Of a stretch of DNA of 34,780 nt, positions 1 through 34,780 are shown piece after piece. The position numbers and the translations under genes are program-made. The stretch's first letter is position 1. Every line of letters starts with the position of its first letter. The notes under the pieces were generated by a model, which was given only the letters and a program-made list of their open reading frames with translations, did not search any database and had not been told where the DNA came from. Origin of the DNA: a virus. The stretch is from positions 1 through 34,780 of the IMG/VR virus record IMGVR_UViG_3300031758_000271; one strand, given 5' to 3'.

Positions 1-300
1 GTAATTATCCGTCCCCCCGGTGCCCGAAAAAAATGTGCCCTGGCCGAACGGCTCGCCCGCACCCTCCGTAAACCCGAACAACGGATCGCCGGTCGGAATC
101 TGCACAACGCGGCCGACGCCGACGATGCGCCCCCAGACGTCGAGACCCCAGCCGACCGCCGTAGCGACGTTCCACACGTAGTCATAAAACGCGTCGAAAT
201 CGACGGCCGGGTCCACGTAGGCGTCCATATCCTCCACGAGCTGCACGAGCGTCGGGCTGGCCGCGTACTGCGATATGATGGTGGCCCGGGCGTTCAGCAT
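1..300 (-). CDS. DUF2612-type phage tail/baseplate protein, 3' end outside window
   Basis: Read on the minus strand from an ATG at 300-298, the frame is open for 100 codons to the window edge. The product begins [16 protein letters not shown] and contains the run VWNVATAVGWGLDVWGRIVG followed by FGFTEGAGEPFGQGTFF. This pattern (start helix, then GLDVWGRIVGVGR) is typical of DUF2612 proteins, which lie directly after baseplate J in many myophages and probably join baseplate and tail fibres. Its ATG overlaps the TGA of the baseplate J gene (TGATG), so it is the next cistron of the tail operon. The C-terminus is not in the window. The family call is from recognition and the role is inferred from position. 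Confidence 0.8.
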   Translation of the reverse strand, partial: MLNARATIISQYAASPTLVQLVEDMDAYVDPAVDFDAFYDYVWNVATAVGWGLDVWGRIVGVGRVVQIPTGDPLFGFTEGAGEPFGQGTFFSGTGGTDNY

Positions 301-1736
301 CACACGAGCGTCACGGCTATGTCGGCGGCGGTGATGGACGGCACCTGGTTTATGTTGGGCGTCAGCAGGTCCAGCGCGGGCGTGACGCCGACCAAGCCGG
401 CCGTGCTCCCGACCGTCTGCGAAATGCCCACTGTGTACGTCCCCGTGCCACCCGTTCCGGTCCCCAGCGCCGTGATCACGGTGCCGACCGCCACCGCGCC
501 GCCAACAACCGTCTGGCCGACCGCAAGCGTCCCCGAGGCGACGGCGGACACGGTCATGGTCGCGCCGGCTATCGACGCCGTAAACGTCGCGCTCGGGGCG
601 TTCGCCGACCCGATTTTGATGGAAATGATTTCGCGCGCCCATTCGCCCAGCGCCGCGATTGCGGCGTAATACCGGCTCGCGTACACAGTCCCGCCGATGC
701 GAGCTCGCGCCCCGCCGTCGCCTCCGGCGAACGCCGCGACAATCGCCGTCTGGATTTGCGCGGCGGCGTCCGCAGGGACATTGACGCTGTCAGTAATCTG
801 CACGGCGAACAAGATCCGCAACGCAGCCGGGGTGGTCACATACACGGTGTAGGTCGGATAGGGCAGGACGTATCCGGTGGAATCATCCGTGACCGTGTAG
901 GCGGTCGCGCCGCTGGTGACGTAGGGAATGCCCGGCGGCTTCTTGCTCCACACGGCGTGCGCGACGTCCTGGCCGACGCCGCCAAACGCACACACGTACA
1001 GCGCATATGCGGGGATGGTCACGCCTTGAACGGTCACGGGGGAGGCCGTGCTGTTGTCCGTGACATAGGCGTCGGTCACGTCGGGCACATTGAGCACCGC
1101 GCCGCGGATGGCGGCCAGCGTGTTCCGGGCGTTCAGCGCGACAGACGCCTGGCGTCGCGCTTCGAAATCGGCCCGGCTTTCGACGTTGACGCCGGGCACG
1201 CCCGCAGTGGGGTTCGTGATGCTGTCCCACCCGGGCACGGCGCGGTATATCGTCGTGACGCTCGCCGCAGGGCAAGCGATCGGCCCGGTCACGCTGGCCG
1301 CAAACGGCACGGTGACGGTGCCCCCCAGTCCGATTGTGGCGGCCGACGTGCTGGTGTAGAGCTGGCCGTCCGTCGCCGTCGCCAACGACCCGGCGGGGAT
1401 TACCGTACCGGCCGCGCCGCTACATGTGCAGTTCACGAGTGTCGACGTCGCCGGATTGCGTTCGATGAAATAGATGCGGCCGATGGCGTCCTGCATACGG
1501 CCGGCGGCGAACGCCGGATCAACGCCGTTCACGTACTCCAGAAACTGATCGTTTTTGTTGCCGATGATCGCGGCGAGGCTGGACGCAAGCTGGCCCTGGG
1601 GCGTCTCCAGCGCCGGGTTGAGGCCGCCGCCGAACGCGGTGTTCATATCCGTCTGAACGCCGGCCAGAATAGCGGATTCGCTAGGGGCGGTGAAGCCGTT
1701 AGGGCCGAACGTAGGCGACGGGACGCTGGTGGGCAT
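300..1736 (-). CDS. Baseplate J-like wedge protein with inserted Gly/Thr-rich domain
   Basis: The 478-residue product resembles Mu gp47/P2 gpJ baseplate J proteins: an N-terminal region ([18 protein letters not shown], then [19 protein letters not shown]) and the family signature [19 protein letters not shown] near residues 175-195, followed by a repeated wedge domain. It should form the baseplate wedge with the gp25/gp46-like protein encoded just upstream, with which it overlaps by TAATG. Residues about 383-446 (DNA 399-590) are an insertion rich in Gly, Thr, Ala and Val, ending [12 protein letters not shown]. The same domain occurs twice in the sheath and twice in the cement protein. After it the normal C-terminus ([21 protein letters not shown]) resumes, so the domain sits in a loop of the wedge protein. 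Confidence 0.9.
399..590 (-). repeat. Shuffled Gly/Thr-rich domain, copy in baseplate J
   Basis: This is the DNA of a roughly 64-residue module (core [14 protein letters not shown]) inside the baseplate J gene. Positions 436-485 are identical base for base to 8392-8441 in the sheath gene, and the first half also matches 12773-12798 in the cement gene. Identity at DNA level in otherwise unrelated genes points to recent copying or gene conversion. Confidence 0.8.
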
Positions 1737-2131
1737 TACACGGCTCCTACGGACGTCGTCACGCCGTTGACGTTTCCAACAAAATTGATCGTCGAATTCG
1801 CTGCGCCGTCAAGGTAGCGCACAAGCACCTGCCCGGCGAGGGTTCGATGATCAATCGGGAACAGGTCGCACGCCGCCCCGGTGACGCCGGGAACCGTGAG
1901 GGCGGCCTGAATCATCCGCTCCTGGATAAGAGACGGCGGCGGAAAAAGCCCCAGAATTTGTTGGAAGTAGGTCACGCCTACCGCCGTGTCATACCAGAGC
2001 TCGCCCGAGAACAGGCGGATCGCGCTGGCGACGTCCTGGGCCACGGCGTACGGCTCGGTCGCCAATGCGATGTTGCCCGATGCGTCGAGCACCAGGTCCC
2101 AAGCCGATTGATCCAGTAGCAGCGTATTCAC
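1736..2131 (-). CDS. Baseplate wedge protein, gp25/Mu gp46-like
   Basis: The 131-residue product starts at GTG (GTGA overlap with the spike stop) and has the layout of the T4 gp25/Mu gp46 family: an opening [18 protein letters not shown], an amphipathic segment ([21 protein letters not shown]), a middle region with [10 protein letters not shown] and [19 protein letters not shown], and a final beta strand region. These proteins are a core part of the baseplate wedge and nucleate sheath assembly. The position between spike and baseplate J is the usual order. The family is assigned from sequence pattern and order; no measurement was possible. Confidence 0.87.
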
Positions 2132-2757
2132 GTCGGCGTCCCCGTCGTTCCGGAGCCGATGGTAACGCCGCCGTGGGTGTGCGTCGAGACGGACTTGCCG
2201 GCCGCGACAACGTCACCGGTGAACGTGCCCGTCGACGAACCCGTAAGCGCCCCGAGGCATTCGATCACGGGGGCTTCCAGCGTGATTTTCGTAGGCGACA
2301 AGACCCGGACGCCGGCGGTTGTCAATTCGACGTACTGCGTCGGCGCGGCGTTCAGGATGCCGCCGACGTACACCCCGTCCGCCCAATCCATCACGCGGGC
2401 GCTGCCTGGGGGGCTGGGCGCTCGATTTGCTTTCACGGCGGAAATGTCGCGGTTGGCAAACACGGCTAGCCCCAGGTCGCCGGCGGCCGGATCCAGAATG
2501 ATCGCGTTCACGCCGCCTTGGATCCGCACATACGGCAATCCGTATATGACCCCGTGATCATAGGCGTCGCCGATGCCGTTGACCTGCTTTACGAGCGGGA
2601 GCACGTCGACAGTTCCGGCGGCCGTGTCGACTGCCTCCACGCGCACGACGGTGGCGGTCGCAAGCTGGCCTAGGATCATGCGGACAATGAAGTCCGTCGC
2701 GTTGTGCTCGCTTGAGCCGCTGCTAGGCTGTTGAAAGCCGTGGAATTGCTCGCTCAT
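2128..2757 (-). CDS. Gp138-type membrane-piercing baseplate spike
   Basis: This 209-residue protein has the Gp138 N-terminal OB-fold pattern (ILGQLATATVVRVEAVDTAA, then VDVLPLVKQVNG and a GVNAIILDPAAGDLGLAVF core) followed by a Gly/Thr/Val-rich region likely to form a trimeric beta-helix. Near the tip is STHTHGG (H193 and H195). In P2 gpV and phage phi92 gp138 an H-x-H motif at the apex binds an iron ion, so the same is likely here. It should be the tip that crosses the outer membrane on sheath contraction. ATGA overlap with the hub gene upstream. Confidence 0.9.
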   Translation of the reverse strand: MSEQFHGFQQPSSGSSEHNATDFIVRMILGQLATATVVRVEAVDTAAGTVDVLPLVKQVNGIGDAYDHGVIYGLPYVRIQGGVNAIILDPAAGDLGLAVFANRDISAVKANRAPSPPGSARVMDWADGVYVGGILNAAPTQYVELTTAGVRVLSPTKITLEAPVIECLGALTGSSTGTFTGDVVAAGKSVSTHTHGGVTIGSGTTGTPT

Positions 2758-3632
2758 TTCGGGGCCTCACGGCCGTACGTAATGCACTGCATTCGGGTAA
2801 ACCACGGGCCGCCGTTCGTCTCGCTGGACAGCGAATGACTCAGCTCATAGACCTTGAACCGGCCGCTGGCGGCGGGAATCGACGACTGAACTTCGATCTC
2901 GCCATTAAAACGCACGTTTGGGTTATACAGGCTGGTCACGATCATCGCGTTCTGCACATAGGCCGGATACCCGACCATGCCGGTGTCCGCCGCAATTCTC
3001 GGCACGACGCCCCCGCCACGCACGCCGTTACGGGGTAGGATGACGAGCGTTTTTCCGTCCAGGGCCTGATCGTCGAATACCAGATCAAAGTTGCCCGCGC
3101 GGGCGATGGCTTCGGCCTGTTGCCGCCCGGTGCCGGGGAAATAGGACGGCGGAAGCGTAGCCTTGACGCCATTGTTTTCGAACAGGTAGTTCATTTGCGA
3201 CGCCAGCCCGGACATGATCGTGGCCGCGTCGGTCGCCGTGGCGGTGCTGGTAGGCGCAAGCGGCCGTAGGGCGTCCAGCAAGGCGGGGTAGGCGTTGACG
3301 GTGAACATCGTATCGGGCGCACCGTCAAATGACGCGTACGCCTCGGAAATCTGCCCCGTGAACACCGCCGCTTTCCCGTTGCGTTCGTCGCCGGCAATCA
3401 CGGTCACGGTGTTCTGACGAATATCCGGGTAGAGCTGGCCGAGCGTCGTCAGTTGGTTTATGACGGACAGGGGGACGCCGAACGCGCGAATGCTGGCGGT
3501 GCCGTATGACGGGCCGCCCGTAAGCTGGATATCGGCCGCGACCTTGAGGCCCGTAAGCGTGATTTGGTCCGCGCCGCCGGTTTGCGAGCCGAGGTTAAAC
3601 ACCAGGTCGATTGTCCGCCGCGCGTAGGTCAC
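2754..3632 (-). CDS. Baseplate hub protein (gp27/Mu gp44-like)
   Basis: The 292-residue product starts at GTG in a GTGA overlap with the plug gene. It opens MTYARRTIDLVFNLGSQTGG and contains LKVAADIQLTGGPSYGTASIRAFG, a pattern of small hub proteins in minimal myophages; the LPRNGVRGG and RFKVYELSHSLSSETNGGPW segments resemble the later gp27-type domains. The hub connects tail tube and spike. Gene order plug-hub-spike-wedge-J matches short contractile tails such as that of cyanophage Pam3 (established knowledge). The fold assignment is inferred from motifs and order. Confidence 0.82.
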   Translation of the reverse strand: MTYARRTIDLVFNLGSQTGGADQITLTGLKVAADIQLTGGPSYGTASIRAFGVPLSVINQLTTLGQLYPDIRQNTVTVIAGDERNGKAAVFTGQISEAYASFDGAPDTMFTVNAYPALLDALRPLAPTSTATATDAATIMSGLASQMNYLFENNGVKATLPPSYFPGTGRQQAEAIARAGNFDLVFDDQALDGKTLVILPRNGVRGGGVVPRIAADTGMVGYPAYVQNAMIVTSLYNPNVRFNGEIEVQSSIPAASGRFKVYELSHSLSSETNGGPWFTRMQCITYGREAPK

Positions 3633-3928
3633 GCGGGACCGTCCACATACGCCAGGACCCAGCGGGTTCCGAGCCCAGACGCTTCTGGGTCGCTACTGCC
3701 CTGCGTGTCGGCGAACAGCAAATCGCCAACAAACCCGAAATACGCATCCCGAACAATGCCGACGCCGTTGCGGCAAGCAACGCCGCCCAGCGTGAGCACG
3801 TCGGCCACATACAGGTCGAGATACAGCCCGGTCGATTTCTGGTAGACGTGAATTCGGCACGGTTGCCCCCCGAGCCGAACCGACAGCGTCTGCGAATTCG
3901 TGGCGAGGAGGGGAATGATCTGGGTCAT
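3629..3928 (-). CDS. Baseplate plug protein (DUF6983-like)
   Basis: The 99-residue product (start MTQIIPLLATNSQTLSVRLG) has the features of the small baseplate plug family: a short beta strand-rich protein with LGGQPCRIHVYQK, LYLDLYVAD and the segment VGDLLFADTQGSSDPEASGL, ending in a RWVLAYV strand. In structurally studied minimal myophages the plug sits inside the hub below the tube. It overlaps by four bases (ATGA) with the gene before it and by GTGA with the hub. Confidence 0.78.
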   Translation of the reverse strand: MTQIIPLLATNSQTLSVRLGGQPCRIHVYQKSTGLYLDLYVADVLTLGGVACRNGVGIVRDAYFGFVGDLLFADTQGSSDPEASGLGTRWVLAYVDGPA

Positions 3929-4836
3929 GGGGGCGACAGTCCAATCGCGCGCGACCGCGATTCCGTGACCGCCACGCTCTGGGGCGGCGTGGGCGTAGCG
4001 GGCTGCACGGGGCCAGCGTTGACGTCCGCCGCGCCGCTGGCCGATTTAGTGTTTGTGAACGCCGTGGCGGCATACGCGCGGATCCGCTGCAATCGCACCT
4101 CCACGCTCATCAGGCCCGCGCCCTTAGCCGCCGTGCGATCATAGGACAGGCCGACCACGTTCATTTCCGTGTAGGTGAATTCCGGCGTCGCGACGTTGTA
4201 CAGGTCAAGGCTTGCCAGCGCGAGCTCGCACGCCGACAGAAAGCTGTTTTTCTCTGCAACAGTGCCGCCCTTCATGAACGCGACGCGCACCTGGAAAGGC
4301 ACTTCGACTTTGTTGTACGATTCGAAAGTGCCGCGCTCCACGGGGAACGTCGCGACGTTGAATTCACGATTGTAGTCCAGCCCGGCGACACTATCCCCCA
4401 CAAGAACCGGAGTGCCCGCCGCCGTGAACACGCCCCACTGAAACGGCGGGGCCGCCGTGACGTTGATGGCCGCAGGTCGGCCAAACGAGCCCGCAAGCTG
4501 GGAGACGACGCCCAGAAGGTTCGCCCGGATCACCCCCGTGGCGCGGTCGACCGTTCCGGTTAGCGACCCGAGCACGTTACCGCTCAACAGGCCGGAAAGC
4601 GCCGCGTTGAGATTGTTGTTCACGTCCAGGACGCCGCGAAGCGTGCCGACCATGGCGCTGGTTTGGCCAGACGACTGGGCGATGAACCCGGCAATATTGC
4701 CGGAGAACACCCCGGACAGCGGATCCAACGACCCCGTGAGCGACCCCGTGAGCGTGTTGACGACGCCGGAAACCGCGCGCTTGATGTTCGGCACGCCGGG
4801 GACGTTCGGTACGTTCGGAAAGGGAATCAGAGGCAT
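3925..4836 (-). CDS. Baseplate/tail protein between tape measure and plug
   Basis: The 303-residue product begins with a Pro/Asn-rich segment (MPLIPFPNVPNVPGVPNIKR) and a low-complexity run of VNTLTGSLTGSLDPLSG type, followed from about residue 130 by a compact beta-rich domain (FQWGVFTAAGTPVLVGDSVAGLDYN, VERGTFESYNKVEVPFQVRVAF, NVVGLSYDRTAAKGAGLMSVEVRLQ). Proteins of this plan stand between tape measure and plug in small myophages and act as baseplate adaptor or 'ripcord' components. That role is inferred from order; I do not recognise a named domain beyond this. It starts in a TAATG overlap with the tape measure. Confidence 0.65.
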   Translation of the reverse strand: MPLIPFPNVPNVPGVPNIKRAVSGVVNTLTGSLTGSLDPLSGVFSGNIAGFIAQSSGQTSAMVGTLRGVLDVNNNLNAALSGLLSGNVLGSLTGTVDRATGVIRANLLGVVSQLAGSFGRPAAINVTAAPPFQWGVFTAAGTPVLVGDSVAGLDYNREFNVATFPVERGTFESYNKVEVPFQVRVAFMKGGTVAEKNSFLSACELALASLDLYNVATPEFTYTEMNVVGLSYDRTAAKGAGLMSVEVRLQRIRAYAATAFTNTKSASGAADVNAGPVQPATPTPPQSVAVTESRSRAIGLSPP

Positions 4837-6275
4837 TATTTCATCCCCGTGTTCGCCTGCGTGATCGCCTGACGCACGCCAGCCGCCACGCCCTTGGCGT
4901 CCGTCGCCTGGGTATTAACAACGACGGTCCCAATGTTCACGGTGTTGTTTCGAAGCACGCTTTGGCCATGTCGCATGTCGACGTCCCGTCCCCGGGTGCC
5001 CGGCCGCATGAAGCCCCAGTCGACGCCGCCGACGTAATTCGATAGCGCCTCCACTTCGGTCTTGGAGCCGCGAATCAAATTGCCGGCCGCCCGTTCGCTG
5101 TTTGTGAGCTCCCATTGCATGAACGCGATCTGTTGCTCGTACGTCGAGCCCTGTAGCTTGCGCCCCATGACCTTTTCGAATTGCGCCTGACGTCCGCTTG
5201 ATCTTGTCCATTGGCCAAGGCCGTACGCAGTCGACGTCGGATTCTTGATGCTGGGCGAAAACGTGCCGGCCGTTTCGGCGGAAATCCCGGCCGCCATCCC
5301 GCGGGCCTGGGCGTGCGTATACCCCATGGCCATAAGATCGGCCACAACACGGCCGAATGATGCGCGCCCGGTGCCGATAGTCGGGCGCTGCCCCGCGCCC
5401 GGTGTAGGCGCGGCCCCGACGAACCGGTTTCCGAACGGGCCGCCGCTCATGATGTAATCCGCAAGGCTTTCCGGCGACCGCTCCAGGTATTCCGCAACCG
5501 CGTCCATAGCTCGTGTCGCCAACGGCAGCGCCTGAGTAGTGGCTTGCCTGGCGCGGTCTCGTGCGGCGCTGGTGACGCGACTGGACGCGCGTTCAAAATT
5601 CTTGGCCGCGTCGGCGTCCCGCGCCGAAACCGTCGCGTTGACCTGTGCGGCGTCCATGCGGGTCTGGAGCGCACCCGGGCCGTCCACGAGAGAATTGATG
5701 TACGGATCGCCAAACCCTAGCCGGCGCATGCGGTCGGCCTGTATGCGCGGGTCGCCCCGCTGAAACGCGGCGGCGGCGGCAAGCCCGAACGCGTCCGGAT
5801 CGCCTAGGGCCGAGGGCGCGATGCCGAGCACGCCCAGCAAGCCCGCGCGTTGCGGATCCAGCCGCCCCGTGACCCTATCGACCCCGAGCTGGTTTATGGT
5901 CTGCAACGCGCCAATCGCGTCTTCGTTCGTACCGCCGACGCCGCGCACGACGCCCTGCCACTTGGCGATTTTTTCAGTTGCAAGCCCCAGCGTTGTCGAC
6001 AGTCGGCCGACCGCTGCGTCAGTTTTTGCCGTGTTCGCCACGAACGCCGTCATGGCCGCGCCGCCGGCCAGCACGGACAAGAAACCCATCGCCTCGGTTT
6101 TTGCCGCGCTGAACGCCTGACGCTGTTTGCGGCTTTGATCTTCAATCAGCTTTCCGCTTTTGAGAGCAGCGGTTTTCTCGCGCTCCAGTTGGCGGTTCGC
6201 TTCGTCGGCCTGCTTTTTGAACTGCGACGGGTCCAGCCCGAGCGTGACGATCAGCTCATCAATAACGGTGGGCAT
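4836..6275 (-). CDS. Short tape measure protein with C-terminal tail lysozyme domain
   Basis: The 479-residue product begins DELIVTLGLDPSQFKKQADE, followed by a charged coiled coil (residues about 20-60) and a hydrophobic segment (GFLSVLAGGAAMTAFVANTA), as tape measures do. From about residue 305 it holds a phage tail lysozyme-like domain (VVADLMAMGYTHAQARGMAA, then GISAETAGTFSP with the likely catalytic Glu near 332, AYGLGQWT, and QIAFMQWELTN). Such domains cut peptidoglycan locally during DNA entry. The length predicts a tail of only about 70 nm if the usual 1.5 angstrom per residue holds. Its ATG overlaps the end of the frameshifted chaperone by 17 bases, the usual arrangement. Confidence 0.9.
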   Translation of the reverse strand: MPTVIDELIVTLGLDPSQFKKQADEANRQLEREKTAALKSGKLIEDQSRKQRQAFSAAKTEAMGFLSVLAGGAAMTAFVANTAKTDAAVGRLSTTLGLATEKIAKWQGVVRGVGGTNEDAIGALQTINQLGVDRVTGRLDPQRAGLLGVLGIAPSALGDPDAFGLAAAAAFQRGDPRIQADRMRRLGFGDPYINSLVDGPGALQTRMDAAQVNATVSARDADAAKNFERASSRVTSAARDRARQATTQALPLATRAMDAVAEYLERSPESLADYIMSGGPFGNRFVGAAPTPGAGQRPTIGTGRASFGRVVADLMAMGYTHAQARGMAAGISAETAGTFSPSIKNPTSTAYGLGQWTRSSGRQAQFEKVMGRKLQGSTYEQQIAFMQWELTNSERAAGNLIRGSKTEVEALSNYVGGVDWGFMRPGTRGRDVDMRHGQSVLRNNTVNIGTVVVNTQATDAKGVAAGVRQAITQANTGMK

Positions 6276-6866
6276 TGATCACCCGCGAATTATGAGCGTC
6301 CACCTGGAGGACCTCCAGAAGATCGTAAACGTCCTCTAGCCCGTACACTGTATCCAGTTCCGCCAACGTCGCAAGGCGGTTGGAAATCACGGTGCCGAGT
6401 CGATACCCGAGGTTTGGGTATTCGATAAGTCCGGCTGGGGGAGGGTCGCCGCCCTCGCTTTCCACCAGGCGGCGACTACGGAAAAATCCACGTGTAGCGC
6501 CATCACCTCGCGCCTTAACTCCAGCAACGTGGCGATTTCCTCTATGTCGTCTTCGATCAGCGGTCGCGTCAGCGCCGGATTGCCCGGGTCCGGCTTGATC
6601 TGCACACACCCGAGCATCTGATCGAGGAGCGGCTCCAGGTCTTCGTATTCCGACCCGGCGAACGCGCGAGCGCCGACGAGCGCGATTCCCGCCATGCCCA
6701 TCTCCTCGATATTCGACGGGATATCCATGCCGGATCGGGCGAGGGCAAGGAACGCGCGGGCGCTCCACTTCTCTGCGGCCAGGGCCGACATTTCCGTGAT
6801 TACGAACGTCTTGCCTTGGTCACGGCCGGCCGTGCCGATCGTCAGAACTTTGCTCTTGCGCGCCAT
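6259..6866 (-). CDS. Tail assembly chaperone, predicted -1 frameshift product (gpGT-like)
   Basis: After about residue 128-143 of the zero frame, the -1 frame reads GGDPPPAGLIEYPNLGYRLG and ends ...VDAHNSRVINAHRY with TGA at 6261-6259, overlapping the tape measure start. The extension (SNRLATLAELDTVYGLEDVYDLLEVLQVDAHNS) is a helical tail like the T part of lambda gpGT and has no start of its own with a good ribosome site. Two candidate slip sites on the minus strand are the five-T run at 6486-6482 (GAT TTT TCC) and the five-C run at 6441-6437 (CTC CCC CAG). Neither is a perfect X-XXY-YYZ heptamer; both allow P-site re-pairing. The exact site is not settled by sequence. Confidence 0.7.
6387..6866 (-). 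CDS. Tail assembly chaperone, zero-frame product
   Basis: The 159-residue product (start MARKSKVLTIGTAGRDQGKTF) resembles lambda gpG-type chaperones: a short beta start, a helical middle (SALAAEKWSARAFLALARSG) and an acidic helical region (DDIEEIATLLELRREVMALH). It lies between tail tube and tape measure, where chaperones are nearly always found. The frame stops at 6387, but the -1 frame is open from 6768 to 6259 and continues the protein, so a longer product is expected by ribosomal slippage. Confidence 0.82.
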   Translation of the reverse strand: MARKSKVLTIGTAGRDQGKTFVITEMSALAAEKWSARAFLALARSGMDIPSNIEEMGMAGIALVGARAFAGSEYEDLEPLLDQMLGCVQIKPDPGNPALTRPLIEDDIEEIATLLELRREVMALHVDFSVVAAWWKARAATLPQPDLSNTQTSGIDSAP

Positions 6867-6869
6867 GGC

Positions 6870-7313
6870 TTAGAACGGAGCCGGCGTGATGCTCTGCCAC
6901 GTAATGCCGTAGCTCACGGGCTTTAGCGTCTTCCCGACGCCGGGCATGGGCGGGTAAGTCATCAGCACGCCGCGAGTGAGCGCATACTTGCGCTGCGTCG
7001 CCGGAAGGATGATCGTGCCGAAGGCGAAATACACCGTCCGTCCGGTTTCGTTCGCTTGCGCCCATTGATCGAAGATCCCCACGCTCGGGCTGTCAGCCTG
7101 CAACGTGATCGTCTGCGACCGCTCCACGGGGACGTAGCCCGCCGACATGATGCCGTCCACGCCCATGACCGTCTGGGCGTTCTGGACGCTGTCAGTATCG
7201 AAGGCCGCGTCCGCCGCGTACCCTTGCAAGAGCTGCGGCGAATTGTACAGGCCGGTGACGCCCAGCATGTAGATGGCGTCGGCCGCTGTAATGGAGCGTG
7301 GGCGCAAGGCCAT
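6870..7313 (-). CDS. Tail tube protein
   Basis: The 147-residue product (ALRPRSITAADAIYMLGVTG) lies directly after the sheath and before the chaperones. The segments FDTDSVQNAQTVMGVDGIMSA and PVERSQTITLQADSPSVGIFDQW are the usual pattern of tube proteins that accompany DUF3383 sheaths in Bcep781-like myophages. The protein should stack as hexameric rings inside the sheath and conduct DNA. No gap separates it from the sheath stop at 7314. Confidence 0.85.
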   Translation of the reverse strand: MALRPRSITAADAIYMLGVTGLYNSPQLLQGYAADAAFDTDSVQNAQTVMGVDGIMSAGYVPVERSQTITLQADSPSVGIFDQWAQANETGRTVYFAFGTIILPATQRKYALTRGVLMTYPPMPGVGKTLKPVSYGITWQSITPAPF

Positions 7314-9233
7314 CTATTGAATCTCCAGAGAGCTGAGAGTGATCGCCTGTACCGATTGGCCGTCGGTATACCAGAACGTGCAGGGCGGCGAGCCGCGGGC
7401 CGCGCGCACCTGGGCGGAAGCGTTCTGCACCTGGAAATACCAGCCGCGCGTCTGGAGCACGTCGGAAATGTCCAAGCCCGCCGCCGCGTTGACCTGCGCA
7501 ATTTGCGCGGCCGAGAGGGTCACGCCGGTACGGATGGCCCCAAACAACAGCGCCTGCGTGATCACGTCGCTGCACGCCGTTTCGATCATGGCGTACCCGG
7601 CCGCGTTGTATGGGATCGAACGCACGGACGTCAGCAGCGACATGAGCGCGAGTTGAAACGCGCTGTTCAGCCAGATTTGATTGACGTAGCTGTCGATCCA
7701 AAGCCATTCGCCGCTGACGCTGCCCGGGTAGAAAAACACGAATTCATCGTTCGCGGTGCCGTACGCGCCGTAGAAATTGTACCCGTTGGCGATCAGTTGG
7801 GTGGCGATCGTCGCGTCGGTCACGCTGGCGACAAGCCCGGCCTGCGATTTGAACGCCAGCGTCGCGCGGTCGTTCAGTCGCTCGAAATCAATGCTCGCGA
7901 CCGCGCCCATCAGGAACGCGCCAAGGTATTGATCGGTCGGCGAGTAGATCATGGCGGTGCCGTTGTAGCCGGCCGCCACGATGGCATACCCCGCGCTCGC
8001 GGTGTTGCTGGACGTCGTCACCGTGACGTCCGTGTCCCACATGGCGTACAGGTAGCGATCATCCTGGCCGCTCGTCCAGGCGGCGAACAGGATCTTATCC
8101 GCCGTCGATGGTTCAAACGTCGTGGTGAAACTCGCCCAGTTCTGCGACTGGGCCACCAGAGCAGTCATGTTCGTTGCGGGGACGCCCTGCGGCGCACCTT
8201 GCGACAGGGTCGCCCCGAGCGCCTGTGTGAATTTCAGGGCGGTCGCGATCGTGCCCGAGCCGTACCCAATCGTTCCGGTCCCCGGCGTACCCCCCGTGAT
8301 CAGAAAACCGCCCGAAACGCTGTCGTACGTCACAATGGCCGGGCCGGCCGATACGGTCGTGCTGGACGCCGTCTGCGACGGGCTAACGATATACGTCCCC
8401 GTGCCACCCGTTCCGGTCCCCAGCGCCGTGATCACGGTGCCTGCGGTGACGCCCGAGCCGCTGAGAACCTGGCCGACCGCCAACGCACCGGACGCGACGG
8501 CCGATACGGTCATCGTGCCGTAGGAACCCGTAATCGTGGTGGTGGTCACGGATTGCGAAATTGAGACCTGGTAGGTGCCGACCCCGTTAGCCGTGCCCGT
8601 GAGTTGCTTCAGGACCTGCGTACCGGCGGTGACGCCGGTGCCGGCCAGAATCGCGCCGATCTGGACAGAACCGGCTCCAAGCGTGCCGACCGTGAGAACG
8701 TCCCCCGTGATGCTCGCCGTCGTCGACAGGGTCGTGGTCGCCGCGATGGCGGCCGTGGTCACGGCGTCGAATGAGGCCAGCGCCGTTTGAATGGCGGTCG
8801 CGGCGGCCGAAAAGCTCGCCACGGCGGACAGGTTGATCGTGCCGGACGTTTTCGCGACGCCGTTGATGGTCACGGTCAGTGTGCCGCTCGGGACCGCCTG
8901 AAGCTCGGCCAGCGTCATGGATGACACGTCGGCGCTGCGAAGCCATGGCGCGACGCCGCGGGTGTTTGTCGGGTATTGCGCGAACAGCATCGCGCCGGGC
9001 TTGATGCTGGAGCCGTCGAACCCGTCGAAATAGACCGCCGCCTGGGCCGCCTCCACGCTGGAGCCGCCGAAGTAGTCCACCACGGCCGCCGTGCTCCCCA
9101 GCGACAACACCGCCCCAATCGGGACTTGCGTGCTGTTCGTCAGCAGCAGGCCGGAAAGGTCCAGGCCCGTGCCCCCGGCCCCAACGACGCCGGGGTTGAC
9201 GTTGACGATCTGGTTTGCGGGGATGGCGGCCAT
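7314..9233 (-). CDS. DUF3383 tail sheath protein with two inserted Gly/Thr-rich domains
   Basis: The 639-residue product begins with the DUF3383 start (IVNVNPGVVGAGGTGLDLSGLLL, then LSLGSTAAVVDYFGGSSVEAAQAA) and ends with the sheath C-terminal pattern (AAGLDISDVLQTRGWYFQV, then STP-like PCTFWYTDGQSVQAI). Residues about 165-296 are an insertion of two tandem copies of the Gly/Thr module also found in the baseplate J and cement genes; DUF3383 proteins without it are about 500 residues. The insertion sits after NGVAKTSGTINLSAVASFSA, in the domain expected to face outwards. It should form the contractile outer tube. Confidence 0.9.
   Translation of the reverse strand: MAAIPANQIVNVNPGVVGAGGTGLDLSGLLLTNSTQVPIGAVLSLGSTAAVVDYFGGSSVEAAQAAVYFDGFDGSSIKPGAMLFAQYPTNTRGVAPWLRSADVSSMTLAELQAVPSGTLTVTINGVAKTSGTINLSAVASFSAAATAIQTALASFDAVTTAAIAATTTLSTTASITGDVLTVGTLGAGSVQIGAILAGTGVTAGTQVLKQLTGTANGVGTYQVSISQSVTTTTITGSYGTMTVSAVASGALAVGQVLSGSGVTAGTVITALGTGTGGTGTYIVSPSQTASSTTVSAGPAIVTYDSVSGGFLITGGTPGTGTIGYGSGTIATALKFTQALGATLSQGAPQGVPATNMTALVAQSQNWASFTTTFEPSTADKILFAAWTSGQDDRYLYAMWDTDVTVTTSSNTASAGYAIVAAGYNGTAMIYSPTDQYLGAFLMGAVASIDFERLNDRATLAFKSQAGLVASVTDATIATQLIANGYNFYGAYGTANDEFVFFYPGSVSGEWLWIDSYVNQIWLNSAFQLALMSLLTSVRSIPYNAAGYAMIETACSDVITQALLFGAIRTGVTLSAAQIAQVNAAAGLDISDVLQTRGWYFQVQNASAQVRAARGSPPCTFWYTDGQSVQAITLSSLEIQ
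8346..8741 (-). repeat. Shuffled Gly/Thr-rich domain, two tandem copies in the sheath gene
   Basis: Copy one covers residues about 165-235 (core LTGTANGVGTYQVSIS) and copy two about 236-296 (core [17 protein letters not shown]). The two differ in the same way as the two copies in the cement gene, so a two-domain unit appears to have moved as one block. Positions 8392-8441 match 436-485 exactly. Confidence 0.8.
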
Positions 9234-9763
9234 TAAACGGGCTCCAGGTCAACGGCGAGAGCGATTTCTACGGCGAGACTACCGGCAAACGCCTGCGGTG
9301 TCGAGACGGTGGGCGTGACCTGAATATGGGCCGTCGTGACCCATCGGTTTTCATACTGATTTTCCGCGTTCAGGAACGGAACCTGTTGCGCGGGGTCGCA
9401 ATACATTGGCCGGATATCGTCTGGAAACGCCGTCGCGCCATAGGTCGACCGAAACAGCGTGACGATGGCCTGCACGTTGTCGGCGCTGTTCGGGCCGTGA
9501 ACGTCAATTTGAATCGCAACGTCCGTCGCGGTGGCGTACGCCATGTCCGTAGGGAGCGGATCGAGTACGTCATACGTAGCCACGGTGGTGGCCAGCCGCG
9601 TGCGCGCACCTTGCGTCAGCACGACAAAATCCGCCGCCGCGGGCTCGACCACCCGGTTGTCCTGGCCGCGCACGACGCTCACGGTTTCGCCGATCACCCC
9701 AAGGATGAACGCCCGAAGCGCGGTGAAAATCTCAGCGTCGGTAATGTCGACCGTGAAGCTCAT
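9233..9763 (-). CDS. Neck/tail terminator protein, gp12-like
   Basis: The 176-residue product starts SFTVDITDAEIFTALRAFIL and carries ETVSVVRGQDNRVVEPAAADFVVLT, MYCDPAQQVPFLNAENQYENRW and a strand-rich C-terminus. This is the pattern of the phage neck terminator family (LIC_12616/gp12-like) that closes the tail tube before joining the head. It sits between the head-tail adaptor genes and the sheath, as expected. TAATG overlap with the sheath gene. Confidence 0.8.
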   Translation of the reverse strand: MSFTVDITDAEIFTALRAFILGVIGETVSVVRGQDNRVVEPAAADFVVLTQGARTRLATTVATYDVLDPLPTDMAYATATDVAIQIDVHGPNSADNVQAIVTLFRSTYGATAFPDDIRPMYCDPAQQVPFLNAENQYENRWVTTAHIQVTPTVSTPQAFAGSLAVEIALAVDLEPV

Positions 9764-10164
9764 GACGGGGGGTTTACCTGCAACGTCAGGCCGACCTTAC
9801 ACCAGTCGGGCCACGTCTCCATGACCGTTACCACCAGCCACGAGCCGACCGCATACGCCGGCGCGGCGGGCGAGGCCGGAATGACGATCATGTCGCCGCC
9901 CTTGCCGGTCACGCGGACCAGGCCCTGAATATCGCCGCGAACGTACGCAACGCGCTGGACGCCCTGGATATTCAAACCGTCCAGTTGTCGGATATCGCCC
10001 CCAGACAACGGCTGCATGTCCAACGTAACCTGCGACTCCGTATTGAACGTCGGCGTGCGCGTCCCATCCGTCGCCGTGCTGTACCCGGTCGATAGCCACA
10101 CCTGCCCAGCGACCGCCGGCGTGATCGCGCGGGTGGCGGCCGATGCAATGGCGTTGAGGTTCAC
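9760..10164 (-). CDS. Head-tail connector/neck protein
   Basis: The 134-residue product starts at GTG (GTGA overlap with the gene before it). The sequence has SGYSTATDGTRTPTFNTE-type segments, QPLSGGDIRQLDGLNIQGVQR and a beta-rich end (GSWLVVTVMETWPDWCKVGL). Small beta-barrel proteins of this plan lie between the gp10-like and terminator genes in many myophages and bridge head and tail. I recognise the type by composition and gene order only. Confidence 0.65.
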   Translation of the reverse strand: MNLNAIASAATRAITPAVAGQVWLSTGYSTATDGTRTPTFNTESQVTLDMQPLSGGDIRQLDGLNIQGVQRVAYVRGDIQGLVRVTGKGGDMIVIPASPAAPAYAVGSWLVVTVMETWPDWCKVGLTLQVNPPS

Positions 10165-10607
10165 GGGGAGACCTCATAATCGATAGAGTTCAGCATATGC
10201 GACGTATCGATAAGCGGCTTCGAGAAGCCCTTGCGATCAATCGTACTCTGGGCAAGCGGCGGGCTGTTCGTGTCGACAATCGATTGACGGAGCTGCCCCG
10301 CGATGCCCTCACCCATAAGCGCGAGCGATTGCCGGGCGTCAAAATCGTTTGCCTCCATGATGCGGCCAAGCGCGGGGCCCCACCCGTCCGACTTGTCCCG
10401 AACCATGTTTGTGAAAAACGGTCGCGGCGGAATCCCGCGTGACGGAGCGCCCCAGTTCTGAATTGCCGCAATCGTAGCAACCGGAGTGCCGTCCTCGTAC
10501 GTCGCGCCCTCCAGAAACCCGACCTTAAGGGCAGCGCCGCGCGATACCTTACGCGACAGGTCCCGCAAGTACGCCGTCATCCGATCGCCGCCCCGTATGG
10601 TCGCCAT
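10161..10607 (-). CDS. Tail completion/virion morphogenesis protein (HK97 gp10/Mu gpG-like)
   Basis: The 148-residue product contains LKVGFLEGATYEDGTPVATIA, AIQNWGAPSRGIPPRPFFTNMV and the C-terminal LAQSTIDRKGFSKPLIDTSHML. The patterns 'IPPRPFF' and 'KPLIDTGHML' are hallmarks of the gp10/virion morphogenesis family that completes the tail or neck. It lies between the DUF4054 connector and the next neck gene. Confidence 0.87.
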   Translation of the reverse strand: MATIRGGDRMTAYLRDLSRKVSRGAALKVGFLEGATYEDGTPVATIAAIQNWGAPSRGIPPRPFFTNMVRDKSDGWGPALGRIMEANDFDARQSLALMGEGIAGQLRQSIVDTNSPPLAQSTIDRKGFSKPLIDTSHMLNSIDYEVSP

Positions 10608-10610
10608 GCG

Positions 10611-11051
10611 TCACCAAGGCCGACGAAGGGGGTAGAACGGCGTTGTCGCCGGACGCGGGGAATACTGGAATGTCCGATACCGGGCCGTCGATGCCCAGAA
10701 ATTCGCGCCGGGCTGCGTTTGGTTCCACCAGGCCGCTGATCGGGGTTGCGCGCCCATGTCGGCCGTGACGCTGACGCTGCCCTGCGTGGCGCTGGCGACG
10801 CGGCCGACGAGCCCGCTACCGCCGGCCGCTTCCGGCCGCGCGAGGGTGGCGAGATGCGCGACTACCATGCCCAGATACATGAGCCGGGGCTGGTAGGTCA
10901 CGGGGTCGCACGCGATGGGCGACAGGTCCGTGTTGTCGCAGTACAGACTCGCCTCCGCAAACAACGCCGCAGCCAGCGGGGCGTCCGTATAGAGCGCCAC
11001 CGCCGGGTATCGTTGCGCCCACGTCGCGTAATCGAAGACGGCGACGGTCAC
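10611..11051 (-). CDS. DUF4054 head-tail connector protein
   Basis: I place the start at GTG 11051-11049 (MTVAVFDYATWAQRYPAV), two bases after the stop of the gene before it. A longer frame up to 11228 only mirrors that gene in another frame. The 146-residue product has the DUF4054 pattern: FDYATWAQRYPAVA, then FAEASLYCDNTDLSPI, a helix with YLGMVVAHLATLA, and GLVGRVASATQGSVSVT followed by an aromatic C-terminus (PGANFWASTARYRTFQYSP). These proteins sit on the portal as the first connector ring. Confidence 0.87.
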   Translation of the reverse strand: MTVAVFDYATWAQRYPAVALYTDAPLAAALFAEASLYCDNTDLSPIACDPVTYQPRLMYLGMVVAHLATLARPEAAGGSGLVGRVASATQGSVSVTADMGAQPRSAAWWNQTQPGANFWASTARYRTFQYSPRPATTPFYPLRRPW

Positions 11052-11053
11052 GG

Positions 11054-11434
11054 CTAGGAGACCGGCTCCACGCCGCGAGGCATGTCTTTCTTGTCGCGGC
11101 TCGCGGGCTCCAGGCCGGTGCGCACGCCCGCCATTTCCTTGGCGCACGACACGGCCGACGCTTCGTCCGCCATGCTGAAAATCATTCCTTTGGCGAACGG
11201 GATGTACGTCGCGTTTTCCTTGGCCCATTGCGCCCAGAAATCCGCGTCGACCTGCGTCAGCCCGAACGCTTCATTCCCGCGACCCGCGAGAACGTGCTTG
11301 GGGATGACGTTGCCGTCCTCGTCCAGCGGGAGCCGCGAGCCGTTGAAGGTCACGGTAACGCGTTCGCCGGCTGCGTTGATGCACATGGCCTGGAGGCCGT
11401 TGGGGAGCTTACAGGCGACGGTGACGGTGTTCAT
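11054..11434 (-). CDS. Hypothetical protein between capsid and connector genes
   Basis: The start is placed at ATG 11434-11432, which has AAGGA nine bases upstream; a longer frame to 11503 begins in the intergenic region and covers the terminator side. The 126-residue product starts MNTVTVACKLPNGLQAMCIN and includes VTVTFNGSRLPLDEDGNVIP and NEAFGLTQVDADFWAQWAKE. Proteins with this KLPNGL start and FGLTxVD segment often stand between capsid and DUF4054 genes, but no function is established that I know of. It is a likely head or neck component. Confidence 0.75.
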   Translation of the reverse strand: MNTVTVACKLPNGLQAMCINAAGERVTVTFNGSRLPLDEDGNVIPKHVLAGRGNEAFGLTQVDADFWAQWAKENATYIPFAKGMIFSMADEASAVSCAKEMAGVRTGLEPASRDKKDMPRGVEPVS

Positions 11435-11506
11435 GATGCCGATTCCTTGGGTGGGCGGTGTTTTGTCTGCGCTAACGCTACACCCCGGCGCGCAACCCGG
11501 CAACGC

Positions 11507-11540
11507 GAAAACCCCGCCACCGGGTGAGCGGTGACGGGGT
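11507..11540 (-). terminator. Rho-independent terminator after the major capsid gene
   Basis: On the minus strand, 11540-11530 pairs with 11521-11511 (ACCCCGTCACC with GGTGGCGGGGT, 11 bp including one G-T pair) around an 8-base loop, followed by TTTT. It lies 33 bases after the capsid stop and upstream of the next gene start at 11434, so it would cut transcript levels between capsid and tail genes. It is the only clear hairpin-plus-T-run signal I found. Confidence 0.8.
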
Positions 11541-11572
11541 CCATGCGGTAGGCGTCTCGAACCGGCGGGAGA

Positions 11573-12631
11573 CTAGACGCCCAGCATTTGCGCGATGGCG
11601 AAGGGTTGGCGGTTGATGAAGCCCCAGGTCCCTTGCGACTTCTTTTGCTTGTACGCGGACAGCTCGACCACGATCGGGTGCGCGCGCATCTTTTCGGTAA
11701 AGGCGCAGTACCCCGTGTCCTGCCCCTCCACGCTGTTCGCGAACATCTGCACGAGATTGCCGGCGGTCGTGGCGTATTCCACGGCGGTCTTCACCGTGAT
11801 GTTCGGGAAGTTCTTGGCGATCAGATCCGCGACGTTCACGTTGAACGAGTTGGTCGCGGTAAGGGCAACCTCGCTACCCGGGGACATGGCCAGCGTCATG
11901 GGCGTGTCCATCTGGATCAAGCCGCCGGACTGCGCAACAAGCGTCAGAAACAGCGACTGGATATCGCTATAGACTTCGTTCGCGGTCGCGGTCACGACGC
12001 CGGCGGTGATCCACGGGCCGTGGGCGTTCGAACCGTACGCCTTCGCGCCGGGCTGAATCGAGGCCGTGAGGTTCGGGTCGTTCAGAATGCCGTAATTCTG
12101 TAGGCCGGAAACGCCGAAGAAATACGTCAGGTTCTGAAACTTGTTCAGCACCTGCGCGCTGGCCAGGTTGAGCTGGGCCGCCGCGCCGATCTTCGCCAGA
12201 CCCATTTCCTCCAGCCACTTTTCGCCCCATTGGGTAATGGTCTGGTAGTGGAAGCTTTGGCGCTGGGGAAAGTTCGTGTTGATGCCCACGGAACCGTTGT
12301 CGTTGTAGTCGCCGTACGCCGACGTCTCGCCGGTGTTTTCAACGATCGGGAACGTCGCGGTTTTCGTAACCCAGTCGCCTTTCTTGACCTCGCCGAAGAT
12401 TTCCGCGCCCTTGACGGGGCTTACGAGAATCTTGATCAGGTCCGGGTCCATGTAGTTGGCGAGATACGCCGGGATGCCGCCGTTGCTCACCGTGACCAGC
12501 GACGGTTGCGCGTCGAAGGCCAGGCTGCAATCCTGGGCGAATTCGGGCGGCAGGAATTCGACCTGGCCCGGGAAGATGATTCCGTACTCGCGTTCGGCGT
12601 GGGCGATTTCGGCGATGCGTTGGCGCGACAT
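11573..12631 (-). CDS. Major capsid protein, DUF2184 type
   Basis: The 352-residue product has the DUF2184 capsid pattern: an N-terminal arm (RQRIAEIAHAEREYGIIFPG), then GGIPAYLANYMDPDLIKILVSP, GDWVTKTATFPIVENTGETS, YGDYNDNGSVGINTNFPQRQ, and the late segments MTLAMSPGSEVALTATNSFN and SQGTWGFINRQPFAIAQMLG. It follows the cement and protease/scaffold genes and precedes a strong terminator, in keeping with high expression. No N-terminal scaffold domain is fused, so maturation should involve the DUF2213 product. Confidence 0.92.
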   Translation of the reverse strand: MSRQRIAEIAHAEREYGIIFPGQVEFLPPEFAQDCSLAFDAQPSLVTVSNGGIPAYLANYMDPDLIKILVSPVKGAEIFGEVKKGDWVTKTATFPIVENTGETSAYGDYNDNGSVGINTNFPQRQSFHYQTITQWGEKWLEEMGLAKIGAAAQLNLASAQVLNKFQNLTYFFGVSGLQNYGILNDPNLTASIQPGAKAYGSNAHGPWITAGVVTATANEVYSDIQSLFLTLVAQSGGLIQMDTPMTLAMSPGSEVALTATNSFNVNVADLIAKNFPNITVKTAVEYATTAGNLVQMFANSVEGQDTGYCAFTEKMRAHPIVVELSAYKQKKSQGTWGFINRQPFAIAQMLGV

Positions 12632-12639
12632 GACTGATC

Positions 12640-13572
12640 TTACCCCGGTTGACGCGAAGTCATTTTGACGAGCTCACCCGCCTGCGCGAACGAAGCGGAG
12701 TACCACTTCGTTTCGACGCCGCTGGTGGCGGTGACGGTGGCGGAAGCGGCGGTTTGGGTAGGCGAGACGATGTACGTCCCCGTGCCACCCGTTCCGGTGC
12801 CGAGCGCCGTGATGAAAGAGCCCGCCGTGACGTTCGCGCCGGCCAGAACCGAACCAACTGCCAGAGCGCCCGAACCGACCGCCGACACGGTCATGGTGCC
12901 GTAGGTTCCGGAAACGGTCGTGCTGGCGGTCGTTTGCGGGATCGTGACCTCGTAGGTGCCGACGCCGCCGGCCGTACCCGTGAGCTGGGCCGAAACGCGG
13001 GTGCCGGTGGTCACGCCGGTGCCGGATAGGGTCGCGCCGACAACGACGGTTCCCGAGCCGACCGCCGTAACGGTCATGATGCCGGTATCCGCGATGCTGG
13101 CGGTCACGGAAAGGGTCGACGCGGCGATGGCGGCGGTGACGCTGGCGGCGGACGGCGGCGTGCCGGTCGCGGCGAACGTCACCAGGCCCGTGGTGTACGC
13201 GGCGTACGCCTTCAGGCCGGGAACAACCGGGCCGGTGCCCGAGTTCACCACCCAGAAATCGCCCTGCTCGTGCAGCGTGACTTCCATTCCGGCCGGGATC
13301 GTCAGGGTCGACGCGCCCAGATACGCGGTGATGTACGCCATGTTCGACCAGCGGCCGACGAAGCCGGTCGGCAGGCCGGTGCCGGCGTTGCTCGCGTCCG
13401 TGTCGGTTGCAAGATCGGTCCAGGCGAACCGGCCGATGATGCAGCCGCCCGCAGCGGCCACAAAACCGTTTGGGTTCGTCAGGGCGACGGCGCGCGGGTT
13501 GGCGCTGGCGAAGTCACCGGCAACGGCCGGCGCCTGCGTGACGTTGACCTGGGCTTGAAAATTGGTAGCCAT
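12640..13572 (-). CDS. Capsid cement/decoration protein (Gp24-like) with inserted Gly/Thr-rich domains
   Basis: Residues 1-149 ([77 protein letters not shown]) match the structural cement Gp24-like family. Residues 150-283 are two tandem copies of the shared Gly/Thr module, after which the cement C-terminus returns ([19 protein letters not shown]). The insertion is therefore internal and probably displayed on the capsid surface. AAGGA lies about ten bases before the ATG and overlaps the stop of the protease gene. It is immediately followed by the major capsid gene. Confidence 0.87.
12724..13125 (-). repeat. Shuffled Gly/Thr-rich domain, two tandem copies in the cement gene
   Basis: Copy one spans residues about 150-221 (core [19 protein letters not shown]) and copy two about 222-283 (core [20 protein letters not shown]). 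Order and spacing equal the sheath copies. The 26 bases from 12773 match the sheath and baseplate J copies before single-base differences begin. Confidence 0.8.
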
Positions 13573-13584
13573 GCGTCGAATTCC

Positions 13585-14931
13585 TTACGCGCGCTTGAGG
13601 GCTTGAGCAGTCGGGAACCGCTCGCGGAATTTCGCCCCGGCGGACGCGTCGTGTCGCGGCGCGGCGTCGGTCGCCATCGTGCCCGGGGTCGGAATCATCT
13701 TCACCAGAGCGCGAAGAGCGGGCGTGCCGGTGACGCCGGTGTAGTCGACCTTCGCCGCGTCCAGCGCGACGCGGTAGACGGCGGCGGCGCTGTCCATGCC
13801 GAGCACCTCGCCGACATGCGGAAACACGTCGCGCTCCGCTTGGCGGATGGCGTTGAATTCGGAAAGCGCGCCGGCGCGAATCGCGGCGGCGTCCATGGCG
13901 GGCTTGTCCTTGTCGGGCGCGTTGTCCGGGAGCATGGCCGGGCCTTCGTCGTATTCGTCGGCGGCCGGCGCGGCAGACATGCTGCGGATGCTGGCCAGCG
14001 TTTCGTCGTCGACCTTGCCTTCGAGGAGCGCGCAAATGCGCGACACAACGTCGCCGTCGTCGTCGACCGCAGGCGGCTCGTCAGGAATCGTATCCGGCTC
14101 ATCGGCCGGAAGCGCGCCCTGGACCGCGCCGATCACCTTGATCACGTCGTCGACGTCCAAACCTTCGTCGGCGGCCAGTTTGGCCGTCACGGTGCGAAGG
14201 AGGCGCGGAGCGAGGTCCTTGGTCGCCGTCGCGTAGTTGCGCCGCGTGACCTTGGCCACCAGCGGGGAGGCGTCAAACGCCATACCGGCGGCGAGGCGCG
14301 GGGCGACGAGCGCAGTAAGCGCGCCGGAAAGCATGATCGCGGTGCGGGAAGTCAGAGCCATGTGTCCCTCGATTTGACTGTCACCAACGATGACGTCTGA
14401 CCCCGCTCGACCCGCCTCGACCAGAGCTACGTGATTACCGACGATGTTTCGCATAATTCCATCGTAATGCAAGCCCTTGTATGTGCCGGGGGTCATGTCC
14501 GCCACATATCGATACGCGCACGACAATTCGCGGACTTGATTGCTTTCCACGCCCGCAACGGCGGGGCCGGCCCAGATCACAAGGGAGTTGTCGAGATACG
14601 GGTCGTTAAACGCCGCGTCGGTTCCGGTAGAACCCACTACCAGGTCCGGCATGTGGCTGGCATCGTCCAGCGCCGACACGGGGACATGCTTGGACAGCAG
14701 CGGCAAATTGTTGAACGTCGGCGCGGCCTTGGCCAGTTCGTCCGGGTGACGCAAGAGCTGATAGACCCGGGCCGGATCCAAACCCAGAGCGTCCGCGCCC
14801 GGAATTTCCCGCCCGTAATACGGGTTTACCGTCGCCTTGCTGATATGCGACGCGGCCACATGCAGCCGGCCGTCGACGTCGACGTGACGCGCGCTGCGAT
14901 CAAACGCCAGGGTGGCAAGGTTTTCGGTCAT
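13585..14931 (-). CDS. DUF2213 prohead protease/scaffold protein
   Basis: I start the gene at ATG 14931-14929, which forms an ATGA overlap with the head-spike gene; a GTG at 14967 would add 12 residues inside that gene. The first 190 residues hold the DUF2213 pattern (VDGRLHVAASHISKATVNPY, YYGREIPGAD, NNLPLLSKHVPV, VRELSCAYRYVADMTPGTY, and NIVGNHVALVEAGRAG with a probable catalytic His). The remainder is acidic and Ala-rich (PDTIPDEPPAVDDDGDVVSR), as in scaffolds. It should direct capsid assembly and then remove itself. Protease activity is inferred from the family. Confidence 0.86.
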   Translation of the reverse strand: MTENLATLAFDRSARHVDVDGRLHVAASHISKATVNPYYGREIPGADALGLDPARVYQLLRHPDELAKAAPTFNNLPLLSKHVPVSALDDASHMPDLVVGSTGTDAAFNDPYLDNSLVIWAGPAVAGVESNQVRELSCAYRYVADMTPGTYKGLHYDGIMRNIVGNHVALVEAGRAGSDVIVGDSQIEGHMALTSRTAIMLSGALTALVAPRLAAGMAFDASPLVAKVTRRNYATATKDLAPRLLRTVTAKLAADEGLDVDDVIKVIGAVQGALPADEPDTIPDEPPAVDDDGDVVSRICALLEGKVDDETLASIRSMSAAPAADEYDEGPAMLPDNAPDKDKPAMDAAAIRAGALSEFNAIRQAERDVFPHVGEVLGMDSAAAVYRVALDAAKVDYTGVTGTPALRALVKMIPTPGTMATDAAPRHDASAGAKFRERFPTAQALKRA

Positions 14932-16070
14932 TGCGAAAGAGCCTGTACGGGCAGAACAGAAGTCCACGCCCTAACGCGCGCGATCGGGCTATTCCAGTAG
15001 CGAATCGAGGCACCGCTATTTTTGCCGAGATCAAACTGCGTAAGCGTGTTGTTCACGGGGCCCGCCCCCGAGGTCGCGGCAGACCCGTTAATCGACGCCG
15101 AATATCGGCCGCCGCCCGAATTTATTGCCATCTTGAACGGCGCGCTTGGCGTCCCCGCAACAGAAAGTATAGTCGTTCCCGTACCGCCGGCGACTACCAG
15201 CGAATTCAGATTCCCCGACGTGTTGACCGCCGACATGCGGTTGGTAGTCCCGCCATCGGACAAACTCAAACGCGCGTCCGTCGAGACGAACGCGGGCACG
15301 CGGCCTTCATACGCGACCGTGCAGCCATCCGGAACGATCAGCCCCGTGATCGTCGCGTCATCCGCCGCGCGCGTCACCGCCGTGGTGGTGGTCGCAATCT
15401 CACTCGAAGCCCCCGTGCCCGTCTCGTTTTGAACGAAATCGACGGCGATGGCGTCACCGCTCGTCATGATCCGAAAACCGAACACGGGATTGACGACGGC
15501 GGCAACGGCCGGAATCGTTACGCGAGTCCAGTCTGCCGTCACGGTCACGGCCACCCAGGTCGTGCCGTTTGTGGTCATTTCGACCACGCCCGATCCGGTC
15601 ACGCGCTTGACCCACGCCGACTGTTGACGCGTCGAGCTCGCCAAGGTCGCAGTCTGCAAAATCACTGCCGCCGTGCCCGTGGCGGTGATGCGGCTCGCGC
15701 TGTTGGCCACCCCGTCAATGCCCGTTTCCGTAAGGGCGGCCGTCATCAACACAGGAACCCACACCGCGTTTGTCAGATCGCGGTTCCACAGACAGCGATT
15801 TTCCCGCGATTCTTCGATCAGCAGCCCGAGCGGCGCGCGGGTCGCCGGGTCGTGCGTCAAACGCGGGACGCCGGATGACGCCGTTTGCAGCAGGCCGTCC
15901 GACCCGAAAAACGCGGCAGTCGACGCCCGCGTGAACGTAAACCCGGGCACGGCCGTAATCGCCGAATAGCTGATGCCGTTCAGCAGGAACCGATTTGCCG
16001 CGAACCACGCGTCCACGTACGGCCGGCGCATTCCGCCGCTCAGGATTGCCGCGTGCATGGGCGACGGCAT
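14928..16070 (-). CDS. Head-spike/fibre protein with LamG-like lectin fold
   Basis: The 380-residue product contains a pattern known from phage head-spike fibre domains: ISYSAITAVPGFTFTRASTA, then FFGSDGLLQTASSGVPRLTH and LGLLIEESRENRCLWNRDLT. The rest alternates beta strands with SSTRQQSAWVKRV and VDFVQNETGTGASS segments, as in jelly-roll or concanavalin-like carbohydrate-binding proteins. It ends RVRAWTSVLPVQALSQ, typical of LamG-like domains. Its place in the head region, next to the scaffold gene, fits a fibre mounted on the head. The binding target is unknown. Confidence 0.75.
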   Translation of the reverse strand: MPSPMHAAILSGGMRRPYVDAWFAANRFLLNGISYSAITAVPGFTFTRASTAAFFGSDGLLQTASSGVPRLTHDPATRAPLGLLIEESRENRCLWNRDLTNAVWVPVLMTAALTETGIDGVANSASRITATGTAAVILQTATLASSTRQQSAWVKRVTGSGVVEMTTNGTTWVAVTVTADWTRVTIPAVAAVVNPVFGFRIMTSGDAIAVDFVQNETGTGASSEIATTTTAVTRAADDATITGLIVPDGCTVAYEGRVPAFVSTDARLSLSDGGTTNRMSAVNTSGNLNSLVVAGGTGTTILSVAGTPSAPFKMAINSGGGRYSASINGSAATSGAGPVNNTLTQFDLGKNSGASIRYWNSPIARVRAWTSVLPVQALSQ

Positions 16071-16076
16071 GCGCGG

Positions 16077-16700
16077 TTAATCCTGGAGATCGTCAAACGA
16101 AACGGTGAACACTTCGGCGGCGACGCGAGTGTATGCCGCTCGGGCCTCCAGAAGCACAAACACGGCCGAGCCCGACGCCAGCTTCGTGTTCATGTCGAAA
16201 CCGACGACGGGCAGGCCGAAACCAGCCGCGCCATCCGAAAACGCCCGGTCGATCGTGACGTCAAACGCGCCGCGGTAATCCGCCACGCCGGACGGCAGAA
16301 ACGCGCCGTCGTCGCCATTTGTCACGGTGGGCGACGCCGTCCAAAGGTGAATTCGGAAGCTGGCGTTCGTCAGGACCGAGCCGGATTTCGCCAGCTTCGC
16401 GCGACGGAGCATGAAGCTACCCGCCGCAATCCGCGACGCCGAAATGGAGATCGGAACGACACTGCCCGCCGTGGCGCTGTTCGCCACCAGATCGCCCACG
16501 GCGTAGGTTGTCACGCTGTTCGGTAGCGTCGTGCTCCCGGCCGGGTTCGCCATGACGCCCCCGGTGGTCACGACGCCGCCGGCGGCCGTGGTCACGGGGA
16601 GGGCTGCGCCGGGAGTAACGCCGATGAATTCCAGGGCGTTCGTGGAGGCGTTGCGCCGCATGATGGCGACGCCGCTATTGGCGATCGGGTCGAAATCCAT
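16077..16700 (-). CDS. Hypothetical structural protein of the fibre island
   Basis: The 207-residue product (MDFDPIANSGVAIMRRNAST) has a Gly/Thr/Val-rich first third and then a beta-rich domain (YAVGDLVANSATAGSVVPIS, GSFMLRRAKLAKSGSVLTNA, RIHLWTASPTVTNGDDGAF). I have seen this domain pattern beside phage fibre and spike genes, but no function is established to my knowledge. It stands between the collagen-like fibre and the head-spike gene, only 6 bases before the latter, and is probably a virion protein. Confidence 0.7.
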   Translation of the reverse strand: MDFDPIANSGVAIMRRNASTNALEFIGVTPGAALPVTTAAGGVVTTGGVMANPAGSTTLPNSVTTYAVGDLVANSATAGSVVPISISASRIAAGSFMLRRAKLAKSGSVLTNASFRIHLWTASPTVTNGDDGAFLPSGVADYRGAFDVTIDRAFSDGAAGFGLPVVGFDMNTKLASGSAVFVLLEARAAYTRVAAEVFTVSFDDLQD

Positions 16701-16732
16701 GGCGCAACGCCCCGCTGAAAATTGTGTTACGG

Positions 16733-16756
16733 CGAGGCTACCACACGATAGCCCCG
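16733..16756 (-). other. Hairpin in the 73-base gap between two fibre-island genes
   Basis: Positions 16756-16749 pair with 16740-16733 (CGGGGCTA with TAGCCTCG, 8 bp including one G-T) around an 8-base loop on the minus strand. A TTTT run follows only about 10 bases later, so it is a poor terminator. It could weaken transcription into the head-spike genes or stabilise the message. Confidence 0.3.
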
Positions 16757-16773
16757 ATACGGAAGCGCAGCCG

Positions 16774-17106
16774 CTACGCTTGGGTAAGCGCGGCGGGATT
16801 GATCAGCCGCAGAACGGCCGAATGGAGCTGCCCCGGGCCGAAGATCAGCGCGACTCGGTCGCAGGCCAGCGTAACCTGTTCGGCGGTCATTTCGATTTCC
16901 GTTTCAGCGACGGCGACCCGGCAATACAGCCGCGTCAACGCCATGAACGCCTGACTTGCGCCCGGCTTCCCGTCCGTTTCCGCCCGGCCGTCGATTGCGT
17001 CCAGGATCACGTCACGGAGGGTGAAATTCGTGTCAGCCGTGCGCTTGATCGGAGCGCCTTCGCGACCGATCAGCGGGGCGGTAAGATCAAATTTTCCTTC
17101 GGCCAT
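16774..17106 (-). CDS. Hypothetical small protein downstream of the fibre gene
   Basis: The start is at ATG 17106-17104, with AAGGA about nine bases upstream; the longer frame to 17160 runs into the fibre gene. The 110-residue product (MAEGKFDLTAPLIGREGAPI) contains TNFTLRDVILDAIDGRAETD and a helical C-terminal half (QAFMALTRLYCRVAVAETEI). It resembles small proteins found next to fibre genes, sometimes thought to be fibre assembly factors. I know no proven function. Confidence 0.72.
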   Translation of the reverse strand: MAEGKFDLTAPLIGREGAPIKRTADTNFTLRDVILDAIDGRAETDGKPGASQAFMALTRLYCRVAVAETEIEMTAEQVTLACDRVALIFGPGQLHSAVLRLINPAALTQA

Positions 17107-17122
17107 TCGGCTTTTCCTTGTG

Positions 17123-19105
17123 CTAGCTGACAGTGAACGCTTGCGTGCGCGTGGTTCCATCAGATCCGCGGGCCTTGAGCGTTACGGTCGTGTTGTTCGT
17201 AAATTCGAGCGCCAGATCGCCATTTGTCGGGAGCGTGATGGACGCGCCGGGCGCGAACACCAGGCTAGAGGCGTGAATTCGCATCAAGCCGTCCTGGTTC
17301 ATGTTGATGCGCGCAAGCTCGGTCGCGCCGGGTCCATTTTTAAACGAAATGTAGCCGTCCGAGCCTGTGAAAGTGCCGTTGTTGATCGTCAGGCCGTAAT
17401 CGGCGCTGTGCGCGCCCGCGATGCCGATGGTGGCCTGCCCGGTGATCCCCAGAGCGCCCGTGACCGTCGTTGTCCCCGACACGCCGCGAATGACTTCAAC
17501 ACCGCCGGCCGACAACGCCCATGTGTCGGCGGCGGGCGACCAGAAGCCCGTGTTGGAGTCACCAGAGAAGCTGATGCCCGGCGTACCGACCGCGCCCAAC
17601 GGGGCGATGAACGTCGTGGTGGCTGTGATCGACGTACCCGCCGTGATCGACGTGCCCGCCGTGATCGTGGTCGTGGTCGCCAAAGCGCCGGTGACGCTGA
17701 CAAGACCCGACACGCCCCGGATGGTCTCAACACCACCGGCCCCCAACGCCCATGTGTTCGCGGCAGGCGACCAGAGGCCGGTGTCGCTGTCGCCGCTAAA
17801 GGTGAAGCCCGGCGTTCCGACCGCTCCGAGAGGCGCGATGAACGACGTGCCGGCATAGTAACTGCGGATGCGCGAAGCACCCAAGAGGCCCTCATCGTAG
17901 GTGTTGTCGACAGTCGCGAGGGTGTGGCCGCTGGCGTTGATGCTGCGCCGCACTGTTCCGCCGGTACCGAGTTCCAGCAGGACGCCGTTGATCCTCAGCG
18001 TCCCATCTTGATTGACGTTGAGGCGCGCAAACTCAGTAGCACCGGGGCCATTTACGAACGAAATGTAGCCGTCCGAGCCCGTGAAAGTGCCGTTGCGAAT
18101 TGTGATGCCGTAATCGGTGCCATGAGCGCCTGCGACTCCGATGCCCACCTGACCCACAACGTCGAGCTTTACGGCGGGCGAGGTAGTCCCGATGCCGACG
18201 TTCCCGCTGCTCATCGTCAGCGTGTCGGTCAAGTCACTCTGCATGGTGACCTTGGTGTCGGATACGATTCGCGCGAGGCCGTTCTCGCACCTCATTTCAA
18301 TGTAATCGGCGTTGTTCGGGCTTCGCGCCCGAAACGGAAACCCTTCGTATGAGACCGTACCCGCGCTGTCCGACGATAGCCAACGCGTCTGGTTAATGTC
18401 CCCCGAGTAAAGGGTGAAGCCACCCGTGCCGCCGCCAACAGACCCGCCGACGTTGATCTTGACCATGCCCGTACCGGCGGCGTTGATTTGCGTGTCGCCG
18501 TTGATCCCAGCACCACCGATGAACCGGTGCCCGCCCTCTGCGAACAGGATGAAATCATTCGCCGCGTTGGAGCCCATGAGCCAACCGGCGTCTTGGTTGT
18601 ACTCGCGGAAGTAGATGTACCGCCGATGCTGGGCCGTCAGCCCGGCTTTGATCGTAATCGAATACCGAAGATCTTGATCGTCTTCGTTATCGATCAGCAG
18701 CGCGCCCCCCGTCGCGCCGTAGGGCGTGCGGATGTGCATCCGGTAGACGGCGCTCGGGGTGGTCACGCCGAAGCCGGTGTTCCCGAGATTGTCGGTTCGC
18801 CACCGTTCCACACCACCGGTCGACGCCGCGAGCATATTGGCGGCAGGCGACCAGAAGCCCGTGTCGGTGTCGCCTATGACGGCCCAGCCCGGCGCAGCTG
18901 CCGTGCCCGGGTCGAACCCGGTCGCTATGGGCCCGGGCGGACCCTGCGGCCCAATCGGGCCTATCGGCCCCTGGATCCCCTGGATACCTTGCGCCCCGGT
19001 CGCCCCCGTCGCCCCCGTCGGACCCGTCGGGCCCGTCGGCCCGGTTGCGCCTGTCGCCCCGGCGGGTCCGGCCGGCCCGGTCGGGCCGTTAATGATCACG
19101 GTCAT
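17123..19105 (-). CDS. Fibre protein with collagen-like stem and repeated modules
   Basis: Residues 7 to about 59 are Gly-X-Y repeats ([20 protein letters not shown] and onward), which should form a collagen-like triple helix. The remaining 600 residues carry repeated modules: three copies of a [20 protein letters not shown]-type segment and two copies of a module ending [20 protein letters not shown]. The end ([20 protein letters not shown]) has no visible chaperone domain. The gene begins in an ATGA overlap with a small adaptor-like gene. Because it lies among head genes, it may be a head fibre rather than a tail fibre; this is inference from position. Confidence 0.83.
17273..18150 (-). repeat. 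Paired DNA repeats inside the fibre gene
   Basis: Two repeat types are arranged in mirrored order: a segment at about 17273-17425 recurs at about 17990-18140 (product [13 protein letters not shown] plus NGPGATE), and a segment at about 17490-17600 recurs at about 17720-17840 (product [20 protein letters not shown] and [20 protein letters not shown]). A third, more diverged copy of the second type lies near 18800-18880. They could change fibre length by recombination. Confidence 0.75.
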
Positions 19106-19503
19106 TCGTCGACTACCACAAAAACGCTGGGGGGCTGGGGTCCGCTACCCGGAACGTATGCCGGGCCGGCGGGGGCGGTACGGTAGCCATAGCCTTGGAT
19201 TACGCCGGACCACGGCACGACTGGGTACGTCGGCGTCTCATTCACCAGCGCGAAATTGGCGCGCGTCCACGGCACGACGTCTTCCGTGTTCGTCCAGGTC
19301 ACGCGAATCAGACGGGTGTAGACGTCCGGGCCGGCCGCAAGCGCGACGCGAAACTGGCCGCTCACTTCGAAAAACAGCGCCCATGTCGAAATGTCCTGAA
19401 ACACGCCGCCCTCGCGAAACTTCACGGGGATGTACAGCGAGGACCGGCCGTGCAGATCGATATTGCCCGCTTCGTCGACCACAGGCGGCATGACGGCGGA
19501 CAT
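19102..19503 (-). CDS. Small fibre-adaptor-like structural protein
   Basis: The 133-residue product has [40 protein letters not shown], a strand-rich middle and a Pro/Gly-rich tail ([20 protein letters not shown]). The pattern '[23 protein letters not shown]' recalls the N-terminal domains of upper-baseplate or fibre-attachment proteins. Translational coupling (ATGA) to the collagen-like fibre supports a role in anchoring that fibre. The call is an inference and I do not know a named family. Confidence 0.62.
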
Positions 19504-19575
19504 GGGCGACGGGCTCCGAAAACAGTAGCCGGCACATTGCCACGGGCGGCCCTAGGCGTCAAACCCGAGCACGCC

Positions 19576-20385
19576 TCACGAATCGAACCCGGGCACGACG
19601 GCTTTGCTCACGCATCGGCAGTTCGGTTCGACCCCCGGCCACGTCCATTTACCTTCAAGAAACGCGCCCTTGGCGACGTCATAGGTCTGGCCGCTAAACG
19701 CCACATGCTCGGGTCGCGGCTCTTTTCCGCCCCCCGAATGCAGCCAAACAGCCTTCGTCACGCCGACCTCTTGCTGACGCACGCGCGTAAGCGCCGCCGT
19801 CGCCTTGTTCGTCTGGTCGCGTGCGATGAACGCCGCCCGCCGCCGCGTGATCCCCGTGCGCCGCTCTAGCGTGTCCGTGAGCGTCGCCAGGTCGCGGCCG
19901 GACTGAATCGCCCGCATCACGTCGCCCTGCACCTGCGTGAAATACTGCGACGGTATCGACCGAATGAGCTGCACATTCTCCGCGATGGTCGCCTGCAACA
20001 CGTCGTTCTGCGTCGCGGTCATCCGGAACCGCACGGTGAACCCGTACTTGCGGAGCGCCGCCATCAGCGCCCGGTCGGATCGATCCGCGACCGCCTTGGC
20101 GAAGTGCTCGGCCATGATCACGGCGAGTTTGTCGAAATTGCGATTCCAGCGCCGCGCCAGTAGCCGCATGGCCCGTTCCATTTCGCGCGCGGGGCTGGCG
20201 TCCATACTGAGGACGCCCCCTAAGTCCTGGGCGAGCTCGGGCGGATTGGCGCGGTAATTGGCCCGCAGCCAATAGATGACGGAACGCGTCATGTCATCCA
20301 CGGCCGTTTCGAGCCGCTTCTGGTAGGCGGTGCGAATCCCGACGTTTGGGCGGGCGGCGGGGAGGGTCTTAGGTTTCGAAGCCAT
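19576..20385 (-). CDS. Mu F-like minor head protein
   Basis: The 269-residue product has the phage Mu gpF/SPP1 gp7 head morphogenesis pattern: a helical N-terminal half, then SGRDLATLTDTLERRTGITR, RRAAFIARDQTNKATAALTR and the end LEGKWTWPGVEPNCRCVSKA with the conserved N-CRC element. Such proteins enter the prohead with the portal and are ejected or guide DNA. The gene overlaps the portal end by 17 bases. The following 72 bases (19504-19575) hold no gene or clear signal. Confidence 0.9.
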   Translation of the reverse strand: MASKPKTLPAARPNVGIRTAYQKRLETAVDDMTRSVIYWLRANYRANPPELAQDLGGVLSMDASPAREMERAMRLLARRWNRNFDKLAVIMAEHFAKAVADRSDRALMAALRKYGFTVRFRMTATQNDVLQATIAENVQLIRSIPSQYFTQVQGDVMRAIQSGRDLATLTDTLERRTGITRRRAAFIARDQTNKATAALTRVRQQEVGVTKAVWLHSGGGKEPRPEHVAFSGQTYDVAKGAFLEGKWTWPGVEPNCRCVSKAVVPGFDS

Positions 20386-21838
20386 CGCCCGGCTCGTCAG
20401 TCAGATCGGCGCCCGGCTCGTCAGTCAGATCGGCGGGCGGCTCGGGGACGTCCGACACGTCTAGGCCGTGGTATGGGCCCTCACGGTCGGCGGCCAGTCG
20501 CGCGCGGACTTCCTCGGCCGACAACACCCCGCCGTCTACGTACACCATATCCGTGTCGGCGTTTGTCTTCCGGATGGTCGCCGTGGTCGAGTCGTCGTCT
20601 TCCCAAAGCGAATTCCAGTTCGCCACGATCGTGTCGTCAATGTCGCCAAATTCGTTGAGCTGAATCAGGTCCATGACGTATTTCAACGGCGCGCTGAACA
20701 GGGCTTCCTGTTGCGACGCAATCCAAGCGTAATACGTTTTGATTTCGCCATCGCTGGACGCGTTCAGCCCGGACGGCGTGATGCCCAGCAACACTACCAG
20801 GGGGATACCGGCGACGCTGGCCATTTGCTCTTGCGACTGGGCTTGGAGTTTATCCAGGCTGGACAGCGGCGTCGACACGTTCACGAATTCCTCGGTCTCC
20901 ATGTCGACCATGGAAACGCCGCGGTTATCGCGGGTCCGCGTGAACAGTTCGGCACGGGCGATCAACGCCTCTGCGCCGCCTTCGTTCAGCACCGTGCCGA
21001 GATTCGTTTTGATGACGTCTTTCGAGTAGTTGCTTACCAGATCGCTTACGGACTGACGCGTGCGAATCCAGTTGTCGACGTACGGTTTTGCGAGCTGCGA
21101 CATGGACAGGCCGCCGAACGAGTACGCCGGTTTCAGAATGTCCGGCAGAGGCCGCGACACGAACGTCAGCAGTCGCGAACGGTGAACCGACTTACCCATG
21201 ACCAGCCACGAGCGCGGTTTGTAAAAGTCGGGGTGCAGCGGGTCGTTTGCGTCGTATTGGTCTGGGTACGTCCAGAGCGGTTCAACGGTGCGGAACCCCA
21301 CGAGCGACCCGGCCTTGACCTTGCGCTTATCCAGAAACAGCGGCGTTTTCAGTTCTTCCGGGTCGTCCGTTTTCCCGGTGTCGACGTAGAGGTGGCCGCG
21401 CCCAAAAAACCCGTCGAGTTCGGCGACCTTGCGAAACAGCTCCTGAACGGAGAATTTCCGCATGGCTTCCGTAAGCCGGGCGACCCGGTCGGTTTTCTCG
21501 TCACCCGTCGCCGTGACTGTGACCCACCGGCGCGTCATGTCTTTCGCCAGAATTTCGCTGATGCGGCGGTATTCGGGCCGCTGCGTCAGTTCGGCCAGGT
21601 ACGGATACCCCGGGAAAAACAGCCCCTCACTGATGCCTGCGTACGGGCCGTTCATAGCCCAGCCGTACACGGCCGCATCGTCCATCGCCATGGCCGGCGC
21701 AAGCCCGGTAACGCCCGGCGGCGGTTCGGCCGGCGTAAACGGCGTGCGACCGCCGACCTGTTCGGTCACGGGGGCGAGCATTTGCCCGCGTGCGCGATCA
21801 GAAATCTTCATCGGGCGACGACGAGCGGGCGGTTTCAT
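20369..21838 (-). CDS. Portal protein, DUF1073 type
   Basis: The start is at ATG 21838-21836, forming ATGA with the terminase stop; the longer frame to 22123 lies within the terminase gene. The 489-residue product contains DUF1073 landmarks: [69 protein letters not shown] and [20 protein letters not shown] followed by [17 protein letters not shown]. It forms the dodecameric ring for DNA passage. The C-terminus ends in an acidic tandem repeat ([17 protein letters not shown]) encoded by two near-identical 24-base units at about 20386-20435. Confidence 0.92.
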
Positions 21839-23430
21839 ATCTTTGCCAGGGCCCCGAGATTGATGCGCATGGGTTCGCGCGAGGTCTGACTGTATGCGAT
21901 CATGACCGCATCCGCTAGGTTCGGCGACTTGCTGCCGTCCGGGGCCTTGTCCACCACGATTTTGCCGGCCAGATTCAGCGAATACGTCGGCTGCGACAGT
22001 TCGCCCGACAATTTCGTGAGGCAGGCCAGATCCGGCGAAAGGTCGATAATGTCGTCCGGATTGTAGGGCGCGCTGGCGGTCACGGCGCGGTGGGTCGCGA
22101 GGAACCGCTTCCGTAGCCCCCACCAGGCTTGCGCTTTCTTATTCGAAAAGAAATCGGCGTTTTTCCGCCCGGGCTCATCGCTCCCGTCCGGGTTATAGAC
22201 CGCTTCGCTTCCCCGGAACGGCCGGACGTCGATTTGACGTTGGCCGGCCTCGGCACGCAAGGCGTTGATCACCCGCGCGTCACCCCGAACACCCGCGCCA
22301 AGGCCGTCCGCATCATACAGAAAGCCCGGGAGCGAAAGCGCGTCGCACGCACTAAACACCCGCTGCACCGAACCAAATATGTCATCCCCGATTCCGCGCC
22401 ATTCCTCCAGATAGTGCAGCCGCGGGCCGTGACGGGCGGCTAGGGCGAGGTTATCCCGGCCTTCATCGGCGACGTCGAAACCGCCCACATGGCCGCCCGT
22501 GGGCGCGATACCCAGCTTGCGGCATGCGTCGACCGCCGATTGAACCCACGCGCTGGGTATCAGCACGCCTTCCGCGCTGGCGCTATAGTCGCGGTTCACC
22601 TCCTGGGCGAGCGTCACGGGGTCCAGCTCGGCTTCCTGCTTCGCGTACCAGGCGTCGTCTTTCCGGGGGTCGTCGCGCCAATCGAACACAAACACGTCGA
22701 TTTTTCCCGAGTGCCGCTTGATCTCGAATGGGTTGCCTCGGCCGTTGACCGACGACACATCGATACGGCAGTTCGTCGTCTGCGATAGCGACGCCTCCAC
22801 GAGCTGCGGGCGCTCCAGGAACGCCGCCTCGTCAACGAAATAGATGGACGCCCGGTCGCCCCGCCCGATGCCGTCGCCTGCCTCGCCGGTGATATGCGAA
22901 TTCGTCGCCGGGAATTTGATCCGCATGTGCGGAGCGTCAGTCTTCACGTCCCACCCGTTCAGGAATTCCGGCGGAAGGTTTTTCAGGAACATGCGCGCCT
23001 TGAAAAACAGCGACTTCGGGCTGTCCAGCTTGTCGACGTATTCCTCTTTGCGCGACCCGAACCCGATAGATACCCCTTCGTTGAACAGACAAAGCGTGCT
23101 GGCCGTCGCCACCGCTAGCCACGAAATACCGCAGTCGCGTGATTTCTCCGTGAGCCCAGGCGAACGGCCGCGCCAGTGCTCCAACACCCAATCAATCCAT
23201 TCGCGTTGTCGCGGAAACAACATGAACGGGATGGTCGACGGAAGGCCGATATCGGCATTACGCGGATCGAAAGTCACGCCCCAGTCGTTTATGAAGTCGG
23301 CCGGGTGCTGGCGATAGAACGCTTTAAGCGGGGGCAGGCGCGCGGCCGGGTCCTCGCGAATCCACTGGAGCCGGCGGATGCGCTCGGCCAGCACCGGCAC
23401 GTAATCGGGATTTTTCCAATCGAAGGTCAC
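21835..23430 (-). CDS. terL: Terminase large subunit
   Basis: I place the start at GTG 23430-23428 (product starts [20 protein letters not shown]), which overlaps the preceding TGA as GTGA and matches the FDWxNPDY start of this terminase group. The 531-residue product has a Walker A-like motif ([11 protein letters not shown], about 95-104), a Walker B (IYFVDEAAF, 196-204) and an RNase H-type nuclease domain starting at D319 ([12 protein letters not shown]) and closing near [10 protein letters not shown]. It is the packaging motor and DNA-cutting enzyme. An alternative ATG at 23508 would add 26 residues overlapping the Cys-rich gene. Confidence 0.93.
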
Positions 23431-23588
23431 GGGGGTGGCGGATACGTCCACGAATAACCGCACGCGCCGCGCGCCCGAATCGGTTTGTCCGGGCCGCATT
23501 TCGGGCACATTCCCGCGAACACGCGCACTGCGTTGCCCGGTTGGCGTTCAACCGTACGAATGATCACGTCCGTCGCGGCCCGGTTCAT
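23427..23588 (-). CDS. Small zinc ribbon-like protein
   Basis: A 53-residue frame starts at ATG 23588-23586, overlapping the previous stop as ATGA, and ends in GTGA with the terminase. The sequence [20 protein letters not shown] leads to [20 protein letters not shown] and [10 protein letters not shown], giving C-x2-C and one further Cys; the fourth ligand is not obvious. Overlaps on both sides argue that it is translated. It could bind nucleic acid. No function is recognised. Confidence 0.62.
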
Positions 23589-23965
23589 TCGCAGGCCCTC
23601 ACGGCTGCGACCAGGTCGGCCAGCGGCCCGGGCGGAAGCGTCACCGGCGCGGCGTCCATGTTGATCGACACGAGATAATTCGCCAGCGCCGGCGCGACGT
23701 CCGCCACCGGCTCCCACGCCGCTTCGCGCTCCTCGGCTTCACGCTCCAGCTCGGCTAGGCGCTCACGCACGTCCGACACGACGCCCTCCAGTTCGTCCAG
23801 CATTTCCGGGAGCGTTTTCGGTTCGCTCATGGCCTTGATCGTCGCGTCGCGCTTTGCCAGGGTCGCTTCCGCGCACTGGAGCGCCTCGGGGGTGCAGCAC
23901 ACGCACGCGCCCAGATCGGGGAGGTCGGACAGGTAGTGCGTGCCGGTGCAATACTCGCATGTCAT
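23585..23965 (-). CDS. Hypothetical Cys-rich coiled-coil protein upstream of terminase
   Basis: The 126-residue product has an N-terminal Cys cluster (TCEYC at 2-6 and ACVCC at about 20-24, probably a zinc site) and a long charged helix (PEMLDELEGVVSDVRERLAE, then LEREAEEREAAWE). It is the first gene after the dyad promoter at 24009-24024 and occupies the place where a small terminase subunit is usually found. No HTH of small terminases is visible, so I do not call it one. Confidence 0.65.
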   Translation of the reverse strand: MTCEYCTGTHYLSDLPDLGACVCCTPEALQCAEATLAKRDATIKAMSEPKTLPEMLDELEGVVSDVRERLAELEREAEEREAAWEPVADVAPALANYLVSINMDAAPVTLPPGPLADLVAAVRACE

Positions 23966-24008
23966 GGGGTCGGTCCCGCCTTGTGATGGCCCGCACCCTA
24001 GCGCCGCC

Positions 24009-24024
24009 GTGACCGACCCGTCAA
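24009..24024 (-). promoter_or_regulatory. Dyad operator/promoter before the packaging-head operon
   Basis: On the minus strand this is TTGACGGGTCGGTCAC, with inverted TGAC/GTCA arms. TTGACG can be a -35 box, with TAGGGT 18 bases later as a weak -10. It lies 44 bases before the ATG at 23965. The TGA stop of Rz1 (24023-24021) is part of the dyad. It matches 32614-32629 in 15 of 16 bases. Confidence 0.65.
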
Positions 24025-24326
24025 CACGCTTTCCGCGCGTCCGTCAAGCGGTCGGCCAGCGACTGCCCCCAATCGGCCAGCTCGCCCAGCCACGTCAGAT
24101 ACGCCGCCGTGGCCGCGCGTTCGTCGGCCGTTACCGGCGCGGGGATGCCTGCCGCATCCGGAACGCGTGGCCGAGCGGGCAGTTCCGCGCACACGCTGGG
24201 CGGCGGTTTACTTGGGGCGGGCGTCACTGGCGGGAGAGGCTTCCCCCACCACGTCGCGCAGCTCGCGAGCGCCAATGATGCCGCGCAAACCACCAGGGCG
24301 CGCGGGAGCCGTCGTGACGCGTTCAA
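24021..24326 (-). CDS. Outer membrane spanin lipoprotein (Rz1-like)
   Basis: The 101-residue product starts at TTG 24326-24324, supported by AGAGGG about seven bases upstream. It has a positively charged start, a hydrophobic stretch and a lipobox (LALASC, lipid-bearing Cys at 23), then a Pro-rich segment (KPLPPVTPAPSKPPPSVC), typical of o-spanins. It begins inside the Rz-like gene in another frame (overlap 24208-24326), the usual Rz/Rz1 nesting. With Rz it should fuse inner and outer membranes at the end of lysis. Confidence 0.85.
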   Translation of the reverse strand: MNASRRLPRALVVCAASLALASCATWWGKPLPPVTPAPSKPPPSVCAELPARPRVPDAAGIPAPVTADERAATAAYLTWLGELADWGQSLADRLTDARKAC

Positions 24327-24576
24327 TGGTTCGCCCTCTCGTTACCGCAGCGGCTAAGCCGGCGGCGCATGTCGTCTGGAGACTGTCATAGCTCGCAACC
24401 GCCGCCGCCGCGTCACGCGTGCGCGCTTTCTCGCTAACGGTCACGGCGGTACGGGCTGCGTCGCGTTCGGCGGTGCGCACCGCCAGATCGCGCCCCAGCC
24501 GCTGGGCGTGACCCGCCGTCACAGCCAGTCCGAGCGCCAACGCCACAATCGCTCCGATAAACCACGGGCGCGGCAT
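24208..24576 (-). CDS. Inner membrane spanin (Rz-like)
   Basis: The start is at ATG 24576-24574, overlapping the endolysin stop as TAATG; an upstream in-frame extension to 24615 lies within the endolysin gene. The 122-residue product has one N-terminal membrane anchor (WFIGAIVALALGLAVTAG) and a periplasmic helical part (RDLAVRTAERDAARTAVTVS), ending in a basic stretch. Size, topology and nested Rz1 partner define it as an i-spanin. Confidence 0.85.
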   Translation of the reverse strand: MPRPWFIGAIVALALGLAVTAGHAQRLGRDLAVRTAERDAARTAVTVSEKARTRDAAAAVASYDSLQTTCAAGLAAAVTRGRTIERVTTAPARPGGLRGIIGARELRDVVGEASPASDARPK

Positions 24577-24956
24577 TACGCCACCACGACCAGATCGCGG
24601 TCGCCGGACGCCCAAATGCGATCACGGATGGCCCGGGGCAGAATGATGCACCCATGCGACGCGGTGCCGGGTGAACGGATCGAATCCCCGTGGATCCGAA
24701 ACGCCGAACGGCCCGTGCCCGCGTGCGTATCGTCAGCGACGCCATCAACCGCTTCCAATTTCAGCGCGGCCGGCCCGACGTTTCGCGAGTCATACCGTTC
24801 CGTAATTCGCCAGCGGCCGGCCGGGATCGGCCCAATGCCACGCGCGTCCTGGGCGGCAGGGTTGTTTTTCCCCCACTCCCGTCCGCTGTAGCCGGTAGCG
24901 ACATGCGCACCGTCGTGCGTGAGGACGCCGCTCGATTGGTCGTATTTCCAGGTCAT
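24576..24956 (-). CDS. Endolysin candidate of L,D-transpeptidase/Tlde1 (DUF2778) type
   Basis: The start at ATG 24956-24954 overlaps the holin stop (ATGA). The 126-residue product has the start of DUF2778 proteins (MTWKYDQSSGVLTHDGAHVA), GYSGREWGKNNPAAQDARGI with GPIPAGRWRI, and the catalytic pattern FRIHGD (H89) plus SHGCIILP (H101, C103) of the YkuD L,D-transpeptidase fold. There is no signal peptide, so the holin should release it. In Salmonella, Tlde1 of this family attacks tetrapeptide stems of peptidoglycan (established). Its place between holin and spanins makes it the lysis enzyme by inference; there is no separate amidase or lysozyme in the cassette. Confidence 0.82.
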   Translation of the reverse strand: MTWKYDQSSGVLTHDGAHVATGYSGREWGKNNPAAQDARGIGPIPAGRWRITERYDSRNVGPAALKLEAVDGVADDTHAGTGRSAFRIHGDSIRSPGTASHGCIILPRAIRDRIWASGDRDLVVVA

Positions 24957-25237
24957 GGCTTGCCGTCTCCAAGGGCCACCAGACCCGGCGGCTCCGTCGC
25001 GTTGGTTCCACGAATCATCGCCCACGCCGCGCCGGCGACCGCGACGATGAACGCGCCCAGACCCGTAAGATACGCGCCCCATTCCGGCGCAGTCGGTTGG
25101 CGCGTGATCGCCACCGTGACGGTCACGCCGATGGCCAGCAACAGGCATACGAGCGTGATCAGCACGCCCAGCGCCCGGCCCAGCGCCCACGTCTCGCCGT
25201 CCAGACCGGTAAGCCAATCCTGGACAAGCTTACCCAT
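24953..25237 (-). CDS. Holin-like protein with two membrane segments
   Basis: The start at ATG 25237-25235 overlaps the preceding gene by 8 bases. The 94-residue product has a short charged start (MGKLVQDWLTGLDGETWALG), two hydrophobic segments (LGVLITLVCLLLAIGVTVTV and WGAYLTGLGAFIVAVAGAAW) and a polar tail. Size, topology and position before the endolysin identify a holin. No similarity to a particular holin class is claimed. Confidence 0.8.
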   Translation of the reverse strand: MGKLVQDWLTGLDGETWALGRALGVLITLVCLLLAIGVTVTVAITRQPTAPEWGAYLTGLGAFIVAVAGAAWAMIRGTNATEPPGLVALGDGKP

Positions 25238-25412
25238 GGCCGACCACCCCACGCAACGTTCCGGACGCTACGGCCAGCGACAGCATGCCGATTCCCGCCC
25301 CCGCGCCAAACAGCCACCAAATCGAGCGTTCGAGCGCCGCAACGCGGTCGCCCAGCGTTTTTATGTCCTCACGGGCCTCAGTCAACAGGGCGTGAATCGT
25401 CTCCGGACTCAT
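25230..25412 (-). CDS. XhlA-like small membrane protein of the lysis cassette
   Basis: The 60-residue product starts at ATG 25412-25410, in an ATGA overlap with the membrane protein gene. It has an amphipathic helix (HALLTEAREDIKTLGDRVAA) followed by one membrane segment (SIWWLFGAGAGIGMLSLAVA). This is the plan of haemolysin XhlA-like proteins, which accompany holins. It may modify holin timing; this is inferred. Confidence 0.72.
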   Translation of the reverse strand: MSPETIHALLTEAREDIKTLGDRVAALERSIWWLFGAGAGIGMLSLAVASGTLRGVVGHG

Positions 25413-25906
25413 CGGTAGCCCCAACGGTGCGCCAGGCGATCAGCAGCGCCACGACGAAACAGCCGCCAGCGATCACGGTACACACGAGCCACATGACCGC
25501 CCCCAGCAACGAACAACACCGCGAGTTCCGCGGCGTAAAACACGTTATTGGCGAAGATATACTGACGAAGCGCGGGAATGCTACCGTCGCCGCGTGACCA
25601 AAACCACGCATGGATCGCACACTGGGCGACAAAACACAGGCCAAGCGCGGCTTTCCACCATTCCCGTTTGGCGCGGTACGCCCCGAAACAAAGGGCGGCG
25701 CAGAGCGCGTCCTGCAATGGGTAAAACGACATGGACCAGGGCGGGTCCAGAAAAACGCTAACGGCCCGCGAAAAACCGGCGAAAACGACGACAACGGACG
25801 CTGCGTAATAGACCTCTAGCGCGCGTTCTGTGAGGCGGCCGGCGAGCATGGCCAGCCCGAAAGTCGCCAAGGTGCAGACCGAAAAGGTGACCCCGACCAC
25901 GCCCAC
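25409..25906 (-). CDS. Hypothetical multi-pass membrane protein
   Basis: The 165-residue product starts at GTG 25906-25904, two bases after the previous stop. It has about four to five hydrophobic segments (GVTFSVCTLATFGLAMLAG, VYYAASVVVVFAGFSRAVSV, ALCAALCFGAY, AALGLCFVAQCAIHAWFW, FYAAELAVLFVAGG) and a basic C-terminus (RDRWRLFRRGAADRLAHRWG). It is coupled to the XhlA-like gene by ATGA. It could be an additional holin, an antiholin or an exclusion protein. I recognise no family. Confidence 0.7.
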   Translation of the reverse strand: MGVVGVTFSVCTLATFGLAMLAGRLTERALEVYYAASVVVVFAGFSRAVSVFLDPPWSMSFYPLQDALCAALCFGAYRAKREWWKAALGLCFVAQCAIHAWFWSRGDGSIPALRQYIFANNVFYAAELAVLFVAGGGHVARVYRDRWRLFRRGAADRLAHRWGYR

Positions 25907-25908
25907 GA

Positions 25909-26094
25909 TTACGGGCGTCCCGGCGCGGGCTTGTCGTCGCCACCAGAACGGTCGTTTGCCGGAATGCCCTGCGATTCGGCCAGATCATCGGCGAACACTT
26001 CAAGTTCGCTTCGAAGCGCCGCCAGCACGCGCTCCAAGCGGTGGAATTTGTGGCGAACCCGCGCTTCCACTTCGATTAGTTGAGCTGGCGTCAT
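25909..26094 (-). CDS. Small helical hypothetical protein
   Basis: I prefer the ATG at 26094-26092, which follows GGAG with suitable spacing; a GTG at 26115 would add seven residues. The 61-residue product is mostly a charged helix (MTPAQLIEVEARVRHKFHRL, then ERVLAALRSELEVFADDLAE) with a polar tail. It may be a coiled coil. No family recognised. The 54 bases upstream, to 26148, hold only its ribosome site. Confidence 0.6.
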   Translation of the reverse strand: MTPAQLIEVEARVRHKFHRLERVLAALRSELEVFADDLAESQGIPANDRSGGDDKPAPGRP

Positions 26095-26148
26095 CTGAGG
26101 CTCCGCTTCGATCACGTCTCGCGTTGTGCCCCCGCAAGCGACGTCACG

Positions 26149-26313
26149 TCAAGACCCCCGGATCGGGGCGCTGCATTCGCCACACCACCAGCGACCAGAA
26201 AGCCCCGACGCCGGCGTATCGCATCGCGGACAGTTCGGGCCGTCACGCGGGGCGCGACGCGACGGCCGATCAGCGACCAACAGCCGCTGGGTGCGAACGT
26301 CAGCCCGCGTCAT
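26149..26313 (-). CDS. Zinc ribbon protein of 54 residues
   Basis: This frame starts at ATG 26313-26311, overlapping the end of the TetR-like gene by 14 bases, and stops at 26149. The product starts MTRADVRTQRLLVADRPSRR and contains NCPRCDTPASGLSG followed by RWWCGECSAPIRG: two C-x2-C knuckles 12 residues apart, a clear zinc ribbon. The basic start suits nucleic acid binding. Being in the same operon as a regulator and under the dyad promoter, it may be an accessory regulator. Confidence 0.65.
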   Translation of the reverse strand: MTRADVRTQRLLVADRPSRRAPRDGPNCPRCDTPASGLSGRWWCGECSAPIRGS

Positions 26314-26590
26314 CGATCAGTCGCCGCGCTTCGTCGCCCAGACCGCCGGCCGTCGCCAGCGCCAACAGCGTCCGACCCGTTTCCGGCGTAATCGGGAAAT
26401 GGCCGACCGCTTCCCGGTACAGCGTGTCCTTGTCGGCCCAATACCTAAAGATCGCCCCGGTCGACAGGCCAGCCGCGCGAGCAAGCTCCCGAGCGGTGAC
26501 GTCGGCGTACGGATGGGCGTCGAACATCGCTCGCGCCGTGTCCAGAATATGCGCACGCGTCGCTTGGGCTTTTGTTTCGCGCCGGGTCAC
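26300..26590 (-). CDS. TetR-like DNA-binding protein lacking the ligand domain
   Basis: The 96-residue product starts at GTG (GTGA overlap with the Imm5-like gene). Residues about 11-60 are a standard TetR N-terminal HTH: AHILDTARAMFDAHPYADVT, then ARELARAAGLSTGAIFRYWA and DKDTLYREAV. Full TetR proteins have about 190-200 residues with a C-terminal dimerisation and ligand domain; here only about 35 residues follow. No frameshifted remainder is visible downstream, where the zinc ribbon gene begins. TetR proteins bind palindromes of about 15 bp, and this operon begins with a 16-bp dyad, so autoregulation is likely but not shown. Confidence 0.85.
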   Translation of the reverse strand: MTRRETKAQATRAHILDTARAMFDAHPYADVTARELARAAGLSTGAIFRYWADKDTLYREAVGHFPITPETGRTLLALATAGGLGDEARRLIDDAG

Positions 26591-27168
26591 GCGGCCTCCA
26601 CAATCTGCAAAAACAATTCACGTTGGGCGGCATCGGCGGCGGCACGGGCATCGGCGGCGGCATAGGCGGCGGTACGGGCGGCATAGACGGCGGCCCAGGC
26701 GGCGGCATCGGCGGCGGCACGGGCATCGGCGGCGGCATCGGCGGCGGCGGCGGCGGCGGCGGTACGGGCGGCATCGGCGGCGGCATAGGCGGCGGCACGG
26801 GCGGCATCGGCGGCGGCATAGGCGGCATCGGCGGCACGGGCGGCGGCACGGGCGGCGGCGGCGGCGGCGGCCAAACGATTCGCCTCACTCGGATCGTCCA
26901 GCCACGCCTGTGTCGCGTCCAGAGCGCCCTGAACGCGAGGGTCAGTGTTCAGATGCGCCACCGCTCGGGCGCATCCCAGAGCGAACAGGACGCATTCCCG
27001 TTTCCGGCCCAGCTTCCCGAGGACCCAGAGCAGGTCTGCGACCGTTGCCCCGGCGTCCAGGGCCTGCCGGGCCGTCAGGGACTTGCGCCTCCCGAACAGC
27101 TGAAGCCGGACGTCCAGATCGCAGGGATCCAGAGCCGTGAGATGTTCGCGTGTGAGTGTGATGGTCAT
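26587..27168 (-). CDS. Imm5-like protein with Ala/Asp/Tyr-rich helical repeat tail
   Basis: The 193-residue product has a conserved first part (TITLTREHLTALDPCDLDVR, LWVLGKLGRKRECVLFALGC, AVAHLNTDPRVQGALDATQA) that resembles the Imm5-like 'putative immunity protein' family. Residues about 97-180 are repeats built from AAADAA, AAAYAA and ARAAA units, expected to be helical. The first 40 codons and the whole promoter are repeated in inverted orientation at 34596-34780. The gene starts an operon with the TetR-like gene. In polymorphic toxin systems Imm5-like proteins are seen as immunity proteins, but in phages the function is unknown. Confidence 0.75.
   Translation of the reverse strand: MTITLTREHLTALDPCDLDVRLQLFGRRKSLTARQALDAGATVADLLWVLGKLGRKRECVLFALGCARAVAHLNTDPRVQGALDATQAWLDDPSEANRLAAAAAAARAAARAADAAYAAADAARAAAYAAADAARTAAAAAAADAAADARAAADAAAWAAVYAARTAAYAAADARAAADAAQRELFLQIVEAA
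26630..26875 (-). repeat. Low-complexity repeat array coding the Ala-rich tail
   Basis: About 245 bases are built almost only from GGCGGC, GGCATC, GGCATA, GGCACG and GGCGGT hexamers on the plus strand (Ala, Asp, Tyr, Arg and Thr codons in the gene sense). Unit order is irregular. Such an array can change length in steps of three or six bases without breaking the frame, so protein length may vary between isolates. Confidence 0.8.
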
Positions 27169-27227
27169 AACAGTGGTCTCCCGCTTTGATGCGACTCACA
27201 GTACATCGTTTGACCGGGCGGTCAAGC
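27043..27227 (-). repeat. Inverted duplication, left arm
   Basis: In the minus-strand sense these 185 bases match 34596-34780 with four differences (two in the leader, two in the coding part). The repeat begins at the last sense codon and stop of the DNA polymerase gene (GCT TGA) and covers dyad, promoter, ribosome site and the first 40 codons of the Imm5-like gene. The right arm is cut by the window edge, so its full length is unknown. Confidence 0.92.
27210..27225 (-). promoter_or_regulatory. Dyad operator/promoter before the Imm5-TetR operon
   Basis: TTGACCGCCCGGTCAA on the minus strand is a perfect 7+7 dyad with a CC centre. TTGACC can be the -35 box; TACTGT (27203-27198) lies 16 bases later as a weak -10. 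The polymerase stop TGA (27224-27222) is within the dyad. GGGAG (27182-27178) and the ATG at 27168 follow. It is the likely site for the TetR-like protein encoded in this operon. Confidence 0.7.
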
Positions 27228-29441
27228 CTTCCGGTAGCGTTTGCCCGACCAGCCGCCATCCGCCCGAATCGGCCAGCCCGCGGCCCAGTCCGGCATGGTG
27301 GCCATAATTCGCTCCAGCTCCTCCACGCAGCCGGTCCCTTCCGGCACTTCCACAAGAATTTCGTCATACACGTGAAGGATCGTCGGGTAGCCGGCCGCGC
27401 GCAGCCCCAGCACCCCGTGGCGCATAATGTCGTGCGCGGTGGCCTGGACGATGTTTTCCACCAGCCGGCCGCCGAACGTCGACATGGCTACCCATCCCAT
27501 GCGCCCGTACTTCGGATTGCTGTTCCACGTCCAATAGGTAATCGCGTACTCGCTCGGGTCGCGGGCGGACGGCGACAACGCCGCGTCGTGGTAAGTCAGC
27601 TCGCGCCCGGACAGAAGCCGAATGATCAGCGCACGCGAGCCGGACGGGTGGTCGCGGGTAAAAAACAACATGCCCTGATATCGAAACGTCGTGCCCGGGT
27701 TCAACAACGCCAACACCGCGTGACCTTCCACGCCGTACAGCTCGGCCCGGCGGTCGCGATCCCACGGCCGCCCCCGATGCTGGCCGCCCCAGAATTCCAC
27801 GATCGCGGGCGACGCGTCGCGCCAGGCGAGAATCAGCCGTTTGATTTCGTCATCCGTAAACCGGCCCGAGCTGTCAAACGCCAGCCACGCGTTGACCCAG
27901 CCGCCGAATCCCAGACCGAGTTCGGCCACCTTGCCAATACACTGCCGGTCAGGGTGATGCTCGCCCGTCGTGGACGCGTGCGCGAGATACTCAGCGACCG
28001 GCACCCCCGTGATCTTACTGGCGCTCACCAGATAAATCGGATCCCCGCGCGTAAACGCATCGATCCGCCATTGCTCCCCGGCAAGCATGGCAATCACGAC
28101 GGCTTCGATGGCGCTGTAATCGGACGCCATGAGCGTGTACCCGTCGCGCGCCACAAACAGCCCGCGGATGCACCCCGAAATGCACAGCAACGCGTCCCCG
28201 AAATACCATTCCACCAGCGGCAGCGACCGATACGCCATCACGGCCAGAACGTGGTCGACCATGTCCACTCGCCAGCGCGGCGACCCCGGCGCGCGATCAG
28301 CCGCGCCACACCAAGGGCACGACGTGTGCGCGGGTCGAAACGGGCGACTACAGCCCGCGCATGTGGCAAGCTGGGGGCCTGCCTTGGGCAGATTCAGCGG
28401 CTGCGGACCTTCGCCGGTCGGCCGCCCCGTCCGCGCGCCGTGATGCGTCAGCAGGTTCCGCAACCGATCGTCACGGCAAGCCTGGTTTTCCATAGCGTAC
28501 AGTTTTTTCACCGACGCGGATCCGATAAGCTGGCGAAGCTCCAGCACCCGGCGGGCGTCAGCGGGTAGCGTGGGGCGCTCCAGTGCGGCCTCTACGGCGT
28601 CCGCGTCCATGCTGGGCATGTGAACGCCCCGAACCGCCAGCCACCCGCCCAGCGCCGCAAGCTGGGTCGGATCGAACCCCGTGATTGTCCGGCACTCGTC
28701 CCCGTACCGCGCCAATGCCTCGTCCAGCACGGCGATACAGTCACGAATGCCGGCGCGGTCCACGCCCATACCGCGATGATTGATTTCCTGGTCGACCCAC
28801 CAGAATGTGAGCTCGTCCGCCGACATGGGCGTCATGCGGGCGCTGGCTTGCTCCTCGGCCATCACGTCCGTGTCGCAATACGCCATAAGTCGGGCGAAAT
28901 CCTCGGGATCGTCCTCGGGCGTAATGCGCGTGCGCGGGTCTTTCGCGGTCGGGTTCCGCGGTTGTGAGAATTTATCGAGGAGCCGCTTGCCGTCCGCGTC
29001 TTTCGGCGTCGGCAGACGAAGCACGGCGGACAGGTCGCTCAGCGCGCCGGGCAGCGTGTTGACCCGCGCCGTCGCCATGCTGCACCGTTGCTGATACGCC
29101 GGGAGCGTTGGCCAGCCGTAACGGGGCGTCAGGACGTTTTCCCATATCAGCCGTTCGAACATCGCGTTGTGCGATTCGATCACGCCCCCGGCGGCCAGGT
29201 AATCGAACAGGGCGGTTGGGGGCGGGTCGCCGGGCCGCCACCGGGTGACGGGCTGGCCGGGCAAGCGGTACGAGACGCACAGGACGTCCGTGCTGGGGTG
29301 TTCGGCGTAGGCGGCAGCGCCCACGCCGGGCAGACCGCGCTTGCGTGCGCCGGGCGGCGGTTGCCAACGCGATGTTACGGGGTCCCACACCGCCCCGGCC
29401 TCGCTGTACGTCTCGAAATCGATCGTGGCGTGGTTAGTCAC
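27222..29441 (-). CDS. Family A DNA polymerase with 3'-5' exonuclease and zinc insert
   Basis: I start at GTG 29441 (VTNHATIDFETYSEAGAVWD), overlapping the previous gene by 8 bases; a frame to 29591 mirrors that gene. The 739-residue product has a DnaQ-like exonuclease start (TIDFET), polymerase motif A (MASDYSAIE, D441), a motif B of the phage type (GKVAELGLGFGG, where the usual Phe/Tyr positions are Leu and Phe), and motif C (HVYDEILVE, D693). Residues about 357-378 hold CAGC and CPWC, a zinc knuckle before the palm. It should replicate the phage genome. Its last codon and stop belong to the inverted repeat. Confidence 0.93.
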   Translation of the reverse strand: MTNHATIDFETYSEAGAVWDPVTSRWQPPPGARKRGLPGVGAAAYAEHPSTDVLCVSYRLPGQPVTRWRPGDPPPTALFDYLAAGGVIESHNAMFERLIWENVLTPRYGWPTLPAYQQRCSMATARVNTLPGALSDLSAVLRLPTPKDADGKRLLDKFSQPRNPTAKDPRTRITPEDDPEDFARLMAYCDTDVMAEEQASARMTPMSADELTFWWVDQEINHRGMGVDRAGIRDCIAVLDEALARYGDECRTITGFDPTQLAALGGWLAVRGVHMPSMDADAVEAALERPTLPADARRVLELRQLIGSASVKKLYAMENQACRDDRLRNLLTHHGARTGRPTGEGPQPLNLPKAGPQLATCAGCSRPFRPAHTSCPWCGAADRAPGSPRWRVDMVDHVLAVMAYRSLPLVEWYFGDALLCISGCIRGLFVARDGYTLMASDYSAIEAVVIAMLAGEQWRIDAFTRGDPIYLVSASKITGVPVAEYLAHASTTGEHHPDRQCIGKVAELGLGFGGWVNAWLAFDSSGRFTDDEIKRLILAWRDASPAIVEFWGGQHRGRPWDRDRRAELYGVEGHAVLALLNPGTTFRYQGMLFFTRDHPSGSRALIIRLLSGRELTYHDAALSPSARDPSEYAITYWTWNSNPKYGRMGWVAMSTFGGRLVENIVQATAHDIMRHGVLGLRAAGYPTILHVYDEILVEVPEGTGCVEELERIMATMPDWAAGWPIRADGGWSGKRYRKA

Positions 29442-29628
29442 GGGGGGCTGTCGGCGTCCCCGTGTCGTCCGACAAACGCCAGACCAACGGCTGCAGCACC
29501 CACTCCAGCGCCGCCACATTTGCCGCAGCGGTTGCGCGAGCTGTGCAGCCGGGCGGCCCGAGACGATCCACCAGAGACCGCTCGAACTCAAGCATGGCGC
29601 GGAGCTGGGCGAGGTGGTCGACGGTCAT
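29434..29628 (-). CDS. Small hypothetical protein before DNA polymerase
   Basis: The start at ATG 29628-29626 overlaps the preceding stop (ATGA). The 64-residue product (MTVDHLAQLRAMLEFERSLV, then DRLGPPGCTARATAAANVAA and LEWVLQPLVWRLSDD) is mainly helical and coupled to the polymerase on the other side. No family recognised; it could be a polymerase partner. Confidence 0.65.
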   Translation of the reverse strand: MTVDHLAQLRAMLEFERSLVDRLGPPGCTARATAAANVAALEWVLQPLVWRLSDDTGTPTAPRD

Positions 29629-29804
29629 CCCACGACACTCCCGTTGCGAACGTGATAAGTCGAGTGTTCGCCCGGATCGTCCATTTCGCAAAGCGCGTCC
29701 CAACAATCCGGGCAAAGCAGATTTCCCGTCGCTTCAAAAGCTTCGACGTTCGCGTCTTCTTCGTCCAAAGAGATGTGGCAGTCGGCGCAACGGCTCATGA
29801 CCAT
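29625..29804 (-). CDS. Small Cys-rich protein, probable zinc finger
   Basis: The start is at ATG 29804 (or ATG 29798, two codons later); the longer frame to 29900 runs through the promoter dyad. The 59-residue product has C-x2-C twice (SRCADCHISLDEED and NLLCPDCWDALCEMD), a treble-clef or zinc ribbon-like pattern, with an acidic rest. It is the first gene after the dyad at 29870-29885. Function unknown. Confidence 0.68.
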   Translation of the reverse strand: MVMSRCADCHISLDEEDANVEAFEATGNLLCPDCWDALCEMDDPGEHSTYHVRNGSVVG

Positions 29805-29869
29805 CGGCGTAATTTCCCGTCGCCCCCGAAACCCATTTCCCGAGGGCGACGCACTATGCATACGGGGGT

Positions 29870-29885
29870 ATGACCAATCGGTCAA
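29870..29885 (-). promoter_or_regulatory. Dyad operator/promoter before the polymerase operon
   Basis: TTGACCGATTGGTCAT on the minus strand keeps the TGACC/GGTCA arms. TTGACC serves as a possible -35 box and TATGCA, 17 bases later, as a weak -10. It lies 66 bases before the ATG at 29804 and 12 bases after the stop of the ssDNA-binding protein gene. It would give the polymerase unit its own control. Confidence 0.65.
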
Positions 29886-29896
29886 GCCCCTATTCG

Positions 29897-30730
29897 TCAC
29901 GGCAGCAAATAGCCTTCCGCGATCATCTGGGCGTCCGTCCAGCCAGCGGCCACAAACCCGGCGTACGTCTGGCCGGCGGCCTTGGCGGTCATGACGCGCT
30001 CGGGCACGGCGGGGGCCACCGGTGCGGGAGCGGCCGGCGCTGGCGGCGGGGCCACCGGTGCGGGAGCGGCCGGCGGGGCGACCGCAACAGACGGCGGCGC
30101 GGCGGCCGGGCCGACCGGCGTAGCAGACGCCCCCGGCGGCAGCGACGGACCCGCGCCGAACGTCTCGTTTGGATCCGTGCCGCGGACGATTTCCGGGCCG
30201 TATCCCTGCAAAGCGACCTGATTCAGATTGCGGTACATGCCCGGCGACTGGGTGCTCTGGTTACTCACCGTCGTGCCCTGCACCTTCACGTAATACCCGG
30301 GCTTGATCGTGGCAGGGTCCAGGGTCTGCACCCATTTCGACCCATCCCACACGGCGCACGTCGGGGCGAACCGCGACACAAACCGAACAATCCAGTGGCC
30401 AGCCCAGCCGTCGCGCGCGGCGTAGTGCTGTCCTTTTTTGTTGTAGCCGTCGCCGTCCGTGATCTTGTCGGCGAACGTCACGCCGGGCAGCAGGTTGCCG
30501 TCCGCGCCGAAAAACTGCGGCCACGCGGCGCGATCCGCCGCGCGAAATTCCGCAAGCATCGCCTGCGTTGCCGCGTCGGTTTTCGGAAACGCGACGCCGA
30601 CGATGTATTCCACTAGGCCCTGGCCGTCCGGCCCGATTTTCTGGCGTTTCGTCGTGTCGTCAATGATCGGTTCCGGCTTGAACGGATCGCCGAACACAAG
30701 GCGGCCGGTAGGGGTGAGAAATGCGGTCAT
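29897..30730 (-). CDS. ssDNA-binding protein, DUF2815-like
   Basis: The start is at ATG 30730-30728, in an ATGA overlap with the DUF2800 gene; a frame to 30982 only mirrors that gene. The 277-residue product has the DUF2815-type OB-fold pattern (TPTGRLVFGDPFKPEPI, VEYIVGVAFPKTDAATQAML, GQHYAARDGWAGHWIVRFVS, LDPATIKPGYYVKVQGTTVS, MYRNLNQVALQGYGPEI), a Pro/Ala-rich linker, and a conserved end (YAGFVAAGWTDAQMIAEGYL). It should coat single-stranded DNA in replication and recombination. Binding is inferred from the family. Confidence 0.87.
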   Translation of the reverse strand: MTAFLTPTGRLVFGDPFKPEPIIDDTTKRQKIGPDGQGLVEYIVGVAFPKTDAATQAMLAEFRAADRAAWPQFFGADGNLLPGVTFADKITDGDGYNKKGQHYAARDGWAGHWIVRFVSRFAPTCAVWDGSKWVQTLDPATIKPGYYVKVQGTTVSNQSTQSPGMYRNLNQVALQGYGPEIVRGTDPNETFGAGPSLPPGASATPVGPAAAPPSVAVAPPAAPAPVAPPPAPAAPAPVAPAVPERVMTAKAAGQTYAGFVAAGWTDAQMIAEGYLLP

Positions 30731-31854
30731 GTGGTGGTCTCCGTGGGTGTGGGTGGCGCGAACGCCGTGAACGTCAGCGGGGTATCGGATCGTATCAGCT
30801 TCACCGCGCCCGGCGGCCGGCGAGACAACGCCGCCACCAGCTCGGGGTCGAGACCGGCCTTGCGGGCCTGTCCGGGTGTCAGTGTCGCGGGCTTCCCGAG
30901 CGGGACGCCCATCGTTTCGCCCAGCGCCACAACCTGGTCCGGCGGCAACGTCCACGCTTCGCGGCCTTCGCCCTGTTCCCATGTCCAGCCTTGGACGCGG
31001 CGGCCGGCGCGGATCCGGCCCATGGCTTCCGCCTCCAGACCCGTACGCAACGCGGCAAGGCGCGTACCCGCCCGGTCAATCAACGCGAGCTGTAGGCCCA
31101 GCGCGTGATCGTCCAGCTCGTGGGGGACGGACTGCCCGGCGATATCCAGCACATGCGCGCCGACCGCCTGGGCCGCCGGGCATGCGTGACGCGCCGAACA
31201 GTCACGGCAGTGGTCGCCAGTAACAGTCGCCGCGCCGGGCTGGGCGGCGGCATGCGCCGCGTCGGCCAGAACGTCCAGCTCGTCCCATACCTGCCACCCA
31301 AGCGACGAATACGATCGCACGGGCGTGCGGTCCTGGTAGTTACGCGGCTGCACGATCGTGCGCGTGATCTGCCACCCCTTCGTCACATCGCGATCAAGGT
31401 GGTCCGCTTCGAACACGCCGCCGACGTAAGCGAGGAGCTGCGGCGTAGTCGGCGGTACGTAGCGGTGGCCATACTTGTAATCGACCACGTCAATGCGGTG
31501 TGCGCCCCAGTCGATACTGACGAGATCGGGCGTGCCCATGCACTGAACGTGAACCGTCCGTTCCATCGTGAGATGCCGCTCGACCCAATGCGCGCCGCCC
31601 AAATTCGCCGCGTAATCGATAAACGATTCGCCGCACTCGACCATTTCCAGGTCGATTGGTACGCCGTTGGGGGCAAGCGCGCCGACCGGGTGAAACCGAC
31701 CCTGCACCGCCTCCGTGACGTACCAATGCGCCGCGGTGCCCAGCCGGGCTTCCTCGCCTTCCGGCTGGGGGTATAGCGCCTCCATGGCGTGGGAGCCGGG
31801 GCAATGCGCCCAGCGTTCCGCGCTGGAGGGCCGAAGGATTCCCGCCGAATCCAT
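30727..31854 (-). CDS. DUF2800 PD-(D/E)XK nuclease with likely Fe-S cluster
   Basis: The 375-residue product has the DUF2800 start (LRPSSAERWAHCPGSHAMEA), nuclease motifs GTPDLVSI (D110) and IDVVDYKYG (D125, K127) with Q139, and four Cys placed as in AddB/Cas4 nucleases (C18, then C216, C219 and C225 in HCRDCSARHAC). That arrangement binds a 4Fe-4S cluster in those families. It likely resects DNA for recombination together with the DUF2815 protein encoded next. It starts four bases before the stop of the gene upstream in transcription. Confidence 0.87.
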   Translation of the reverse strand: MDSAGILRPSSAERWAHCPGSHAMEALYPQPEGEEARLGTAAHWYVTEAVQGRFHPVGALAPNGVPIDLEMVECGESFIDYAANLGGAHWVERHLTMERTVHVQCMGTPDLVSIDWGAHRIDVVDYKYGHRYVPPTTPQLLAYVGGVFEADHLDRDVTKGWQITRTIVQPRNYQDRTPVRSYSSLGWQVWDELDVLADAAHAAAQPGAATVTGDHCRDCSARHACPAAQAVGAHVLDIAGQSVPHELDDHALGLQLALIDRAGTRLAALRTGLEAEAMGRIRAGRRVQGWTWEQGEGREAWTLPPDQVVALGETMGVPLGKPATLTPGQARKAGLDPELVAALSRRPPGAVKLIRSDTPLTFTAFAPPTPTETTT

Positions 31855-31858
31855 GACG

Positions 31859-32566
31859 TCAGACCGTGGCCAGCCGGGCGGCCAGCGCCGCCTCGGCTTG
31901 CGGGATAAGATCGGGCCGCGTCAGCAGACCCGCCGTGCCTACCAGCCCCAGCCCAGTCGCAATCGCGGCCACGTCGGCGGTGGTAATCTGTCCAGCGGTC
32001 TGGGCGGCCGTCGCGCGTTCCATATACCGAGCGAAAAGCTGTGGGCCGGACAGGGTCGGGGCCGCTGGCACGGGGGCAGGCGGTGGCGGCGGTGCGGCCG
32101 GTTCGCCGGGTTCCGGTGCGGCAGGCATAGCAGGCGGGGCGGCCAGGTTCGCGCGGAGCTCGGCTTCCACCAGACGCACCGTGTCTTCATGAACGGCTTT
32201 TTTCTTGCGCCACGTACCGTCCCCGTTCTGGGCGCGGTTGCCGGCGTGAATTCGCACGTCCCACGGCAGACCCGTACTATCGACCGCAGGCGCGGCAACC
32301 GTCGCGGGCGGCGTCGCAGAGTCGACACCAGACGGCGGGGCCGGGGGGATCGGGACAGCTCCGGTCGGGGCATCGGGCGCGGGAAACGTGATCGTATCGC
32401 CGACCACCATCGGGCCGGGGCCTGACACCACCGTAATCACGTCGCCGTGACCCTCGCCAAGCGCCTCCAGCAACGCCCCGGGCGAAACCGATTCCAGCAG
32501 CTTGGCGAGGGTCACGGCGTCGCCGCGCGTGAGCGTTTCCGTATCCAGTGAAATTTGCAGGCCCAT
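31859..32566 (-). CDS. Hypothetical GLPWD-motif replication-module protein
   Basis: The 235-residue product has an acidic start (MGLQISLDTETLTRGDAVTL), Pro/Ala-rich linkers and a central motif STGLPWDVRIHAGNRAQNGD followed by GTWRKKKAVHEDTV. This 'GLPWD-RIH...WRKK' signature is common in phage genomes next to DUF2815 and DUF2800 genes and is of unknown function; it may bind DNA. It is the first gene of the minus-strand replication operon. The leader GGGAGACCA resembles the leader of the Imm5-like genes. Confidence 0.75.
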   Translation of the reverse strand: MGLQISLDTETLTRGDAVTLAKLLESVSPGALLEALGEGHGDVITVVSGPGPMVVGDTITFPAPDAPTGAVPIPPAPPSGVDSATPPATVAAPAVDSTGLPWDVRIHAGNRAQNGDGTWRKKKAVHEDTVRLVEAELRANLAAPPAMPAAPEPGEPAAPPPPPAPVPAAPTLSGPQLFARYMERATAAQTAGQITTADVAAIATGLGLVGTAGLLTRPDLIPQAEAALAARLATV

Positions 32567-32613
32567 GCCGCTGGTCTCCCGTTTGTGATTGACGCCGCCA
32601 CCGTTAGGCCCCT

Positions 32614-32629
32614 ATGACCGACCCGTCAA
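32614..32629 (-). promoter_or_regulatory. Dyad operator/promoter in the divergent region
   Basis: TTGACGGGTCGGTCAT on the minus strand matches the 24009-24024 site in 15 of 16 bases. TTGACG could be a -35 box, with TAACGG 17 bases later, for the replication operon (ATG at 32566). On the plus strand the same bases include the ATG of the HNH gene, so a bound protein could also block that gene. Confidence 0.65.
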
Positions 32630-32982
32630 GAGAGGATTGGGCGGGCGTGACCTCGTCTTACGAAACCGATAACCCGTTCGCTATCCTACGTCAGAAACGG
32701 GCGAAGGCCGCAAAACGTCGCGCACGGAAAACCGCCAGGGAGTGCGCGTTGCTGTTCGCGCAAGACCACAAATGTTTCCTGTGCGGGCAAATGTTTTCTG
32801 CAACCCGCCCCCCAACACTTGAACACGTGCGCCCTAGGCATTTGGGCGGCAAAACCCGAGGAAACGTCCTTTTGGCCCACGAGCTGTGCAACAGGAAAAA
32901 GGGCGGAAGAATGCCCACTTCAAAAGAAACGGATTATTTGGAGCGCGTTAACCTAATCCTGCACGGAACCCGGGTTCCATGA
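32614..32982 (+). CDS. HNH endonuclease
   Basis: The 122-residue product has a basic N-terminal helix (QKRAKAAKRRARKTARECAL) and an HNH domain: C54 and C57 (CFLCGQMF), LEHVRPRHLGG with H71, then RGNVLLAHELCNRKKGG with N84, H89, C92 and N93. It overlaps the helicase start as ATGA. The first possible ATG lies inside the dyad; a GTG at 32647 (VTSSYETDNPF) would give 111 residues and leave the dyad free. Role may be in packaging, recombination or homing; its coupling to a helicase favours DNA processing. Confidence 0.87.
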   Translation: MTDPSREDWAGVTSSYETDNPFAILRQKRAKAAKRRARKTARECALLFAQDHKCFLCGQMFSATRPPTLEHVRPRHLGGKTRGNVLLAHELCNRKKGGRMPTSKETDYLERVNLILHGTRVP

Positions 32983-34601
32983 CGCTTCGCCCATACCAGC
33001 ACACGCTTGTTACGGACGTCGAAAACGCATGGGCCGCAGGCGCGCGAAACGTCCTGATGCGTCTGGACACCGGCGGCGGTAAGACCGTGATCCTGTCCGA
33101 TATCGTCCAGCGGCACCCCGGCGCGTCGGCCGTGATCGCCCACCGGCAAGAGCTCGTTGGCCAGCTATCCCTCGCGCTGGCGCGTAACGGCGTGCGGCAC
33201 CGGCTAATCGCCGCCCAGCCGACAATCCGCGCAATCGCCGCCGACCACGTCGCCCAGCTCGGGCGATCCTGGTTCGACCCCGGCGCGCGGTGCGCCGTGG
33301 CCAGCGTCGACACGCTCATACGCGCCAAGGGACTGGAATCCTGGGCGGCGCAAGTGACGCTCTGGGTCACGGATGAGGGCCACCACGTCGTCAACGGCAA
33401 TAAATGGTCATCCGCCATCGGCATGTTCACGTCCCCGGCCGTCCGGGGTTTGCTACCGACCGCCACGCCCCAGCGCGCTGACGGCAAGGGCCTGGGCCGG
33501 CATGCGGACGGCGTGGCGGATGCACTCGTTCAGGGGCCGCCCATGCGGTGGCTTATCGAACAGGGGTTCCTGACGGATTACCGGATCGTCTGCCCGGAAT
33601 CCGACATGCAGCTACTGGACGAAGACGTCGGCGCGTCGGGCGATTGGAGCACCGCGAAACTACGCGCGGCGGCCAGGGCGTCGCATATCGTCGGGGACGT
33701 CGTGGCGTCCTACCAGCGATGGGGCGCGGGCAAACTGGGCGTGACCTTCTGCCCCGACACTGAAACCGCAGCGGACGTCGCGCGGGCGTATGTCGCCGCC
33801 GGTGTTCGCGCCGCGTTGCTTACGGGCGAGACGGACCCGGGCATGCGGCGGCACATGCTCCGGCAATTTGCCGCGCGTGAACTGCATCAGCTCGTCGTGG
33901 TCGATATTATTTCCGAAGGGTTCGATCTTCCCGCGATTGAGGTCGCGTCGTTTGCCCGAAAGACCGCGAGTCTGGCGACGTACATGCAGCAATTTGGGCG
34001 GGTGTTGCGCCCCATGGAGGGCAAGCCGCACGCGCTGATCATCGATCACGTCGGGAATTTCCTTCGCCACGGGCCACCCGACCGCCCGCGCGATTGGTCA
34101 TTAGACCGCCGTGAGCGTCGCAGCAGTTCGGGCGGCGGAATTCCGCTTCGCGTCTGCCTCGCCTGTTTTCAGCCGTACGAACGCGTACGATCTGTCTGTC
34201 CGTATTGCCAGACGCCAGCGCCGCCGCCGACGTCACGGGGGTCGCCGGCGCAAGTGGAAGGCGATCTGGCCGAGCTGGATCCGGAAGTACTGGCGTTGCT
34301 ACGCGGCGAAGTGGCCGAACGCGACATGCCCACGCCCGATTACGGCCGGTGGCTGGCGTCACGGCGAATCGAGGGGCCAGCTTACGCGGGGGCGATTGCC
34401 CGGCATGAAGCCGCCCACGGCGCGCAGTCACGGTTGCGAACGGCCATGACCGCCTGGTGTGCAGACGCTCTGGCGCGGGGGTATTCCGACCGGGAAACCC
34501 ATCGGCTATTCTGGGCGACCTTCGGCGTTGACGTGCTGTCCGCCCGGGCGCTGGCGGCGCGCGAGGCGAGCGAACTGGCCGCGCGCATCGATGGGGCTTG
34601 A
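32979..34601 (+). CDS. SF2 DEAD/DEAH-like helicase with C-terminal zinc knuckle
   Basis: The 540-residue product starts MTLRPYQHTLVTDVENAWAA and has the SF2 set: Q-type RPYQ, Walker A TGGGKT (31-36), DEGH (132-135), TATPQR (161-166), ISEGFDLPAI and motif VI QQFGRVLRP (337-345). This is the UvrB/RecQ-RapA-like ATPase pattern common in phages. Residues about 393-410 hold CLAC and CPYC, a zinc knuckle. The last 130 residues are helical and may load partners. Its last codon and TGA (34599-34601) fall in the inverted repeat, just as for the polymerase. Confidence 0.92.
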   Translation: MTLRPYQHTLVTDVENAWAAGARNVLMRLDTGGGKTVILSDIVQRHPGASAVIAHRQELVGQLSLALARNGVRHRLIAAQPTIRAIAADHVAQLGRSWFDPGARCAVASVDTLIRAKGLESWAAQVTLWVTDEGHHVVNGNKWSSAIGMFTSPAVRGLLPTATPQRADGKGLGRHADGVADALVQGPPMRWLIEQGFLTDYRIVCPESDMQLLDEDVGASGDWSTAKLRAAARASHIVGDVVASYQRWGAGKLGVTFCPDTETAADVARAYVAAGVRAALLTGETDPGMRRHMLRQFAARELHQLVVVDIISEGFDLPAIEVASFARKTASLATYMQQFGRVLRPMEGKPHALIIDHVGNFLRHGPPDRPRDWSLDRRERRSSSGGGIPLRVCLACFQPYERVRSVCPYCQTPAPPPTSRGSPAQVEGDLAELDPEVLALLRGEVAERDMPTPDYGRWLASRRIEGPAYAGAIARHEAAHGAQSRLRTAMTAWCADALARGYSDRETHRLFWATFGVDVLSARALAAREASELAARIDGA

Positions 34602-34613
34602 CCGCCCGGTCAA
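34598..34613 (+). promoter_or_regulatory. Dyad operator/promoter before the second Imm5-like gene
   Basis: TTGACCGCCCGGTCAA, identical to the 27210-27225 site. TTGACC (34598-34603) as -35 and TACTGT (34620-34625) as a weak -10 are 16 bases apart. GGGAG at 34641-34645 precedes the ATG at 34655. The helicase stop TGA is inside the dyad. Confidence 0.7.
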
Positions 34614-34654
34614 ACGATGTACTGTGGGTCGTATCAAAGCGGGAGACCACTGTT

Positions 34655-34780
34655 ATGACCATCAAACTCACACGCGAACAGCTCACGGCTCTGGATCCCT
34701 GCGATCTGGACGTCCGGCTTCAGCTGTTCGGGAGGCGCAAGTCCCTGACGGCCCGGCAGGCCCTGGACGCCGGGGCAACG
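34655..34780 (+). CDS. Second Imm5-like gene, start only
   Basis: The frame is open from ATG 34655 to the window edge (42 codons). The product starts MTIKLTREQLTALDPCDLDV and continues RLQLFGRRKSLTARQALDAG; it differs from the 27168 copy only at residues 4 (Lys for Thr) and 9 (Gln for His) in the visible part. Whether it also has the Ala-rich tail and a downstream regulator cannot be seen. High identity suggests recent duplication or ongoing gene conversion. Confidence 0.85.
   Translation, partial: MTIKLTREQLTALDPCDLDVRLQLFGRRKSLTARQALDAGAT

Follow-up and report, generated by a model that had tools for sequence, protein, structure and literature searches.

The small myoviruses of the MSW-3, Jedunavirus and Peatvirus groups (AB767244, MZ374361, MG432137) have the same replication block as the phage described here: a DNA polymerase, a DUF2800-type nuclease, a divergent helicase, a TetR-like protein and a primase, with the same dyad element. 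The window, meaning the whole stretch of DNA analyzed, is a complete, linear IMG/VR record of 34,780 bp in which a family A DNA polymerase (27222..29525, minus strand) and a DUF2800/PD-(D/E)XK nuclease (30727..31854, minus strand) are accompanied by a DEAD/ResIII helicase (32979..34601, plus strand); the module is oriented opposite to that of the described phages.

Long inverted repeats bring about genome isomerization in herpesviruses, where they act on the L and S segments, and in plastid genomes. The likeness to the present locus is that near-identical inverted copies flank a segment whose orientation differs from that of relatives; the differences are that one orientation is seen here, that the copies are short (0.2-0.6 kb) and that they probably number three. 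Genomic repeats have also been reported to cause fragmented and inaccurate or chimeric viral contigs (PMC6350398, PMC10563150). Contig ends at the present locus fall on shared stretches of 99, 114 and 127 bp; a difference is that the repeat here would be a dispersed three-copy gene with one inverted member, so that besides a break an apparent inversion results.

Inverted arms and a repeated gene

A repeat search returned a single inverted pair of at least 40 nt in the window, 27043-27228 (minus strand) and 34595-34780 (plus strand), each arm 186 nt long and the two 98% identical. The inverted duplication with four differences described in an earlier note on this DNA is thus real, with arms measured at 186 bp; the mismatches lie at 27196/34627, 27191/34632, 27158/34665 and 27142/34681, and from the base after the last of these the final 99 bases of the right arm equal the left arm throughout. 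Both arms open with GCT TGA, the last codon and stop of the polymerase on the left and of the helicase on the right, and both carry the dyad, promoter-like -35 and -10 boxes, a ribosome site and the same start codon, features that the earlier note had listed and that we saw again. Each arm then holds the first 42 codons of a gene copy; as the window is the entire record, the end of the contig truncates the right arm. Both near-identical arms are genuine DNA and probably represent two members of a set of three, all copies of a single small phage gene that is dispersed over a genome of ~45 kb. We refer to these as copies A, B and C, which would stand behind different transcription units, after the helicase, the small terminase and the polymerase, respectively; the third copy (B), in direct orientation to the helicase-side copy, is likely to be found on a separate contig, L004.

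As assembled, the repeated gene (26587..27168, minus strand) encodes 193 aa, and it is probably a join between the polymerase-side leader of copy C and the C-terminal half of the terminase-side copy B. Within it lies a 186-bp core (26956..27141, minus strand) at which the window copy and L004 show 0 differences, and which the helicase-side and methyltransferase-side copies match as far as their contigs extend; at this length, a short read is unable to phase the leader with the C-terminus. The part of the core lying beyond the ends of the contigs is presumably identical in copies A and C as well. In the 90 positions directly past the core, B and C show 6 differences, and at that rate the probability of 0 differences in 186 is ~3e-6, so the core looks homogenized, in agreement with the earlier suggestion that the copies may be kept equal. 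Outside the core the copies form a mosaic. The promoter leader (98% over 186 bp) is common to A and C, as are 301 identical bases counted from where contig L008 starts; the 3' end, with the first bases past the stop, is common to B and C. Copy A is like C in the middle and B is like C at the 3' end; because of this mosaic, similarity was set aside as a weak basis for phasing the copies.

The product was modeled by AlphaFold as a small helical N-terminal domain followed by one alanine-rich helix of ~98 residues, with a pTM of 0.38, too low for a fold search with the model. The label of Imm5-like that the earlier note had given the gene could not be upheld: a Pfam search up to E 10 gave no match to Imm5, its sole hit being to DUF6931 below threshold (16.7 bits against a cut-off of 27), while NCBIfam and PADLOC searches yielded nothing significant and a literature search for the term DUF6931 returned nothing. 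The gene's place behind a promoter-like dyad and beside replication genes suggests that it is expressed early. Pattern and protein scans found copies more than 90% identical only on the window, L008 and L004, the next best match being at 71%. Other viral contigs carry members of the family at 40-71% identity, one copy per contig in all 15 tested, and three more distant records hold two to three copies; the phage collection contained no match. A bacterial origin of the gene was considered and rejected, a genome scan having found no relatives. The family member stands right at the contig end in 3 of the 15 other viral contigs (3300037156_000203, 1-426; 3300025896_002183, 12-344; 3300001813_000031, 4-444), as if those assemblies had broken there too.

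A palindrome at the arms and across the family

The dyad TTGACCG-CC-CGGTCAA overlaps the polymerase stop and the -35 box in the left arm (27210..27225, minus strand) and the helicase stop in the right arm (34598..34613, plus strand). It is a member of a family-wide palindrome, TTGAC-N6-GTCAA, with 43 occurrences in 30 loci (some of the loci are overlapping parts of one contig) where mononucleotide shuffles predict 0.2; among spacers of 0-30 for the TTGAC/GTCAA palindrome, 6 stands out. Many of the sites are close to where a gene ends or starts and are followed, ~17 bases after TTGAC, by a -10-like hexamer. The element is dispersed in L056, L059, L060, L016, L014, L021 and L036, where it overlaps -35 boxes and often gene ends, and the isolates BUCT_49532, PEAT2 and MSW-3 have 8, 9 and 5 copies. 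In the window, two near-matches with 2 mismatches each are present at 29870-29885 and 32614-32629, and one near-match overlaps the start codon of the HNH gene, where the genes of the replication module diverge.

Because the phages that bear the dyad also encode small TetR-like proteins, it is a reasonable idea that a phage-coded regulator may bind the phage's own promoters, and TTGAC-N6-GTCAA could possibly be the operator of such a protein. Literature searches on promoters and TetR regulators in these phages turned up no paper that, judged by title and abstract, seemed relevant. L015 and L017 do not have TTGAC-N6-GTCAA; L015 carries GCCAGT-N4-ACTGGC four times and L017 carries TTCCGG-N6-CCGGAA twice, and these palindromes are perhaps lineage-specific versions of the same element.

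Gene order in relatives and on two further contigs

The polymerase converges on fibre or baseplate genes in the 12 related contigs that have both markers in view (not all of them independent cases, as some are close relatives of one another), and in most of those showing that side the helicase leads towards primase, terminase and lysis genes; in L021 the primase match is on the opposite strand, and in L026 a single strand carries both polymerase and helicase. The same orientation is seen in the isolates MSW-3, SppYZU01, Scuro, BUCT_49532 and PEAT2. The window is the reverse: its polymerase leads into the TetR-lysis-terminase region and its helicase, through L008, towards a methyltransferase and the fibre, an order found in 0 of the 12 related contigs and none of the five isolates. 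The window is thus the only sequence to deviate among those usable, and its own join is suspect; the breakpoints of the reversed orientation coincide with the repeated gene. The gene for a small predicted TetR_N DNA-binding protein (26300..26590, minus strand) adjoins the polymerase only in the window, while its homologues in L013 and L017 come just after the small terminase.

Two further contigs bear on this order. L008 (3300031857_000969; 30,007 bp) is 100% identical to window positions 1-27082 and runs 2,925 bp past window base 1. Its near end lies exactly 127 bp before 26955, the first base that separates the window copy (in its B part) from the others; a second, independent assembly was therefore interrupted in this repeat too, at its exit side. 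At its far end, the start of which is not accounted for by a k-mer-length overlap, bases 1-352 are the C-terminal part of another gene copy, so that, as had been proposed from the arms, a second copy exists and the rest of it is held by an independent contig; past this fragment come a DNA methyltransferase gene (phrog_363) and then, on the other strand, a fibre gene. At least four structural genes of the window phage (baseplate J, a sheath-like gene, the 12640 gene and the fibre) have in common a segment, [14 protein letters not shown]...[17 protein letters not shown], located at window 387-560, 8343-8645 and 12724-13080 and at L008 1970-2173, the DNA copies being 67-82% identical.

Neither a primase (phrog_1829) nor a small terminase (phrog_51) was found in the window or L008. 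Both are present on L004 (3300008450_010445; 7,625 bp), which starts and finishes in the repeated gene, with a terminal repeat of 114 bp that runs from the base after the difference at 27158, and which carries between the gene copies early genes, a second TetR-like gene (L004 3193-3543), the primase and the small terminase. A relative, L013, has on one contig the helicase, the L004 gene set with primase and small terminase, the TetR homologue, the holin and the large terminase, and with this order L004 fits exactly into the interval from the window's helicase end to its TetR gene. Although L004 derives from a third metagenome, we infer that it belongs to the same phage: its copy of the repeated gene is ~99% identical over stretches of 115-142 bp, and the three window segments are among the four sequences, of 35, closest to it in tetranucleotide signature. 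The summed length of ~45.3 kb is compatible with the 43-50 kb of relatives.

Explanations of the reversed order

The reading that we favor, and consider probable, is that of a phage with three gene copies in ~45 kb, in which the apparent inversion of the replication block arose from a contig joined across the wrong copies. A and C would share the dyad and promoter leader and all three copies the identical core, so that a short-read assembly graph would merge them into a single path, entered at three points and left at three. The contig of the window would then enter via the polymerase leader (C) and exit via the C-terminal half of B into the TetR-lysis-terminase region, the helicase entry (A) would be left without a continuation, ending in the 99 bases of the shared k-mer, and the 7.5-kb block between A and B would become the separate contig L004. 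The replication block would in this way appear inverted, and the true genome order would most likely be that of relatives: helicase, A, the L004 block (early genes, primase, small terminase), B, TetR, lysis and structural genes and fibre, converging with polymerase, C and methyltransferase.

A mis-join is preferred because no short read could span the 186-bp core to link a given leader to a given C-terminal half; the join of polymerase to copy B is presumably the assembler's work rather than a cellular event. Two further findings agree with it. The contig ends inside the repeat at an overlap of k-mer length: to the nearest differing base the overlaps are 99 bp for the window, 127 bp for L008 and 114 bp for L004, of which we take 99 and 127 to be the k-mer lengths of two assemblies, given how de Bruijn assemblers work. 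In addition, the missing primase and small terminase are on another contig that is bounded by the same repeat. On the other side, assemblers usually cross a branch only with support such as read pairs or coverage, and reads linking the polymerase to the TetR side may exist; the assignment of L004, from its separate metagenome, is indirect, and the mosaic copies do not phase cleanly by similarity.

We hold it unlikely, though with an appreciable chance, that the inversion is real, homologous recombination between the oppositely oriented copies B and C having turned the early/replication block relative to the structural genes, either fixed in the strain or as a mixture of two isomers. The segment does have inverted repeats at both its borders, with ~186 bp of perfect identity on offer; every usable relative has the module the other way round, and the breakpoints lie inside oppositely oriented copies; the window contig passes through the junction, and the patchy homogenization (0/186 against 6/90 differences) suggests sequence exchange between copies. 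Yet the reversed order occurs in no relative, though polymerase identity spans 40-71%, the polymerase unit would run into the lysis/terminase unit, and when contigs across the junctions were sought by exact-pattern scans, only L008 and L004 came up, with none crossing independently of the window. The proposal of the earlier note that the bracketed segment may flip therefore stands as regards the reversal and its borders, but with probably three copies, an absent 7.5-kb block and contig ends at k-mer-length overlaps, a mis-join explains the reversal with no flip. More doubtful still is the specific case of two phage isomers that differ in the orientation of the whole early/replication block, the switch being recombination among the copies of a triplicated, homogenized gene; two of the gene's leaders carry the phage-wide, promoter-operator-like dyad.

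A genuine two-copy genome of ~37.8 kb in the window order, with L004 coming from a different phage that shares the gene, is quite improbable: the window and L008 do close into a circle with a gap of ~62 bp, but such a genome would be without the primase and small terminase that most relatives with that region in view encode, and the near-identical gene stretches of L004, which fills the gap exactly, speak against a different phage. That the right arm is purely a chimera of the left, with no second copy, as its position exactly at the contig end might suggest and as the earlier note had allowed, is scarcely credible and was rejected, since the right arm has four private differences and the C-terminal portion of yet another, distinct copy lies on L008, which comes from a separate assembly.

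On the mis-join reading, a dispersed three-copy phage gene makes a clean-looking contig of 34.8 kb show an apparent inversion of 7.4 kb, which surveys of gene order in metagenomic phages would count as real; the primase and small terminase are absent from that contig, and their probable location is indicated. Should read data support the inversion, this phage would offer a testable case of a phage with recombination isomers.
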